Positions 1 to 64,000 of a stretch of DNA of 64,000 nt are shown here, piece after piece (within the stretch, counting starts at the first letter, position 1; every line of letters begins with the position of its first letter). The translations under genes and the position numbers were made by a program. Origin of the DNA: Bacteroidota bacterium (GTDB taxonomy: Bacteria; Bacteroidota; Bacteroidia; NS11-12g; UBA9320); contig WGNA01000002.1 of NCBI GenBank assembly GCA_016124755.1, positions 186,001-250,000 on the forward strand, in the 5' to 3' direction. The notes under the pieces were generated by a model. That model worked only from the letters and a program-made list of their open reading frames with translations. It made no database searches and was not told where the DNA came from.

Positions 1-727
1 ATTCCTGCGGCTGCTGATCGAAATGTTGAAGAATGTATTTGCAGATTTTGTCGGTGCAGATGGTCACCATGTTTTGTCCGGATGCATCACCGGTTGTGTA
101 TTCAAAAGTTACGATAACGCTGTTTCCTTCAATTGTGGACTGCATTTCCATCAGTTTCGCGTGACGGCTGGTTTCCGAAACGATTTGGCGAAACACATCG
201 ATTTTAGCAATTGCCCATTTCACAAATCTCCCGACTGTAAAAACCGAATCGAATTTAAAATACGGAGATCGCTGAACACCCTGCGTGAGACAAACCGCCT
301 GTATTCCTCCCGACATTCGCGTTGCTTTCATTCCTCGATTGTACGAGGCAACGAGTGCGCCTTCGGTTGTGGCGAGCGGTATAAAATAATCTCCGAAAGC
401 ATGAAGACCATTTACTAACAATGGCCCGGCAAGTCCGATCGGAATGGTAGCGTAACCAATAAAATTCTCAATGTTACCTGTGAGGTTTGCCGGATCGTTT
501 TCCCGGCTTTTACCTTCAATAAACTCCGTTACCAATCCGCGCTTGTTCAGCATTTGCAGACGGTCGTTCAATGCATCTCCGGTAGGTTCTTTTTTGTATT
601 GAAGTTCCGGAGAGCTGTCAATTTCATGTGGCAAACGGGCTTTGATTTTATTGGCAAAAGATTCAATGGATGCGTCTTTTTCAATATCACTAATGACTTT
701 GTTTGCTGCTTCTTCAGATTTTGCCAT
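1..727 (-). CDS. Hydroxymethylglutaryl-CoA reductase, partial (C-terminus beyond left edge)
   Basis: My reverse-strand translation from CAT at 725-727 (MAKSEEAANKVISD...) contains IENFIGYATIPIGLAGPLLVNG, FIPLATTEGALVASYNRGMKA and TTGDASGQNMV, matching HMG-CoA reductase conserved motifs (ENxIGY.IPxGxAGPL, ATTEGxLVAS, TGDAxGxNM). Absent from the ORF track because it runs off the edge. Confidence 0.9.
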   Translation of the reverse strand, partial: MAKSEEAANKVISDIEKDASIESFANKIKARLPHEIDSSPELQYKKEPTGDALNDRLQMLNKRGLVTEFIEGKSRENDPANLTGNIENFIGYATIPIGLAGPLLVNGLHAFGDYFIPLATTEGALVASYNRGMKATRMSGGIQAVCLTQGVQRSPYFKFDSVFTVGRFVKWAIAKIDVFRQIVSETSRHAKLMEMQSTIEGNSVIVTFEYTTGDASGQNMVTICTDKICKYILQHFDQQPQE

Positions 728-942
728 GGCTTCAAATTTTAGAAATTGAACAATCGAATCCGAAAATCCGGAAAGCGAAGAAACGAGGAAAATGATCAAA
801 TCGGAATTTTGATTTCATGGTTATTCAGTTTGGTTTTCATGGTTGGCAGAATTTGCCGCGTCAACACATCAAAAATATTCAAATAAGATTAATAGCACTT
901 CCGCTTCGGCAGGCGTATGCCATTTCACATTTGAGTTCGAAT

Positions 943-950
943 TAATTTTG
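943..950 (+). promoter_or_regulatory. Candidate Bacteroidota -7 box TAATTTTG upstream of ligA
   Basis: Matches TAnnTTTG 21 nt upstream of the ATG at 971; only TTT (not TTG) at the -33 position (923-925, 17-nt spacer). Confidence 0.35.
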
Positions 951-967
951 AAGCAATCAATGGATAA

Positions 968-3543
<2,576 letters not shown>

Positions 3544-3557
<14 letters not shown>

Positions 3558-4410
3558 AGGAACAGGAGTCGCCATGATTACGCCTTTTACGGCGGATCTG
3601 GAAGTGGATAACGAAGGGCTTAAAAAGCTCACGACTCACATGGTTTCTAATGGCGTAAATTATCTTGTGGTGATGGGAACCACGGGAGAAAATCCGACAA
3701 TTTCAGACTTTGAACAAAACAAGATTAAAGACATTGTTCTGGAAGTAAATGAAGGTCGCATTCCGGTTATGTTTGGTATTGCCGGTAATAATACGCTGGC
3801 GGTTGAACAGCGAATTAAATCATTCGACTTTACGGGTGTATCGGGAATTCTGAGTGCGAGCCCGTATTATAACAAACCCAATCAGGCGGGTATTTACGAA
3901 CATTATGTTCGTTTGGCTGATGCAGCTCCGGTACCGGTTATTTTGTACAATGTGCCGGGCAGAACCGGTTCCATGATTCAGCTCGACACGATTCTCAAAC
4001 TTGCCGAACACCCGAATATTTCGGGAATAAAGGAAGCCTCAGGTAACCTTGATCATTGTATGAAACTCATTCGCCAGCGACCTGAGGGATTTCTGGTGAT
4101 ATCCGGTGATGACAACTTCACTTTGCCGTACATCGCTGCCGGCATGGACGGAGTTATTTCTGTGATCGGAAATGCCTATCCGAAAGAATTTTCTCAAATG
4201 GTTCGCTACTCCCTCGAAGGCAATTTCGAGAACGCGCGATATCTGCACTACAAGCTACTTCCATTGATGAATGCCATATTCGACGATGGAAATCCGGGCG
4301 GTATCAAGGTAGTTCTCAAGAAGCTCGGGATCTGCGGTGACGCGATGAGGCCACCTTTGCACACAGTACTTTCGGAAGTGGAGAAGAAGATTCTTTCTCT
4401 GATGCTTTAA
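3544..4410 (+). CDS. dapA: 4-hydroxy-tetrahydrodipicolinate synthase
   Basis: GVAMITPFT, GTTGENPT, YYNKPNQAGIYEHY, YNVPGRTG, GIKEASG motifs; ATG at 3544 preferred over the TTG at 3538. Confidence 0.97.
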
Positions 4411-4574
4411 TCATGTTTTGTTCACAATTCTGAACGAAGAGAAAGCCGTTTTTCATAACTAATCAGTTGTAAACGAAAGGCTTCCCTGCCGGGAGTCTAC
4501 CTTCGGAGCCCGAGGTGGAGTGGTGGATGATGCGTCGTCCTGTTAACTTTACCTTAATTAATATTTTCCAAGGC

Positions 4575-7500
4575 ATGAATACCTCCCGAAGTCTCCTCCG
4601 GCCATTTTTGATTTTTAGCTTCATCGCTCTGTTTTCAAATGCCAATGCATCCAAATGGTATGTGAACAGCAGCACGGGCAATAACACCAACACAGGGAAA
4701 AGCGCCACGGCAACTCCTCCGAACATTGGTCCTTTTAAAGAGGTTCAATGGGCCATCAATATGGCATTGCCCGGTGATTCGATTTTCGTAGCAGCGGGTA
4801 ATTATGCAGAGAATCTGAACATCGATAAATCGGTTTCGATTTTTGGCAATAATGCCGGTAAGGCAGGTATTTCTACCCGTTCGGCTGAATCAGTCTTGAT
4901 GCCGTCGATGATTGATCTTACACCGGGAAATTCAAGTGTGCAGAACTGTGTGGTCTACATCACGATGGCTTCTGTGGTTTTAGACGGGTTTACAATTGAT
5001 GGTAACAATCCGTCGCTCAGCAGCGGCAACAATGTTCGGGGAAAGGATGTAGACATTTCCAACGGAATCGGAACCGCAGGGCCCTTCAATAGCATTTACA
5101 TACAGAACAACATCATTCAGAATTTAAATCAGAATGGCGTGGTTCTCAGCGGAAGTGTAAACACTCCCAATTCAAATTGTGCGGTTCGATTCAATTTCAT
5201 TAAAAATATCGGAACCAATTCGTACGGAGTAAAACTCGAACACGGGTTTTTCTCTGATGTGGTTTCGAACCGGATTCAGGAAACGGATATCGCTGTGTAC
5301 ATCACCGATTTTAAACTTACGAATAATAAGACCTGGACCATCAACAACAACCTTTTGATGGGCGATATCATTGGTTTGATGGTAGACAACTGCCGACAAA
5401 ACACGCCGACTTTATTAATACAGAATAACAACTTTACAACATTAGGTTCGGCGGTTTCCGACTTTGGTGTTTACATGATTAATAATAAGCTGGGTTTTAA
5501 ATTTTCCAGTTTGAATAACAAATTCTCAAATTCCGCAAGAGGTTATAATCTCGACAACACCGATGTGCAATTCATGAATTTTTCTAAAGATTCATTCTCA
5601 AAGGTTGATTACGGTGTTAGCATGTTAAATTTTTCGGATCGAAAAAGAACCGATTCACTCAATTTCTCTCAATGCGATTTTACAGACTGCAATGCTTTTG
5701 GTGTTGATGTTTTCAGTGATTCGAACCGGGCGGTAGTAAAACTTTCGTCGTGTAATTTTTTGCGATGCGTAGGAGGCGTTATGATGCGGGGAAACTGTCA
5801 TTTAATTCCGGGTGCAGCGGTTTTCAATTCTATCACAGACTACTATATAATGTTCGACGACGGAATCGCCGATATTTATTCGACCGACCCGATCGACGCA
5901 ACCGCTTGTATAATGGAGGGGTCAACCGGAACTGCTTCCACCGACGATGAGAATTTTATTAATGAAGATAAGATCCGGCACTTTCTGGATGAGCAGCGGT
6001 ATCCGTTTGTGTTGTTCAAACCCAAATACCTGTACATCACGAACAACGACGGAAATATTTTCGTGCAACAGGCATTGTCAAAAGCCTCAGACGACTGGCA
6101 CATCTTCATCGATTCGGTTGATCATCAGCAGGATGTTTATATTTTCAATCAAACACACTTTCACACGAGAGGAAAGGTTTCGATAGGTTCGATCAACATG
6201 CAGGCTGCGGGCAAATCCCTCTTTCTTCATGGACCGCTTTACATGTCTAATACCTTGTCGTTAAAAGCCGGCTTCCTCAATACCACAAATGGAGTTGCGA
6301 CTGTAGGTCAGCCGAATATTGCCAAACCCCTGATGGACGTAAGCGGCGGAAGTCCGCTGAGCTATGTTGAAGGGCCTTTGCGAATTGTGATGGATGGAAC
6401 TTCGGGTGACTCTGCTTTTTTTCCGGTGGGGAAATCCGGTGATTTCCGGCCGTTGGCAATTATGACTTCTGTTTCCTCGGGAAAGAAGATCGGAACGGTG
6501 GAGGCAGAACTCTTTCAGGGAGCGGCACCGTCTCAAAACCCGGCGCAGGGAATAACACATACATCTCTCGTGCATCATTGGAAAACCAACAATATCGACG
6601 GAATTCCGTTCACGTTGGTTCGCTTTGCGGGAACGTACGGTACGGTTGTAAACGACGATGAGGTTTCGAGTCCGACCCAATTAAAACTTGTGGTTGCGGA
6701 AAACGGTAGCTGGAACTCAATAGGTGGAAGTGGTAATGCACCTTCAACCGGTTATATAATTAGCACAGGACCGAATCAGAGTATGTCGTATGTGTCGTTG
6801 GCAAACGCCGGTCACGGTTCCAACAAGCTTGGAAAGACCGGAGCAATTGCAGCTTTCGACATCAGCAATCCCTGTTATCCGGCTGCTGTTCAATTCACCG
6901 ATATTTCAACTTCCACGAGCGGATTAATCACCAATTGGTTTTGGGATTTTGGTGATTTAAGTTCAATGAAAGACACAACATCGCAACCCAATCCATCCTA
7001 CAATTATCCGGGTCCCGGAGATTATAAAGTGAAGCTAAAAGTTTGGGACAATCAGGGAAATCAGGATTCAGCAGAACGCAATGTCCATATTTCTTCTCCG
7101 CCCAAAGCCGGTTTTATAGCCTTGGTAAAATGTTTTCCGGCTTCTGTTACCTTCACCGATACAAGCTTAACGGATGCAACCGATCCGGTTGTTGACTGGT
7201 CTTGGCAGGTCGATGTCACTAACTATAGCGTCAATCAGTTTACGCATTCCTTCAGTTCTTCCGGGAATCATCAGGTTAAGTTAAAAGTGATCACCAAATC
7301 GGGTTGCAGCGACACAACAGTTCAACAAATTTATCAGGGTGATACGGTAAAAATTTCTGTGACTCCGGCCGGACCTCTTTCCATTTGCGATGGTGATAAT
7401 GTAACTCTGTCGGCAACTTCCGGCATTAATTCCTATTCATGGAACAATGGAAGTAAGTCGCAATCAATCGTGGTTTCTCAGGCCGGTTCTTACATTGTCA

Positions 7501-8063
7501 CGGGCTACAACGGAAACCAATGCTTTGCCAGAGACACAGTGAAAGTTAGTATTCTACCCTCGCCAACTGCCGATGCTGGGAGTGATGTAACTATTGAAAT
7601 CGGGCAGTCGGTTCAGTTAACCGGGAAAGGCGGAGGTAGTTACGACTGGATGCCGTCTACCGGACTTTCAGATGCAACGGTTGCCTCACCAATTGCTAGC
7701 CCTACAACCACGACCGAATACATTCTTCGGGTTTATAATGCTTTGGGCTGTGAAGATTACGATACAGTTCTCGTAGTGGTAGAGCAGGTTAAAGAGTATC
7801 TCATTCCAAATCTTATCTCACCAAACGGAGACGGTCATAACGACGTCTGGGATCTGAGTTTTCTTCCGGGAATAGACTCGGCCCGGGTGAGTGTTGTGAG
7901 CCGATGGGGGCGGGAGGTCTTTTTCAGCCTGCATTATAACAACGACTGGTCTGGAACCAACCAGAGCAACGGAGGAGATTTACCCGACGGTACCTATATG
8001 TTCATTATTGAAAACCCGAACACTTTCGGAACACTCAAAGGATCACTTCAAATCATCAGATAA
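4575..8063 (+). CDS. Large secreted adhesin-like protein: parallel beta-helix repeats, PKD-like domains, C-terminal gliding-motility/CHU_C (type B) sorting domain
   Basis: Signal peptide MNTSRSLLRPFLIFSFIALFSNANA at ATG 4575; N/G-rich beta-helix repeats; PKD-like WFWDFGD; C-terminal YLIPNLISPNGDGHNDVWDLS...GTYMFIIENP typical of CHU_C. Confidence 0.9.
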   Translation: MNTSRSLLRPFLIFSFIALFSNANASKWYVNSSTGNNTNTGKSATATPPNIGPFKEVQWAINMALPGDSIFVAAGNYAENLNIDKSVSIFGNNAGKAGISTRSAESVLMPSMIDLTPGNSSVQNCVVYITMASVVLDGFTIDGNNPSLSSGNNVRGKDVDISNGIGTAGPFNSIYIQNNIIQNLNQNGVVLSGSVNTPNSNCAVRFNFIKNIGTNSYGVKLEHGFFSDVVSNRIQETDIAVYITDFKLTNNKTWTINNNLLMGDIIGLMVDNCRQNTPTLLIQNNNFTTLGSAVSDFGVYMINNKLGFKFSSLNNKFSNSARGYNLDNTDVQFMNFSKDSFSKVDYGVSMLNFSDRKRTDSLNFSQCDFTDCNAFGVDVFSDSNRAVVKLSSCNFLRCVGGVMMRGNCHLIPGAAVFNSITDYYIMFDDGIADIYSTDPIDATACIMEGSTGTASTDDENFINEDKIRHFLDEQRYPFVLFKPKYLYITNNDGNIFVQQALSKASDDWHIFIDSVDHQQDVYIFNQTHFHTRGKVSIGSINMQAAGKSLFLHGPLYMSNTLSLKAGFLNTTNGVATVGQPNIAKPLMDVSGGSPLSYVEGPLRIVMDGTSGDSAFFPVGKSGDFRPLAIMTSVSSGKKIGTVEAELFQGAAPSQNPAQGITHTSLVHHWKTNNIDGIPFTLVRFAGTYGTVVNDDEVSSPTQLKLVVAENGSWNSIGGSGNAPSTGYIISTGPNQSMSYVSLANAGHGSNKLGKTGAIAAFDISNPCYPAAVQFTDISTSTSGLITNWFWDFGDLSSMKDTTSQPNPSYNYPGPGDYKVKLKVWDNQGNQDSAERNVHISSPPKAGFIALVKCFPASVTFTDTSLTDATDPVVDWSWQVDVTNYSVNQFTHSFSSSGNHQVKLKVITKSGCSDTTVQQIYQGDTVKISVTPAGPLSICDGDNVTLSATSGINSYSWNNGSKSQSIVVSQAGSYIVTGYNGNQCFARDTVKVSILPSPTADAGSDVTIEIGQSVQLTGKGGGSYDWMPSTGLSDATVASPIASPTTTTEYILRVYNALGCEDYDTVLVVVEQVKEYLIPNLISPNGDGHNDVWDLSFLPGIDSARVSVVSRWGREVFFSLHYNNDWSGTNQSNGGDLPDGTYMFIIENPNTFGTLKGSLQIIR

Positions 8064-8065
8064 AA

Positions 8066-9475
8066 ATGAAACACTTCAACACACGAATCAAGACGTTACT
8101 TCTGATCGCTGTCTGTGGCGTTTCAGGTTTGTCGAATGCACAGCAAATTCCTTTGTATTCGCAATTTTATTTCAACAAGTTCCTCTATAATCCGGCATAT
8201 ACCGGTTATAATAAAAATCTTGAGGCTTACATTTTCGGACGTCGACAGTACACGCACACCGATGGTTATCAGACTTCCGGAATTACCTTAAACGGGTCGG
8301 CGAACGACGGAAGAATGGGTCTGGGTTTATATTTTATTAATGATGTAAACCAGATCATGCGCAACAACAGTGTCTATGGAAATTATGCATATCATCTGAA
8401 ATTAAATGAAGATGTACAGTTATCCTTCGGATTTGCATTGGGCGTGGTGAAAACTCAGTTCAACCTCAACAACATTATTGTTACAGATCCGAATGATCCG
8501 GTTTTACGATTATTAGCCCGCCCGAAAGGCGCAGCACTCGATGCATCTATTGGTGCAAATCTGAAAGCCAAAGGTTTCAACTTAGGTTTTTCTGTACCTC
8601 AATTTCTGCAACCCGGACTTGATTTTACAGACAATTACAGCAGTGAAACAACCTTTACCCACAAGTTACAACGGCATTTAACTGTGATGGCTTCTTACGA
8701 TATCTGGGCGAACGACAATCTGAAAATTCAACCACTTCTTTTGATAAAAAATACGAAGAATGCTCCCGGACAACTCGACATTAACGTAACAGCCGATTGG
8801 AAAGAAAGCGGTTGGTTGGGATTTGGAATCCGCACCGGATATGGTGTGAGTTTCATGGGTGGATTAAAAATTACGGAAAATCTGAGAGTTGGCTATAGCT
8901 ACGACGCTTCAACCGGCCAGTACAGTACAGCTCTGGGAGGAAGTCATGAGTTTTTAATCGGTGCGGTTCTGGGTGGAAAGAAAGAGGAGAAAAAACCCGA
9001 CAATTCGGAAGATATTGAAGCACTAAAAACCACGGTTGCGAATAACGAAAAGCAAAAACGCGAACAGAACAAACGGATCATGGATCTGGAAAATGAGGTG
9101 GATGCGTTGAAAACCAGACCGGCGACCAAAGACACCGTTTATGTGGTTTCGAAGCAACCGGCATCGCAGCCCGGAAACAATCAGCCTCAACCGAATACCA
9201 ATCCAACCAAACCCAACAAACAACCATCAACTCCCAATAATGCTCCGGTAAAAGGAGATTTTATTGTTGTGGCAGGTTCATTCTCACAGGAAGCCAATGC
9301 GACCATTTATTTTAATCAATTAGTCAATAAAGGGTATAGTCCGTATGTGTATTTCGACAGGGGCAATGGAACCTATTATGTTCATGTCGGAAAATTCACG
9401 GATAAAGAAAAAGCAAAGGAATACGCAAAAGATCACTCAAACCGTGAGATACGACTTTGGGTAAAAACCCTTTAA
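8066..9475 (+). CDS. PorP/SprF family T9SS-associated membrane protein with coiled coil, P/N-rich linker and C-terminal SPOR domain
   Basis: N-term QQIPLYSQFYFNKFLYNPAYTGYNKNLEAYIFGRRQY is diagnostic of PorP/SprF; C-term GDFIVVAGSFSQEANATIYFNQLVNKGYSPYVYFDRGNGTYYVHVGKFTDKEKAKEY is SPOR-like. Confidence 0.9.
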   Translation: MKHFNTRIKTLLLIAVCGVSGLSNAQQIPLYSQFYFNKFLYNPAYTGYNKNLEAYIFGRRQYTHTDGYQTSGITLNGSANDGRMGLGLYFINDVNQIMRNNSVYGNYAYHLKLNEDVQLSFGFALGVVKTQFNLNNIIVTDPNDPVLRLLARPKGAALDASIGANLKAKGFNLGFSVPQFLQPGLDFTDNYSSETTFTHKLQRHLTVMASYDIWANDNLKIQPLLLIKNTKNAPGQLDINVTADWKESGWLGFGIRTGYGVSFMGGLKITENLRVGYSYDASTGQYSTALGGSHEFLIGAVLGGKKEEKKPDNSEDIEALKTTVANNEKQKREQNKRIMDLENEVDALKTRPATKDTVYVVSKQPASQPGNNQPQPNTNPTKPNKQPSTPNNAPVKGDFIVVAGSFSQEANATIYFNQLVNKGYSPYVYFDRGNGTYYVHVGKFTDKEKAKEYAKDHSNREIRLWVKTL

Positions 9476-9502
9476 ACGCGAAATTCGCCGCATCTTAATT
9501 TT

Positions 9503-10282
9503 ATGGATCAAAGTATAATTCAGGAAGCGGCTGAACGTATTTCTAAAGCAATTGAAACCGGAACTCCCTGCTCTCCGGTGCGTGATATTTTGGGGGAAAC
9601 GAACATTGAACTTGCGTATGCGGTTCAGGATTTCAATCATCGCAAACAAATCGCGGCGGGCAGAAAGATCGTCGGGAAGAAAATCGGACTCACCTCTTTT
9701 GCAGTACAGAAACAACTTGGAGTGGATCAACCGGATTTTGGTTTATTGTACGCAGATACCGAAGTTGAGCAAAGCGGATCGATCAATACATCGGAACTTT
9801 TGCAGCCAAGAGCAGAAGCGGAATTGGCATTTGTTCTAAAGGAATCGCTGGAAGGCGAAATCACCATGGAAACAGTAACCGATGCGATTGATTATGTACT
9901 CGCATCTATAGAAATTGTAGGAAGCCGGGTTGAAAACTGGAACATCCGGATTACCGATACGGTAGCTGATAATGCTTCCGCCAGTCATTTTGTACTGGGC
10001 ACTCAAAAGAAAAATCTGAGTGATGTGGATCTGGAAAACTGTCGGATGAAACTCTTTAAGAACAATGAAGTTGTTTCGGAAGGAGTTGGCTCCGCTTGTC
10101 TTGGAAATCCGTTGAACGCAGTTCTCTGGCTTGCGAAAACGATGAAGGAAATGGGGCGTCCGCTGATGAAAGGTGAGGTAATTTTATCCGGTGCGCTTGG
10201 TCCGATGACAAACATCATTTCGGGTGATCACATTACGGCAGAGATTGAGGGCTTCGAACCGGTTCGGTTTTCGTGCCGATAG
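9503..10282 (+). CDS. 2-oxopent-4-enoate (2-hydroxypenta-2,4-dienoate) hydratase
   Basis: FAH/MhpD-like family: GKKIGLTSFAVQKQLGVDQPDFGLLY, PRAEAELAFVLK, DNASASHFVLG; first gene of a meta-cleavage lower-pathway operon. Confidence 0.88.
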   Translation: MDQSIIQEAAERISKAIETGTPCSPVRDILGETNIELAYAVQDFNHRKQIAAGRKIVGKKIGLTSFAVQKQLGVDQPDFGLLYADTEVEQSGSINTSELLQPRAEAELAFVLKESLEGEITMETVTDAIDYVLASIEIVGSRVENWNIRITDTVADNASASHFVLGTQKKNLSDVDLENCRMKLFKNNEVVSEGVGSACLGNPLNAVLWLAKTMKEMGRPLMKGEVILSGALGPMTNIISGDHITAEIEGFEPVRFSCR

Positions 10283-10325
10283 GTTTTCCGTAATTCCGAT
10301 CACCAAATCCTCTTTGTATTCATCT

Positions 10326-10333
10326 TAACTTTG
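10326..10333 (+). promoter_or_regulatory. Candidate internal -7 box TAACTTTG
   Basis: Exact TAnnTTTG match 41 nt upstream of the acetaldehyde dehydrogenase start, in a 91-bp intergenic gap; no convincing -33 TTG at proper spacing. Confidence 0.3.
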
Positions 10334-10373
10334 CCTGGCTGAAAAGCTCATTTTTTCATCTAAAACCAGCGAT

Positions 10374-11315
10374 TTGAAAGCAGCTATTATCGGTTCCGGA
10401 AACATCGGAACGGATCTAATGATTAAGATCCTTCGTCTCGGAAAAAACATTGAAATGGGAGTAATGGTGGGAATAGATCCCGATTCAGACGGACTTGCAA
10501 GAGCCGGGCGGATGGGGGTAAAAACCACACACGAAGGAATCGAAGGTTTGGTTTCCATGCCGGAATGGAGTGACATCGACATCGTTTTTGATGCGACTTC
10601 AGCCTCTGCACACATGGCAAACTACGATGTGATCTCACGATTTGAGAATAAAAAAGTAGTGGATCTCACACCGGCTGCGATCGGTCCTTTTATTATTCCA
10701 CCGGTAAATATCAACGTGCTTCGGGAAGTTCCGAATGTAAATATGGTTACCTGTGGCGGGCAAGCTACCATCCCGATGGTTGCGGCGGTAAATCGCGTAG
10801 CCAAGGTGCACTACGGCGAAATCGTAGCGTCCATTGCCAGCAAATCAGCGGGACCGGGAACCCGTGCAAACATTGATGAGTTCACGGAAACAACGGCAAA
10901 AGCAATTGAAGTTGTGGGTGGAGCTACACGAGGCAAAGCAATTATTATCCTGAATCCGGCAGAACCCCCACTCGTAATGCGCGATACCGTTTTTACACTC
11001 AGTGAGCCGGCAGATCAGGAGGACATTCGAAAAAGCATTCACGATATGGTGGAAGAAGTACGGAAATACGTTCCGGGTTATTCACTCCATCAGGAAGTTC
11101 AGTTTGAGGAAATCCCTGAATCCAATCCGGTATTTATCGAAGGAGTTGGTCATGTTCACGGACTTAAAACAACGGTATTATTAAAGGTAGAAGGAGCCGG
11201 ACATTATCTTCCGAAATACGCCGGAAATTTAGATATAATGACCAGTGCTGCTCTGGCAGTTGGTGAGCGGATCGCCGAATTTCATTCATCCACCCAAACA
11301 AAGGAAACCAAATGA
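10374..11315 (+). CDS. Acetaldehyde dehydrogenase (acylating)
   Basis: [52 protein letters not shown]; MhpF/DmpF family. TTG start at 10374. Confidence 0.94.
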
Positions 11316-12340
11316 ACAAAGACAAGAAACTGTACATTCAGGATGTAACGTTGCGGGATGGAATGCACGCCATCCGACATCAATACGGAAAAGAGAAACT
11401 TGCCGAGATTGCTGTTGCGTTAGACAAAGCCGGAGTTGATGCCATTGAAGTTGCACACGGAGACGGGCTTGCCGGATCGAGTTTTAATTACGGGTTTGGA
11501 GCACATACAGATTGGGAATGGCTCGAAGGACTTTCCGAAAAACTGGAGCATGCGGTATTAACAACGTTGTTGTTGCCGGGCATCGGAACCATTCACGATC
11601 TAAAAACCGCGTATGCTTTGGGTGTTCGTTCGGTAAGGATTGCAACACATTGTACCGAAGCGGATATTTCCCGTCAGCACATTGAAGCTGCCCGCGAAAT
11701 GGGAATGGATGTAGCCGGATTTCTGATGATGGCGCACATGAATCCACCGGATCAATTAGCACAACAGGCAAAATTGATGGAGAGTTACGGAGCACACTGT
11801 GTTTATGTAACCGATAGTGCAGGAGCTCTGTTAATGCAGGATGTGGAAGACCGGATGAAGGCATTTAAAAATGTACTAAAGCCGGAAACAGAAATCGGAA
11901 TTCACTGCCATCACAATCTCAGTCTGGGTGTTGCCAATACGGTTGTCGCCATGCAAAACGGAGCGGTTCGACTTGATGCTTCGTTGGCCGGAATGGGTGC
12001 CGGGGCCGGAAATTGTCCGCTCGAAGTTTTGATCGCTGTGCTAAATAAAATGGGAGCCAACCACGGTAGTGATTTGTATGCGCTAATGGATGCGGCTGAT
12101 GATCTCATTCGTCCGCTGCAAACCCGTCCGGTTCGTGTTGACCGAGAAACTCTTTCATTAGGTTACGCCGGAGTGTATTCAAGCTTTTTGTTGCATGCCG
12201 AAAAAGCATCAAACCGGTATGGAATTGATACGAGAGCAATTCTGGAAGAACTTGGAAATCGAAAAATGGTAGGCGGACAGGAAGATATGATCATTGATGT
12301 CGCGCTCGACATGAGCGGCAAAACCGAAACGGAAGCATGA
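11312..12340 (+). CDS. 4-hydroxy-2-oxovalerate aldolase
   Basis: [56 protein letters not shown]; MhpE/DmpG family. ATGA overlap with the upstream gene. Confidence 0.95.
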
Positions 12341-13110
12341 TGCAAACAGGAGAATCATTAACTGCCTTAGCTGAAATTGTTGATACGGCTGCACTACAGG
12401 TTAAAGCAACAGATCAGTTAAGCCTGAATCATTCTTTCACTGAAAAGGATGCGTATGAAATTCAAAGGATTTCTATAGATCGTCGTTTCGAAAGAGGAGA
12501 AAAACTGATCGGTCTGAAGCTCGGATTTACGAGTTATGCCAAGATGGAACAGATGGGCGTTCACGACATGATTTGGGGAAGGCTCACCGACACGATGTTA
12601 TTTGAAAATGGAAGCACAGTGGATCTTTCCCGTTTTATTCACCCGAGAATTGAACCGGAAATCTGTTTCAGAATTTCCAAAACCGCCGATCGGGAAATTA
12701 GTCGGGACGAAGTTTTAGAATACATCGATGCGATCGCTCCTGCGATGGAAATTATTGATTCGAGATATCAGAATTTTAAATTTTCATTAGAAGATGTGAT
12801 TGCTGATAACTGCTCATCGGCAGGGTTGGTAGTCGGAGAATGGCAAACTCCTCCCGAAGTTCTGGAGGATTTAAAAATGACGATGTCTTTTGATGATGAA
12901 GTAGTGGAGTCGGGATCATCAGATGATATTTTGGGTGATCCGTATTTGTCCGTAGTGAATGCAATCCGTTTGGGTCTCAAATACAATGAGCCTTTAAAAG
13001 CCGGGCATATTCTAATGGCGGGAGCTGCTACACCGGCTGTATTTATGAAACCCGAAACCTTAGTGAGAACAACCGTTCAAAATTTAGGGACGGTTGAAGT
13101 GAAGAGCTGA
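12337..13110 (+). CDS. 2-oxo-3-hexenedioate (4-oxalocrotonate) decarboxylase
   Basis: FAH-like paralogue of the 9503 gene; [52 protein letters not shown] overlap with the aldolase gene. Confidence 0.85.
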
Positions 13111-13296
13111 TAAATTTGTTCTCGTTGAAAATTGCCAACCGCATCACATTTCTGCGGTTTAATTCTTCATTAATCAATTGATCAAATCGTAATATTGCCG
13201 CGCCAAACAAGCAGGCGATTTGGTTGTTAACTCATCTGTGAAATTTAATGACCCTCAATCTGAACCTGTAGGTTTGGTTATTATCAAAGACTTTTT

Positions 13297-14424
13297 ATGA
13301 GCAGAAACCTCACGATCCGCCGTAGCGTAATTGTTGGAATTGCCGTGCTGGTGGTTAGTTTTATGATTTTCAAAAAGATGTCGGGAATGAAACCCCAGAA
13401 TCATGTGATCTCGACATTTCAAACGATGAATGTTCTTTCCAGGAATGTCGTTAACCAGGATATTCCGATCACCATCACCCTTAGTGGAAAATTGGTTGCA
13501 CGAAATCGTATCGATCTTTTTTCGGAAGTGAATGGCGTTTTGCTTTCCGGAGATTACCGGGAAGGAGTATCGTATAATCAGGGACAAACTATTGTGCGGT
13601 TAGACGACAGCGAACTTCGGAGTTCCATTCAATCACAAAAAAGTGTTTTGTTAAATACTCTTTCTCAAATGTTACCGGATATTCAGATTGACTTTCCGGA
13701 TGATTTTGCTGTTTGGCAGCAATTTCACCGCGATATTGTTTTTGACCAACCTGTGCCGGCTTTGCCAAATGTGAGAAGTGAAAAATTGAAAACTTTTCTC
13801 TCCGCCAGAAATCTCTATGCGACGTATTTTAACATTAAAAGTCAGGAAGCACGGTTGTCGAAATTTGTTATCCGGGCACCATTTTCCGGAACACTGAGTT
13901 CGGCGAATATTAATCCCGGGGCTTTGGTTCGGGCAGGTCAGTTACTCGGAACGTTAATCGAACCGGGAACTTACGAACTGGAAGCTTCTGCCGGTATCGA
14001 TGACTTGCGCTTTATTAAAGAAGGCGATAAAGTGGTTTTGAAAAGCAACGAAATGAGCGGAGAATGGACGGGCAGAATTCTGAGAATTAACCGATCGCTG
14101 GATGCCGCAACTCAATCGGTAAAGGTTTACATTGGTGTTAGTGGTAAGGAACTTCGGGAAGGTCAGTACATGGTTGCGAATGTGGAAGGAATTACACTAA
14201 AAAATGTTTGCCGGATCCCAAGACAGCTGTTGTTGCCGGGCGATGATCTTTATTTTATTAACGGCGACACGGTGCTTCACAAATCTAAAATTGACATCGC
14301 GTACCGAGGAATTGAAGATGTTTATGTGCGCAACCTCAATGAAAATCAGGTGTACCTCAATCAGGTTGTTAATAGCGCTTACGAGGGAATGATCGTAAAA
14401 GCCATCCGGAATAAAGCAAAGTAA
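13297..14424 (+). CDS. Efflux RND transporter periplasmic adaptor subunit
   Basis: N-terminal TM anchor, lipoyl/barrel-sandwich motif (KFVIRAPFSGTLSSANINPGALVRAGQLLGTL), followed directly by RND permease and TolC genes. Confidence 0.92.
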   Translation: MSRNLTIRRSVIVGIAVLVVSFMIFKKMSGMKPQNHVISTFQTMNVLSRNVVNQDIPITITLSGKLVARNRIDLFSEVNGVLLSGDYREGVSYNQGQTIVRLDDSELRSSIQSQKSVLLNTLSQMLPDIQIDFPDDFAVWQQFHRDIVFDQPVPALPNVRSEKLKTFLSARNLYATYFNIKSQEARLSKFVIRAPFSGTLSSANINPGALVRAGQLLGTLIEPGTYELEASAGIDDLRFIKEGDKVVLKSNEMSGEWTGRILRINRSLDAATQSVKVYIGVSGKELREGQYMVANVEGITLKNVCRIPRQLLLPGDDLYFINGDTVLHKSKIDIAYRGIEDVYVRNLNENQVYLNQVVNSAYEGMIVKAIRNKAK

Positions 14425-14428
14425 ATCC

Positions 14429-17400
14429 GTGAAAAAGCTTGTATCCTATTTTATAAAGTATCCGGTATCGGCCAACATCATTTTGTGGCTGATTGTAATC
14501 TTCGGCTTCTTCTCTTATTTCAAATTAACATCGAGTTTTTTCCCGCTGGTTGAAAACCGAAACATCAACATCACGCTCGTGTATCCGGGATCATCTCCGG
14601 AAGAAATCGAAGAAGGTGTTGTTGTTAAAATTGAAGAAGAACTAAAAGGCGTAACCGGGGTGGAGCGCGTAACTTCTGTGAGCCAGGAGAATGCTGCCAA
14701 CATTAAAGTTGAAATCGAAAAAGGCCATAGCACCAGCAAGGCTTTGGAAGATGTTCAGAACGCAGTAAACGGAATCAATTCGTTCCCCGACGGACTTGAA
14801 AAACCGATTGTGGTTTTGATGGAAAATATCAACTTCACCATCAGCTTTTCGCTTTCCGGGAAGGACGTTGATCTGCACACATTAAAAAGTTTTGCCCGAC
14901 AAGTTGAAGACGACCTTCTGGCATCAGACGGAATTTCGAAAGTAGAATTGAACGGCTTTCCGGATGAGGAAATTCAGGTTGCTTTCCGGGAAGATGCTAT
15001 GCGTGCCTACAACCTCACATTTGAGCAGGCGGCACAGGCGATCAGAACAACGAACATCGACATCACCGGCGGAACCATAAAAACTCCGGCAGAAGAACTA
15101 CTCATCCGGGGAAGAAATAAAGGTTATCACGCCCGGGAACTGGAAGATCTGGTGGTAAAAGCAACACCGGATGGAAAAGTGGTTCGGCTCGGTGACGTGG
15201 CAACTATCACCGACCGATGGGCAGAGAATCCGAATAAAATTGTGGTGAACGGTGAGCGTGCCGTTGAAATTCGGGTGAACAGCACCGATAATGAAAACCT
15301 GCTTACGAATGCTGCTTATGTGCGGGATTACATTAATAATTTCAATGAGCAGAACGACGTAATTAAAGCTACTCTCATTACCGATTCGAGTGTGAATCTC
15401 AACGAACGCCGTGATCTTTTGGTTAAAAACGGATTGATCGGAATGTTGCTCGTATTGGTTCTTCTCGCCTTATTCCTGAACATGCGTGTAGCATTTTGGG
15501 TTGCGTTGGGAATACCGATTTCGTTTTTCGGAATGATCATTCTTGCCATGTATTATGGTGTAACGGTTAACGTAATTTCTCTTTTCGGAATGATCGTCGT
15601 GCTGGGTATACTGGTAGACGACGGGATTGTAATTGCGGAAAATATTTACAATCATTATGAGCGGGGCAAACCGGCAATAAGGGCAGCGATCGACGGAACG
15701 GTTGAAGTAATTCCGGCGGTTTTTTCTGCGGTAGTAACCACAATGGTTGCCTTTGCATTTTTCTTTCTTGTGGATGGAAGAGCCGGTGAATTCTTCTCCG
15801 AATTGTCTTTTGTTGTAATCGCAACATTGGGAGTTTCTATGATCGAAGCACTCATTATTCTTCCCAGTCACATGGCGCATTCGAAAGCATTGCGATCCGA
15901 TGGGGCAGATAAAAATGCACTGGAACGGTTTACCGATCGCGCGATGTTTTTGTTGAGAGATCGAATTTATGCACCCATTCTCAGGGCTGCATTAAACAAT
16001 AAGTTCTTTACGGTTGCACTGATGGTTGGCTTGTTCATGATAACCATCGGAGCCATGAAGGGCGGAATTGTTAAAACCACTTTCTTCCCATTTATTGAGC
16101 GAGATCAGGTTTTAATTTCACTCACAATGCCATCCGGAACCCGCGACTACATTACCGAAGAAAAATTAGTTGAAATTGAAGAAGCGGTTGACCGGGTTAA
16201 TGCCCGATACAAAAAAGACCGGGAAGACAGTCTCGACATTGTGAAGATAATTGTTCGGAAAGTCGGTCCACAAACCCACGTAGGAACGGTTGACGTAACC
16301 TTGCTGCAAGGTGAAATCCGGCAGATTCCATCGTATGAAATTGAAAATGCCATTCGTCAGGAAGTTGGTTCATTAGCCGGAGCGGAGAAAGTTACGTATG
16401 GAACTGCAAGTCCTTTTGGAAAGCCGGTTTCCGTAACGCTTCTCAGTACAGATTACAAACAGCTCGACAAGGCTAAAGACGAAGTAAAGCGGGCCATGCA
16501 AACTATGCAGAACATTAAAGATGTGGTTGAAAACAAGCAACCAGGTCCGCAGGAAATACATTTAGAATTAAAAGAAAAAGCGCATTTGTTAGGTCTTACG
16601 GAAGCGTCTATTCTTACACAGGTAAGGCAAGGATTCTTCGGTTATGAAGTGCAGCGACTTCAACGCGGAGTTGATGAAGTGAAAGTCTGGGTTCGGTATA
16701 ATGATGAGGATCGGTCTTCCATAAAAAATCTGGAGGAAATGCGGATTCGAACGGCAGATGGTTCAGCGTATCCGTTGCGGGAACTGGCGACTTATAAATT
16801 GGAACGTGGAGTGATAACCATTAATCACCTGAACGCACAAAGGGAAGTTACGGTGGAAGCAGATCTGGCCGGCCCATGGGTAAGTGCACCTGAGGAAATT
16901 GCCACGATTCGCGACAGCATAATGCCGAATATTCTGAAACACTATCACAATGTTACTCCGGTTTATGAAGGCCAAAACCGGGAAGCGGCAAAAACACAGA
17001 AATCGTCGCAAACCGCCTTGCCGGTAATATTGATAACCATTCTGGCGATTATCACATTTACATTTCGTTCGTTCGGACAAACCCTGGTAATCTTCCTTCT
17101 GATACCATTCAGTTTTATTGGTGTGGTTTGGGGACATGCTCTTCACGGAAATCAGTTGAGCATTCTTTCCTTTTTAGGAATTGTTGCGCTCATTGGAATT
17201 ATCGTGAATGATAGTTTGGTTTTAGTAACAAAAATGAATGCCTCCTTAAAAGAGGGCGTACCGTTCAAAGAAGCAGTTTATCAGGCGGGATATTCCAGAT
17301 TCAGGGCAATTTTCCTCACATCGGCTACAACCATTGCCGGTTTGGGACCGATCATTATGGAGAAGAGTTTTCAGGCTCAGTTCCTGAAACCGATGGCCAT

Positions 17401-17587
17401 TTCGGTAGCTTACGGAATCGGAGTCGCGACAGTTTTAACATTAATTCTGTTACCGGTTTTATTAATGATCTGGAACAGTTTGCAGAGAAGAGTTCACTGG
17501 TTGTGGAACGACAGAATGCCGGAACCGGAAGAAATGGAACCGGCAATTATTGAAATGAAAGCAGAGTCGGAAGAATATGAAGATTAA
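14429..17587 (+). CDS. RND family efflux permease (AcrB-like)
   Basis: 1052 aa; YPGSSPEEIEEGVVVKIEEEL, GMIVVLGILVDDGIVIAENIY, FLGIVALIGIIVNDSLVLV; GTG start. Confidence 0.95.
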   Translation: MKKLVSYFIKYPVSANIILWLIVIFGFFSYFKLTSSFFPLVENRNINITLVYPGSSPEEIEEGVVVKIEEELKGVTGVERVTSVSQENAANIKVEIEKGHSTSKALEDVQNAVNGINSFPDGLEKPIVVLMENINFTISFSLSGKDVDLHTLKSFARQVEDDLLASDGISKVELNGFPDEEIQVAFREDAMRAYNLTFEQAAQAIRTTNIDITGGTIKTPAEELLIRGRNKGYHARELEDLVVKATPDGKVVRLGDVATITDRWAENPNKIVVNGERAVEIRVNSTDNENLLTNAAYVRDYINNFNEQNDVIKATLITDSSVNLNERRDLLVKNGLIGMLLVLVLLALFLNMRVAFWVALGIPISFFGMIILAMYYGVTVNVISLFGMIVVLGILVDDGIVIAENIYNHYERGKPAIRAAIDGTVEVIPAVFSAVVTTMVAFAFFFLVDGRAGEFFSELSFVVIATLGVSMIEALIILPSHMAHSKALRSDGADKNALERFTDRAMFLLRDRIYAPILRAALNNKFFTVALMVGLFMITIGAMKGGIVKTTFFPFIERDQVLISLTMPSGTRDYITEEKLVEIEEAVDRVNARYKKDREDSLDIVKIIVRKVGPQTHVGTVDVTLLQGEIRQIPSYEIENAIRQEVGSLAGAEKVTYGTASPFGKPVSVTLLSTDYKQLDKAKDEVKRAMQTMQNIKDVVENKQPGPQEIHLELKEKAHLLGLTEASILTQVRQGFFGYEVQRLQRGVDEVKVWVRYNDEDRSSIKNLEEMRIRTADGSAYPLRELATYKLERGVITINHLNAQREVTVEADLAGPWVSAPEEIATIRDSIMPNILKHYHNVTPVYEGQNREAAKTQKSSQTALPVILITILAIITFTFRSFGQTLVIFLLIPFSFIGVVWGHALHGNQLSILSFLGIVALIGIIVNDSLVLVTKMNASLKEGVPFKEAVYQAGYSRFRAIFLTSATTIAGLGPIIMEKSFQAQFLKPMAISVAYGIGVATVLTLILLPVLLMIWNSLQRRVHWLWNDRMPEPEEMEPAIIEMKAESEEYED

Positions 17588-18893
17588 ATATCTGTTGATA
17601 TCGGTTTGGCTGTTGGGTGTTCCACTGACGATGTTTGGTCAGGGATTAACAGTTGACGGAGTAATAACAAAGGTTCTGAAAAACAATTTCGATGTTAAGG
17701 TAGCAGACCTCGACAACGATATTGCAACCAATAATGCGACAAAGGGAAATGCGGGATTAATGCCATCCGTTCAGCTGAACACCGGTGGCAGTTACAGCAA
17801 TAACAACACAGAACTGAAATTTGCCGGAGGTATTCCCAACACTAATGTTAAAGGTGCCGTAAACACAAATTATAATGCGTCGCTGGCAGCGTCTTACACA
17901 ATCTTTAACGGGTTTGCTAATCTTAAAACCTATGAAAAGCTTCAGGTTGTGGAAGAAATTTCAGATGAACAACTGCGTCTCACACTCGAGAATGCCATCA
18001 TCACAACCATTGGTTTATTCATGGATTTGCAGCGGTTAAATCAGGATAAAGCCTCGTTGCGACACAACCTTGATTTGTCTTCCGATCGGTTGCGAAGACT
18101 CAAAAAAGCAAATGAACTCGGGGTTTCAACTTCGCTGGAATATCTGAATGCCAAGGTTGATTACAATAATGACAGCGTGAGTTTGCTGAATGTGGTAAAT
18201 CAGATCGGCACAATCAAACGACAACTGAATGTTTTGATGGGTCAACCGATTGATTCGGAGTGGGAGCCACAGGAAGATCCGTATTTATTGCCATCATTAA
18301 GTTTGGGTGAAATCCTGATCGATGCCATGCGTAATAATGTGAATCTGGTTTTGGCAGACCTACGAACCAAGTCTTCGGAGCTGGATGCAGATATCGCTTC
18401 GGCCAACATAATGCCGAAGGTTGTATTGACTACGGGATACGGATTCAGCAATTCACAAAACGGAGCAGGTATCGTTCTTCAACAAAACACTTTGGGTTTA
18501 AATGCAGGATTAAATGTCACACTTCCGATTTATAACGGAGGAAAAATTAAGACGGCTATTGCAAATTCAATGATCCAGATGGATAGGAACGAGCTGGTGA
18601 AAAAACAATCAGAATTAGTGGTAGAAAAGGAAGTGCGGGATCATTGGGCGAATTTTGTGCATTACCGGAATCTGGAGAAATTAGAAACAGAGAATGTTGC
18701 AGTGGCAACGGCCAGACTTGATCGTGCAACCGAAAGTTACAAACTCGGACAGATTACGTCATTGGAATACCGGGATGCACAAATTGGATTGTTAGTAGCT
18801 CAAAATCGGTTGAGTGCTGCAAGATTTGAATCGCGAAAAGAAGCTTATCAATTGTTACGACTTCAGGGAAAGCTGCTCAATAATAATTCATGA
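17577..18893 (+). CDS. TolC family outer membrane efflux protein
   Basis: Signal peptide plus OEP repeat architecture (ASYTIFNGFANLKTYEKLQ; TLPIYNGGKIKTAIANSMIQMDRNEL); third gene of the tripartite operon. Confidence 0.92.
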   Translation: MKIKYLLISVWLLGVPLTMFGQGLTVDGVITKVLKNNFDVKVADLDNDIATNNATKGNAGLMPSVQLNTGGSYSNNNTELKFAGGIPNTNVKGAVNTNYNASLAASYTIFNGFANLKTYEKLQVVEEISDEQLRLTLENAIITTIGLFMDLQRLNQDKASLRHNLDLSSDRLRRLKKANELGVSTSLEYLNAKVDYNNDSVSLLNVVNQIGTIKRQLNVLMGQPIDSEWEPQEDPYLLPSLSLGEILIDAMRNNVNLVLADLRTKSSELDADIASANIMPKVVLTTGYGFSNSQNGAGIVLQQNTLGLNAGLNVTLPIYNGGKIKTAIANSMIQMDRNELVKKQSELVVEKEVRDHWANFVHYRNLEKLETENVAVATARLDRATESYKLGQITSLEYRDAQIGLLVAQNRLSAARFESRKEAYQLLRLQGKLLNNNS

Positions 18894-19498
18894 AAATAAT
18901 CTGCATCGGCCGGAATTACGGAAGACACGCGTTGGAATTGGGAAATGAAATTCCGGACGAACCTGTAGTTTTTTTAAAGCCGGATTCTGCATTAATGCGG
19001 CAGCGCGATGCTTTTTTTATTCCCGATTTTAGTAATGATATTCATTACGAAGCAGAAATTGTGATCCGAATTGATCGGGTTGGGAAAAACATTCAGGAAA
19101 AATTTGCCCGGAAATACTTTACGGAGATCTCGATCGGAATTGATTTTACAGCCAGAGATGTTCAAAGCAAATTGAAACAAAAAGGGCTTCCCTGGGAGAA
19201 AGCAAAAGGTTTTGACAGCAGCGCGGTTGTCGGGAATTTTATCAATGCAAGTGAGTTGGATCTCACAAATCTGAATTTTGAATTTAAGCGAAACGGGGAG
19301 ACGGTTCAAAAGGGTAATACTTCGGATATGTTGTTTCCGGTAAACCGGTTGATTTCACATGTTTCGGAATACTTCACCTTAAAAATCGGAGATCTGGTAT
19401 ACACCGGAACTCCGGAGGGTGTGGGAAAGGTGAATCCCGGAGATTTGTTAGAAGGATTTATTGAGGGGGAGAAGTTGCTGGAGGTAAGGGTTCGGTGA
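18890..19498 (+). CDS. Fumarylacetoacetate hydrolase family protein
   Basis: KIICIGRNYGRHALELG, YEAEIVIRI, GIDFTARDVQSKLKQKGLPWEKAKGFDSSAVVG, YTGTPEGVGKVNPGD; ATGA overlap with the tolC-like gene. Confidence 0.92.
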   Translation: MKIICIGRNYGRHALELGNEIPDEPVVFLKPDSALMRQRDAFFIPDFSNDIHYEAEIVIRIDRVGKNIQEKFARKYFTEISIGIDFTARDVQSKLKQKGLPWEKAKGFDSSAVVGNFINASELDLTNLNFEFKRNGETVQKGNTSDMLFPVNRLISHVSEYFTLKIGDLVYTGTPEGVGKVNPGDLLEGFIEGEKLLEVRVR

Positions 19499-19523
19499 TT
19501 TGGGGAGTTTGCTGCCAATGAGA

Positions 19524-19539
19524 AAGCCCTTAAGGGCTT
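19524..19539. repeat. 16-bp perfect palindrome AAGCCCTTAAGGGCTT (candidate REP/BIME half)
   Basis: Read directly at 19524-19539, in the intergenic region upstream of the RAYT-like gene. Confidence 0.85.
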
Positions 19540-19693
19540 CTACCCGCGCGTGATCACAAAGATTCGAACTTTTGCAACACGCTTTTGCCATGTTCTGATA
19601 ATATAAAACTGAACGCAGTCATTAATTCGCTTTTTCACTTCCATTTTGAGATTGATTTTTATAGGTTGAGTGTTATTTTTTGGGTTTTCACAA

Positions 19694-19709
19694 AAGGGCT
19701 TAAGCCCTT
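19694..19709. repeat. 16-bp perfect palindrome AAGGGCTTAAGCCCTT (candidate REP/BIME half)
   Basis: Read directly at 19694-19709; arm-swapped version of the 19524 palindrome (same 8-mers AAGCCCTT and AAGGGCTT in opposite order). Confidence 0.85.
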
Positions 19710-19873
19710 CATATAAGCAGACAGCGATTAAAAATTTCCCCCAAATCTCACACGTCATTCTCATCCGTCAATCTAAAAATTAAAACGACGCTCAGTTTTT
19801 TACATACCCATTTTCTTGCATTTGGTTTTCGTCGTTTCTAATCTTGAATTACCAAACCAAAACCTTACAAACC

Positions 19874-20326
19874 ATGACACACTCACAGGTATGGGTCCAT
19901 GTACTCTGGACCACGAACAAAAGAAAACCACATCTAGTTGAACCGGTTCTAAAAAAACTCACGGATCATATCCGTGAATACGCGATCTCTAAAAGTATTG
20001 CATTGGATTCTGTTGGAGGAGCGGCGGATCATCTCCACTGTTTGATCGCCTTACCAACTGTTTACAACCTCGCGACGATTATTCAATTGCTCAAAGGAGA
20101 ATCCTCAAGATGGATTAATCAGAATGCTTTTTTGAACAAACCTTTTCATTGGCAGGCGGGATTTATTGCTTGTTCGGTCGACCCGTTTCAGGTTCTTAAA
20201 GTTAGAAAACACATTGGTGATCAGGAGGTTTTTCATTTCGATAATTCACTCGCCTATGAACTTGCGGTCTTTCTTAACCATTCAATGGATACTTCCGGAT
20301 TGATGTCTCTTGCAAATCAGAATTGA
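19874..20326 (+). CDS. IS200-like / REP-associated tyrosine transposase (RAYT/TnpA-like), probably catalytically altered
   Basis: VWVHVLWTTNKRKPHL N-terminus, HUH motif DHLHCLI, VRKHIGDQEVFHF where VRxYIxxQ is expected. ATG at 19874 preferred over the track start at 19844. Confidence 0.85.
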   Translation: MTHSQVWVHVLWTTNKRKPHLVEPVLKKLTDHIREYAISKSIALDSVGGAADHLHCLIALPTVYNLATIIQLLKGESSRWINQNAFLNKPFHWQAGFIACSVDPFQVLKVRKHIGDQEVFHFDNSLAYELAVFLNHSMDTSGLMSLANQN

Positions 20327-20431
20327 ACAGGATAACCGAATCAGATATTCATACATGTTGTAGGAAACAATTTCATAACATTGGATGATGCCGGATAAAA
20401 AGTTAATTCGACTTAACATTGTGCCGAATTC

Positions 20432-22531
20432 ATGTTTTATCGCATGCGCAAAAGGCTCAAGCTCTTCATAGCCCTCTTTCTTTTCTCCTTAAACATATCC
20501 GCAAATACTGTTGACTCAACCCTCAACGGTGAAAAGGTTTTTCAAAACCTTGCGGCTGAAAAATTGCCGGGAGGGGCTACGGTTCGATGGACAATCCGTT
20601 ACGAAGACTTCAATCGGATCAACAATCTCATTATTCGTTATCACAAAAAAATTGAAGACAAAAAAGTCTGGAGATATACGGATGTTATTCCAAGTGACAG
20701 TTTGTATTTCAAACTTACCGGTCTTGCGAATTCCGAAAAATATGAGTGGCAGATCGGTTGCCGGTCCAATGGTGGAGACATTCGATCAGTCGTAAAAGAC
20801 GGCACACCTGATGAATCTTCAATGACCTGGTCTAAAGCCGGTAAATTAGAAACAGACAGACCCTGGGGACTTTATAAATTTTTAGTGCTGATCGGCTCTC
20901 TCGGACTCTTCATCTTCGGGATGAAACTCATGAGCGACGGACTTCAACAAAGTGCCGGTACAAGACTTCGGCAGTTGTTGAGCACCATGACATACAACCG
21001 ATACATCGGTGTGTTGAGTGGATTTTTGATCACAGCTTTGGTTCAATCATCATCTGCCACAACGGTGATGACGGTTAGCTTTGTTAATGCAGGTTTGTTA
21101 ACGCTTATTGAATCTGCTGGCGTGATGATGGGAGCGAATATCGGAACCACCATTACAGGTTGGCTTGTATCTATTTTCGGATTCAAGGTTAGCGTATCGG
21201 ATTATGCTCTGCTCATTCTGGCAATTGGAGCTCCGATGCTTTTCATCCGGAGATCATCTGCTAAAGGTTGGGCAAATGCCATCATTGGTTTTGCAATTCT
21301 TTTCATGGGATTGGGATTAATGAAGGACTCAGTGCCGGATCTTGAACACAATTCTAAAATCATTGCCTTATTCACCCAGTTCAAGGGTAATCCTTTTTTA
21401 GGTCGGGTAATGTTTGTGATTCTGGGAACTCTCGTAACGGTTGTTCTTCAATCGTCCAGCGCAACGATGGCTTTAACTCTTACCCTTGTTTCGAAAGGCA
21501 TTATTCCTTTTGATGTTGCAGCTGCTATGATTCTCGGTGAAAATATCGGAACAACCATTACTGCGGAAATTGCCAGTCTTATTGGGAACGTACACGCTAA
21601 ACGGTCGGCAAGAATTCACTCCATGTTCAACATTATCGGTGTTTCCTGGATGATATTCTTAATGCCGTTGTTCCTTAAAGCCATTGTTTCGGTTTTAGAA
21701 CTGGATCTTTCAGATGCAGAAGGGTCAACCATCGGTTTAGCGGCATTTCATACGGTATTCAACGCAACCAATGTTTTACTAACGATTGGTTTTGTACCCT
21801 GGCTTGTGAAACTTGCCACCATCACCGTTCCTTCAAAAGGCGAAGAAGACGAGGTTTTCAAATTGGAATACATCAGTCGGGGCATTACTCATACTCCGGA
21901 ATTGTCTATTCTCGAAGCGAAGAAGGAAGTACATAAATTTGGAACACTTACCCTCAGGATGTCGCACATGGTGAAGGAGCTTCTGAATTCAACCAATCCG
22001 AAAGATCAGAAACGGCTGATTAAAAAACTCGTGAAGTACGAGGAGATAACGGATAAAATGGAAGCAGAGATCGCAAGTTATCTCAGTAAGATTTCTGCAG
22101 ATGACCTTTCTCAGCGCACATCAGAAGACCTTCGTGCCATGCTCAGCATTATTAATGATCTCGAAAGAATCGGAGACATTTATTATGAAATGACCCGAAC
22201 CATTGAGCGAAAGATCGATCACAAAATCTGGTTCCATCAGAAACAACGCGACAGTCTTAACAAACTCTTTATTGTGGTTGACGAATCAATTCAGATTATG
22301 CTTAACAATTTACAGGCAGACATCGACGACCTGGATAAAAACAAAGCCATCAACAAAGAAGGAGAAATTAACAAACTGCGGGACAAGATCAGAAGGAGTC
22401 ACCTCAAGAGCATGGAAACCAAAGAATATAACATTCAGGCCGGCATGATCTACAGCAACCTTTTTGCTTCGCTCGAACGTGTGGGAGATCATGTAATCAA
22501 CGTTACTGAAGCACTTCTGGAACACGACTGA
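20432..22531 (+). CDS. Na/Pi-cotransporter family protein with N-terminal FN3-like extracytoplasmic region and C-terminal PhoU-like domain
   Basis: Two repeated motifs VQSSSATTVMTVSF / LQSSSATMALTLT with GANIGTTITGW / GENIGTTITAE; PhoU-like helices; signal peptide then FN3-like region. Confidence 0.93.
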   Translation: MFYRMRKRLKLFIALFLFSLNISANTVDSTLNGEKVFQNLAAEKLPGGATVRWTIRYEDFNRINNLIIRYHKKIEDKKVWRYTDVIPSDSLYFKLTGLANSEKYEWQIGCRSNGGDIRSVVKDGTPDESSMTWSKAGKLETDRPWGLYKFLVLIGSLGLFIFGMKLMSDGLQQSAGTRLRQLLSTMTYNRYIGVLSGFLITALVQSSSATTVMTVSFVNAGLLTLIESAGVMMGANIGTTITGWLVSIFGFKVSVSDYALLILAIGAPMLFIRRSSAKGWANAIIGFAILFMGLGLMKDSVPDLEHNSKIIALFTQFKGNPFLGRVMFVILGTLVTVVLQSSSATMALTLTLVSKGIIPFDVAAAMILGENIGTTITAEIASLIGNVHAKRSARIHSMFNIIGVSWMIFLMPLFLKAIVSVLELDLSDAEGSTIGLAAFHTVFNATNVLLTIGFVPWLVKLATITVPSKGEEDEVFKLEYISRGITHTPELSILEAKKEVHKFGTLTLRMSHMVKELLNSTNPKDQKRLIKKLVKYEEITDKMEAEIASYLSKISADDLSQRTSEDLRAMLSIINDLERIGDIYYEMTRTIERKIDHKIWFHQKQRDSLNKLFIVVDESIQIMLNNLQADIDDLDKNKAINKEGEINKLRDKIRRSHLKSMETKEYNIQAGMIYSNLFASLERVGDHVINVTEALLEHD

Positions 22532-22536
22532 TTCTT

Positions 22537-22917
22537 TCATCCGAGTAATTCCTGCATATCTTCCTGCATACAACTTTGCCAGAAAGGACGAATGCAGTTT
22601 CTCCAGAATTTTTTTCCGGCAATCGATAAATCCCGAAGTGCCTGTTGTAATTCGAGGAGTACAAATGCATTCACTTTTGGATGAATGAAAAAAGGTTTCA
22701 TGTTCCACCATCCGGGATAATTTTCTTTGATGTAATTCCAGGCATCAGACCAAGATCCGAAAACCGGAAACTGAAGATCGAGATAATTGTACATATCTTC
22801 TGTTGTGTCTAACATATATACATACGAACCCTGGCTGTTGCGAACTCTGCTGATGGCGATAGTGAAGTCTGTTGAACCTGCTTCGAAATACCTTTGTTTA
22901 ACAATCCTGTCTTTCAT
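22537..22917 (-). CDS. Uncharacterised small protein divergent from a WYL regulator
   Basis: MKDRIVKQRYFEAGSTDFTIAISRVRNSQGSYVYMLDTTEDMYNYLDLQFPVFGSWSDAW...; ATG at 22917; no family assigned. Confidence 0.7.
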   Translation of the reverse strand: MKDRIVKQRYFEAGSTDFTIAISRVRNSQGSYVYMLDTTEDMYNYLDLQFPVFGSWSDAWNYIKENYPGWWNMKPFFIHPKVNAFVLLELQQALRDLSIAGKKFWRNCIRPFWQSCMQEDMQELLG

Positions 22918-22949
22918 TTTCTTATAATTTTGATTCAAAGGACAGAACC

Positions 22950-22974
22950 GAAAATGCAGCCTATCTGCATTTTC
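22950..22974. promoter_or_regulatory. Perfect 10-bp inverted repeat GAAAATGCAG-CCTAT-CTGCATTTTC, candidate operator
   Basis: Read directly in the 81-bp divergent intergenic region between 22917(-) and 22999(+). Confidence 0.65.
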
Positions 22975-22998
22975 AATTTTTTCTAAAATTTTTTTTGA

Positions 22999-24009
22999 AT
23001 GCCTGTAAATAAGGAAGCTTTTATACGATTCAGAGCAATAAACAATGTCTTACAAAAAGGAAGATTTGTTACCCGGGAAGAACTGATACATGAATGTTCG
23101 GATGCTGTGGGGGTTGAAGTTGCCTGGAGAACAATTGCCGGTGATCTCAATGCTATGCGCCACGATCCGGCTCTCGGATTTTTTGCTCCTATCGCCAATG
23201 TTAGAAATAAAGGATATCACTACACCGATTCATCTTACTCCATTGATCAGATTCCGCTTCAGGATGAAGAAATTACTGCACTGCTCTTTGCCGGGAAACT
23301 CCTGAAGCAATATCAGCATGTCGGAATTTTTTCAACGTTCTCTGGAGCAGTTGACAAACTGAATCAGAATTTATCGATTCAATTCCGGCAAAAAGAACGT
23401 GCCGAAACAGCTTCCTATATTTCATTCGAACAGAATACCGCCGATGGTGGAAGTAGTTTTATTCAGGAATTACTCGACCACATCCGACTTAAAACCGTGA
23501 TATCCGTCGACTATTATTCTTTTAGTTCAGGAAAGCGGAAAGAACAGGTTATCCATCCGTATTACCTAAAGGAATACCGCAACCGCTGGTATGTACTCGG
23601 TTACCACGAAGAACACAAATCACTTCGCACGTTGGCTTTGGAGAGAATAAAAGGTATCGAACCCAGATACGACATAGAATACAGACCATCTGAGATCGAT
23701 CTCAACGAGTATTATAAACACACAATTGGGGTTTCTGTTACCGACTCAAAACCGCAAACCATTGAAATGCTGGTGAGCCAGAGGGATTGGCTTTATCTCT
23801 CTACCCAACCCCTGCACCCAAGTCAAAAAATGCTGGAGAATTCTGGTGAAATGGTCAGGCTTTCACTCGACGTGGTTGTCAATTATGAATTGAAGAGTCA
23901 GATAATGGCGATGGGAAAAGATGTGAAAGTTCTGAAACCCGAATCGCTTTGCGAAGAAATCAGGTCGACGGCCAAAGCAATACTCCTGAGCTATGATGCC
24001 GACCACTGA
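22999..24009 (+). CDS. WYL domain-containing transcriptional regulator
   Basis: N-terminal wHTH (EELIHECSDAVGVEVAWRTIAGDLNAMRHDPALGFFAPI), WYL motif (VIHPYYLKEYRNRWYVLGYHEEHKSLRTLALERIKGIE), C-terminal WCX-like region. Confidence 0.93.
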   Translation: MPVNKEAFIRFRAINNVLQKGRFVTREELIHECSDAVGVEVAWRTIAGDLNAMRHDPALGFFAPIANVRNKGYHYTDSSYSIDQIPLQDEEITALLFAGKLLKQYQHVGIFSTFSGAVDKLNQNLSIQFRQKERAETASYISFEQNTADGGSSFIQELLDHIRLKTVISVDYYSFSSGKRKEQVIHPYYLKEYRNRWYVLGYHEEHKSLRTLALERIKGIEPRYDIEYRPSEIDLNEYYKHTIGVSVTDSKPQTIEMLVSQRDWLYLSTQPLHPSQKMLENSGEMVRLSLDVVVNYELKSQIMAMGKDVKVLKPESLCEEIRSTAKAILLSYDADH

Positions 24010-24057
24010 CCTCTATTCAATTGGATTACTTTTGCGGAGCTTAACACTGTGTTATTA

Positions 24058-24894
24058 ATGAACAGGAAGGCTTGGCTGGTTTTATTGATTACCATTTTTT
24101 GGATAGCGGCATGCTCGTTTTGGTATGCATGCAAGATCAGAGCACATTGTCCGGCAAACCCGATCGAGTTTTTGAGCGGTATATTTAAGCAAGACGCAAT
24201 AAGCACCCAAAGCGATTTGCCGGTAAGTTTCATCTGGAACGACGCAAAACCAATAGTGAACGATTCTTTTGATTCCATGTTGAACGGAATTTTTGAGCGC
24301 ATGGGTCCTTTAGATACCTTAGTAATCGTTGGTCTTCAGTTTCCCGGTGAAGAAGGAGATGATCTCGGTCTGGAAAGAGCTTCTGCCATGTGGAAGTACA
24401 TGAATCATTTTATTGATAAAGAGCGGATTTTAACCGAATCTGCTGTGGAACAAATGATAGAACCGGATCAGACAAAACCTTTCGACGCACTTCGGTTTCG
24501 GGTTGTGCCCAGAACCGACATAACCGAAGAACAGATAATTCCGGAAGATCAGAATGCATCACTCTATAAAATTACCATCTGGTTTCGGGAGAAAACCGCA
24601 TATAAAATTATGACCACCAACACGGAAGAGGCTGTAAACCGTCTTGTTGATACATTGAAATCCGGAAAGAATTACCGGATAGATGTGGTGGGGCACACCA
24701 ATAATTTAGGCTCGGAGGAAGAGAATGAAGCGATGGCCAGACAACGGGCGTGGGCAATTAAAAAGTTGTTATGGGATAAAGGGCTTGATCCGGTAAAAAT
24801 CTATACGGCTTCAAAAGGCGCTACTAAAATGATTAGTGAAACATCACCTGAGAAAAATGAACGGGTTGAAATTTTTGCCATCCCGCTGAATTAA
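24058..24894 (+). CDS. OmpA-like C-terminal domain protein (membrane anchored)
   Basis: N-terminal hydrophobic segment; YRIDVVGHTNNLGSEEENEAMARQRAWAIKKLLWDKGLDPVKIYTASKG is an OmpA/MotB-like peptidoglycan-binding signature. Confidence 0.8.
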   Translation: MNRKAWLVLLITIFWIAACSFWYACKIRAHCPANPIEFLSGIFKQDAISTQSDLPVSFIWNDAKPIVNDSFDSMLNGIFERMGPLDTLVIVGLQFPGEEGDDLGLERASAMWKYMNHFIDKERILTESAVEQMIEPDQTKPFDALRFRVVPRTDITEEQIIPEDQNASLYKITIWFREKTAYKIMTTNTEEAVNRLVDTLKSGKNYRIDVVGHTNNLGSEEENEAMARQRAWAIKKLLWDKGLDPVKIYTASKGATKMISETSPEKNERVEIFAIPLN

Positions 24895-24916
24895 GGGTGT
24901 TTAATGAAATAGATTA

Positions 24917-25699
24917 ATGACTTTAATACTGTTTTCAAATTTGTTTGGAGAAGGGCTGGCATCTTCCGATATGGTGCAGATTGCAATTATGCTGGCAGGT
25001 GCTTTTGCTTTGGGATTCCTGTTCCGATGGGCTCTTCGTGCCGGCGATAAAGCCAAGATCAAAAAACTTAAGGATGAACTTAAAACGAAGGAAGAGGAAT
25101 TCATTCCAATTGAAAAGCACCGGGCAATAAGTACGCTCGAGACTAAAATTGCACATCTTGAACAGCGAAACAGTGACCTCAGGATTTTACTTACAACTGC
25201 CGAAACGGCGGCAGTAAAAGCGGAGTCATTAACTAAAAAAAATCTGGAACTCGAAAAAAAGAACCGGGAACTTGAATTAAAATTAAATGGAAATTCTCCG
25301 TCACCGGTTACTCCAAACACAGAATCACCTCGTGAAACCGTGTACGAACAACCGGAGAAAGTTGAAGAACCAAGTTTTCCGAGTTTTCGGCAGGCACCTT
25401 CTTCCGGAGGCCTGGTGGAAGACCCGACGGATTTGAAAAAGATAGAAGGAATCGGGCCTAAAATTCACGAAATCCTGAGTGCTGCAGGAATCAATACTTT
25501 TGATGATCTCGCACAATCCACAGCACACGAACTCCGAAAAATATTGTTGGATCAGGGACCAAAATACAAAGCCCACGATCCCGAAACCTGGCCACGTCAG
25601 GCACAAATGGCCCGTGATGGAAAATGGGAAGCATTGCTGGAATGGCAATCAAAACTTAAAGGAGGTAAAATAGTGAAAGATGAAAACGATGAAGAATAA
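24917..25699 (+). CDS. Membrane-anchored coiled-coil protein with C-terminal helix-hairpin-helix domain
   Basis: N-terminal TM (IAIMLAGAFALGFLFRWAL), long charged coiled coil, C-terminal DLKKIEGIGPKIHEILSAAGINTFDDLAQSTAHELRKIL (HhH, 'predicted 5' DNA nuclease'-type region). Confidence 0.82.
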   Translation: MTLILFSNLFGEGLASSDMVQIAIMLAGAFALGFLFRWALRAGDKAKIKKLKDELKTKEEEFIPIEKHRAISTLETKIAHLEQRNSDLRILLTTAETAAVKAESLTKKNLELEKKNRELELKLNGNSPSPVTPNTESPRETVYEQPEKVEEPSFPSFRQAPSSGGLVEDPTDLKKIEGIGPKIHEILSAAGINTFDDLAQSTAHELRKILLDQGPKYKAHDPETWPRQAQMARDGKWEALLEWQSKLKGGKIVKDENDEE

Positions 25700-28600
25700 G
25701 AAAACGATGAACGGAAATTGCAGATGGGTTCTCTCAGTGCTGATTTTACTTACACCTACTGTGAGTACATTAGCACAGATCACCGACACAACCTGGGTAA
25801 ACACCTTAAATTTCGGGGATATTACCAACCGACGTGGAACATATCAGTTCCCGGCTGCTCAACAATGGCAGAAGATACGAATGCATTACACGCTGAAGTG
25901 CGATCCGCAAACCAAACAAGACGGATACAATTGCGGAGAGTGGGATTATCTGAGCTATATTATTGTAAACGACAGCACAGGAAGAATCGACAGCAACCGG
26001 CTTACACATTCAAACTTTATGGTCGGAGATATGAGTCCCGATTCGTATGGATATCTCGATAATGCCAATAACACACAACAGATTCGATCTATTAATAAAA
26101 TAGTGGATCAGGTGATTTTGAAAGATTCATTTGTAACCGGTTCCGGTAATATCAGTAGTCGTCAGCTTTCAGATTCCAGAAGAGCGCAATATCTCTTCAC
26201 AGCTGCCGAGCTGCATTCTCTCGGGATGGACTCAGGTAAAATCACCGCTCTCACTTTAGAAATAAATCAGGGTTTGCATTTCTTTTCTAATACGGTGGTT
26301 CGGCTGGCTTCAACCAATGAGTCTTCCTTACATTCTTTTGTTGATTTGGGCAATTCGGCTAAGGTATTTCAAGGTCAGCAAATCTGGGGATCTGCCGGAG
26401 AACTTGTACTTCCTCTGATTGATTCTTTTGTTTGGGACGGGAAATCCAATTTGGTCTTGGAAGTTTTTGATCCGAATAAAGAAGACTCCCATTCTTCATT
26501 TTTATGTGACTCATCTGCTATGGGAGTTTACGCTAATGCCGGTGATTTTAATTTCCGGTTTTCAGATAATTCCTTTTTAGAAGTACAGGATGGAAACGGG
26601 TTTTATTCAGCACTTGATAGTCAGATTACAATAGCCTTCTGGGCTTTCGGTGATGATGCACTTCCGCAAAACACATCCGTTCTGGAAGCTATTAATGCAG
26701 ATGGTAAAAGGGTTTTAAATGTTCATTTGCCTTGGTCAGACGGGCAGATTTATTGGGATGCGGGAAATGATAATGGCAGCTATGATCGCATTAATAAATC
26801 TGCATCTTCAGCGGAGATTAAAAATCAATGGAACTACTGGGCATTTGTAAAAGATGCCCAAACAGGTTTAATGGCGATTTATTTAAATGGCAACCTATGG
26901 CATTCTGCGACTCTAAAAACAAGATCTGTAAAGGGGTTAACGCGTTTGAGAATCGGAAAAGGAATTTCGGCAAATCAATACAAAGGAAGATTAGACAACA
27001 TCACAATTTGGAATTCTGCACTCACTAAAGCAGAAATTAATGATTTGATGAAGAATGAAATAACCGCATCTCATTCCAAAATTTCAAACCTTCTGTTAAA
27101 TCTCACTTTCGATAATTTGTCAGACACGAAACCTTATGAATTAAATTCAGTAGTTGCCGGAACAGATGCGATTATCTGGGGATCAATGGATGTGAACGAA
27201 GAAATGTCGGAGTTTAAAAATCCGTTTGTAGTATCAACACGCCCCAAAATAAAATGGTTTATGGGTGATGAAATAAGCCATCTCGACACCCAAATAGTGA
27301 ACATTTCGATTCCGGTTGTACCGGTCGCTATTTCATTATTTGAAAATCTTCAAAAACCGGCTGATTACACTGCATCGGTATTCGGTGTTTCGGAGAACTA
27401 CAGCTACACTTTTGATCCCGACGGGAATAAAATTGATTCAACCGGTCTCACTTTTACATCCACTCTTACCAAGACAGAGCACGAATATTTTGTTCCGTAC
27501 GAAGTAGTTAACAATATTGAAATAGGCCGGTATATTACGCCGTATGGTATTGGTTTAGATCTGGGACCGGATGGATTCAAATGGATTTATGATGTTACGG
27601 ATTACGCTTATTTATTAACCGATCGGGTTACGCTATCTGCGGGAAATCAGCAGGAATTAATTGATCTGAGATTTGAATTTATTCCCGGAGAAACGCCCAG
27701 AGATGTGAAGCGAATAGATTATTATGCTAATCAGGAGAGCCGCTTGTATCGCGATATTGATGACGATAAGTATTTTAAATCGGATACCATTTCTTTAAGT
27801 GCGGATGCTAAAACGTTTAAACTCATTACACGAATAACCGGACACGGACATAATACAGATGCGGGAAAAGACCACTGTTGTGAGTGGGCAAACAAAACCC
27901 ATTATATGAAAATTAATGGTGAAGATGCATTGGAGTGGGACATCTGGCAAAATGATAAATGTGCTTTAAACCCGGTAATTGATCAGGGTGGAAATTGGGC
28001 TCCGCCGAGAGCGGGCTGGTGTCCCGGAGCTCCGGTCGATGATTATGTTTTTGATGTAACTCAGTATGCCCAATCCGGTCAGATGATTTTTGACTATCAG
28101 ATCGAACCGGTACCTACGGACAATTTGGGTCAGGGCGGAGGAAATTACGTGGTTTCTTTTCATCTCGTTGAATACGGAGACTGGAAACACGTAAATGATG
28201 CAACGGTTGAAAATATTATTAAACCCAACGACTGGGAGTTTTATAACCGGATGAACCCGACTTGTGAACTTCCGAAAATTGTTATTCGAAATACCGGGAG
28301 CGCAAATATGAAATCGGCTTTATTGCGATATGGTGTCTCAGACGGAAACCCGATTGTTTTTGGCTGGAAAGGTGAACTCAAACCGGATGAGTCGGATGTC
28401 GTGGATTTGCCCTTCGCTATTTGGGATTATTTATCACCAACACACAGCACAAGGTTTTATGCAGAAATTGTTGATGTGAACGGAGTGGAAGATGAATACG
28501 CCGGTAACAATCGTTCGGAGGCTAATTTTAAAATTCCCGATGTAGTGCCAACCACGGTAGAATTGTGGTTCAGAAATAACAGCTTGCCGGATGCTTCTGT

Positions 28601-29132
28601 TAAATTAATGAACGACCGGGGTGATGTTATTTATGAAAAGGCAGACGCCGCAGCCGGGGAACTGGTGAAGCAAACACTCAATCTGGATCCCGGATGTTAT
28701 ACTTTAACTTGTGAAACCGAAAATGAGTTCGGACTGTATTATCCGCTGATTCCTGAGGTAGGAAGCGGACTCCTCAGAATGATGAATGCGAATGCCGGTT
28801 TTGTTCAGAATTTTAATCCTGACTTTGGTAAATCGATCGAATATCATTTTACAGTTGCATACTCGCTTCCGGCAAAAACGGTGGAAACACATGATTGGAA
28901 AGTTTATCCGAACCCTACAAGCGGTTTATTAATGATCGAAGATTTGGGGAATACCGGAGATGTTTACCGCATTGAAATTCTGAACATGACAGGCCAGGTT
29001 GTTTGGCAATCGGATGAGAGATTTTCGATGAACCTGAACACAATTGACCTGAGCAACTTATCATCGGGTATTTACAATGTACGTCTGTTCACCGAGGGCA
29101 AACAACAACTTACCCGAATACAGATTCAATGA
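25680..29132 (+). CDS. Secreted PNGase F-related protein with LamG-like insert and T9SS type A sorting domain
   Basis: N-term WQKIRMHYTLKCDPQTKQDGYNCGEWDYLSYIIV; LamG-like AFWAFGDD...WNYWAFVKDAQTGLMAIYLNGNLWHS...RLRIGKG..GRLDNITIWNSALT; later RITGHGHNTD...CCEWANKTHYMKINGE; C-term WKVYPNPTSGLLMIED...SGIYNVRLFTEGKQQLTRIQIQ. Confidence 0.87.
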   Translation: MKTMKNKKTMNGNCRWVLSVLILLTPTVSTLAQITDTTWVNTLNFGDITNRRGTYQFPAAQQWQKIRMHYTLKCDPQTKQDGYNCGEWDYLSYIIVNDSTGRIDSNRLTHSNFMVGDMSPDSYGYLDNANNTQQIRSINKIVDQVILKDSFVTGSGNISSRQLSDSRRAQYLFTAAELHSLGMDSGKITALTLEINQGLHFFSNTVVRLASTNESSLHSFVDLGNSAKVFQGQQIWGSAGELVLPLIDSFVWDGKSNLVLEVFDPNKEDSHSSFLCDSSAMGVYANAGDFNFRFSDNSFLEVQDGNGFYSALDSQITIAFWAFGDDALPQNTSVLEAINADGKRVLNVHLPWSDGQIYWDAGNDNGSYDRINKSASSAEIKNQWNYWAFVKDAQTGLMAIYLNGNLWHSATLKTRSVKGLTRLRIGKGISANQYKGRLDNITIWNSALTKAEINDLMKNEITASHSKISNLLLNLTFDNLSDTKPYELNSVVAGTDAIIWGSMDVNEEMSEFKNPFVVSTRPKIKWFMGDEISHLDTQIVNISIPVVPVAISLFENLQKPADYTASVFGVSENYSYTFDPDGNKIDSTGLTFTSTLTKTEHEYFVPYEVVNNIEIGRYITPYGIGLDLGPDGFKWIYDVTDYAYLLTDRVTLSAGNQQELIDLRFEFIPGETPRDVKRIDYYANQESRLYRDIDDDKYFKSDTISLSADAKTFKLITRITGHGHNTDAGKDHCCEWANKTHYMKINGEDALEWDIWQNDKCALNPVIDQGGNWAPPRAGWCPGAPVDDYVFDVTQYAQSGQMIFDYQIEPVPTDNLGQGGGNYVVSFHLVEYGDWKHVNDATVENIIKPNDWEFYNRMNPTCELPKIVIRNTGSANMKSALLRYGVSDGNPIVFGWKGELKPDESDVVDLPFAIWDYLSPTHSTRFYAEIVDVNGVEDEYAGNNRSEANFKIPDVVPTTVELWFRNNSLPDASVKLMNDRGDVIYEKADAAAGELVKQTLNLDPGCYTLTCETENEFGLYYPLIPEVGSGLLRMMNANAGFVQNFNPDFGKSIEYHFTVAYSLPAKTVETHDWKVYPNPTSGLLMIEDLGNTGDVYRIEILNMTGQVVWQSDERFSMNLNTIDLSNLSSGIYNVRLFTEGKQQLTRIQIQ

Positions 29133-29896
29133 TCTATTTCGCTTCAGACTTTCATCTCGGAATTCCCGATCACGCAAAAAGTCTTGAGCGAGAGAAAAAG
29201 ATTGTTCGATGGCTTGATTTTGTTTCCCGGGATGCCACACATATTTATCTTCTGGGCGACATTTTCGATTTTTGGTTTGAATACAAGTATGTTGTTCCGA
29301 AGGGTTATGTTCGGTTATTGGGCAAGCTGGCAGAGTTAACGGATAAGGGAATTAAAATAACCGCATTTAAAGGCAACCACGATATGTGGATGTTTGGATA
29401 TTTCGAAAAAGAGTTGAATATACCGGTGATTGAAAACGAACTGGTTTTTGAATCACACGGCCGCACGTTTTATCTTCATCACGGCGATGGGCTGGGTCCC
29501 GGAGATAAGGGTTATAAATTTCTGAAAAAAGTTTTCCGGAGTCCGCTTTGCATTTGGTTATTTTCAAAATTACCACCGGCAATAGGAATGAGGTTGGCGG
29601 GCTATTTTTCGTCTAAAAGTCGATTGGCTAATGTAGCAAAGGATGAAAAGTTTTATGAAGACAATGAGTGGTTACTCATCTATTGCAGAGAAATAATTAA
29701 AACCCGGCCATACGATTATTTGATATTTGGTCACAGACATCTCCCTCTTTATCTGGAGTTAAAAGAAGGTCCATTGTATGTAAACCTTGGTGAGTGGGTT
29801 CACCAGTTTACCTATGCGGTATTTGATGGAATCACACTCGAGTTGAAATCGTTTGAGGGGGAGTGCCCGTACATTATCAGAAAAAAGGGAATATGA
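29129..29896 (+). CDS. UDP-2,3-diacylglucosamine diphosphatase (LpxH-like)
   Basis: Metallophosphoesterase motifs SDFHLG, LLGDIFDFWFEYKYVVP, FKGNHDMW, HHGDGLGPGDKGYK, FGHRH. Confidence 0.9.
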   Translation: MIYFASDFHLGIPDHAKSLEREKKIVRWLDFVSRDATHIYLLGDIFDFWFEYKYVVPKGYVRLLGKLAELTDKGIKITAFKGNHDMWMFGYFEKELNIPVIENELVFESHGRTFYLHHGDGLGPGDKGYKFLKKVFRSPLCIWLFSKLPPAIGMRLAGYFSSKSRLANVAKDEKFYEDNEWLLIYCREIIKTRPYDYLIFGHRHLPLYLELKEGPLYVNLGEWVHQFTYAVFDGITLELKSFEGECPYIIRKKGI

Positions 29897-30687
29897 AGAC
29901 CGGCTTGTTTTGTATGCTTTTACTGCTGATGACCTTTAATCAGGCATTTGTGGCAGACGACAAGCCGGGGTTAAAAGTTCCGTTCCGAGGTAAATTTTTC
30001 ACAACCGACAACTTGGGAAACCTGTTTTTGGTGGGTCGGGATAATTCGATTGTTAAAGTCACTAAGGATGGAAAAACATCTGCCCGGGTTAATTTCAAAA
30101 TTTATGGAAATCTTGAACAATTAGATGTTACAAATCCATTTGAGATCTACGCTTATTATCGCGATCAACAGACAGTTTTAATTCTGGATAATTTATTCAA
30201 CCAATTGGGAGTGATTTCTCTGAATAATCAGAGTACCGGAGAAATAACTGCTGCGTGCAGATCATTTGATAACGGATTGTGGTACTTCGATGCAGGCAAT
30301 ACCAAAATCATTAAAACCGATAAATCTTTAAATAAAAAGATTGAAAGTCTGCCCTTTTCATCATGGACTAATGAATCGTGGTCACCGGTAAATATTCTTG
30401 ACAATGAGAAAAATCTGTTCGTCAACGATTCAACCAAAGGGATAGCAATTTTCGATGTATTTGCCAATTATTACAAAACCATTGACATCAAAGGTCTGAG
30501 GAACTTTCAGGTAAAAAAAGATCAGATCTTTTACTTCGATGGAGAATATTTTCAGAGTTACGATTTCAAGTTTTTTAAAATCGACACAATTCTCCAAAAC
30601 AATTCCTGCAAGGACATTCGAATGGATGGCGAAAATCTTTACCTATGGCAAAGAGATACAATTTTCATTAAACCGGTTTCCGGATAA
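29893..30687 (+). CDS. Secreted hypothetical protein (beta-propeller-like)
   Basis: Signal peptide at ATG 29893 (MKTGLFCMLLLLMTFNQAFVADD); repeated short beta-strand blocks. Confidence 0.7.
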   Translation: MKTGLFCMLLLLMTFNQAFVADDKPGLKVPFRGKFFTTDNLGNLFLVGRDNSIVKVTKDGKTSARVNFKIYGNLEQLDVTNPFEIYAYYRDQQTVLILDNLFNQLGVISLNNQSTGEITAACRSFDNGLWYFDAGNTKIIKTDKSLNKKIESLPFSSWTNESWSPVNILDNEKNLFVNDSTKGIAIFDVFANYYKTIDIKGLRNFQVKKDQIFYFDGEYFQSYDFKFFKIDTILQNNSCKDIRMDGENLYLWQRDTIFIKPVSG

Positions 30688-30710
30688 AACAGCTCTCCGG
30701 AAACGGTTTA
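30669..30710. terminator. Candidate bidirectional hairpin between convergent genes
   Basis: TAAACCGgTTTCCGG ... CCGGAAACGGTTTA: 14-bp stem with one bulged G, 13-nt loop; spans the stop codon of 29893..30687; no strong U tract. Confidence 0.55.
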
Positions 30711-30716
30711 GAAATT

Positions 30717-31430
30717 TCATACTCTTTGTTTCAGCTTATAATCAAGATTAGAACGCTTTATTGATCGCTCCATAAAATACCAGATCTCGGTAACCGTGTT
30801 GAGATCAAGATCTGCGTCATCGAAGTAATCGTTAAAAGCATGGAGGTAAACTTTATTGGCGTCTTGCCCTTTTACCTGCCGTATCTTGTAGTTGAAGTCG
30901 TTGCCGACAAACACGAAAATATCGCCGCGCTGAAGTCTGCCCCACAGGTTTTGCTCAAGTTTTCTGCAGAGGAGAAGAGAGCCTTCCGGCAATATTGAAT
31001 CGTCGTCGTCCATTGAATCGTCATACATTTCAAACTTGCGGTATACACCGAGCTTTGAAATATTTCTGTACTCAACAGGTTGGTCATTGATGAATGTTTC
31101 CTGCCAATGCAAGTTTTTGTAGGCCGAACGATCCTCGGCATGAATGATTCTGATTTCCTTCAAATCCGAATTATTCACCATATCAGTAATGGTTTCGAAT
31201 AATTGCTTTTTGAGGAACATGGAACCATTGCCGGTCATCAACCAGTTCGCATTTACATTGGGGTTCGCCTTCAGAAATCTTTGAAGAATATCGGCTCTCG
31301 GCAACGAACGATTTTTAACTATGGAAGTAGTCGCGTTCTTGCTAATACCAACGATTTCCGCAAATTGTGTCTGGCTCAGTTTTAGTTCATCCAACAGCTT
31401 TTTCAATCGGTCACCAAGTAGAAGTTCCAT
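30717..31430 (-). CDS. XRE-family HTH regulator with S24/LexA-like C-terminal domain
   Basis: HTH LKLSQTQFAEIVGISKNATTSIVKNRSLP; S24-like DDSMDDDDSILPEGSLLLCRKL... and NYKIRQV (candidate Ser/Lys dyad). Confidence 0.85.
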   Translation of the reverse strand: MELLLGDRLKKLLDELKLSQTQFAEIVGISKNATTSIVKNRSLPRADILQRFLKANPNVNANWLMTGNGSMFLKKQLFETITDMVNNSDLKEIRIIHAEDRSAYKNLHWQETFINDQPVEYRNISKLGVYRKFEMYDDSMDDDDSILPEGSLLLCRKLEQNLWGRLQRGDIFVFVGNDFNYKIRQVKGQDANKVYLHAFNDYFDDADLDLNTVTEIWYFMERSIKRSNLDYKLKQRV

Positions 31431-31543
31431 GGCGTTTCGATTGTAGGGGTAAAAAACTCGAATACATAAATAAGGGTCTGGGTTTTACAATAGGATACTT
31501 TACTTTCAATTTCAATCCATCCGAGAACGAACGGTAATTGCAA

Positions 31544-31598
31544 ATATTGCCCAATGCTGAATCACTTGATATTTCATTGTGACATTTATGGGCAATAT
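31544..31598. repeat. 10-bp inverted repeat ATATTGCCCA ... TGGGCAATAT (35-bp spacer)
   Basis: Arms at 31544-31553 and 31589-31598 in the noncoding region upstream of the XRE/S24 gene. Confidence 0.6.
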
Positions 31599-31805
31599 GA
31601 TGTACAAGGATTTATCTGTATATACCAACAAAAGTTGGCCGACATAACAGAATTGTTAGATCGATGAAATCTCTGTAAGCCTTGATTTCACTTACTTAAT
31701 TGCCGAAAAGCTCCCCGAAATCAGCGTGTAATAACCAAATCTATTTGGAGCAATTCTAAATAACAACAGTTCTTAAATGCAGACTAACCTTGGAGTGAAA
31801 AGGAA

Positions 31806-33443
31806 TTAATCCAAATACAGTTTTACAATCGACAACTGATGTTTTGCAGGGTCCATGGCCCATACAATAGCGACATGATTTTCAACCGAACCAATTCCCA
31901 TTTTAGGGTAAATCAGAAGGTTTTCCTTGTGATTCGGTGTAACTGAGTTTTTGCTCGGTTCGTAATTAGTTATGGAAACAGCAACCAGTCTTTTTTTATT
32001 TCCACCGAACATATTTGTATTCCCTGAAAAATAGTAACGGAATCCCAGATCTTCCTCAGACTTACGTTTCTTCGGATTCATGTTTTTGTCGTTGTCGTTA
32101 AAAACGTAATAAACATTTCCATTTAGCTCGAGAGGAACAATTCCGTGCATCGAATTGCCATTGGTCGTTCGTTGCTTTTTAGGAATAACATTCACATTTT
32201 TTATTTCACCTTCTTCATTTAAACGAAACTCAACAAGTTCCATATCATAATAAGTATACGTACATGTGGTAATACCGGTTTGTGAATTGGTTCGGCAATT
32301 TTCAATAATGTAACTTTTCTCCAACGTGATTACCACCGAGCCACTGCTGTCAACAAAAAGACTCCGTATTTTAAAGTTACCCAATCCGTAACCTTTCTTG
32401 GCGAGTTTCTCCCCACGTTTTTCAGAAGTATTTGCCGACAATATTTTTGACATTCTCTGATCATTCAGTTGATCATAATTTCTTTTTTCAACCTCAAGGG
32501 TTTCCAGATTTAATACGATATAATAAACACCGTTGGCGCCTTTGTATTTATCGTTGTTGCGTTTTACCGATTTACTATCGCGGTAAAAACCGGTAAAGAT
32601 CATCTTGTCCTGATCGTTTAGAATATATCCTTCCATGCTGGAGAAAGCATATCCTTCCTGTGCAATTTCTATTTCTTCCAACTCATCTGATTCTTCATTA
32701 ATCGTAAAAATCTTATTAACGGCTTCACCGGTGTTTTTCGATTTTTTCAAACCCGAAGATTGCTGCCATTCGGTAGTTATAAGTACCTGACCTTCGTTCG
32801 AAACTTTTACGTCGTTTATGTAAATGGATTCATATTTATAAGGGAAAGACATCTTCTTTTCGTAGATTTCTTCGAGTTCCGTATTAAAGAGGGCGACTTC
32901 CATTTTTTCCTTTTCGAATCTGTGGGCTGGTGGCTCTCTGAAAAGAAGAATTTTAGTAAGATCTTCACTTAAAACAAATGATATGGATCCGATGCTTTTT
33001 TTCTTCGGAGTTACCAGTTCCATCATTTTAGTTTCTCCCTGAATTTCTCTTCCTTCAAAATCAGAAATTCTTCCATAAACCGTGTATTTATCGGTCTTCT
33101 TGTTAAAAAATGCATATACAATTGTGACCTTTCCTTCGTGAAAGAAAAATTTCACCCAGCGTGGATCCCGGTTTCCGTCTTCCGGTTCATCAACCGTAAA
33201 TGAAGAAATTCGTTTTAGCGATTCAACATCCATTATTGAGATGTCGTATTCATTCTTACCTACTTCTACAATATAAAATTCTTCAGGATTTACACCTGTA
33301 CAAATTTGATAATCGACATTCCCTTTGACTTTCCTGCCGTTGGGAGACTCGTATGAAGATAGTTGATATTTTACATCTTGTGCTTTTACAACTATAAGTG
33401 TCGAAAGCAACCAAAACAGAACTGTTGACTTAATCAATTTCAT
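31806..33443 (-). CDS. Secreted hypothetical protein
   Basis: Signal peptide MKLIKSTVLFWLLSTLIVVKAQ at 33443; 545 aa; no domain recognised. Confidence 0.8.
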   Translation of the reverse strand: MKLIKSTVLFWLLSTLIVVKAQDVKYQLSSYESPNGRKVKGNVDYQICTGVNPEEFYIVEVGKNEYDISIMDVESLKRISSFTVDEPEDGNRDPRWVKFFFHEGKVTIVYAFFNKKTDKYTVYGRISDFEGREIQGETKMMELVTPKKKSIGSISFVLSEDLTKILLFREPPAHRFEKEKMEVALFNTELEEIYEKKMSFPYKYESIYINDVKVSNEGQVLITTEWQQSSGLKKSKNTGEAVNKIFTINEESDELEEIEIAQEGYAFSSMEGYILNDQDKMIFTGFYRDSKSVKRNNDKYKGANGVYYIVLNLETLEVEKRNYDQLNDQRMSKILSANTSEKRGEKLAKKGYGLGNFKIRSLFVDSSGSVVITLEKSYIIENCRTNSQTGITTCTYTYYDMELVEFRLNEEGEIKNVNVIPKKQRTTNGNSMHGIVPLELNGNVYYVFNDNDKNMNPKKRKSEEDLGFRYYFSGNTNMFGGNKKRLVAVSITNYEPSKNSVTPNHKENLLIYPKMGIGSVENHVAIVWAMDPAKHQLSIVKLYLD

Positions 33444-33606
33444 GTAGCGATAATAGCCAAAAACCAATCATTACAGGGTATTAATTGATTATAAAACAGT
33501 CGAAAATTATGATTTCTAAATTGAGAACAGATTGATTTAAGACATGAGAAAGTTAACTGCGTAGATTAAAATTGAATAATTTCGTTTGGCAAGTTTCCGA
33601 TTTTAT

Positions 33607-33858
33607 ATGTCGTACTGGAAAACCAATTTAAAATATATAGCCATTCTTTTAACGATCTGGTTCGTGGTGTCGTTTGGTTTTGGGATTCTGTTATCAGACT
33701 ATTTGAACCAATTTCGGTTTGCCGGGTTTAAGCTGGGATTTTGGTTCGCTCAGCAGGGATCGGTTTTCTCATTCGTAATTCTTGTTTTTATCTATGTGCG
33801 ACTAATGAATCGTCTGGATCGCAAACATACCCGTAACATTAAGGCAGATAATTCATGA
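33607..33858 (+). CDS. DUF4212 small subunit of sodium:solute symporter
   Basis: Two-TM protein YWKTNLKYIAILLTIWFVVSFGFGILL...GFKLGFWFAQQGSVFSFVILVFIYVRLMNRLD; ATGA overlap with the SSS gene. Confidence 0.92.
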   Translation: MSYWKTNLKYIAILLTIWFVVSFGFGILLSDYLNQFRFAGFKLGFWFAQQGSVFSFVILVFIYVRLMNRLDRKHTRNIKADNS

Positions 33859-35519
33859 GCATACAAACCTGGACTTTCATAATCGTCGGGATTTCTTTTG
33901 CCGTATATATTCTGATCGCGATTATCACACGCGCCAAAAGCACACATGATTTTTATGTTGCCGAGGGAAACGTTACTCCGTTGGCAAACGGTATGGCAAC
34001 CGCTGCAGACTGGATGAGTGCTGCTTCCTTCATAAGCATGGCAGGTTTAATTTCCTTTATGGGAAGAGACGGGGCGGTTTATTTAATGGGTTGGACAGGC
34101 GGCTATGTTCTGCTTGCATTGTTACTCGCACCATATCTCAGAAAGTTTGGAAAGTTCACCGTTCCGGATTTTATTGGTGAGCGATATTATTCCAGATCTG
34201 CCAGAATAATAGCAGTAGTCTGTGCAATTTTTGTCTCGTTCACATACGTCTCCGGACAAATGCGGGGAGTTGGAATTGTGTTCTCCCGATTTCTCGATAT
34301 TCCCGTTAATCAGGGTGTGATAGTCGGCATGGCAATCGTCTTTATTTACGCCGTTTTAGGAGGAATGAAAGGCATTACCTACACACAGGTTGCTCAGTAT
34401 TGTGTTCTGATATTCGCCTTCATGGTACCGGCTATTTTTATTTCTTTTATGATGACAGGAAACCCGATTCCGCAATTAGGATTTGGATCAAAACTTACGG
34501 GAGAGAATATCTACTTACTGGATAAACTGGATGGACTTTCTGTTGATCTGGGATTTGGCGCATATACATCGGGACAAAAGAAATTACTCGATATCTTTTG
34601 CATCACAGCGGCTCTCATGATTGGTACCGCAGGATTGCCCCATGTGATTGTACGGTTCTTTACTGTTAAAAACATACACTCCGCCAGAAAGTCTGCAGCG
34701 CTTGCCCTGTTGTTTATCGCAATTTTATACACCACGGCACCGGCGGTAGCTGCTTTTGCCAGAACCAATATGATACTTTCCATTTCCGAAAAACCGATTG
34801 CCGAAGCACCACAATGGTTTCACAACTGGACTAAAACCGGATTGATAACATTTACCGATAAAAACAATGATGGTAAAATTCAATATGTAAAAGGAGATGC
34901 GAACGAAGTAGTAGTTGACAAAGACATCATGGTTTTGGCTAATCCGGAAATCGCCAGACTCCCGAATTGGGTTGTCGGGCTTGTTGCTGCCGGAGGTCTT
35001 GCTGCAGCTCTTTCGACGGCAGCCGGGTTGTTACTGGTAATTTCAACAGCCATTGCCCACGATCTCGGGAAGAACACATTTTATCCGAATATTTCTGAAA
35101 AACGGGAATTGGGAATCGCCCGAATTTCCGCCGCAGTAGCTGTTGTGGTAGCAGGTTATTTCGGGATGCACCCACCGGGATTTGTCGCACAGGTAGTTGC
35201 CTTTGCATTCGGGTTGGCTGCCGCTTCTTTTTTTCCGGCAATTGTGATGGGAATTTTTTCGGTGAGAATCAACAAAGAAGGTGCTATCACCGGAATGATC
35301 ACAGGTTTACTTTTCACATCAGCCTATATTATTTGGTTTAATTTTCTTTTCCCGGAAACCAATAATCCTGATCACTGGTGGTTGGGAATTTCTCCCGAGG
35401 GAATTGGTTCGGTTGGAATGATTCTGAATTTCCTTGTAACCGGTATAGTGAGTCACCTCACACCTCCGCCTCCTTCTTCGGTTATTACAATGATTGAAGA
35501 TATCCGAAAACCAGGATGA
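33855..35519 (+). CDS. Sodium:solute symporter family protein (acetate permease-like)
   Basis: ATAADWMSAASFISMAGLISFMG, YYSRSARIIAVVCAIFVSFTYVSGQMRGVGIVFSRF, GTAGLPHVIVRFFTV; downstream of DUF4212. Confidence 0.93.
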   Translation: MSIQTWTFIIVGISFAVYILIAIITRAKSTHDFYVAEGNVTPLANGMATAADWMSAASFISMAGLISFMGRDGAVYLMGWTGGYVLLALLLAPYLRKFGKFTVPDFIGERYYSRSARIIAVVCAIFVSFTYVSGQMRGVGIVFSRFLDIPVNQGVIVGMAIVFIYAVLGGMKGITYTQVAQYCVLIFAFMVPAIFISFMMTGNPIPQLGFGSKLTGENIYLLDKLDGLSVDLGFGAYTSGQKKLLDIFCITAALMIGTAGLPHVIVRFFTVKNIHSARKSAALALLFIAILYTTAPAVAAFARTNMILSISEKPIAEAPQWFHNWTKTGLITFTDKNNDGKIQYVKGDANEVVVDKDIMVLANPEIARLPNWVVGLVAAGGLAAALSTAAGLLLVISTAIAHDLGKNTFYPNISEKRELGIARISAAVAVVVAGYFGMHPPGFVAQVVAFAFGLAAASFFPAIVMGIFSVRINKEGAITGMITGLLFTSAYIIWFNFLFPETNNPDHWWLGISPEGIGSVGMILNFLVTGIVSHLTPPPPSSVITMIEDIRKPG

Positions 35520-35579
35520 TTCTGAAAGGCAATTCCTGCTCTTTCACAATTGGTTTTTTATCGCTTAATTTCGAAATAT

Positions 35580-37352
35580 ATGGAACCTACCAACACCAGG
35601 GATCCGGAATACTACCATAAGGTTGTCGATTGTCAGTACGCTTGTCCTGCCCACACTCCGGTTCCCGAATATATTCGCCTTATTGCCGCTGAACGATATT
35701 CCGATGCCTACATGATCAACTGGCAAAGCAACGTCTTCCCGGGTGTTTTGGGGAGAACATGCGACCGGCCATGTGAACCGGCATGCAGAAGGGGAAGAGT
35801 CGATGATGAACCGGTTGCTATCTGTCGGTTGAAGCGGGTTGCTGCCGATAATAAAGGAGATGTAACCGAACGAATCCCTCAGGGACCTTTTAAACCGAAT
35901 GGCAAAAAAGTCGCTTTGATAGGCGGTGGTCCGGCATCATTAACCGTTGCCCGTGATCTCGCACCTTTGGGATATGAAATACATCTTTTTGATGAGCAAG
36001 TTGCCGGAGGTGGAATGATGAGAAGTCAGATTCCTTCTTTTCGTTTACCCGAAACGGTGCTCAACGAAGAGGTCGATTTTATTCTGAATATGGGCATTCA
36101 CACCCATTTCCGCCATTATGTCGACAGCATGAAAGATGTTCTTTCAAAAGATTACGATGCGGTTTTTGTCGGTACCGGAGCACCTCGAGGCCGAGATCTC
36201 AAATTGCCCGGAAGAGAGGAAGGCGATGCCAACATTCATATCGGAATTGAATGGCTGGCCAGCGTTGCGTTTGAACATACGCATTCAATAGGCAAGAAGG
36301 TAATTGTTCTTGGAGGAGGAAATACAGCGATGGATTGTTGCAGAACATCCCGCAGACTTGGAGGTGAAGAAGTAAAGGTAGTGGTTCGCAGTCCGTTTGA
36401 AGATATGAAGGCATCACCGTGGGAAAAGGAAGATGCCATGCACGAAGATATTCCCATTCTCAACAACCACGTGCCGAAAACCTTTGAAACAAAGGATGGA
36501 AAACTCATCGGAATGACTTTCGAAAAAGTGGAAGCGCAATACGATGAAAACGGCAAAAGAAGTCTCGTTCCAACAGGTGAAGAACCCGTATTTATCGAAG
36601 CAGATGATGTGCTAATTGCGATCGGTCAGGTGAATACTTTTCCCTGGATTGAACGGGATTTAGGCATTGAGTTCAATGAGTGGGGAATGCCGGTAGTGGA
36701 ACGAAAGACATTTCAATCGACTTTGTCTAAAGTTTTTTTCGGCGGAGATGCTGCCTTTGGTCCGGAGAACGTGATTACCGCGGTTGCTCAGGGGCATGAT
36801 GCAGCAGTTTCGATTAATCTCTATTGTGAAGGTAAAGATGTTGGTGAAAGGCCTTCTCCATTAACCAACCTCATACATCAAAAGATGGGCATTCACGAAT
36901 GGAGTTACGATAGCAGTGTTGTGAATGATCAACGGTATGTAGTGCCACAAGCGGATAAATCCCTGACTCTTCGTGACCGGAAAAAAGAAGTGGAGCTCGG
37001 TTTTAATCCGGAAGTAGCATTCAAAGAAGCAGAACGTTGCCTGAACTGCGATGTTCAAACTGTCTTCACAGAAAATAAATGTATCGAATGCGATGCCTGT
37101 ATGGATGTTTGTCCGACTTCGTGCATCACCTTCACCGATAATGAAGATGAGGAAGAACTCCGCAAAAAGTTGCTGGTTCCGGCAGAAAACCTCACTCAGG
37201 ATATTCTGGTTTCCTCAACACTTAAAACCGGTCGTGTGATGGTGAAAGACGAAGATGTTTGTCTGCATTGCGGATTGTGTGCAGAACGTTGTCCGACATC
37301 TGCCTGGGACATGCAGAAGTATCTTTATAACACAGCAAAAGCAGCAGTTTAA
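35580..37352 (+). CDS. GltD-like FAD/NAD(P)-dependent oxidoreductase with two C-terminal [4Fe-4S] motifs
   Basis: VALIGGGPASLTVARDLAPLGYEIHLFD, GGGNTAMDCCRTSRRLG; N-terminal Cys cluster CQYACPAHTPV...CDRPCEPACRR; C-terminal CIECDACMDVCPTSC and CLHCGLCAERCPTSA. Confidence 0.92.
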   Translation: MEPTNTRDPEYYHKVVDCQYACPAHTPVPEYIRLIAAERYSDAYMINWQSNVFPGVLGRTCDRPCEPACRRGRVDDEPVAICRLKRVAADNKGDVTERIPQGPFKPNGKKVALIGGGPASLTVARDLAPLGYEIHLFDEQVAGGGMMRSQIPSFRLPETVLNEEVDFILNMGIHTHFRHYVDSMKDVLSKDYDAVFVGTGAPRGRDLKLPGREEGDANIHIGIEWLASVAFEHTHSIGKKVIVLGGGNTAMDCCRTSRRLGGEEVKVVVRSPFEDMKASPWEKEDAMHEDIPILNNHVPKTFETKDGKLIGMTFEKVEAQYDENGKRSLVPTGEEPVFIEADDVLIAIGQVNTFPWIERDLGIEFNEWGMPVVERKTFQSTLSKVFFGGDAAFGPENVITAVAQGHDAAVSINLYCEGKDVGERPSPLTNLIHQKMGIHEWSYDSSVVNDQRYVVPQADKSLTLRDRKKEVELGFNPEVAFKEAERCLNCDVQTVFTENKCIECDACMDVCPTSCITFTDNEDEEELRKKLLVPAENLTQDILVSSTLKTGRVMVKDEDVCLHCGLCAERCPTSAWDMQKYLYNTAKAAV

Positions 37353-37367
37353 TTTCCTTTAAAATCA

Positions 37368-39176
37368 ATGGTTAAGACAAACGATTTTGTAATACGGTTT
37401 GCCAATGTGAATGGCACAGGTTCGGCCAGCGCAAATTTTCTGTTTGCTAAAGCGGTGTTCAGAATGGGCATCCATATTTCGGCCAAGAATATTTTCCCTT
37501 CCAACATTCAGGGACTTCCAACATGGTATGAGGTTCGGGTAAACGACAAAGGATATGTTGGGAGGAGGGCAGGTATCGATTTTATGGTGGCAGTTAATCC
37601 ACAGAGTTTCGAGCAGGATACTAAGGATGTTGAGCCCGGAGGATACTTTCTGTACGACTCAACCCGAAAATTGTATGATCATCAGAAACGCCCGGATATT
37701 CATTACATCGGAATTCCATTAATGGAAATGTGTAATAATGAATATACCGATCCACGCCAACGGCAACTCTTTAAAAATATCATTTATGTCGGAGCCTTAG
37801 CCGAATTGCTGGGAATCGAATTCAACGTTTTGGAAGATCTTCTTTCCGAACAATTTGCCGGAAAAGAAAAATTGATTCCGCTCAACGTGCGGGCACTTCA
37901 AATGGGTGTTAATTTTATTAAAGAAAATCACCCTTCCCCGATAGATTTACGATTAGAAAGAAGAGATAATACCAAAGGTAAAATCATTATTGACGGAAAC
38001 GCCGCATGTGGTTTGGGAGCGATTTACGGCGGAGCAACCGTGGCCGCCTGGTATCCGATAACGCCGAGTACATCGGTGGCACAGGCCTTCGAGTCGTATG
38101 CCGAACAGCTTCGAATTGATGAAAACGGAAAGCATTTATATGCAGTAGTTCAGGCCGAAGATGAGTTGGCAGCAATGGGAATGGTAATCGGTGCCGGATG
38201 GAATGGTGCCAGAGCCTTCACCGCAACCAGCGGACCCGGGGTTTCCCTGATGAATGAATTTATCGGTCTTTCCTATTTTGCTGAAATTCCTGCGGTGCTA
38301 ATCGATGTTCAGCGAACCGGACCCAGCACCGGTATGCCAACCAGAACCCAGCAATCCGATTTGATGGAAGTTGCCTATGCTTCCCATGGCGATACCAAAC
38401 ATCCGGTTTTGCTTCCGGCCAATCCGAAAGAATGTTTTGAGATGACTGCTGAGTGCCTCGATCTGGCAGATGAATTACAAACACTGGTTGTATTGTTAAC
38501 CGACCTTGATCTTGGAATGAACGACCACGTTTCGGATGCTTTTGAGTGGGATGATAATCGAAAATACAAACGCGGGAAAGTCTTATCAGCAGATGATCTC
38601 GACAATCTGAAGGAGCGTTGGGGAAGATACCTCGATGTGGATGGAGACGGTATTCCGTACCGCACAATTCCCGGAACGCATCCTTCGAAAGGAAGCTATT
38701 TTACACGTGGCACATCGCGCAATGAATATGCGGCATACACCGAAGACGGAAACGAATACAAGAAGAACATGGACCGGCTTTTAGTAAAATGGGAAACGAT
38801 TAAGAACAAGGTTCCGGGTCCCGAATTCATTCCGGCAGAAGAGCCCACTTCCATGGGAATGATCTTCTTCGGAACCACCACCTATTCGGCAGAGGAAGCG
38901 ATGGATCAGTTGCGGGAAGAAGGAAGAGCAATGGATGCCATGCGACTGAAAGCCTTTCCATTTAATAAGGATGTTCAGCAGTTTATGGAAAGTCACGAAG
39001 TGGTTTTTGTGATTGAACAAAACCGCGACGCTCAAATGCGATCTTTAATCATGAATGAATTGAACATCAATCCGGCGAAACTTGTCTCCGTTTTGAACTA
39101 CGACGGAATGCCGATAACCGCAGCCGGAATTTTAGAACAAATCGAACAACACATTCAAAAAATAGCCATCGCCTGA
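37368..39176 (+). CDS. 2-oxoacid:acceptor oxidoreductase, fused gamma-alpha subunit
   Basis: N-terminal gamma-domain FANVNGTGSASANFLFAKAVFRMGIHISAKNIFPSNIQGLPTWYEVRV; alpha domain AACGLGAIYGGATVAAWYPITPSTSVAQAFE. Confidence 0.94.
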   Translation: MVKTNDFVIRFANVNGTGSASANFLFAKAVFRMGIHISAKNIFPSNIQGLPTWYEVRVNDKGYVGRRAGIDFMVAVNPQSFEQDTKDVEPGGYFLYDSTRKLYDHQKRPDIHYIGIPLMEMCNNEYTDPRQRQLFKNIIYVGALAELLGIEFNVLEDLLSEQFAGKEKLIPLNVRALQMGVNFIKENHPSPIDLRLERRDNTKGKIIIDGNAACGLGAIYGGATVAAWYPITPSTSVAQAFESYAEQLRIDENGKHLYAVVQAEDELAAMGMVIGAGWNGARAFTATSGPGVSLMNEFIGLSYFAEIPAVLIDVQRTGPSTGMPTRTQQSDLMEVAYASHGDTKHPVLLPANPKECFEMTAECLDLADELQTLVVLLTDLDLGMNDHVSDAFEWDDNRKYKRGKVLSADDLDNLKERWGRYLDVDGDGIPYRTIPGTHPSKGSYFTRGTSRNEYAAYTEDGNEYKKNMDRLLVKWETIKNKVPGPEFIPAEEPTSMGMIFFGTTTYSAEEAMDQLREEGRAMDAMRLKAFPFNKDVQQFMESHEVVFVIEQNRDAQMRSLIMNELNINPAKLVSVLNYDGMPITAAGILEQIEQHIQKIAIA

Positions 39177-39192
39177 TCAGGAGGAAGAGAAT

Positions 39193-40245
39193 ATGTCATA
39201 CCTAAAACCCAAATTCCGACACCCGCATCTACCAAAGAATGAACTCGGCTACACCAAAACAGAATACGAAGGTTCGCTGAGTACCTTATGTGCGGGATGT
39301 GGCCACGACAGCATTAGTGCAGCCATTGTGCAGGCGTGTTTCGAGATGAACATTGCCCCGCATCAGGTGGCTAAAATGAGTGGGATCGGATGTTCATCCA
39401 AGACACCGACGTATTTTCTCGGGAATTCGCATGGCTTTAATTCGGTTCACGGAAGAATGCCGTCGGTTGCCACGGGAGCCAGTATGGCCAACAAAAAATT
39501 GAAATACTTCGGTGTTTCGGGTGATGGGGATTCCGCGTCAATAGGAATGGGGCAGTTCGCTCATGTAATTCGCCGGAATCTGAATATGGTTTACATCGTA
39601 ATGAATAACGGGTGTTACGGATTAACAAAGGGGCAAGACAGTGCAACGGCGGATGAAGGGTCAAAAAACAAAACCGGTCATATCAATCCATTTCAGGCAA
39701 TTGATCTCGCGAGTCTGGCTATTGAACTGGGAGCAACGTTCGTAGCGCAGAGTTTCAGCGGAGACAAACACCAGTTAATTCCGTTAATAAAAGCTGCGAT
39801 GGAACACAATGGTTTTGCCTTTATAAATGTGATTTCACCATGTGTCACTTTTAATAATAATGTGGGGTCTACCAAGTCGTACGATTATGTTCGGGAACAC
39901 ATAGCCGCTACTTCCACAGTAGACTTTGTTCCAACCCACGATGAAATAACTACGACCTATTCGGAAGGTGAGATTAAAGACATCGCCATGCACGATGGTT
40001 CTATTATCCGTTTAAAAAAACTAACAAACGATTGGGATCCGGAGAACCGGTTGTCGGCGGCATCGGCCATGCAAAATGCGAGAGCAAACGGGGAAATTTT
40101 AACCGGTCTTTTGTACATCAACGAAAAAGCGGCAAACCTTCATCAGACTTTTAAGACAACCGATATTCCACTGAACCGGTTAACAGAAAAGGAACTCTGT
40201 CCTGGGTCTGCAACTCTTTCAGAATTAATGAAAGACCTCCAATAG
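39193..40245 (+). CDS. 2-oxoacid:acceptor oxidoreductase, beta subunit (TPP-binding)
   Basis: LCAGCGHDSISAAI, KMSGIGCSSKTPTYFLGNSHGFNSVHGRMPSVATGA, SGDGDSASIGMGQFAHVIRRN. Confidence 0.94.
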   Translation: MSYLKPKFRHPHLPKNELGYTKTEYEGSLSTLCAGCGHDSISAAIVQACFEMNIAPHQVAKMSGIGCSSKTPTYFLGNSHGFNSVHGRMPSVATGASMANKKLKYFGVSGDGDSASIGMGQFAHVIRRNLNMVYIVMNNGCYGLTKGQDSATADEGSKNKTGHINPFQAIDLASLAIELGATFVAQSFSGDKHQLIPLIKAAMEHNGFAFINVISPCVTFNNNVGSTKSYDYVREHIAATSTVDFVPTHDEITTTYSEGEIKDIAMHDGSIIRLKKLTNDWDPENRLSAASAMQNARANGEILTGLLYINEKAANLHQTFKTTDIPLNRLTEKELCPGSATLSELMKDLQ

Positions 40246-40253
40246 ACGTCGAG

Positions 40254-40868
40254 TTACAGTTCAAAGTTGAGTGAATCCTTCATCTGCTTTTCGGTCATGT
40301 TTTCAATAAAAACGTGAAGCGAAATATCTTCCAAAGGCTTATCATTTTTATCGACCTGCACGTGTTCGATGGTTTCCAAAACATCGGCGCCTTTCACAAT
40401 TTTTCCGAAGATCATGTATTTGCTGTCGAGTGACGGAAGTCCGGCTTCATACGAAACCACATAAAACTGGCAGGCATTGGATTTCTTTTCCGGGTTGTCG
40501 TCTCTTCCCATTCCCAAAGCCCCATATACATGTTTAATGGAATCGTTAAACTCGGGTTCTAATAAATAAGGTGAGCCCTCAAAATATTGAACGGAATCGG
40601 GGCAACCGCCCTGAATCACAAAATTCTTTACTACACGATTCATGGTAAACTGATCGTAATGATGCTTGTCTGCGAGCTCGATAAATTTTGCTTTGTGATT
40701 GGGAGTTTCGTCGAATAACCAGAAAAACATTGATCCAAAATTTGTGGTGATCACGGCAATCGGATAGGTTTTTTCCGGATGGGAATCGTTTTTTTCTTCC
40801 TTGATTTTATCGGAACAGGAAGTAAGAATTAAACAAACAACAAGGAGCAGACTTGCAGAATTTCTCAT
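40254..40868 (-). CDS. Peptidylprolyl isomerase (cyclophilin type), lipoprotein
   Basis: Lipobox LLLVVCLILTSCSDK; FDQFTMNRVV-type region (YDQFTMNRVVKNFVIQGGCPD) and GALGMGRDDNPEKKSNACQFYVV. Confidence 0.92.
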   Translation of the reverse strand: MRNSASLLLVVCLILTSCSDKIKEEKNDSHPEKTYPIAVITTNFGSMFFWLFDETPNHKAKFIELADKHHYDQFTMNRVVKNFVIQGGCPDSVQYFEGSPYLLEPEFNDSIKHVYGALGMGRDDNPEKKSNACQFYVVSYEAGLPSLDSKYMIFGKIVKGADVLETIEHVQVDKNDKPLEDISLHVFIENMTEKQMKDSLNFEL

Positions 40869-41335
40869 TTGCCGGTTGTATTAAAAATATTATGAATAAC
40901 CCATGCCGGACCGATTAAAAGGAATTGAAGATCTTTAAAGAAAGACGGCTTTTTTCCTTCGACTTTGTGACCGTAAAACTGTCCGATCCAGCCTGCTGAA
41001 AATAGGATTAGCGAAGAAACCCATAGTTCAACAAAGCCGCTGAGTAAATAATTTCCAATCAGACACATCGCAGAAAAGATCAGCATATTCAAACCCATTG
41101 CCGGTGAAAGTCGCATATAGAACACGTTTACAAAAAGAAGAACCGGAAAAGCATAATTAATAAGTACCGGAGAAGCAGTTGGCAGCAAATCGGTGAGTGC
41201 AGAATGCGGGATTGACATGATCAAACCAACAATGGAAAAGAAAATAACCGGCACGCAGATGTAATGAACCTTTTTGTTGAATGGGTTCATGTGACTTTCG
41301 GCGTATTCGTCGAACCAGTCTTTTAAAGTTCTCAT
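40865..41335 (-). CDS. Mpo1/DUF962-like membrane protein
   Basis: LKDWFDEYAESHMNPFNKKVHYICVPVIFFS and WIGQFYGHKVEGKKPSFFKDLQFLLIGPAWV are typical of YGL010w/DUF962. Confidence 0.9.
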   Translation of the reverse strand: MRTLKDWFDEYAESHMNPFNKKVHYICVPVIFFSIVGLIMSIPHSALTDLLPTASPVLINYAFPVLLFVNVFYMRLSPAMGLNMLIFSAMCLIGNYLLSGFVELWVSSLILFSAGWIGQFYGHKVEGKKPSFFKDLQFLLIGPAWVIHNIFNTTGK

Positions 41336-41397
41336 AAGCAATAAATGGTGTTTTGGATACAGCAATCTAAAGAATTACGACCAATTTCGTGACTCAA

Positions 41398-41793
41398 ATG
41401 AAAAACTATAAAAAGTACTTCATCATTCAGTCGCCACCGGAGGAAGTTTATAATGCGGTGGTAAACCAGAAGAGTCTTGAGTTGTGGACCGGTGAATATG
41501 CCGAAATGTCGGAAGAACCCGGAAGTGAATTCAGCTTATGGGATGGCAGCATTTGTGGGAAAAATCTGGAATTCGAGAAGAATAAAAAGGTCGTGCAGGA
41601 ATGGTATTTCGGAGATCAGGAAGAGAAATCGATTGTTACTCTGAAGTTCCATGAACATAAAAAAGGAACCTCACTCGAAGTAGTTCAGACAAATATACCC
41701 GATGAAGATTACGACGATTTTGCGGAAGGTTGGGAAGATTCTTACATCGACGGATTAAAGGAATTTCTGGAGGACGACGGCGATGATTTTTAA
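41398..41793 (+). CDS. SRPBCC / START-like domain protein
   Basis: KKYFIIQSPPEEVYNAVVNQKSLELWTG...WDGSICGKNLEFEKNKKVVQEWYFGD...VVQTNIPDEDYDDFAEGWEDSYIDGLKEFLED. Confidence 0.87.
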   Translation: MKNYKKYFIIQSPPEEVYNAVVNQKSLELWTGEYAEMSEEPGSEFSLWDGSICGKNLEFEKNKKVVQEWYFGDQEEKSIVTLKFHEHKKGTSLEVVQTNIPDEDYDDFAEGWEDSYIDGLKEFLEDDGDDF

Positions 41794-41804
41794 GAAATCC
41801 AATC

Positions 41805-42215
41805 ATGACGAATAAGACAGTTCCACAGAAGAAAAGCGTTGATGAGTTCATTTCACTTCATACAGAAGACCGTCAGGAGCAATGCAAAATTCTTATGGAT
41901 CTGATGCATAAAATTACAGGTGAAGAGGCTGTTATGTGGGGACCGAGCATTATCGGTTACGGCAAATACCATTATAAATACGAAAGTGGAAGAGAAGGCG
42001 ATTTCTTCCTAGCCGGATTTTCTCCCAGAAAAACCAATTTAACGGTTTACGTAATGTCAGGTTTTGGAGAGCAATCCGTTATGGACAGACTCGGGAAATA
42101 CAAAACCGGAAAAGGATGTCTGTACATTAAAAATACCAATGACATTAATCTCGAAGTGCTGGAAGAATTGCTCAGATATTCTGTTCAGAAAACCAAAGAA
42201 AAATACCCGGATTAA
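41805..42215 (+). CDS. DUF1801 domain-containing protein
   Basis: DRQEQCKILMDLMHKITGEEAVMWGPSIIGYGKYHYKYESGREGDFFLAGFSPRKTNLTVYVM. Confidence 0.88.
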   Translation: MTNKTVPQKKSVDEFISLHTEDRQEQCKILMDLMHKITGEEAVMWGPSIIGYGKYHYKYESGREGDFFLAGFSPRKTNLTVYVMSGFGEQSVMDRLGKYKTGKGCLYIKNTNDINLEVLEELLRYSVQKTKEKYPD

Positions 42216-42236
42216 TGTTTAGGGTAAAAACTTTCG

Positions 42237-43931
42237 TCAATCCTTCAACAACTGAAACAAATGCAGATCGTCGTAACTCACCTTTCCTTCTAATGAATCA
42301 AAAAGTACCTTCAACCGGATGCTTTTACCGTCTTCCTGAAAATTAGCAGGATCGAGAATTACCTCTTCGTAAGCTTTCCTGATTTTCTTTTCGTTCTTTA
42401 ACGTTCCTTCAAGTCTGCTGAGATCCAGTTCCTTTCCTGCATTCTTGAATCTCACCAAATGATTGATGATAGTGGAAGTTTTTAAACCTCTGATTTCTGA
42501 AATTTCATCAATGCCTTTACCCGAATTATATAGATCTAAGGTCTGGTCGAAGGTTGAAAGCCCCTTTATTTTAGCTTCCTTCTTTTTTATGTGCTTGGAG
42601 ATCTCCTTTTCCGAAACAAGTCCTCCGGATTTGATTACAAATAATTCCGCATCTTTCTCAAGTATATCAAATTCAAATTCGGAATCTGCAGATTCACTCA
42701 ACTGCTGAAATCTTGAATCTGCTTTCATCGCGAGATCATCCACTTCCAAAGCAATGGAATTATAACCCAAAAGTCGAAGTCCGTCGATGTGTTTTAACCG
42801 GGAAAGAGCCACGTATCCCTGTCCTTTTTCGAAAGTTTTGGTTAAATCGATTTCGGCTGAATCTAATGTCATTCCCTGACTCTTGTGAACGGTTATCGCC
42901 CATGCCAACCTTAGTGGAACCTGTTTAAGAGAAGCAAGTGTTTTCCCCTTTTCGTCTTCCATCGACCATACTTCCGGTTCGGCCAGAACCATGTTGCCAC
43001 TGTCGGTTTCAACCACAGGAAAACCGGTTTCATCATCATAGCCTCGCACAGTTCCCAGCGTTCCGTTCATCACGTATTTATCGTAATTGTTTTTAACGAA
43101 CATCACCCGGCAACCTTCTTTAAGGTCAAGCACATCCGGGGCAAGCACAGATTTCTTTAGCATATCTACCAAAGCCTCATTGCCTTTGGTAAGGGATTCG
43201 TACGTTTCGGGTTCTCCGGCAACACTTTCCAGTTCCTGCTGGTTGATTCGATCGACATCCATGTTATGGCTGTACAGTCGGGTGGGCTGAACTTTAAACC
43301 GGTTGTACATCGCTTCCTCCAGCGCTTTTTCACTTTTGGCGGTTACACTTCCAGAGCGGATTTCATTGAGAATTTCATTCAACTGATTGTCCGTTTGCCG
43401 GTACTGCTCGTGCAGGTAACAAATCATCATGTTGGCATCCATCCAGGATGAAGACATGAAACAGAATTTTTCCCGATTGGTCTCCTCGTTTCGGGTAACC
43501 GGCGGCAACTGAAAAAAATCACCGGAAAGTACGACCTGAATTCCGCCAAATGGTTCTCTGTTCTGACGAAAGACCTGAAGAATTTCATTCACCATATCCA
43601 ATTGCCGACGATGGAGCATTGAAATTTCATCGATGATCAGAACCTTGGCATTCGTAATATTTTTCTGCAGGTATTTTTTATCAAGAAGTCTTTTTATAGC
43701 CGGTCCGTTAATCGAATCCCGGACACCCATTCCGCACCACGAGTGAATGGTTTGTCCGTTCATATGCGTTGCAGCAATTCCGGTGGATGCGGTAATCGCA
43801 ACCGGAATCTTTCGGTTGCGTAAATATTCAATGTATTGATTCAGCACATACGTCTTTCCTGTACCGGCAGACCCGGTGAGAAAAACATTTCTACCCGATT
43901 TCAGAATTGCAAGTGCTTTAGCCTGTTTCAC
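42237..43931 (-). CDS. PIF1-like ATP-dependent helicase with C-terminal HTH (HTH_40-like)
   Basis: Walker A LTGSAGTGKTYVLN, VLIIDEISMLHRRQLDMV, VHKSQGMTLD; C-term TFDQTLDLYNSGKGIDEISEIRGLKTSTIINHLVRF. Confidence 0.93.
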   Translation of the reverse strand: MKQAKALAILKSGRNVFLTGSAGTGKTYVLNQYIEYLRNRKIPVAITASTGIAATHMNGQTIHSWCGMGVRDSINGPAIKRLLDKKYLQKNITNAKVLIIDEISMLHRRQLDMVNEILQVFRQNREPFGGIQVVLSGDFFQLPPVTRNEETNREKFCFMSSSWMDANMMICYLHEQYRQTDNQLNEILNEIRSGSVTAKSEKALEEAMYNRFKVQPTRLYSHNMDVDRINQQELESVAGEPETYESLTKGNEALVDMLKKSVLAPDVLDLKEGCRVMFVKNNYDKYVMNGTLGTVRGYDDETGFPVVETDSGNMVLAEPEVWSMEDEKGKTLASLKQVPLRLAWAITVHKSQGMTLDSAEIDLTKTFEKGQGYVALSRLKHIDGLRLLGYNSIALEVDDLAMKADSRFQQLSESADSEFEFDILEKDAELFVIKSGGLVSEKEISKHIKKKEAKIKGLSTFDQTLDLYNSGKGIDEISEIRGLKTSTIINHLVRFKNAGKELDLSRLEGTLKNEKKIRKAYEEVILDPANFQEDGKSIRLKVLFDSLEGKVSYDDLHLFQLLKD

Positions 43932-43978
43932 ACAACAAACCTAAATGATGAATGATCAATACCCGGAATTTTAAACAC

Positions 43979-44749
43979 TTATTTACCCGAGGAAAGTTTT
44001 TTCTGGTAACGTGATTGGGCGATATCGGTTAACACCATAATGGCAATTACAAAATAAAAAGTAGTCTTATTCATGTGTGTGATTTGGTTGTTACCGATGG
44101 TTAACGCTGCGAGCTCACCACCTTCGGTCAACAGCATTATTCCAACAACCAGCAGAATAAATAAACCGAGAACTTCATACATCCGGTTTTTTCTCAGGAA
44201 TGCCGAAACACGGTCGGCCAGCCAGATCATCATGATACCACCGATAACAATTGCGATTGCCATTACGATAAAAACTTTTGAAAGTGCCATTGCACTGAGA
44301 ATCGAATCGAATGAAAAAACCACGTTCATAAGAATGATCATGATTAAAACCCGGTTTGTGGATTTTTTGCTCACCTCTGCTTTGTGTTCGTCTCCCTCGG
44401 TTGAGATCATGTGCCAGATCTCTTTCATGGCGGTGTATACGATAAATATCCCACCACCCAAAACGATTAGACTGTGAAGATTGAAGTGACCTTCGACGAT
44501 TCCTTCAAACTCGAGTTTTAAAATGTCAACTTTCACATACTTGATGAGGCTCATTAAAGCAAACAGAAGCAGAATTCGAAGAAAGATAGCGACCAGAATT
44601 CCGGTTTTACGAACGAAGCTTTGTTTTTCTTCCGGGGCTTTTTGTGACTCAAGAGAAATGTACAGCAGGTTGTCGAAACCCAGAACGACTTGTAAAAGCA
44701 CCAGCATTATCAGGTCGGTGAGGTTGTGCAGAGTAAAAAGATTATTCAT
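43979..44749 (-). CDS. TerC family integral membrane protein
   Basis: QVVLGFDNLLYISLES, NVVFSFDSILSAMALS; multiple TM segments; ATG at 44749. Confidence 0.92.
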   Translation of the reverse strand: MNNLFTLHNLTDLIMLVLLQVVLGFDNLLYISLESQKAPEEKQSFVRKTGILVAIFLRILLLFALMSLIKYVKVDILKLEFEGIVEGHFNLHSLIVLGGGIFIVYTAMKEIWHMISTEGDEHKAEVSKKSTNRVLIMIILMNVVFSFDSILSAMALSKVFIVMAIAIVIGGIMMIWLADRVSAFLRKNRMYEVLGLFILLVVGIMLLTEGGELAALTIGNNQITHMNKTTFYFVIAIMVLTDIAQSRYQKKLSSGK

Positions 44750-44823
44750 AAAAAGGCAGGTGGTTTTCAGGCAATAATACTTATTCAAAAAAAATTTGCA
44801 AGGTTCACCAACCCTTTGATAAA

Positions 44824-45045
44824 ATGTCCCGTCAAGGTTGTATCAATATACTTTGCTCAGTGACCAGACCTGCAGTTCTCTTCTTGTTTTTACCTTTTAC
44901 TTCATTGCTAAAAGCGCAAGAGGGTACTTCAATTTCAATTCATTTCAACTCCGATGAAGCCGTTGTAACAGCCAGCGAACTTCAAAGGATTCAGGATTTC
45001 CTGGGAGAAGAGGATTGCGGGTCTTGTTCTTTAAATATGTTTTAA
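44824..45045 (+). pseudogene. Truncated remnant: signal peptide plus start of an OmpA-like domain
   Basis: 73 aa ORF: ...FLPFTSLLKAQEGTSISIHFNSDEAVVTASELQRIQDFLGEED then stop; the rest of the OmpA fold is absent in the remaining ~43 bp before the convergent gene. Confidence 0.5.
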
Positions 45046-45088
45046 TACCATAGTTTAAAGAATCAACCAAAGTAAGGTATTTTTAAGA

Positions 45089-46042
45089 CTAACCGGCGAT
45101 CATGCCCGAAAGTCGCATCAGCATTTCGGCAACCATGGCATCGAGATCGTAATCATTTTTCCAACCCCAATCTGCTCTTGCTCTTGAATCGTCAATGCTT
45201 TTCGGCCAGCTATCGGCGATTTTTTGTCTTTGATCAATTTCGTATGAAATCTCAAATCCGGCAATGTGTTTTCGAATGGCAGATGCCAGTAATTCCGGAT
45301 CGAAACTCATACCGGCAAGATTGTAAGAACTTCTGATTTTTACTTCATCGGAGGGTGCTTCTGTAATATCGATGGTTGCCTTTATCGCGTCATCCATATA
45401 CATCATAGGTAATTCGGTATCACCTTTCAGGAAGCAGGTATAGCGATTTGTTTTAATGGCCTGATGAAAAATATCGACGGCGTAATCCGTAGTTCCACCA
45501 CCCGGCAGAGCTTTCCAACCTATTAATCCCGGGTAGCGCACGCTTCGCACATCTAAGCCGTATCTTTTAAAATAATATTCACAATACCTTTCCCCGGCGA
45601 GTTTTGAAATCCCGTAAATAGTATTCGGGTCCATCACACAATCCTGAGGCGTATTTTCTCTGGGAGTTCCCGGCCCGAAAACAGCAATGGAACTCGGCCA
45701 GAACATACGTTGAACATTATATTCTAATGCAGCATCAAACACATTGAACATCCCGTCCATATTTAACTCCCAACCCAGCTTTGGATTTTTTTCGGCAGTA
45801 GCACTCAACATTGCCGCGAGATGATAAATCACTGATGGTTTATGTGTGCTGAAGAGTTCTGCCAGTCGCTGCTTGTCTAATACATTCAGTTCTATGTAGG
45901 GTCCTGCATCTAATTTTTTTTCATCCGCAACACGGATGTCAGAACAGATTACATTGTTTTTTCCGTACGTGTCCCGAAGTCGGGAAGAAAGGTCGGTTCC
46001 TACTTGTCCTTCAGAACCAATGATGAGAATTTTCGTCGTCAT
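45089..46042 (-). CDS. NAD-dependent epimerase/dehydratase, probable SDR-type L-threonine 3-dehydrogenase
   Basis: KILIIGSEGQVGTDL, HLAAMLSATAEKNPKLGWELNMDGMFNVFDAALE, TIYGISKLAGERYCEYYFKRYGLDVRSVRYPGLIGWKALPGGGTTDYAVDIF. Confidence 0.9.
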   Translation of the reverse strand: MTTKILIIGSEGQVGTDLSSRLRDTYGKNNVICSDIRVADEKKLDAGPYIELNVLDKQRLAELFSTHKPSVIYHLAAMLSATAEKNPKLGWELNMDGMFNVFDAALEYNVQRMFWPSSIAVFGPGTPRENTPQDCVMDPNTIYGISKLAGERYCEYYFKRYGLDVRSVRYPGLIGWKALPGGGTTDYAVDIFHQAIKTNRYTCFLKGDTELPMMYMDDAIKATIDITEAPSDEVKIRSSYNLAGMSFDPELLASAIRKHIAGFEISYEIDQRQKIADSWPKSIDDSRARADWGWKNDYDLDAMVAEMLMRLSGMIAG

Positions 46043-46214
46043 TTCCGGTTCAAAAGTATACCTAAAAACACATGGTTCTCACGGGGATGAATTTATTCTA
46101 AGGTCTGGCTATGGATGATTTTTATTCCCGAAACCTGAACTACTTCGTCACAAAGTCGAATCAATTGCTTGTGAGATTTTATTCTTGCTTTTTCAAAAAG
46201 TCCTGTGGTTAACC

Positions 46215-47324
46215 TCACTCCGATTTTTCCAAACAGTTCCGATAAACTTCAAGATTTCCGTTCACCATAGATTCAACAGAGAAATCCGGCAGAATGTCTT
46301 TGGCTCCTTTTATTAATCTCGATTTCAGATCTTCATCAGAACTCAGTCGAATAAGATTTTGTGCCAGTGAATCCACGTCTCCGACGTCACAAAGCAAACC
46401 CGTTTCTTCATTAATGATCATTTCGGGAACTCCTCCGGCACTTGTTGCCACAACAGGAATACCGGAAGCAATAGCATCAAGCACCGTTGTTCCGAGTCCT
46501 TCTGTTTTGGAAGTAAAAAGAAATATGTCGAGGTCGGGAAGAATTTCCGGAAGATCATTTCTGTATCCGGTAAAGGTTAGCGATTGAGTTAATCCGAGTT
46601 CTGTTGCCAGCTTTTTTAATTCTTCTTCAAGCGAGCCGGTTCCGATAATTACAAAATGAAATTGTTGTTTTTCTTTAAATCTGGCTGCCACATGCAAAAA
46701 CGTCGGATAGTCTTTGTGGTCTGCAAGAGCGGAGGCATTTCCTACAAGAATAGTATGTTCGGGGATTCCGAGTTCATTTCTCAATCTTCCGGATCTCAGG
46801 TGTTGAAACCTCGAACTATCCGTTCCGGAGTGAACGGTAACAACATTTCTTTCTCCGGCATTTTTAATTCCGTCTCTTACAATTCTGTTAATGGCATCGG
46901 ACACACAAACTATCGAGCAGATTTTCGGATGGTTGTATTTGTATCTCGAAAACCACGAGGAACCCACGGCGAAATCGACCCTTCGACTTAAGACAATCGG
47001 AGGTTTGTTGCCAAAAAAGTCTGCGGCCAGAACGCAGGTTGTATGGGCATGTGCGTCGTGTGCATGAAGTATATCAACCAAATTTTCATCACAGATACGG
47101 CTGAGTTTTCTTCCGGCTGCGATATCCACTCCACCTCTTTTCCGGTAAGTACGCAAATCCCCCGGTTCTATTTTTAAGGAGAGCTCACTGTCTTTCGGGC
47201 AAAAGACAATTTGTTTTATTCCTTTCTTTTTTAGTTCAGAGTACAAATAGAATAGTTGCTGTTCTCCGCCCCGCCAGGATATGGGCGAACTTACATGACA
47301 TACGGTTTGTGAGAATGGCTGCAC
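46215..47324 (-). CDS. Glycosyltransferase family 4 protein
   Basis: HAHDAHAHTTCVLAADFFG, GNASALADHKDYPTFL, SKTEGLGTTVLDAIASGIPVVATSAGGVPEMI. Confidence 0.92.
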   Translation of the reverse strand: MQPFSQTVCHVSSPISWRGGEQQLFYLYSELKKKGIKQIVFCPKDSELSLKIEPGDLRTYRKRGGVDIAAGRKLSRICDENLVDILHAHDAHAHTTCVLAADFFGNKPPIVLSRRVDFAVGSSWFSRYKYNHPKICSIVCVSDAINRIVRDGIKNAGERNVVTVHSGTDSSRFQHLRSGRLRNELGIPEHTILVGNASALADHKDYPTFLHVAARFKEKQQFHFVIIGTGSLEEELKKLATELGLTQSLTFTGYRNDLPEILPDLDIFLFTSKTEGLGTTVLDAIASGIPVVATSAGGVPEMIINEETGLLCDVGDVDSLAQNLIRLSSDEDLKSRLIKGAKDILPDFSVESMVNGNLEVYRNCLEKSE

Positions 47325-47471
47325 CGGACAAATTTCAGAGAAAAGTTTTTGGTCGAACTAATTCTGTTATAATTTCCTCAAAATAAGGTTGGTGAAAATT
47401 TGATCAAACGGTAAGATGGCCATAAACCACGATTGAAATCTGATTACCCGAATGCATTTCAACTTTTAAAA

Positions 47472-47479
47472 TAAATTTG
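47472..47479 (+). promoter_or_regulatory. Candidate -7 box TAAATTTG upstream of anmK
   Basis: Exact TAnnTTTG in the divergent intergenic region; imperfect -33 (ATG at 47452-47454, 17-nt spacer). Confidence 0.3.
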
Positions 47480-47621
47480 CGCCACCATTGAACGCCGTAG
47501 GTTGACAAAGTGGAAGGGTTAATACGGACCACAGTGATCAATGCATTGTTTTCCTGATTTTGACTTTTTCTGATGATCAGGTAATCGGATGTGAATCCGG
47601 CTTCAATTAAAACTGGAACTC

Positions 47622-48713
47622 ATGAGAACATATAAAGTGGTGGGGGTAATGTCGGGAACATCTATGGATGGTGTAGATCTCGCTCATTGTGATTTAACCC
47701 CTCTTGATAACGGAAAATGGGATTACCGGATCAACAAAGCGGTGACGGTTCCGTTCAGTGATATCTGGAGATTGAGACTGTCGAAACTCCGGAATCAGAA
47801 TGCACTAAATGTGTATAAAACAGACCGGTATTTCGGTGAATACATTGGCCGTCTGATAAATGATTTTCTGGCCGACAACGAACTCGAAGCCGATCTTATC
47901 GGGTCACACGGACATACGATTTTTCATCAACCCGATCAGAATGTTTCGTATCAGATCGGTGCCGGAAGTGCCATCAGCGGCGTTACCGGTATTCCATCAG
48001 TAACAAACTTCAGGGCAATTGATGTTGTGAAAGGCGGAGAGGGAGCACCTGTTTCCGGGATCGGAGATAAGTTGATGTTCAGCGATTACGACATGTGTCT
48101 CAACCTTGGCGGCTTTGCCAACATTTCAGCAACCGTAGACGGAAATCCGATTGCGTTTGATGTTTGTCCGTGTAACATTCTGCTCAACAGAATTGCGCGG
48201 GAGTTTGGCCAGGAATACGACCAAGATGGAAAGATCGCAGAACAGGGCCATATTGATTACGACCTTTTAAGCGACCTCAATAAAATTAGTTATTACAAAC
48301 AACGTCCGCCAAAATCTTTAGGCCGGGAGTGGATAAACGAGAACTTTTGGTTTAGGGTTCGGGAGAGTGATTCAACCAAAGAAGACAAGATGAAAACACT
48401 GGTGGATCACATCGGTGAACAGATTGCCAACAGTATTGAAGACCTCACAGACGACACTTCAAAAGCCCGTGTTTACACAACCGGAGGAGGAGCTTTCAAT
48501 AAAGTTTTGATCGATCATCTCAGAACGCATACGGATGCAGAAATTGTTATTCCGGATCCGATGATGGTAGATTACAAAGAAGCTTTAATATTTGCTTTAA
48601 TGGCAATAATGCGTGTTCGAAATGAGGTGAATATTCTCGATGGTTTCACCGGTGCCGATTCCGATTCTGTCGGAGGAGATTTAAGTGGTAATTTTTCAAG
48701 GCTTATCGACTGA
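47622..48713 (+). CDS. anmK: Anhydro-N-acetylmuramic acid kinase
   Basis: VVGVMSGTSMDGVDLAHCDL, LIGSHGHTIFHQP, NLGGFANIS, FDVCPCN, TGGGAFNKVLIDHL. Confidence 0.95.
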   Translation: MRTYKVVGVMSGTSMDGVDLAHCDLTPLDNGKWDYRINKAVTVPFSDIWRLRLSKLRNQNALNVYKTDRYFGEYIGRLINDFLADNELEADLIGSHGHTIFHQPDQNVSYQIGAGSAISGVTGIPSVTNFRAIDVVKGGEGAPVSGIGDKLMFSDYDMCLNLGGFANISATVDGNPIAFDVCPCNILLNRIAREFGQEYDQDGKIAEQGHIDYDLLSDLNKISYYKQRPPKSLGREWINENFWFRVRESDSTKEDKMKTLVDHIGEQIANSIEDLTDDTSKARVYTTGGGAFNKVLIDHLRTHTDAEIVIPDPMMVDYKEALIFALMAIMRVRNEVNILDGFTGADSDSVGGDLSGNFSRLID

Positions 48714-48724
48714 TCATAAAATTC

Positions 48725-50410
48725 ATGCGCTCGTTAAAACTGCTGGCTTGTTTTTTAATAATAACGACGGCGCATGCCCAGCGACCGGTTCAAATTAGCA
48801 ATAAAGGTCAGTTTCAATTCAATAGTGGTTTCGAGCCATTAGTTGTTGACTCAATTTTATATTTCTCGGCTTTTAGTAACAACAACGGCTGGCAGGCTTA
48901 TAGTTTTGATGGAGATGGTATTCGAACTATCTCCGGTTTCTCAACAAAATATCAGGAGAAGAATCGTGAGGAGTCGGAGTGCGGTGGCGGTGTTCTCTCT
49001 CAACTTGCCCGTTTCAACCACAGTCTGGTTGCACACGTAAGCGGTAAAACAGTTGAAAATGGAATCTACCGTGTTGAAGACGGCCGGCTCGTTCGGTTGG
49101 TGAATAAAGTCGAAAGATGTTCGCCACCTGTGGAGGTAAATGGAGATTTATATGTTGAAGGAGTTGTTACCGAAGGGGATGTAGAATACAAAAGAGCGAT
49201 CGTAATTCATTCTGACTGGACATCAACAAGAGGAGGAAAAACCCGGTTGACAAAAAGCGGAATTGCGACCGAAGCTTGTGTGTTGGGAATTTCGGTATTC
49301 GGTTCTTTAGATGGCAAACTCGCACGATGGGGAGACGATGGATTTGCGGTGATGCAATCCGATTATATTCATGTTCAGAATCTTTTCACATTCGAAAACC
49401 GCTTGTTTTTTTCTGCGATAAAATCGGGAGATCAGCAGATGCAACTTCACAGTTTTGATATTGACGGGAATTTTATTTCGCACGGAAACATTTTCCCGGG
49501 TCAAAACATGTTGAATCCGCATGATGTTTTAGTGACTCCGGACGCAGCATACTTCGTGGCAGATCCAGATAAAAAAGGTTTGAGAATGTACAAGCTCGGC
49601 AATGATTCGATTGAAGAAATCGTAATTATGGCGGCTAAAAGCGGATTCCGGGATTTTCAGGGAATGGCATTTCTGCGCAATCAGGTTTTTGTTTGTGTGA
49701 GTGGGGTACGGGGTCCGGTTTACGATCTTTTTCAGTACGATGGTAAGACATACCTCGAACGAAATCCGGAATATTTTCAGAACATCAGAGGAGTTACAGT
49801 TTTAAAAGACAAGATTGTATTTCTGGCGACCGAGTTGGGCAATGAAGCGATTTACATTTCAGAACCGGTACTTCCTCCACAGATCGAAAACGATACCTTT
49901 AAGATCTATGATTTCTACAGAAACGGCGATGTTGTTGGTACGGTTCAGGCCACAGATCCGACCGGGAGAATCCGCTATCACATTATTTCCGGAGACGATA
50001 ATAAAACCTTTGAGATCGATTACTTCAACGGGGAAATCAGAGTATCAGACCGTAACGGAGTGAGAAATCATACAGATCAACCTTATTATTTAACAGTAAA
50101 AGCAGAGAATCGCGACGGTGCAAGTTCCAATGCTGTAATCGTTGTGAATATTCACAAAGCAAAAGTGATGGATACAAAAGGACTTCGCGAAACTTTGATG
50201 TTCTTCCCGGTGTTATCCAAACGACATACGTTGTCGACCAAGAAAATTGCAAACGGACAAACTGTTCAGGTATTTAATGATGACTTTCAGATGGTTGATG
50301 AGTTGGTTGTAAAGAATAAAGAAATTGTGATCGGCGAGTATCCGATCGGCATATACTTTTTAAATGTTCACAATGGTGAAAACCTTTATCAAAAAATGGT
50401 GATTGAATAA
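48725..50410 (+). CDS. Secreted hypothetical protein with cadherin-like repeat and T9SS type A-like C-terminus
   Basis: Signal peptide; YDFYRNGDVVGTVQATDPTGRIRYHIISGDDNKTFEIDYFNGEIRVSDRNG...YLTVKAENRDGASSNAVIVVNI (cadherin-like); C-term YPIGIYFLNVHNGENLYQKMVIE. Confidence 0.8.
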   Translation: MRSLKLLACFLIITTAHAQRPVQISNKGQFQFNSGFEPLVVDSILYFSAFSNNNGWQAYSFDGDGIRTISGFSTKYQEKNREESECGGGVLSQLARFNHSLVAHVSGKTVENGIYRVEDGRLVRLVNKVERCSPPVEVNGDLYVEGVVTEGDVEYKRAIVIHSDWTSTRGGKTRLTKSGIATEACVLGISVFGSLDGKLARWGDDGFAVMQSDYIHVQNLFTFENRLFFSAIKSGDQQMQLHSFDIDGNFISHGNIFPGQNMLNPHDVLVTPDAAYFVADPDKKGLRMYKLGNDSIEEIVIMAAKSGFRDFQGMAFLRNQVFVCVSGVRGPVYDLFQYDGKTYLERNPEYFQNIRGVTVLKDKIVFLATELGNEAIYISEPVLPPQIENDTFKIYDFYRNGDVVGTVQATDPTGRIRYHIISGDDNKTFEIDYFNGEIRVSDRNGVRNHTDQPYYLTVKAENRDGASSNAVIVVNIHKAKVMDTKGLRETLMFFPVLSKRHTLSTKKIANGQTVQVFNDDFQMVDELVVKNKEIVIGEYPIGIYFLNVHNGENLYQKMVIE

Positions 50411-51660
50411 TGGAAGAACTCTTAAAGAAATTTGAATCAAAAAAACCGGAAATCATTTTTGAATGGAACGACAACGAGTCGGAAGCGCGCGGTTGGCTCG
50501 TGATTAATAACCTCAAAAACGGATCAGCGGGTGGTGGAACCCGAATGCGTAAAGGTTTGGATTTACGCGAAGTTGAATCGTTGGCCAAAACCATGGAAAT
50601 CAAATTTTCTGTTTCCGGACCTCCGATCGGAGGAGCTAAATCCGGAATCGACTTCGACCCGAAGGATCCCCGAAAAAAGGAAGTTCTCAGAAGATGGTAT
50701 AAAGCTGTTGCCCCGATTCTCAAAACGTATTATGGAACCGGAGGAGATATGAACGTTGATGAAATTCACGAGGTAATTCCGATTACTTCTGAATACGGAA
50801 TTCTGCACCCTCAGGAAGGAACCGTGAACGGCCACCTGCAGGATTATACTCAGGAAGAAAAACTTCAGGCGGTTGGAAGACTACAGAAAGGTGTTTCCCT
50901 GGTTATGGAAGATGAGCGTTTTACGCCGGACCTTTCTAAAAATTATACCATTGCCGACCTCATTACAGGTTGGGGAGTTGCCGAAGCCATAAGACATTAT
51001 TACTCTATTTGGGGAGGCATGATGAACCATAAAAGGGCAATCATTCAGGGATGGGGAAATGTCGCTGCCGCTGCGGCTTTTTATCTTGCAAAAAATGGCG
51101 TGCATATTATCGGTATCATCGACCGTGAACACGGACTCATAAAAGAAGAAGGATTTACTTTAGAGGAAATAACCGACCTCTTCATCAACCGTCACGGAAA
51201 TCAATTGAATGCGCAAAACATGATTCCGTTTGAAGAAGTGAATTCGAAAATCTGGAAACTCGGTGCGGAAATTTTTGTTCCGGGTGCCGGTTCAAGATTG
51301 GTTACAAAAGAAAACGTCGACGACATGATTGCCGGTGGCATGGAGGTCGTGAGTTGTGGAGCGAATGTACCTTTCGCAGATCGTGAAATTTTCCTCGGGC
51401 CGATTTCCCGGTATGCAGATGAGAACATGGCGGTAATTCCAGACTTTATTGCGAATTGCGGAATGGCAAGAGTCTTTGCTTATCTCATGCGTAAAGATGC
51501 CGTGGTGAAAGACGTAAATATTTTGATGGACGCCTCCGACATTATTGAAAAGGCTTTGCTAAAGGTTCACCAGTTCAACATCAAATCAACCAACATCAGT
51601 AAAAAGGCGCTTGAACTTAGCTTGATGACGGTGATGGGAACAGAGGCGGCTGGCCATTAA
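50410..51660 (+). CDS. Glu/Leu/Phe/Val dehydrogenase family protein
   Basis: PPIGGAKSGIDFDPKDPRKKEVLRRWY, TGGDMNVDE, AIIQGWGNVAAAAAFYLAKNGVHIIGIIDREHG. Confidence 0.92.
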   Translation: MEELLKKFESKKPEIIFEWNDNESEARGWLVINNLKNGSAGGGTRMRKGLDLREVESLAKTMEIKFSVSGPPIGGAKSGIDFDPKDPRKKEVLRRWYKAVAPILKTYYGTGGDMNVDEIHEVIPITSEYGILHPQEGTVNGHLQDYTQEEKLQAVGRLQKGVSLVMEDERFTPDLSKNYTIADLITGWGVAEAIRHYYSIWGGMMNHKRAIIQGWGNVAAAAAFYLAKNGVHIIGIIDREHGLIKEEGFTLEEITDLFINRHGNQLNAQNMIPFEEVNSKIWKLGAEIFVPGAGSRLVTKENVDDMIAGGMEVVSCGANVPFADREIFLGPISRYADENMAVIPDFIANCGMARVFAYLMRKDAVVKDVNILMDASDIIEKALLKVHQFNIKSTNISKKALELSLMTVMGTEAAGH

Positions 51661-51675
51661 TTCGGCACATTTTTT

Positions 51676-53154
51676 TTGAAAACCAGAAGTCCATACGAAC
51701 CATTGATTTATGTCGGATTAATTCTGACAGGAATTGTGGCAGGAGGACTGTGGTCGCGGTTTTCTCCGAAAGGCCTTGTTTCAGAACAAACCCGGCTTGA
51801 GCAAATCATGCAATTGATAGACGCTCATTATGTCGATTCAATTGATGATTCAAAACTGGAAGAGGACGCAATCCAAAAACTTCTTGCCTCCTTTGATCCG
51901 CATTCGGTTTACATTCCGGCGCGATATGTCGACATAGCAAATCAGGAATTAAAAGGAGGATTCGACGGAATCGGAATTGAGTTTTTTATGATGAACGACA
52001 CGCCGTATGTAGTTCGGGTTATTGATAACGGTCCTGCACAGGTGGCCGGAATTCAATCCGGCGACCGGCTTATTCTTTCAGACACATCTTTACTGATTTC
52101 CCGAAAAAATTCTGAGATCATTAATTTGCTCAAAGGAGAAAAAGGCTCTTCAGTTAAACTGAAAGTTTACCGGCCTTCAATAGGTAAAACTGAGATTTAT
52201 GAGGTAAAGCGCGATGCAATCCGGCAGGAAAGTGTTCGCTCGATGAAGCTCGATAAGGAAACGGCGTATTTTCATATTCTGCATTTTGCCGAACCTACAC
52301 ACGACGAATTCACAGCACAGTTTAAAAAGCTGAATTCGAAGAATGAAATCAAAAAAATTATTCTGGATTTTCGGGGTAATCCCGGCGGCTACCTGAATAC
52401 CGCAATTGAAATGCTGGATGAATTTATTGATGAGAGTACAGTTTTAGCGTACACTTCCGGAAGAAATGAAGAAAGGAAGAATTATAATTCTACTCCGGGT
52501 GGTTTATGTACAAAGCAGGAACTGATCTGTTTGGTTGATGAGCGATCGGCTTCGGCAAGCGAGATTTTTTCGGGAGCGATTCAGGATCTGGATCGCGGTC
52601 TTATCGTCGGCAGAAGAACCTATGGAAAGGGACTTGTACAGGAAAGTTTTCAGTTGAGTGATGGAGCACAAGTTCGGTTAACAGTTAGCAGATATTACAT
52701 CCCTTCGGGCAGATCGATTCAAAAACCGTATGATGAAGACGGATATTTAGATGAAGATACCGCAACGTATGTTGAGAAATCATTTAAAACCAAACGAGGA
52801 AGAACGGTTTACGCTCAGGGTGGAATAATGCCGGATATAGAAATAGGCCAAACAGAAGATTTTGAAAATTATCCGGGAGTTGCGGAACAGTCTGTTTATG
52901 TGGTAGACCAACTCTTGAAGAAACATTTAACCGACTCATCCGGAAATGCTTCAAAATGGTCTGAAAGCATCGGACTAATGACGAAGGTTAATTCCTGGAA
53001 GAGCGACAGCAGCAGTACACAGGCAATTGTCGACCGCATAATTTATCAGCTATACGGGCCGCAACAAGCAATGGAATCGGAGATCTACCGTGACGGTTAT
53101 GTTCAAATGGCGATAAGCCAGTTTGGAAAACTAAAAGACTTACTCAATCCCTAA
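51676..53154 (+). CDS. S41 family C-terminal processing peptidase
   Basis: PDZ ARYVDIANQELKGGFDGIGIEF...GPAQVAGIQSGDRLI; catalytic VDERSASASEIFSGAIQDLDRGLIVGRRTYGKGLVQ; TTG start. Confidence 0.94.
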   Translation: MKTRSPYEPLIYVGLILTGIVAGGLWSRFSPKGLVSEQTRLEQIMQLIDAHYVDSIDDSKLEEDAIQKLLASFDPHSVYIPARYVDIANQELKGGFDGIGIEFFMMNDTPYVVRVIDNGPAQVAGIQSGDRLILSDTSLLISRKNSEIINLLKGEKGSSVKLKVYRPSIGKTEIYEVKRDAIRQESVRSMKLDKETAYFHILHFAEPTHDEFTAQFKKLNSKNEIKKIILDFRGNPGGYLNTAIEMLDEFIDESTVLAYTSGRNEERKNYNSTPGGLCTKQELICLVDERSASASEIFSGAIQDLDRGLIVGRRTYGKGLVQESFQLSDGAQVRLTVSRYYIPSGRSIQKPYDEDGYLDEDTATYVEKSFKTKRGRTVYAQGGIMPDIEIGQTEDFENYPGVAEQSVYVVDQLLKKHLTDSSGNASKWSESIGLMTKVNSWKSDSSSTQAIVDRIIYQLYGPQQAMESEIYRDGYVQMAISQFGKLKDLLNP

Positions 53155-53313
53155 AGCTTTCTTCATGGAGTCGGCCTTTTCCTGGTCGGATTTAACCATG
53201 TCATCAACTTTTTTTTCCTGTTCTGTTTTTGATTCTGGTTGAGAGGAACATCCGGTGGAAAGCAAATACAAAGAAATTGCAGATAGAACGGTCAGTGTTT
53301 TTAATGTGCGCAT
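53140..53313 (-). CDS. Small lipoprotein, convergently overlapping the S41 peptidase gene by 15 bp
   Basis: MRTLKTLTVLSAISLYLLSTGCSSQPESKTEQEKKVDDMVKSDQEKADSMKKALGIE; lipobox LLSTGC. Confidence 0.65.
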   Translation of the reverse strand: MRTLKTLTVLSAISLYLLSTGCSSQPESKTEQEKKVDDMVKSDQEKADSMKKALGIE

Positions 53314-53353
53314 AGTGGAATTATTTAGAACACAATTGTCGTCGAAATTCTGG

Positions 53354-53386
53354 GCAAAAAAAAAGGTGCTCAATAAGCACCTTTCT
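53354..53386 (-). terminator. Rho-independent terminator of the acidic lipoprotein gene
   Basis: Stem AAAGGTGCT/AGCACCTTT (53362-53370 / 53376-53384), 5-nt loop, A-run 53356-53364 giving a U tract on the minus strand. Confidence 0.85.
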
Positions 53387-53405
53387 CTTTAAGTCTTGTG
53401 AAGTA

Positions 53406-53669
53406 TTAGTTAGCCGGAGCTTCTTCTTGACCTTCAGTTTTGTTAGCTTCGCCTTCGGTAGCTTCGCCTTCAGTAGCTGTTTCTTCAGTAGCTGATTCTT
53501 CAGTGTTCATTGATTCTTCAGCGTTAGCTTTTTCAGCTTCCATTCCTTCAGCATCGTCAGTAGCTTGCTCAGTTGCAGCTTCTTCTGATTCACCTGAATT
53601 TTCAGCTTTGTTACATGCTACGAAAGCAAACATCGAAACGATCGCGAAAAGTGCAAAAATCTTTTTCAT
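53406..53669 (-). CDS. Small acidic lipoprotein with TE(E/G)xA pentapeptide repeats
   Basis: Lipobox FAFVAC; TEESA-TEETA-TEGEA-TEGEA tandem repeats. Confidence 0.85.
   Translation of the reverse strand: MKKIFALFAIVSMFAFVACNKAENSGESEEAATEQATDDAEGMEAEKANAEESMNTEESATEETATEGEATEGEANKTEGQEEAPAN
53446..53505. repeat. Four 15-nt imperfect tandem repeats encoding TE(E/G)xA
   Basis: gcttcgccttcggta / gcttcgccttcagta / gctgtttcttcagta / gctgattcttcagtg. Confidence 0.85.
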
Positions 53670-53748
53670 TTTGTTTTGTGAATTTAAGGTACCTGTTACA
53701 ATTAGGCAGCAAATATATACTTTTGAGATACAACCCTAAAAAATTTGA

Positions 53749-55053
53749 TCATTTTTTTCTGAAATAAATATTGATCGGAACTCCCTTAAAATCAAAGTGT
53801 TGCCTCAGCCTGTTTTCTAAAAAGCGCTTATACGACTCTCCAACGTACTGCGGAAGGTTGCAGAAAAACGCAAAACCGACCCGCTTCGACTTAATCTGAG
53901 TGATGTATTTTATCTTAACATACTTACCTTTTTTGGAAGGTGGCGGTGTTTCTTCAATAATGGGGAGGAGGAGTTCATTTAATTGATGGGTGGGAATGCG
54001 TCTCGACATGTTGGCGTAAACCTCCATGGCTGTTTCCACCGCTTTAAATACTCTTTGTTTGGTTAATGCAGAAACGAAAATGATCGGTACATCGGTAAAA
54101 GGAGCAATCTTCTCCTCTATGAGTTCGCTGAAATGCTTAGTAGAGTGATGGTCTTTTTCTACCAGATCCCACTTGTTTACCAGAATTACCACACCCTTTC
54201 CGTTTTTAGCTGCAAGTCCGAACAGGTTTACATCCTGTGCTTCCATTCCTTCGGTGGCATCGAGAATCAACAAAACCACATCGGAGCTTTCGATGGCCTT
54301 AATGCTTCTCATTACACTATAGAACTCGACATTCTCCATCACTTTGTTTTTCTTTCGAACTCCTGCTGTGTCAACGAGAATGAATTCGTGTCCAAAGGCG
54401 GAGTAGTGACTGTCTATTGTATCGCGAGTAGTTCCGGCAATATCAGTTACAATGTTTCTTTCTTCACCAAGCAACACATTGCACAAACTCGATTTTCCGA
54501 CATTCGGGCGTCCGATGAGCGAAATTCTCGGAAGTTCACTTTCCACATTTTCGATATCCGGTGGTAACATCGAAACAATCGCGTCCATAAGTTCACCTGT
54601 TCCGCTACCTGAAATGCTGGAAACCGGATACACATGTTCGAACCCCAATGCGTAAAACTGATGTGACATGTGAAGCCGGTCGTGATTGTCACACTTGTTA
54701 ACTGCAACAATTACCGGCTTGTTGGTTTTTCTGAGGAACCGGGTAAAACTTTCATCCAATAAGGTGATATCAGTGGTAACGTCGACCATGAAAACGAGGA
54801 CATCAGCTTCCTGAATGGCAATTTCAACTTGTGAACGAATCGATTTTTCGAAGATGTCGTCTGAGTTCGTGACATAACCTCCGGTATCTATAATGGTGAA
54901 TTCGCGATCGGCCCAGTCTGTCTTGCCGTAATGCCGGTCGCGGGTTACTCCTGAGGCATCATCGACGATGGCTTTTCTTTCTCCCTGTAGTCTGTTAAAC
55001 AAGGTTGACTTACCGACATTGGGTCTTCCGACGATGGCAACTATTCCCGACAT
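53749..55053 (-). CDS. der: Ribosome biogenesis GTPase Der (EngA)
   Basis: Two GTPase domains: VGRPNVGKSTLFNRLQGE and IGRPNVGKSSLCNVLLGE; NKCD and NKWD; C-terminal KH-like region. Confidence 0.97.
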   Translation of the reverse strand: MSGIVAIVGRPNVGKSTLFNRLQGERKAIVDDASGVTRDRHYGKTDWADREFTIIDTGGYVTNSDDIFEKSIRSQVEIAIQEADVLVFMVDVTTDITLLDESFTRFLRKTNKPVIVAVNKCDNHDRLHMSHQFYALGFEHVYPVSSISGSGTGELMDAIVSMLPPDIENVESELPRISLIGRPNVGKSSLCNVLLGEERNIVTDIAGTTRDTIDSHYSAFGHEFILVDTAGVRKKNKVMENVEFYSVMRSIKAIESSDVVLLILDATEGMEAQDVNLFGLAAKNGKGVVILVNKWDLVEKDHHSTKHFSELIEEKIAPFTDVPIIFVSALTKQRVFKAVETAMEVYANMSRRIPTHQLNELLLPIIEETPPPSKKGKYVKIKYITQIKSKRVGFAFFCNLPQYVGESYKRFLENRLRQHFDFKGVPINIYFRKK

Positions 55054-55133
55054 ATAATAATAACAAGCGGCAAAGTTCAGCCAATTGAAGATAACTACCT
55101 AATGAATGAAAATGTCGTCTCTCGGTGAAGACT

Positions 55134-55877
55134 TTATTCTGTAGTAAAAAGACCATAACCAATGGCAAAACCAAATACCCCGTTTTTAATTTCGAATTTG
55201 GCCGGCTCATCGAAGCCGTAATTTGTGTTGTTCAGATCTTCGTCTACCGTGTACAGATTTTCTCTGAACATTGCCCATCCGCAATAGGTAGTAATTGAAA
55301 GCATTCCTCCATTCTCAGACCCGAACATGAGTTTTAATTCCGGACCAAAACGGGCGGTTAAAAAATCATCGCCGATCTGCGACCAATCGGTGTCTTTCGA
55401 ATTATCGGAGTAATCAATTTTAGACTTGACTTTCAAATTGCCGATTTCCATTCTTGCTCCGAATGCCGCTGCAAAATTGTCTTGCCCACCAACAACACCC
55501 ATTGAAAATGCGAACATGTTGTTTTTCACTTTAACATACCGGCTGCCGTAATTACCCGCCAGATCGGTTCCGCTTGCTTTTCGTTTCTGACCCCGGAAAT
55601 CAAATTCCAGATCGGTCCAGAAATTACTGAAACCACCACCGAAATTAAGCATGAAACCATCGAGATAATTGAAGTCTTTCATCTGGTGATCCAACCATGA
55701 TCGGGAGGTATTATAATTTTTAACCACCTCATTCATTCCTTTTAAACCTGTAAAAACTCCCTGATATCCATAACTAAAGTAGGCAACCTGAGCTTTCATA
55801 TTATTAGCAATAATGAATAACACGAGAGTTAAAGATGTCCGGCGAATTATTACGCAGAGGCTTTTAGTGAATTTCAT
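55134..55877 (-). CDS. Hypothetical (outer membrane-type) protein
   Basis: N-terminal hydrophobic signal, aromatic/Gly-rich alternating strands. Confidence 0.7.
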   Translation of the reverse strand: MKFTKSLCVIIRRTSLTLVLFIIANNMKAQVAYFSYGYQGVFTGLKGMNEVVKNYNTSRSWLDHQMKDFNYLDGFMLNFGGGFSNFWTDLEFDFRGQKRKASGTDLAGNYGSRYVKVKNNMFAFSMGVVGGQDNFAAAFGARMEIGNLKVKSKIDYSDNSKDTDWSQIGDDFLTARFGPELKLMFGSENGGMLSITTYCGWAMFRENLYTVDEDLNNTNYGFDEPAKFEIKNGVFGFAIGYGLFTTE

Positions 55878-56002
55878 TTTAACAGATTATGGCTTCAAGT
55901 CAAAAATAGCAAATAGCACAGTTCATCATTCACATTGATTGATGGTATCGGCGGGGAGGAATTAATAAGTATGATGCAGCGCATTGTTGTTAAATTATCT
56001 CT

Positions 56003-57199
56003 ATGAGTAAAAGACAAACTATGCAAAAGACATTGACTACCATTTTATTACTTACTTTTTGTGGGATCTCATTTGCCCAGACGTATCGCATCAAACAAAT
56101 GAAAGTTTATGACTGGAGTTCATCTTCATCAGCCTGGAAGGATCGGTCTAAAACCGAATTTTCTTACTCGGAGGATGAAACAACGGTAACAGCAGAAACA
56201 GGTATTTACAATTCTTCTTCGGCTCAATGGGACAAGGGTTTTAAAACGGAAACCATTTCCGGAAGCAACGGGCTTCAGAGCCGTGAGCGGATGAAATGGA
56301 ATTCCGGATCAGGTGCTTACGAGAAAGATTCATTACACACTATTGGTTACGGCAGTTTGTATGTGAATGGATCTAATTATTTTTTTATTGCGGATGAATA
56401 CTATATGAAATGGAATGCTTCGAAATCGGCTTGGGACACCGTTTATCACGAAGATTCCAAACCCAATTTAAAAGGCGTTCAATCTTCTACAATTGGTTAT
56501 AAAAATTCTTCCGGAAATATGGTGAGTTCTCAGAAGATGCAATACTTCTACGATGGTGAACTCAACAGAACACAAACCTGGTTTTACAGTTGGGTTAATA
56601 CAGACTGGTCAGCGGATTCAGCAATAAACGACATCCCAAGATTTGACGTACCGACTTACCAGATTTATCAGCGAAAAGTGAATTTGTACGATACGGCATT
56701 TAAAGTTTTTACCAAACCATATAAACTCATTTCGTATGAATATGACGACTCGAATTTATTGGTTTTGAAAACCACTTCATTATGGTCTGTTGCGGATCAG
56801 AAATATCAGGATATTGAAAAAATGGAAGTGACTTATAATTCTGAGTTCCGGCTGCATGAAGAAATATTTTACACGTCGGAGGATGGCGGAAAAACCTGGA
56901 ACAAGGATTATAAAAATGAATATGAATTTGAAATGAATTCGGTTTCGGTTGCCAACATTCCACTATCCATTTCAACCATCTTCCCAAACCCGGCGTCTGA
57001 TGCGGTTACGATTAATAATCCGTACACCGGGTTAATTAAACTTCTGGATTTTCAGGGACGTGTTATCCGAACTTTCAAAAAGGAAAATTCAGGTTGGGTA
57101 ATGTTCGATTGTTCTGAAATTCCGGCTGGAAATTATCTGATTCAATTCACCGGAACGCGCGGTGAATTGGATTCAAAGCGACTTGTTATTTGTCACTAA
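56003..57199 (+). CDS. Secreted protein with T9SS type A sorting domain
   Basis: Signal peptide (TLTTILLLTFCGISFAQ); WN.S...AW repeats; C-term ISTIFPNPASDAVTINN...AGNYLIQFTGTRGELDSKRLVI. Confidence 0.85.
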   Translation: MSKRQTMQKTLTTILLLTFCGISFAQTYRIKQMKVYDWSSSSSAWKDRSKTEFSYSEDETTVTAETGIYNSSSAQWDKGFKTETISGSNGLQSRERMKWNSGSGAYEKDSLHTIGYGSLYVNGSNYFFIADEYYMKWNASKSAWDTVYHEDSKPNLKGVQSSTIGYKNSSGNMVSSQKMQYFYDGELNRTQTWFYSWVNTDWSADSAINDIPRFDVPTYQIYQRKVNLYDTAFKVFTKPYKLISYEYDDSNLLVLKTTSLWSVADQKYQDIEKMEVTYNSEFRLHEEIFYTSEDGGKTWNKDYKNEYEFEMNSVSVANIPLSISTIFPNPASDAVTINNPYTGLIKLLDFQGRVIRTFKKENSGWVMFDCSEIPAGNYLIQFTGTRGELDSKRLVICH

Positions 57200-57209
57200 T
57201 TGTTATTCG

Positions 57210-57237
57210 GGGAGTAATCTGTCTGCGGATTGCTCCC
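57210..57237. terminator. Candidate bidirectional terminator hairpin between convergent genes
   Basis: GGGAGTAATC - TGTCTGCG - GATTGCTCCC, 10-bp stem with one G-U pair, 8-nt loop. Confidence 0.65.
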
Positions 57238-57239
57238 TG

Positions 57240-57581
57240 TTATTTTGTTTCCACTTCGGGTTCTGTTCCGGTCTGAAAGGATTGTAACACAGCCGCGGTT
57301 ACATCGGTTCCGCCCCGGAAATTTGTAATCATAGAACCTATTGAATAAATGGGTCCCCAGGGAATTCCCCACCAACCGAACAGCAGTGTTATAAATGAAA
57401 ATCCCAGTCCTTTCACCACACCGGATTCACCCCCTTTAATAAAATAAATATCAGTGGGTCTCTGAAAGGTCATTACGATTATCGAAATACAGTATTTGTA
57501 GATTACGAATTTTCCGCCGCGTTGAAGTTCCCGTGAAATGTCGTCTGCCGACATGCCTTCGATGTTTTTGATTTCTGCCAT
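57240..57581 (-). CDS. Conserved hypothetical protein
   Basis: MAEIKNIEGMSADDISRELQRGGKFVIYKYCISIIVMTFQRPTDIYFIKGGES...; hydrophobic GFSFITLLFGWWGIPWGPIYSI. Confidence 0.75.
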   Translation of the reverse strand: MAEIKNIEGMSADDISRELQRGGKFVIYKYCISIIVMTFQRPTDIYFIKGGESGVVKGLGFSFITLLFGWWGIPWGPIYSIGSMITNFRGGTDVTAAVLQSFQTGTEPEVETK

Positions 57582-57713
57582 TAGTTGATTGTGTTTGATT
57601 TGAAATCTATCCCAAAAATGATCATCAGAATGATGTACAATTTCGAGTTAGCTCTCTTTGTTTCCGCGAAGCAAAATAGGAAAAAACCCGATGAGAAAAT
57701 CAGCAGTTTTTGA

Positions 57714-57747
57714 CATAAAAAAACCCCGTCGAATTTCGACAGGGTTT
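57714..57747 (-). terminator. Rho-independent terminator downstream of tRNA-Val
   Basis: AAACCCcGTCG-AATTT-CGACaGGGTTT stem with A-run at 57717-57723 (U tract on minus strand). Confidence 0.85.
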
Positions 57748-57753
57748 CCGAAG

Positions 57754-57828
57754 TGGGCGCTGAGGGATTCGAACCCCCGACCCTCTGCTTGTAAGGCAGA
57801 TGCTCTAAACCAACTGAGCTAAGCGCCC
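57754..57828 (-). tRNA. tRNA-Val (anticodon TAC)
   Basis: Reverse complement GGGCGCTTAGCTCAGTTGGTTTAGAGCATCTGCCTTACAAGCAGAGGGTCGGGGGTTCGAATCCCTCAGCGCCCA folds as a cloverleaf with 7-bp acceptor and anticodon loop CTTACAA. Confidence 0.97.
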
Positions 57829-58045
57829 GTAGAACAGGGATGTTTTAAACTATCTCCCGTTTTGAGGGCTGCAAATATAATGTGCGGGTTAAATATTCAA
57901 CAAGGTTTAAAAAAATTTTTCAGACTGGTTTTCAGGAAGTCGCAAAGCACAGTTGCATGCTCGGTTTTCCGTACATAAAAATGAGTGATGTTCATTCGTT
58001 ACCGCACAGAACCTTCATGGTTTTAACAACTTTGTTGGTTGCGGT

Positions 58046-60520
58046 ATGAAACGAGTCTTCCACAAATTTTTATGGATTTGCCTGTATGTTACTCCGGTAG
58101 TTCTGGGAGGATTTTATCTCGGTTCCCGTTTCATTAAAAAGGCATTGATCGAGGAACTCAACAAACAACTCAACGTTAAAGTAGATGTTCACTCCGTTCG
58201 GTTTTCAGGATTGTCAACCTTCCCCAAACTGGGTTTAACCGTAACCAATACCCGAATTGAGGAGTCGTATTCTTATTTTCATCAACCGCTCTTAACCTGT
58301 GGATTGCTCCGGGTGAAATTTAATCCTGTTCAACTGATCATGGGAAACAATGTAATCGATCAGATTTCCATTTCCGATGGAACGGTTCGGGTTTTTTCCG
58401 GAAAAGATGGTCAGACTAATTTTCAGATTTTTATACCAACAGATTCAACAGAAGAAACCACCGACTTTAAAATCAACCTTAAAAAAATTGTGATCAATCG
58501 ATTCCGGATAATTTATATGGATCAGGAAAATGATCAATCGGCAAATTTCTTTACAGATGAATTAATACTTTCCGGGAAACTGGATTCAGAAAAGTTCAGA
58601 TTAAAAGCAAAAGGAGATGCCCTTTTCGATCATATAAAGATTCAGGATTCACCTATTCTTCAGGGCAAACATTGTTCGTTGGATGCTGATGTGGAAGTGG
58701 ACAGAACCATTAATTCGTATCATATTTCCAAAGCCGATGTTGCGATTGAAGGTTTGAAAGCATCGGTTACCGGAGATATTCTGGTTGTGGGTTCTGTACC
58801 CGATCTGGATCTCAACTTTAGTGGCCGCCAAATGGATATTCAATCACTTCTCGCATTTCTTCCGAACGAGCAACGCTATCCGTTTCGTGAATACCAGAGT
58901 AATGGAAAAATTACCTTAACCGGTCAGATTAAAGGAAGAATTGCGGAAGACCTGATACCGGATTTTATTGTGAATTTCGGTTTAGATGATGTTGGATTAT
59001 TTCATTCTAAAAAGCATATAGACATCCGGAGTATCCGGTTAAACGGAAAGCTGAGTAACATGGCATCTGCAGATCATGAGATGAGATTACATGTGGATGT
59101 ACACGAAATCAGATCTCCGAATACAAGTATTAAAGCAAGAATTGATGTGGACGATTTAGTCAATCCGGAGATTGATTACAGCGGACAGGGAGTACTCGAT
59201 TTGCGCGATGTTTCCGGCTTATTCGATTCAGAAAAAAGTGATGTACAAAAACTCTATGGTGCGGTTCGGTTTAACCTAAAAGGCAAAATTCCGCTGGAGA
59301 AAAATGGTGAGATCAATCCGGAGAGACTCAGAACCGATGGCGATATTGAACTCAAGGATTTCACGCTGTTAAAAAAAGATCTTGAGTCATTGGAACATTT
59401 TTATGCAAGTGTTAGAATAAAAGAGGATGATCTCAGAAATGTATCTGTTTCGGGCAAACTGGATGGAGATAAGATCGATTTTTCAGGAGAAGCCAAGGGT
59501 ATTATTTCTTATCTGGTTTCGGGTTCAAGAATGAACGTTACCGGAAAACTAAAAGCCGGGGATCTCAATCTGAATAAATGGTTTGGTAGTGATTCAACTT
59601 CAGACAAAGTCAAAGAACCGGAACCCGTTTCACTCGATATCGGGATGGATCTGAATGTAGATGTGCAATGTGAAAAGTTCGAATGGACAGATTTAAAAGC
59701 ACAAAAACTATTTGGCAAATTGCGTTGGAAAGGTTCCGACATGCGGGTTGATGATCTGAAATTTGATGCATGGTCGGGCTCGTCTAACGGTGGTTTTATC
59801 ATTCAGAAAAGCAACTACGGTTTTGTATTATCCGCTTCTGCAAATTGCCGGAATGTTTCCATTGAGGAATTGATGAAGGATTTCAAAAACTTTGGTCAGG
59901 CAGAATTTACAGATCACAACTTAAAAGGTCGGGTGAACACTCAAATTGAAACCCGAATTTTATTCGATCCGTATTTTAATGTGATTACCGATAGTCTGAA
60001 ACTGTTCGCAGATGTAGTTATTCAGAAAGGTGTTCTTTACGATTACAAACCGATGGAATCATTATCCGGTTTTGTAAAGCTGAACGATCTCATGAATATC
60101 CGGTTCGATGATTTGAAAAACACACTTACTATCGACAGGGGAATTATTACTATTCCGAAAATGGAAATACGCAATTCGGCAATGAATATTCAGTTAGGCG
60201 GAACCCATACACTCGAAAACTACATGGATTATAAAATGGCGATTCGTGTGACGGAAATTCTTGCCGGGAAATCCGGTTGGGCAAAAAGAAAGGTTGAACA
60301 AAAATTAGAAGAGAACAAAGACGGAGGTCTCACCGCGTATATTCACATGTCTGGAACTCCCGATAATCTTAAAATCCGGTATGATGCAAAATCGGCTGGT
60401 AAGGTTTTAAAGGAAGAAGTAAAACAGGAAAGAAAGAGTTTCTTTCAAGACGTTAAAAAAGAAATAAAGGGAGAAAGTATAGAATCTTCTAAAACAAAAA
60501 AACCCAGGTGGGACGAATAG
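58046..60520 (+). CDS. AsmA family protein
   Basis: N-terminal TM then ELNKQLNVKVDVHSVRFSGLSTFPKLGLTVTNTRIEE; long beta-rich protein ending in the AsmA-like ITIPKMEIRNSAMNIQLGGTHTLENYMDYKMAIRV motif. Confidence 0.9.
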   Translation: MKRVFHKFLWICLYVTPVVLGGFYLGSRFIKKALIEELNKQLNVKVDVHSVRFSGLSTFPKLGLTVTNTRIEESYSYFHQPLLTCGLLRVKFNPVQLIMGNNVIDQISISDGTVRVFSGKDGQTNFQIFIPTDSTEETTDFKINLKKIVINRFRIIYMDQENDQSANFFTDELILSGKLDSEKFRLKAKGDALFDHIKIQDSPILQGKHCSLDADVEVDRTINSYHISKADVAIEGLKASVTGDILVVGSVPDLDLNFSGRQMDIQSLLAFLPNEQRYPFREYQSNGKITLTGQIKGRIAEDLIPDFIVNFGLDDVGLFHSKKHIDIRSIRLNGKLSNMASADHEMRLHVDVHEIRSPNTSIKARIDVDDLVNPEIDYSGQGVLDLRDVSGLFDSEKSDVQKLYGAVRFNLKGKIPLEKNGEINPERLRTDGDIELKDFTLLKKDLESLEHFYASVRIKEDDLRNVSVSGKLDGDKIDFSGEAKGIISYLVSGSRMNVTGKLKAGDLNLNKWFGSDSTSDKVKEPEPVSLDIGMDLNVDVQCEKFEWTDLKAQKLFGKLRWKGSDMRVDDLKFDAWSGSSNGGFIIQKSNYGFVLSASANCRNVSIEELMKDFKNFGQAEFTDHNLKGRVNTQIETRILFDPYFNVITDSLKLFADVVIQKGVLYDYKPMESLSGFVKLNDLMNIRFDDLKNTLTIDRGIITIPKMEIRNSAMNIQLGGTHTLENYMDYKMAIRVTEILAGKSGWAKRKVEQKLEENKDGGLTAYIHMSGTPDNLKIRYDAKSAGKVLKEEVKQERKSFFQDVKKEIKGESIESSKTKKPRWDE

Positions 60521-60534
60521 CCTACCCGGGTTTT
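60499..60534. terminator. Bidirectional intrinsic terminator between asmA-like and DUF3108 genes
   Basis: AAAACCCaGGTGGG - ACGAATAG - CCTACCcGGGTTTT, one mismatch and one G-U pair, A/T tracts on both sides; stop codon in the loop. Confidence 0.85.
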
Positions 60535-60555
60535 TAATATTGAATAATTAACGGA

Positions 60556-61371
60556 TTATTTTTTTTCGAGTGAAGTGAACGGATTTCTCAGACCTTTATA
60601 AGATGTTAAATCCACCTTTAAGGATCCGACGAAAATATCGGTTTGAATTCGTACCGGTACATGGTTAGCATCATCGGTAATCCAAATAGTCATGTCGTCT
60701 TCGTCTTTAAAAACCCGGTCAACAACCAGTTGTGGTCTCAACTTGATACATCTCACTTTGCCAACATCTGATTTGATCGTTTCTTTTCCCAGATATTTAA
60801 ACTGTAGGTTATAGATTTTCTGATCGAGATAAATATTGAGCGGATATGATTTGCCTGCGTATGCATCTGAGAAGTCAATGGTTCTGGCATAAAATGTTCC
60901 GCTCACGATGTCCTGCACATATTCCGGCATGTCCATGTTTTTCTTTTTACCGCGCATCCATTTTTTTTCGTGATCGTAATAAACAAGATCAATGTCTTTG
61001 TAATTGTCTTCCTGAACGGATTTGAAATATTTAAGCGGGGCGATGCTTACGCTGTCAACATTTGATTCGAAATGATCACGCACTTTGTACATCCAGTCAA
61101 AAGAACTAAAGGTTTTTCCTTTTGCAATGATGTGGTAAGTGGGTCGGCCGTTCACTACTTCCGGTGTATCATCAACCTGCATGGAAACGCTGGCTGCGTT
61201 TATAATTCCATAGTGAACCCGGAATTCAAGTTTTTCACCATAAGTGAATGCCGGATTTTTCTGTTTTCGAAATGAGAAATCTTTTTCAGACTGATTGGTA
61301 AATGCAGAAGCTCCGATAAATAATGCGAAGAGCATAACTGGCTTAATGATAGATTTCATAAGGGTCTTCAT
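60556..61371 (-). CDS. DUF3108 domain-containing protein
   Basis: FTYGEKLEFRVHYGIINAASVSMQVDD...SSFDWMYKVRDHFESNVDSVSIAPLKYFKSVQEDNYKD. Confidence 0.9.
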   Translation of the reverse strand: MKTLMKSIIKPVMLFALFIGASAFTNQSEKDFSFRKQKNPAFTYGEKLEFRVHYGIINAASVSMQVDDTPEVVNGRPTYHIIAKGKTFSSFDWMYKVRDHFESNVDSVSIAPLKYFKSVQEDNYKDIDLVYYDHEKKWMRGKKKNMDMPEYVQDIVSGTFYARTIDFSDAYAGKSYPLNIYLDQKIYNLQFKYLGKETIKSDVGKVRCIKLRPQLVVDRVFKDEDDMTIWITDDANHVPVRIQTDIFVGSLKVDLTSYKGLRNPFTSLEKK

Positions 61372-61516
61372 TTGTCTTTCCATACACAAACGATATTCCA
61401 AAAGAATAAAAGATAAATGTCTGTTGCGCTTGTTGTCTGTAATCTTTCAATCTGCTGCTATGGTTCTGTATTATCTATTCTGATTTTCAGCAGGTTTCAA
61501 AAAAGACTTACCCGAT

Positions 61517-61524
61517 TATATTTG
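61517..61524 (+). promoter_or_regulatory. Candidate -7 box TATATTTG
   Basis: Exact TAnnTTTG just upstream of ATG 61531; TTT at 61495-61497 with 19-nt spacer. Confidence 0.3.
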
Positions 61525-61530
61525 TCGTCC

Positions 61531-62658
61531 ATGATAACGAACCTCAGGAGCTTTTGGATGCTCATCCTGTTTACAGTGATGAACACCGCTTCGTATGCTC
61601 AGCTGAACAATAAATTCTTCTGGTTGAACCGACCGGATGCGGAAGCCGGAACCATTCGGCTCAATATTGAAAATTTAAACTACTTCCGGGATGTAGAATA
61701 CAAATCGAATATCGATGAGGGCAGAACCCTTTTTGGGTATCAGTTGGCACCGGAAATTAATTACCAATTGGCAACCGGAGTTCAGATTTCAGGAGGAGTT
61801 TTTATTCAGAAAGATTTTGGCGGACCGGGTTTTTATGCGATCAAACCACTGTATAGTCTACAGTATAATACCGGTAGAAAAACGTTTCGGTTTGGTTATT
61901 TGCTTGGAAGCATGCAACACAATCTCATTGAACCTTTTTACGATCCGGAACGAATTATCGAAAACCGTTTAGAGAATGGTTTTCAGTTTTTGTGGAAACG
62001 CAAACATCTTGATTTCGATTACTGGATCGATTGGCAGAAAATGATTTATCCGAACAGCAATTATCCGGAAATGTTTACCACCGGTTTTTCCGCTAATGTA
62101 TATGCAATTCGAAACGAGAGGATGAAATTCTCTTTTCCTGTTCAAATGTTAGCGCATCATGTGGGTGGAGAAATTGACACTTCACATTCGAATACCACCA
62201 GTCAGTTTAATTTTGATTACGCGACCAAATGGATCTACTTTCCGAAAAATTCCTTTTTCGATTCAATCGATATTCAAGGACACCTCACGTATTATGAAGA
62301 CATCTCAACTTTTCCGGTAAGTTTCATTGACGGATTGGGTCAGTATGTTTCAGCGGCAGCATATTTTAAACACTTCGGAGTAATGTTGAATTACTGGGAT
62401 TCGCACCAGTTTCAGTCACCGATGGGTGATGTAATTTATCATTCTGTGTCGAACAAGAATCCCGACAAGTTTACCTTTTTCTACCGCAAACTTGTTTTGG
62501 GAAGAGTCTTCTTTCAACATCAGATCAGCAAGGATTTAAACTTTCTGTTTCGCACAACGGTTATTCACGATTTTCATCAAAACACCGACGATTTTATTGG
62601 GGAATTTTATTTCCGCTGGACACCCACTTTCACTTTAGGTAAAATCAAAAACCCTTGA
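61531..62658 (+). CDS. Outer-membrane-type hypothetical protein
   Basis: ATG 61531 with signal peptide MITNLRSFWMLILFTVMNTASYAQ; beta-strand rich, aromatic C-terminal strands. Confidence 0.8.
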   Translation: MITNLRSFWMLILFTVMNTASYAQLNNKFFWLNRPDAEAGTIRLNIENLNYFRDVEYKSNIDEGRTLFGYQLAPEINYQLATGVQISGGVFIQKDFGGPGFYAIKPLYSLQYNTGRKTFRFGYLLGSMQHNLIEPFYDPERIIENRLENGFQFLWKRKHLDFDYWIDWQKMIYPNSNYPEMFTTGFSANVYAIRNERMKFSFPVQMLAHHVGGEIDTSHSNTTSQFNFDYATKWIYFPKNSFFDSIDIQGHLTYYEDISTFPVSFIDGLGQYVSAAAYFKHFGVMLNYWDSHQFQSPMGDVIYHSVSNKNPDKFTFFYRKLVLGRVFFQHQISKDLNFLFRTTVIHDFHQNTDDFIGEFYFRWTPTFTLGKIKNP

Positions 62659-62662
62659 TTTA

Positions 62663-63007
62663 ATGGAGTCAGGGGAGCGTTCGTTCGACATAATCCGACT
62701 AAACGATCAATTCAGAATTGCGTTGAAGGAACAAGTCGAAAAAGATCTCAATACCGAACTCTCAGATTTTAACCTCACCACGTACGACGAATTTTTTAGT
62801 GCCGTCTCAAACCGATTGAACCAGATAGATAAATCGGGAGCCGGTTCGCTAATGCAATTGCTTTATAAGGTGGATTTGCCTGAAAAAATATTCCGGCAGA
62901 TTCGGGAAACATCAGAAAATAATTTCATCGACCTACTGGCAGATGCCGTGCTCCGGAGAATATTTCAAAAAGTGTGGACTAGGTTTCAGTTCAAAAAGAG
63001 AATTTGA
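62663..63007 (+). CDS. Conserved hypothetical protein
   Basis: 114 aa ORF 4 bp downstream of the 61531 gene. Confidence 0.7.
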   Translation: MESGERSFDIIRLNDQFRIALKEQVEKDLNTELSDFNLTTYDEFFSAVSNRLNQIDKSGAGSLMQLLYKVDLPEKIFRQIRETSENNFIDLLADAVLRRIFQKVWTRFQFKKRI

Positions 63008-63087
63008 CGTTCCGGCAACAGCGGATTGATTATCAAATAATTTGCAAACGTGTTTTTAAACTAAATTGCCCTTTCAAATTGTATCAA

Positions 63088-63639
63088 ATGAAAAAAATAC
63101 TTCCGCTGATTGCAGTGTTTGCAATTGTCTTTTATTCCTGCAAAGACGATGAGACAGATACAACACCTACTCCAACTGATACCACCAATTACGGAATGAT
63201 AACCAAAGCAGAATGGAGATTGGATTCCGGAATTATTTCGCCTTCAATTGACATCGAAATAGCCGGGAACAAAATAACCGTTAACAATTATTGGGATTTG
63301 CTCTCCTACGCAGGTGGCGGGCAAGTTCTGGATTGCGATAAAGACAACCGAATGATTTGTAAAACCGATTCGTCTGTCGTGATGGATGAAGGTCCGACCA
63401 AATGCGATTCGGGAGATCCTCAAACAACAGATGGAGGGAAGTGGTATCTCTCGGATAATGAGACAAAAATCACCTTCACATCTTTCCCCGGCGACCCAAC
63501 CGGTGAACCCAGAGTTTTGGATATTGATAAGCTAAACACGTCTGCCTTAAATCTTTCAATGATTTACACTTTTGTAAATCCTATTACGAAAGACAGCACC
63601 GATCACACGATTCATCTTTGGTATTCTAACCAAAAATAA
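63088..63639 (+). CDS. Hypothetical lipoprotein
   Basis: ATG 63088, MKKILPLIAVFAIVFYSCKDDETD lipobox followed by Asp/Thr-rich linker. Confidence 0.82.
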   Translation: MKKILPLIAVFAIVFYSCKDDETDTTPTPTDTTNYGMITKAEWRLDSGIISPSIDIEIAGNKITVNNYWDLLSYAGGGQVLDCDKDNRMICKTDSSVVMDEGPTKCDSGDPQTTDGGKWYLSDNETKITFTSFPGDPTGEPRVLDIDKLNTSALNLSMIYTFVNPITKDSTDHTIHLWYSNQK

Positions 63640-63641
63640 GA

Positions 63642-64000
63642 ATGGCCGAATCTTCCCCTTTCCGCTGTAAGTGGTGCGAAAAGGATGACTTGTACAGAAA
63701 ATATCACGATGAAGAATGGGGAAATCCATCTTACGACGATCAACATCTGTTTGAGCATTTAATTCTTGAAACTTTTCAGGCAGGTCTGAGTTGGTATACC
63801 ATATTATCAAAGAGAGAGAACTTCCGGGAGGCATTCGACGGTTTTGATGCGGCTAAAATTTGCACTTACGGTGAGCCCGAAATCCAACGGTTAATGGATA
63901 ATCCGGGAATTATTCGCAACAGGCTAAAGATTCTGGCGGCAATTAATAACGCCGGTCGCTTTCTTGAAACCCAAAAAAAGGAGGGAAGCTTCAGTAATTA
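63642..64000 (+). CDS. tag: DNA-3-methyladenine glycosylase I, partial (runs off right edge)
   Basis: My translation: MAESSPFRCKWCEKDDLYRKYHDEEWGNPSYDDQHLFEHLILETFQAGLSWYTILSKRENFREAFDGFD, the Tag signature (YHDxEWG, ETFQAGLSWxTIL). Confidence 0.95.
   Translation, partial: MAESSPFRCKWCEKDDLYRKYHDEEWGNPSYDDQHLFEHLILETFQAGLSWYTILSKRENFREAFDGFDAAKICTYGEPEIQRLMDNPGIIRNRLKILAAINNAGRFLETQKKEGSFSN

Follow-up and report, generated by a model that had tools for sequence, protein, structure and literature searches.

In DNA cleavage by HUH enzymes, the first step is attack by a tyrosine. The classification of TnpA_Y1 transposases by Quentin et al. (2018) distinguishes class 1, with the motif Y---Q, class 2, with the motif Y---NP, to which the RAYTs belong, and a small class 3 (PMC6006769). 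Subclass 1.2 contains proteins of about 148 amino acids with a WQ pair and the signature Y---Q--HH, which occur in Bacteroidetes and Cyanobacteria at low copy number; its table entry for REP sequences is "no" (PMC6006769). Sequences without complete core motifs were put aside in that study as probably non-functional (PMC6006769).

Here, we describe a gene whose product carries histidine at the position of the tyrosine. The gene lies in the window, the whole 64,000-nucleotide stretch of DNA that was analysed, and its frame is fully open, with GC contents of 51/34/39% at the three codon positions, which is coding-like (Table 1). Pfam Y1_Tnp (PF01797) spans residues 4-117 of the protein (E=4e-21; 75.7 bits, cut-off 23). 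The AlphaFold2 model has a mean pLDDT of 89.5, and its nearest folds in the PDB are those of ISDra2 and IS608 TnpA (Foldseek probability 1.00). The nucleophile helix reads VRKHIGDQ, and in the model His113 lies in a helix that precedes Gln117, like the tyrosine helix of the family. The histidine codon, the intact HUH motif and the glutamine four residues further on, all reported in the earlier note, are seen in the translation. Both HUH columns are histidine in at least 99% of relatives, and the window protein also retains K74, W93-Q94, H121 and E129. Around the gene, Rfam gave no match, and scans for promoters and terminators gave nothing above chance.

Table 1. Positions of the features of the window gene, its upstream repeats and the other intact relatives that lack the tyrosine
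Feature	Position	Strand	Basis
TnpA_Y1 gene without Tyr, subclass 1.2-like, 150 aa	19874..20326	+	Translation, Pfam, alignment, AlphaFold2, PDB fold comparison
HUH motif H53-L54-H55 (DHLHCLI), metal ligands, unbroken	20030..20038	+	Translation, alignment of relatives
His113, codon CAC, at nucleophile (Tyr) position, model helix residues 104-115	20210..20212	+	Translation, alignments, model
Gln117, codon CAG, third metal ligand, kept	20222..20224	+	Gln in 154 of 154 Tyr-bearing relatives
Phe120-His121 where the subclass has HH	20231..20236	+	Column comparison with relatives
REP-like repeat copy 1: GTAG-AAGCCCTTAAGGGCTT-TCTCA, GTAG foot on - strand	19519..19543	-	Exact match to genome-wide unit pattern
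REP-like repeat copy 2: palindrome AAGGGCTTAAGCCCTT, degenerate foot	19694..19709	.	Exact palindrome core
Leu variant, L179/L204	L204:2304-2840 (G138)		Intact frame
Asn variant	L211:1459-1944 (G181)		Intact frame
Ile variant	L218:1480-1962 (G172)		Intact frame
Glu variant	L262:1363-1947 (G299)		Intact frame
Ser variant	L268:1477-1911 (G373)		Intact frame

The register of His113 is secure because three comparisons agree. A paralogue (G000:C29:28643-29026) that the same genome encodes and that is 41% identical to the window protein reads VRKYIENQ at the nucleophile helix, its segment VRKYIENQEEHH aligning with the window segment VRKHIGDQEVFH. Column 113 is tyrosine in 154 of 162 distinct relatives, and in a first alignment every intact relative had tyrosine there. 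Finally, the family profile pairs this column with Y132 of ISDra2 TnpA (IQKYIESQ); PDB entry 2xo6, the Y132F mutant of that enzyme, reads IQKFIESQ at the same place. The alignment register proposed from the retained glutamine was thus right. Other tyrosines were considered as the nucleophile and rejected. Y128 is the sole tyrosine beyond residue 97, and its column is mostly E, Q, D or K in relatives. Among the relatives that lack the tyrosine, L268 has no tyrosine at all from just before the helix to the end of the protein.

The label RAYT, under which the gene had been introduced, is wrong, because the window protein, like its relatives, matches subclass 1.2; the neighbourhood is nevertheless REPtron-like. 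The protein reads H---Q--FH, in place of the Y---NP of class 2 and the Y---Q--HH of subclass 1.2, and scores 27 bits against NCBIfam REP_Tyr_transpos, for which the cut-off is 80. It has the core domain, fold and HUH motif of the Y1_Tnp superfamily and departs from it in the catalytic tyrosine. With subclass 1.2 it shares its size, the WQ pair, the glutamine, the second histidine of HH, relatives in Bacteroidota and a low copy number (two such genes in the genome), and alignment and tree support its descent from this group. It differs in His113, in phenylalanine for the first histidine of HH, in a DHLH motif where the published form is DH[IV]H (PMC6006769), and in adjoining repeats. By its sequence motifs, then, the product fits a Y1/HUH transposase of the subclass 1.2 type and is not a classical RAYT. 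The likeness to RAYT/TnpA_REP systems (E. coli TnpA_REP, PDB 4er8) consists in the fold and in a single gene beside GTAG-footed palindromes that are dispersed between genes, whereas here the repeats lie upstream only and number a modest 26 or so. IS200/IS605 elements such as IS608 and ISDra2 provide the closest solved folds, the YxxxQ-type helix and the HUH site, but their hairpin pair brackets the gene; at the window gene there is no such pair, and the search for a second near-identical copy in the genome returned short repeat matches only. The same genome also encodes a Y1 protein of another type (L003:1264-1914; G000:C29:166698-166940) with NHLH and YLHNNP motifs and an intact tyrosine, which resembles the published subclass 2.6 and has no copies of the window's repeat family nearby.

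Two copies of a repeat, each built on a perfect 16-nt palindrome (19524-19539 and 19694-19709), lie 165-331 bp upstream of the window gene, the second 170 nt from the first. The repeat unit, GTAG-AAGGGCTTAAGCCCTT-TCTCA, is asymmetric, and its pattern has 19 matches in the genome at up to three mismatches, compared to none for the reversed control. There are 21 exact occurrences of the palindrome AGGGCTTAAGCCCT and five further sites with an inverted-core variant, giving at least 26 copies; these counts come from pattern searches and are lower bounds. Nineteen of 20 copies examined fall outside ORFs of 120 or more amino acids. About half of them have GTAG as the foot, several have GAAG, and in the rest it is degenerate; a conserved GCGCG-rich stretch precedes the foot. 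Many copies are identical over 25 nt, and doublets 167-280 nt apart occur at several sites in the genome. Folding of single repeats is energetically modest (z between about -1.1 and -1.8), and the case made here depends on the number and location of the copies rather than on their folding. Around two copies (L074, G000:C17 near 9703; L079, C20 near 382245) several hundred bases of flank are similar, which indicates that part of the family spread within a larger duplication.

The repeat family is, as far as the genomes searched indicate, private to this lineage, because 96 genomes of the same family or order do not contain it as a family (one isolated match with two mismatches was found) and neither of the genome's two other Y1 genes has a copy nearby. 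Assignment of the family to the window gene rests on proximity. By a simple estimate, the chance that one or more of 26 copies spread over 4.05 Mb would fall within 400 nt of the gene is about 1%. No repeat was found within 400 nt downstream; a match with three mismatches at 20451 was rejected as chance, since it sits within the next coding ORF.

Five other relatives with intact frames also lack the tyrosine, and the remaining exceptions among the 162 are broken or fragmentary copies. These five have Leu, Asn, Ile, Glu or Ser in the column, so the histidine itself is not a conserved feature of homologues; this variety points to loss of the nucleophile, not to a specialised catalytic histidine. 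All six proteins, the window protein included, keep the HUH motif and the second histidine of HH, and in all six the first is altered: to F in the window protein and to I, F, V, Y and I in L204, L211, L218, L262 and L268, respectively. In Tyr-bearing relatives this position is His in 144 of 153 and F, I or V in none. Loss of the first histidine thus accompanies loss of the tyrosine in 6/6 proteins compared to 9/153 (Fisher p=2e-7; p=4e-4 with one row per inferred loss). The glutamine four residues past the tyrosine column is kept in four of the six and is histidine in the other two. The survey is enriched for Tyr-less proteins, a profile of which served as query in one search, so six in about 163 is no frequency. 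Palindromes lie within 400 nt of all six genes. In four of the six, an upstream pair is spaced 153-180 nt apart, which none of 88 Tyr-bearing relatives shows; this geometry was noticed post hoc, and three of the four examples belong to one clade. In G138, two copies of the palindrome TGACGGTTTAAACCGTCA precede the Leu variant, and the genome contains eight. The independent loss of the tyrosine in other intact relatives suggests that some such enzymes may have become hairpin binders that do not cut. We found no earlier description of TnpA or RAYT proteins without the tyrosine in the literature searched.

In a tree built without the trait columns, the five other Tyr-less proteins and the Tyr-bearing L178 form a well supported group of six, and the window protein falls outside it. 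Three changes are needed to account for loss of the tyrosine on this tree. Grouping all six Tyr-less proteins together was rejected by the AU test (p=0.00015), a value to be read with care given that the group was defined after the data were seen and that long branches are present. With five other intact relatives lacking the tyrosine, His113 is no lone accident. L178 reads YIKFQKEYH, with its tyrosine kept and the same first-histidine change as L262, its sister, so in L262 that change predates the loss of the tyrosine.

Evidence for retention after the loss comes from L211 and L268, which belong to two species of one genus and are each convergent to the same subtilase gene. The shared neighbour makes them probable orthologues by synteny, although the tree places L268 nearer L218, and suggests vertical retention. 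They are 46% identical (pN 0.36, pS 0.85), compared to 74% for the subtilase (0.17 and 0.77). Judged by dN, the Tyr-less protein changes about 2.5 times as fast as its neighbour, though not neutrally; synonymous sites are saturated, so these values give only a rough impression of constraint, and the genus has no further genome. The frame appears to have been kept under constraint in the G181/G373 lineage, which belongs to another clade than the window protein. Searches with the window protein in about 890 genomes, and in plasmids, viral contigs and genome contigs, returned no orthologue above about 42% identity against which selection on this gene after the loss could be gauged.

Our best explanation, to which we assign a probability of about 0.5, is that the window protein is a former transposase that no longer cleaves DNA and has been retained as a binder of hairpins. 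A single-stranded DNA transposase of the TnpA_Y1 family, similar to subclass 1.2, would have lost its DNA-attacking tyrosine while keeping the fold and the metal site formed by the HUH motif and glutamine, and its association with the lineage-specific hairpin repeats would have outlasted that loss. The repeats were probably amplified by a Tyr-bearing ancestor of the window gene. A phosphotyrosine link would no longer form, leaving the repeats neither cut nor moved, while single-stranded hairpins may still be recognised. Binding of hairpin DNA without cleavage is the simplest reading of the sequence evidence. The most plausible targets are the repeat pair upstream of the gene and the dispersed copies, and candidate roles include (auto)regulation through the upstream pair, protection of the repeats from other transposases and competition with active ones. 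The earlier note had proposed a dead or domesticated enzyme that may bind REP-like DNA without cleaving it; the adjoining repeat family and the other intact Tyr-less relatives support this idea, with binding as a prediction. Several observations count against our explanation: the long branch of the window protein, expected from relaxed constraint and from an isolated lineage alike, the want of an orthologue above about 42% identity, the order of changes in L262, the absence of repeats downstream, and the derivation of the retention evidence from a separate clade.

An alternative is that an ordinary TnpA lost its tyrosine and His120 lately and is drifting towards a pseudogene, with the repeats as relics. 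This is a serious rival, if one we hold less probable than not by some way, because there is no orthologue above about 42%, the branch is long, and the protein departs from the family at six of 29 strongly conserved positions (142 relatives do so at 2.5 on average). The terminal branch is the longest or nearly the longest in the set (1.16-1.19 changes per site), a single transition (T to C) makes CAC from a tyrosine codon, the gene occurs in one genome only, and the family contains obvious pseudogenes (L009 and L033). Against it stand the open, coding-like frame, the retention of the metal ligands and of 23 of the 29 conserved positions, and the open frames of the parallel Tyr-less lineages; moreover, 15 relatives deviate at as many positions or more, and most of those have the tyrosine. 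The idea that the histidine reflects a recent TAC-to-CAC mutation stands in part: the gene may have died recently, but more than that one mutation in an otherwise standard motif is involved, because the first histidine of HH has also become phenylalanine.

Two further explanations would preserve activity. Dimers of IS608 TnpA have trans active sites, and the window protein, with its HUH motif and glutamine kept, could form a mixed dimer with the 41% identical paralogue, whose tyrosine helix would serve the intact HUH site. A second copy is present in G138 too. We regard this as improbable, since heterodimers are doubtful at 41% identity and the paralogue has no palindromes nearby. Histidine acts as a nucleophile in other phosphotransfer enzymes, and His113 might form a phosphohistidine link and still move the repeats, in keeping with the intact metal site and the many repeats identical over 25 nt. 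The residues in the other Tyr-less proteins indicate that no nucleophile was selected there and make a substitute nucleophile unlikely as a general answer, and TnpA_REP enzymes with Tyr mutated to Phe at this position failed to cleave DNA when assayed (PMC8266576). The literature searched yielded no HUH enzyme that uses a histidine nucleophile, and we consider this explanation very improbable. That codon 113 was misassembled or miscalled is hardly credible: the residue hangs on one base, but His120 is altered too, and five other genomes show loss of the tyrosine with the same accompanying change.

TldR, a nuclease-dead TnpB that works as an RNA-guided regulator (PMC13418256), is an analogy only: it comes from the same transposon family and has likewise given up catalysis for a role in the host, but it is an unrelated protein, and its function is demonstrated where that of the window protein is inferred. 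Loss of the nucleophile with the metal site and DNA partner kept would show mobile-element proteins becoming host DNA-binding proteins. We speculate, tentatively, that Bacteroidota may repeatedly turn REP-associated TnpA into cleavage-dead binders of their own repeats, for example regulators acting through an upstream hairpin pair with a spacing of about 155-180 nt; such proteins would be a TnpA counterpart of the nuclease-dead TnpB regulators.

Two points of the 2018 classification, that sequences lacking core motifs are probably non-functional and that subclass 1.2 is without REPs, now look incomplete. Perfect palindromes with stems of 8 bp or longer lie no more than 400 nt from the gene in 54 of 88 Tyr-bearing relatives with sufficient flank. 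With flanks of 380 nt, 57/90 genes have one, compared to 20/450 shuffled flank sets, and 3/90 have a palindrome inside the gene. Judged from these flanks, the published "no" for REP in subclass 1.2 (PMC6006769) would need correction, with genome-wide repetition of gene-side palindromes shown for G000 and G138. Typical palindromes of the Tyr-bearing relatives have 9-bp stems and 2-nt loops and lie 60-75 nt upstream and 25-60 nt downstream. In flanks such as those of L038, L051, L056 and L063, palindromes of 18-20 nt often follow ATTG or TAA, not GTAG.
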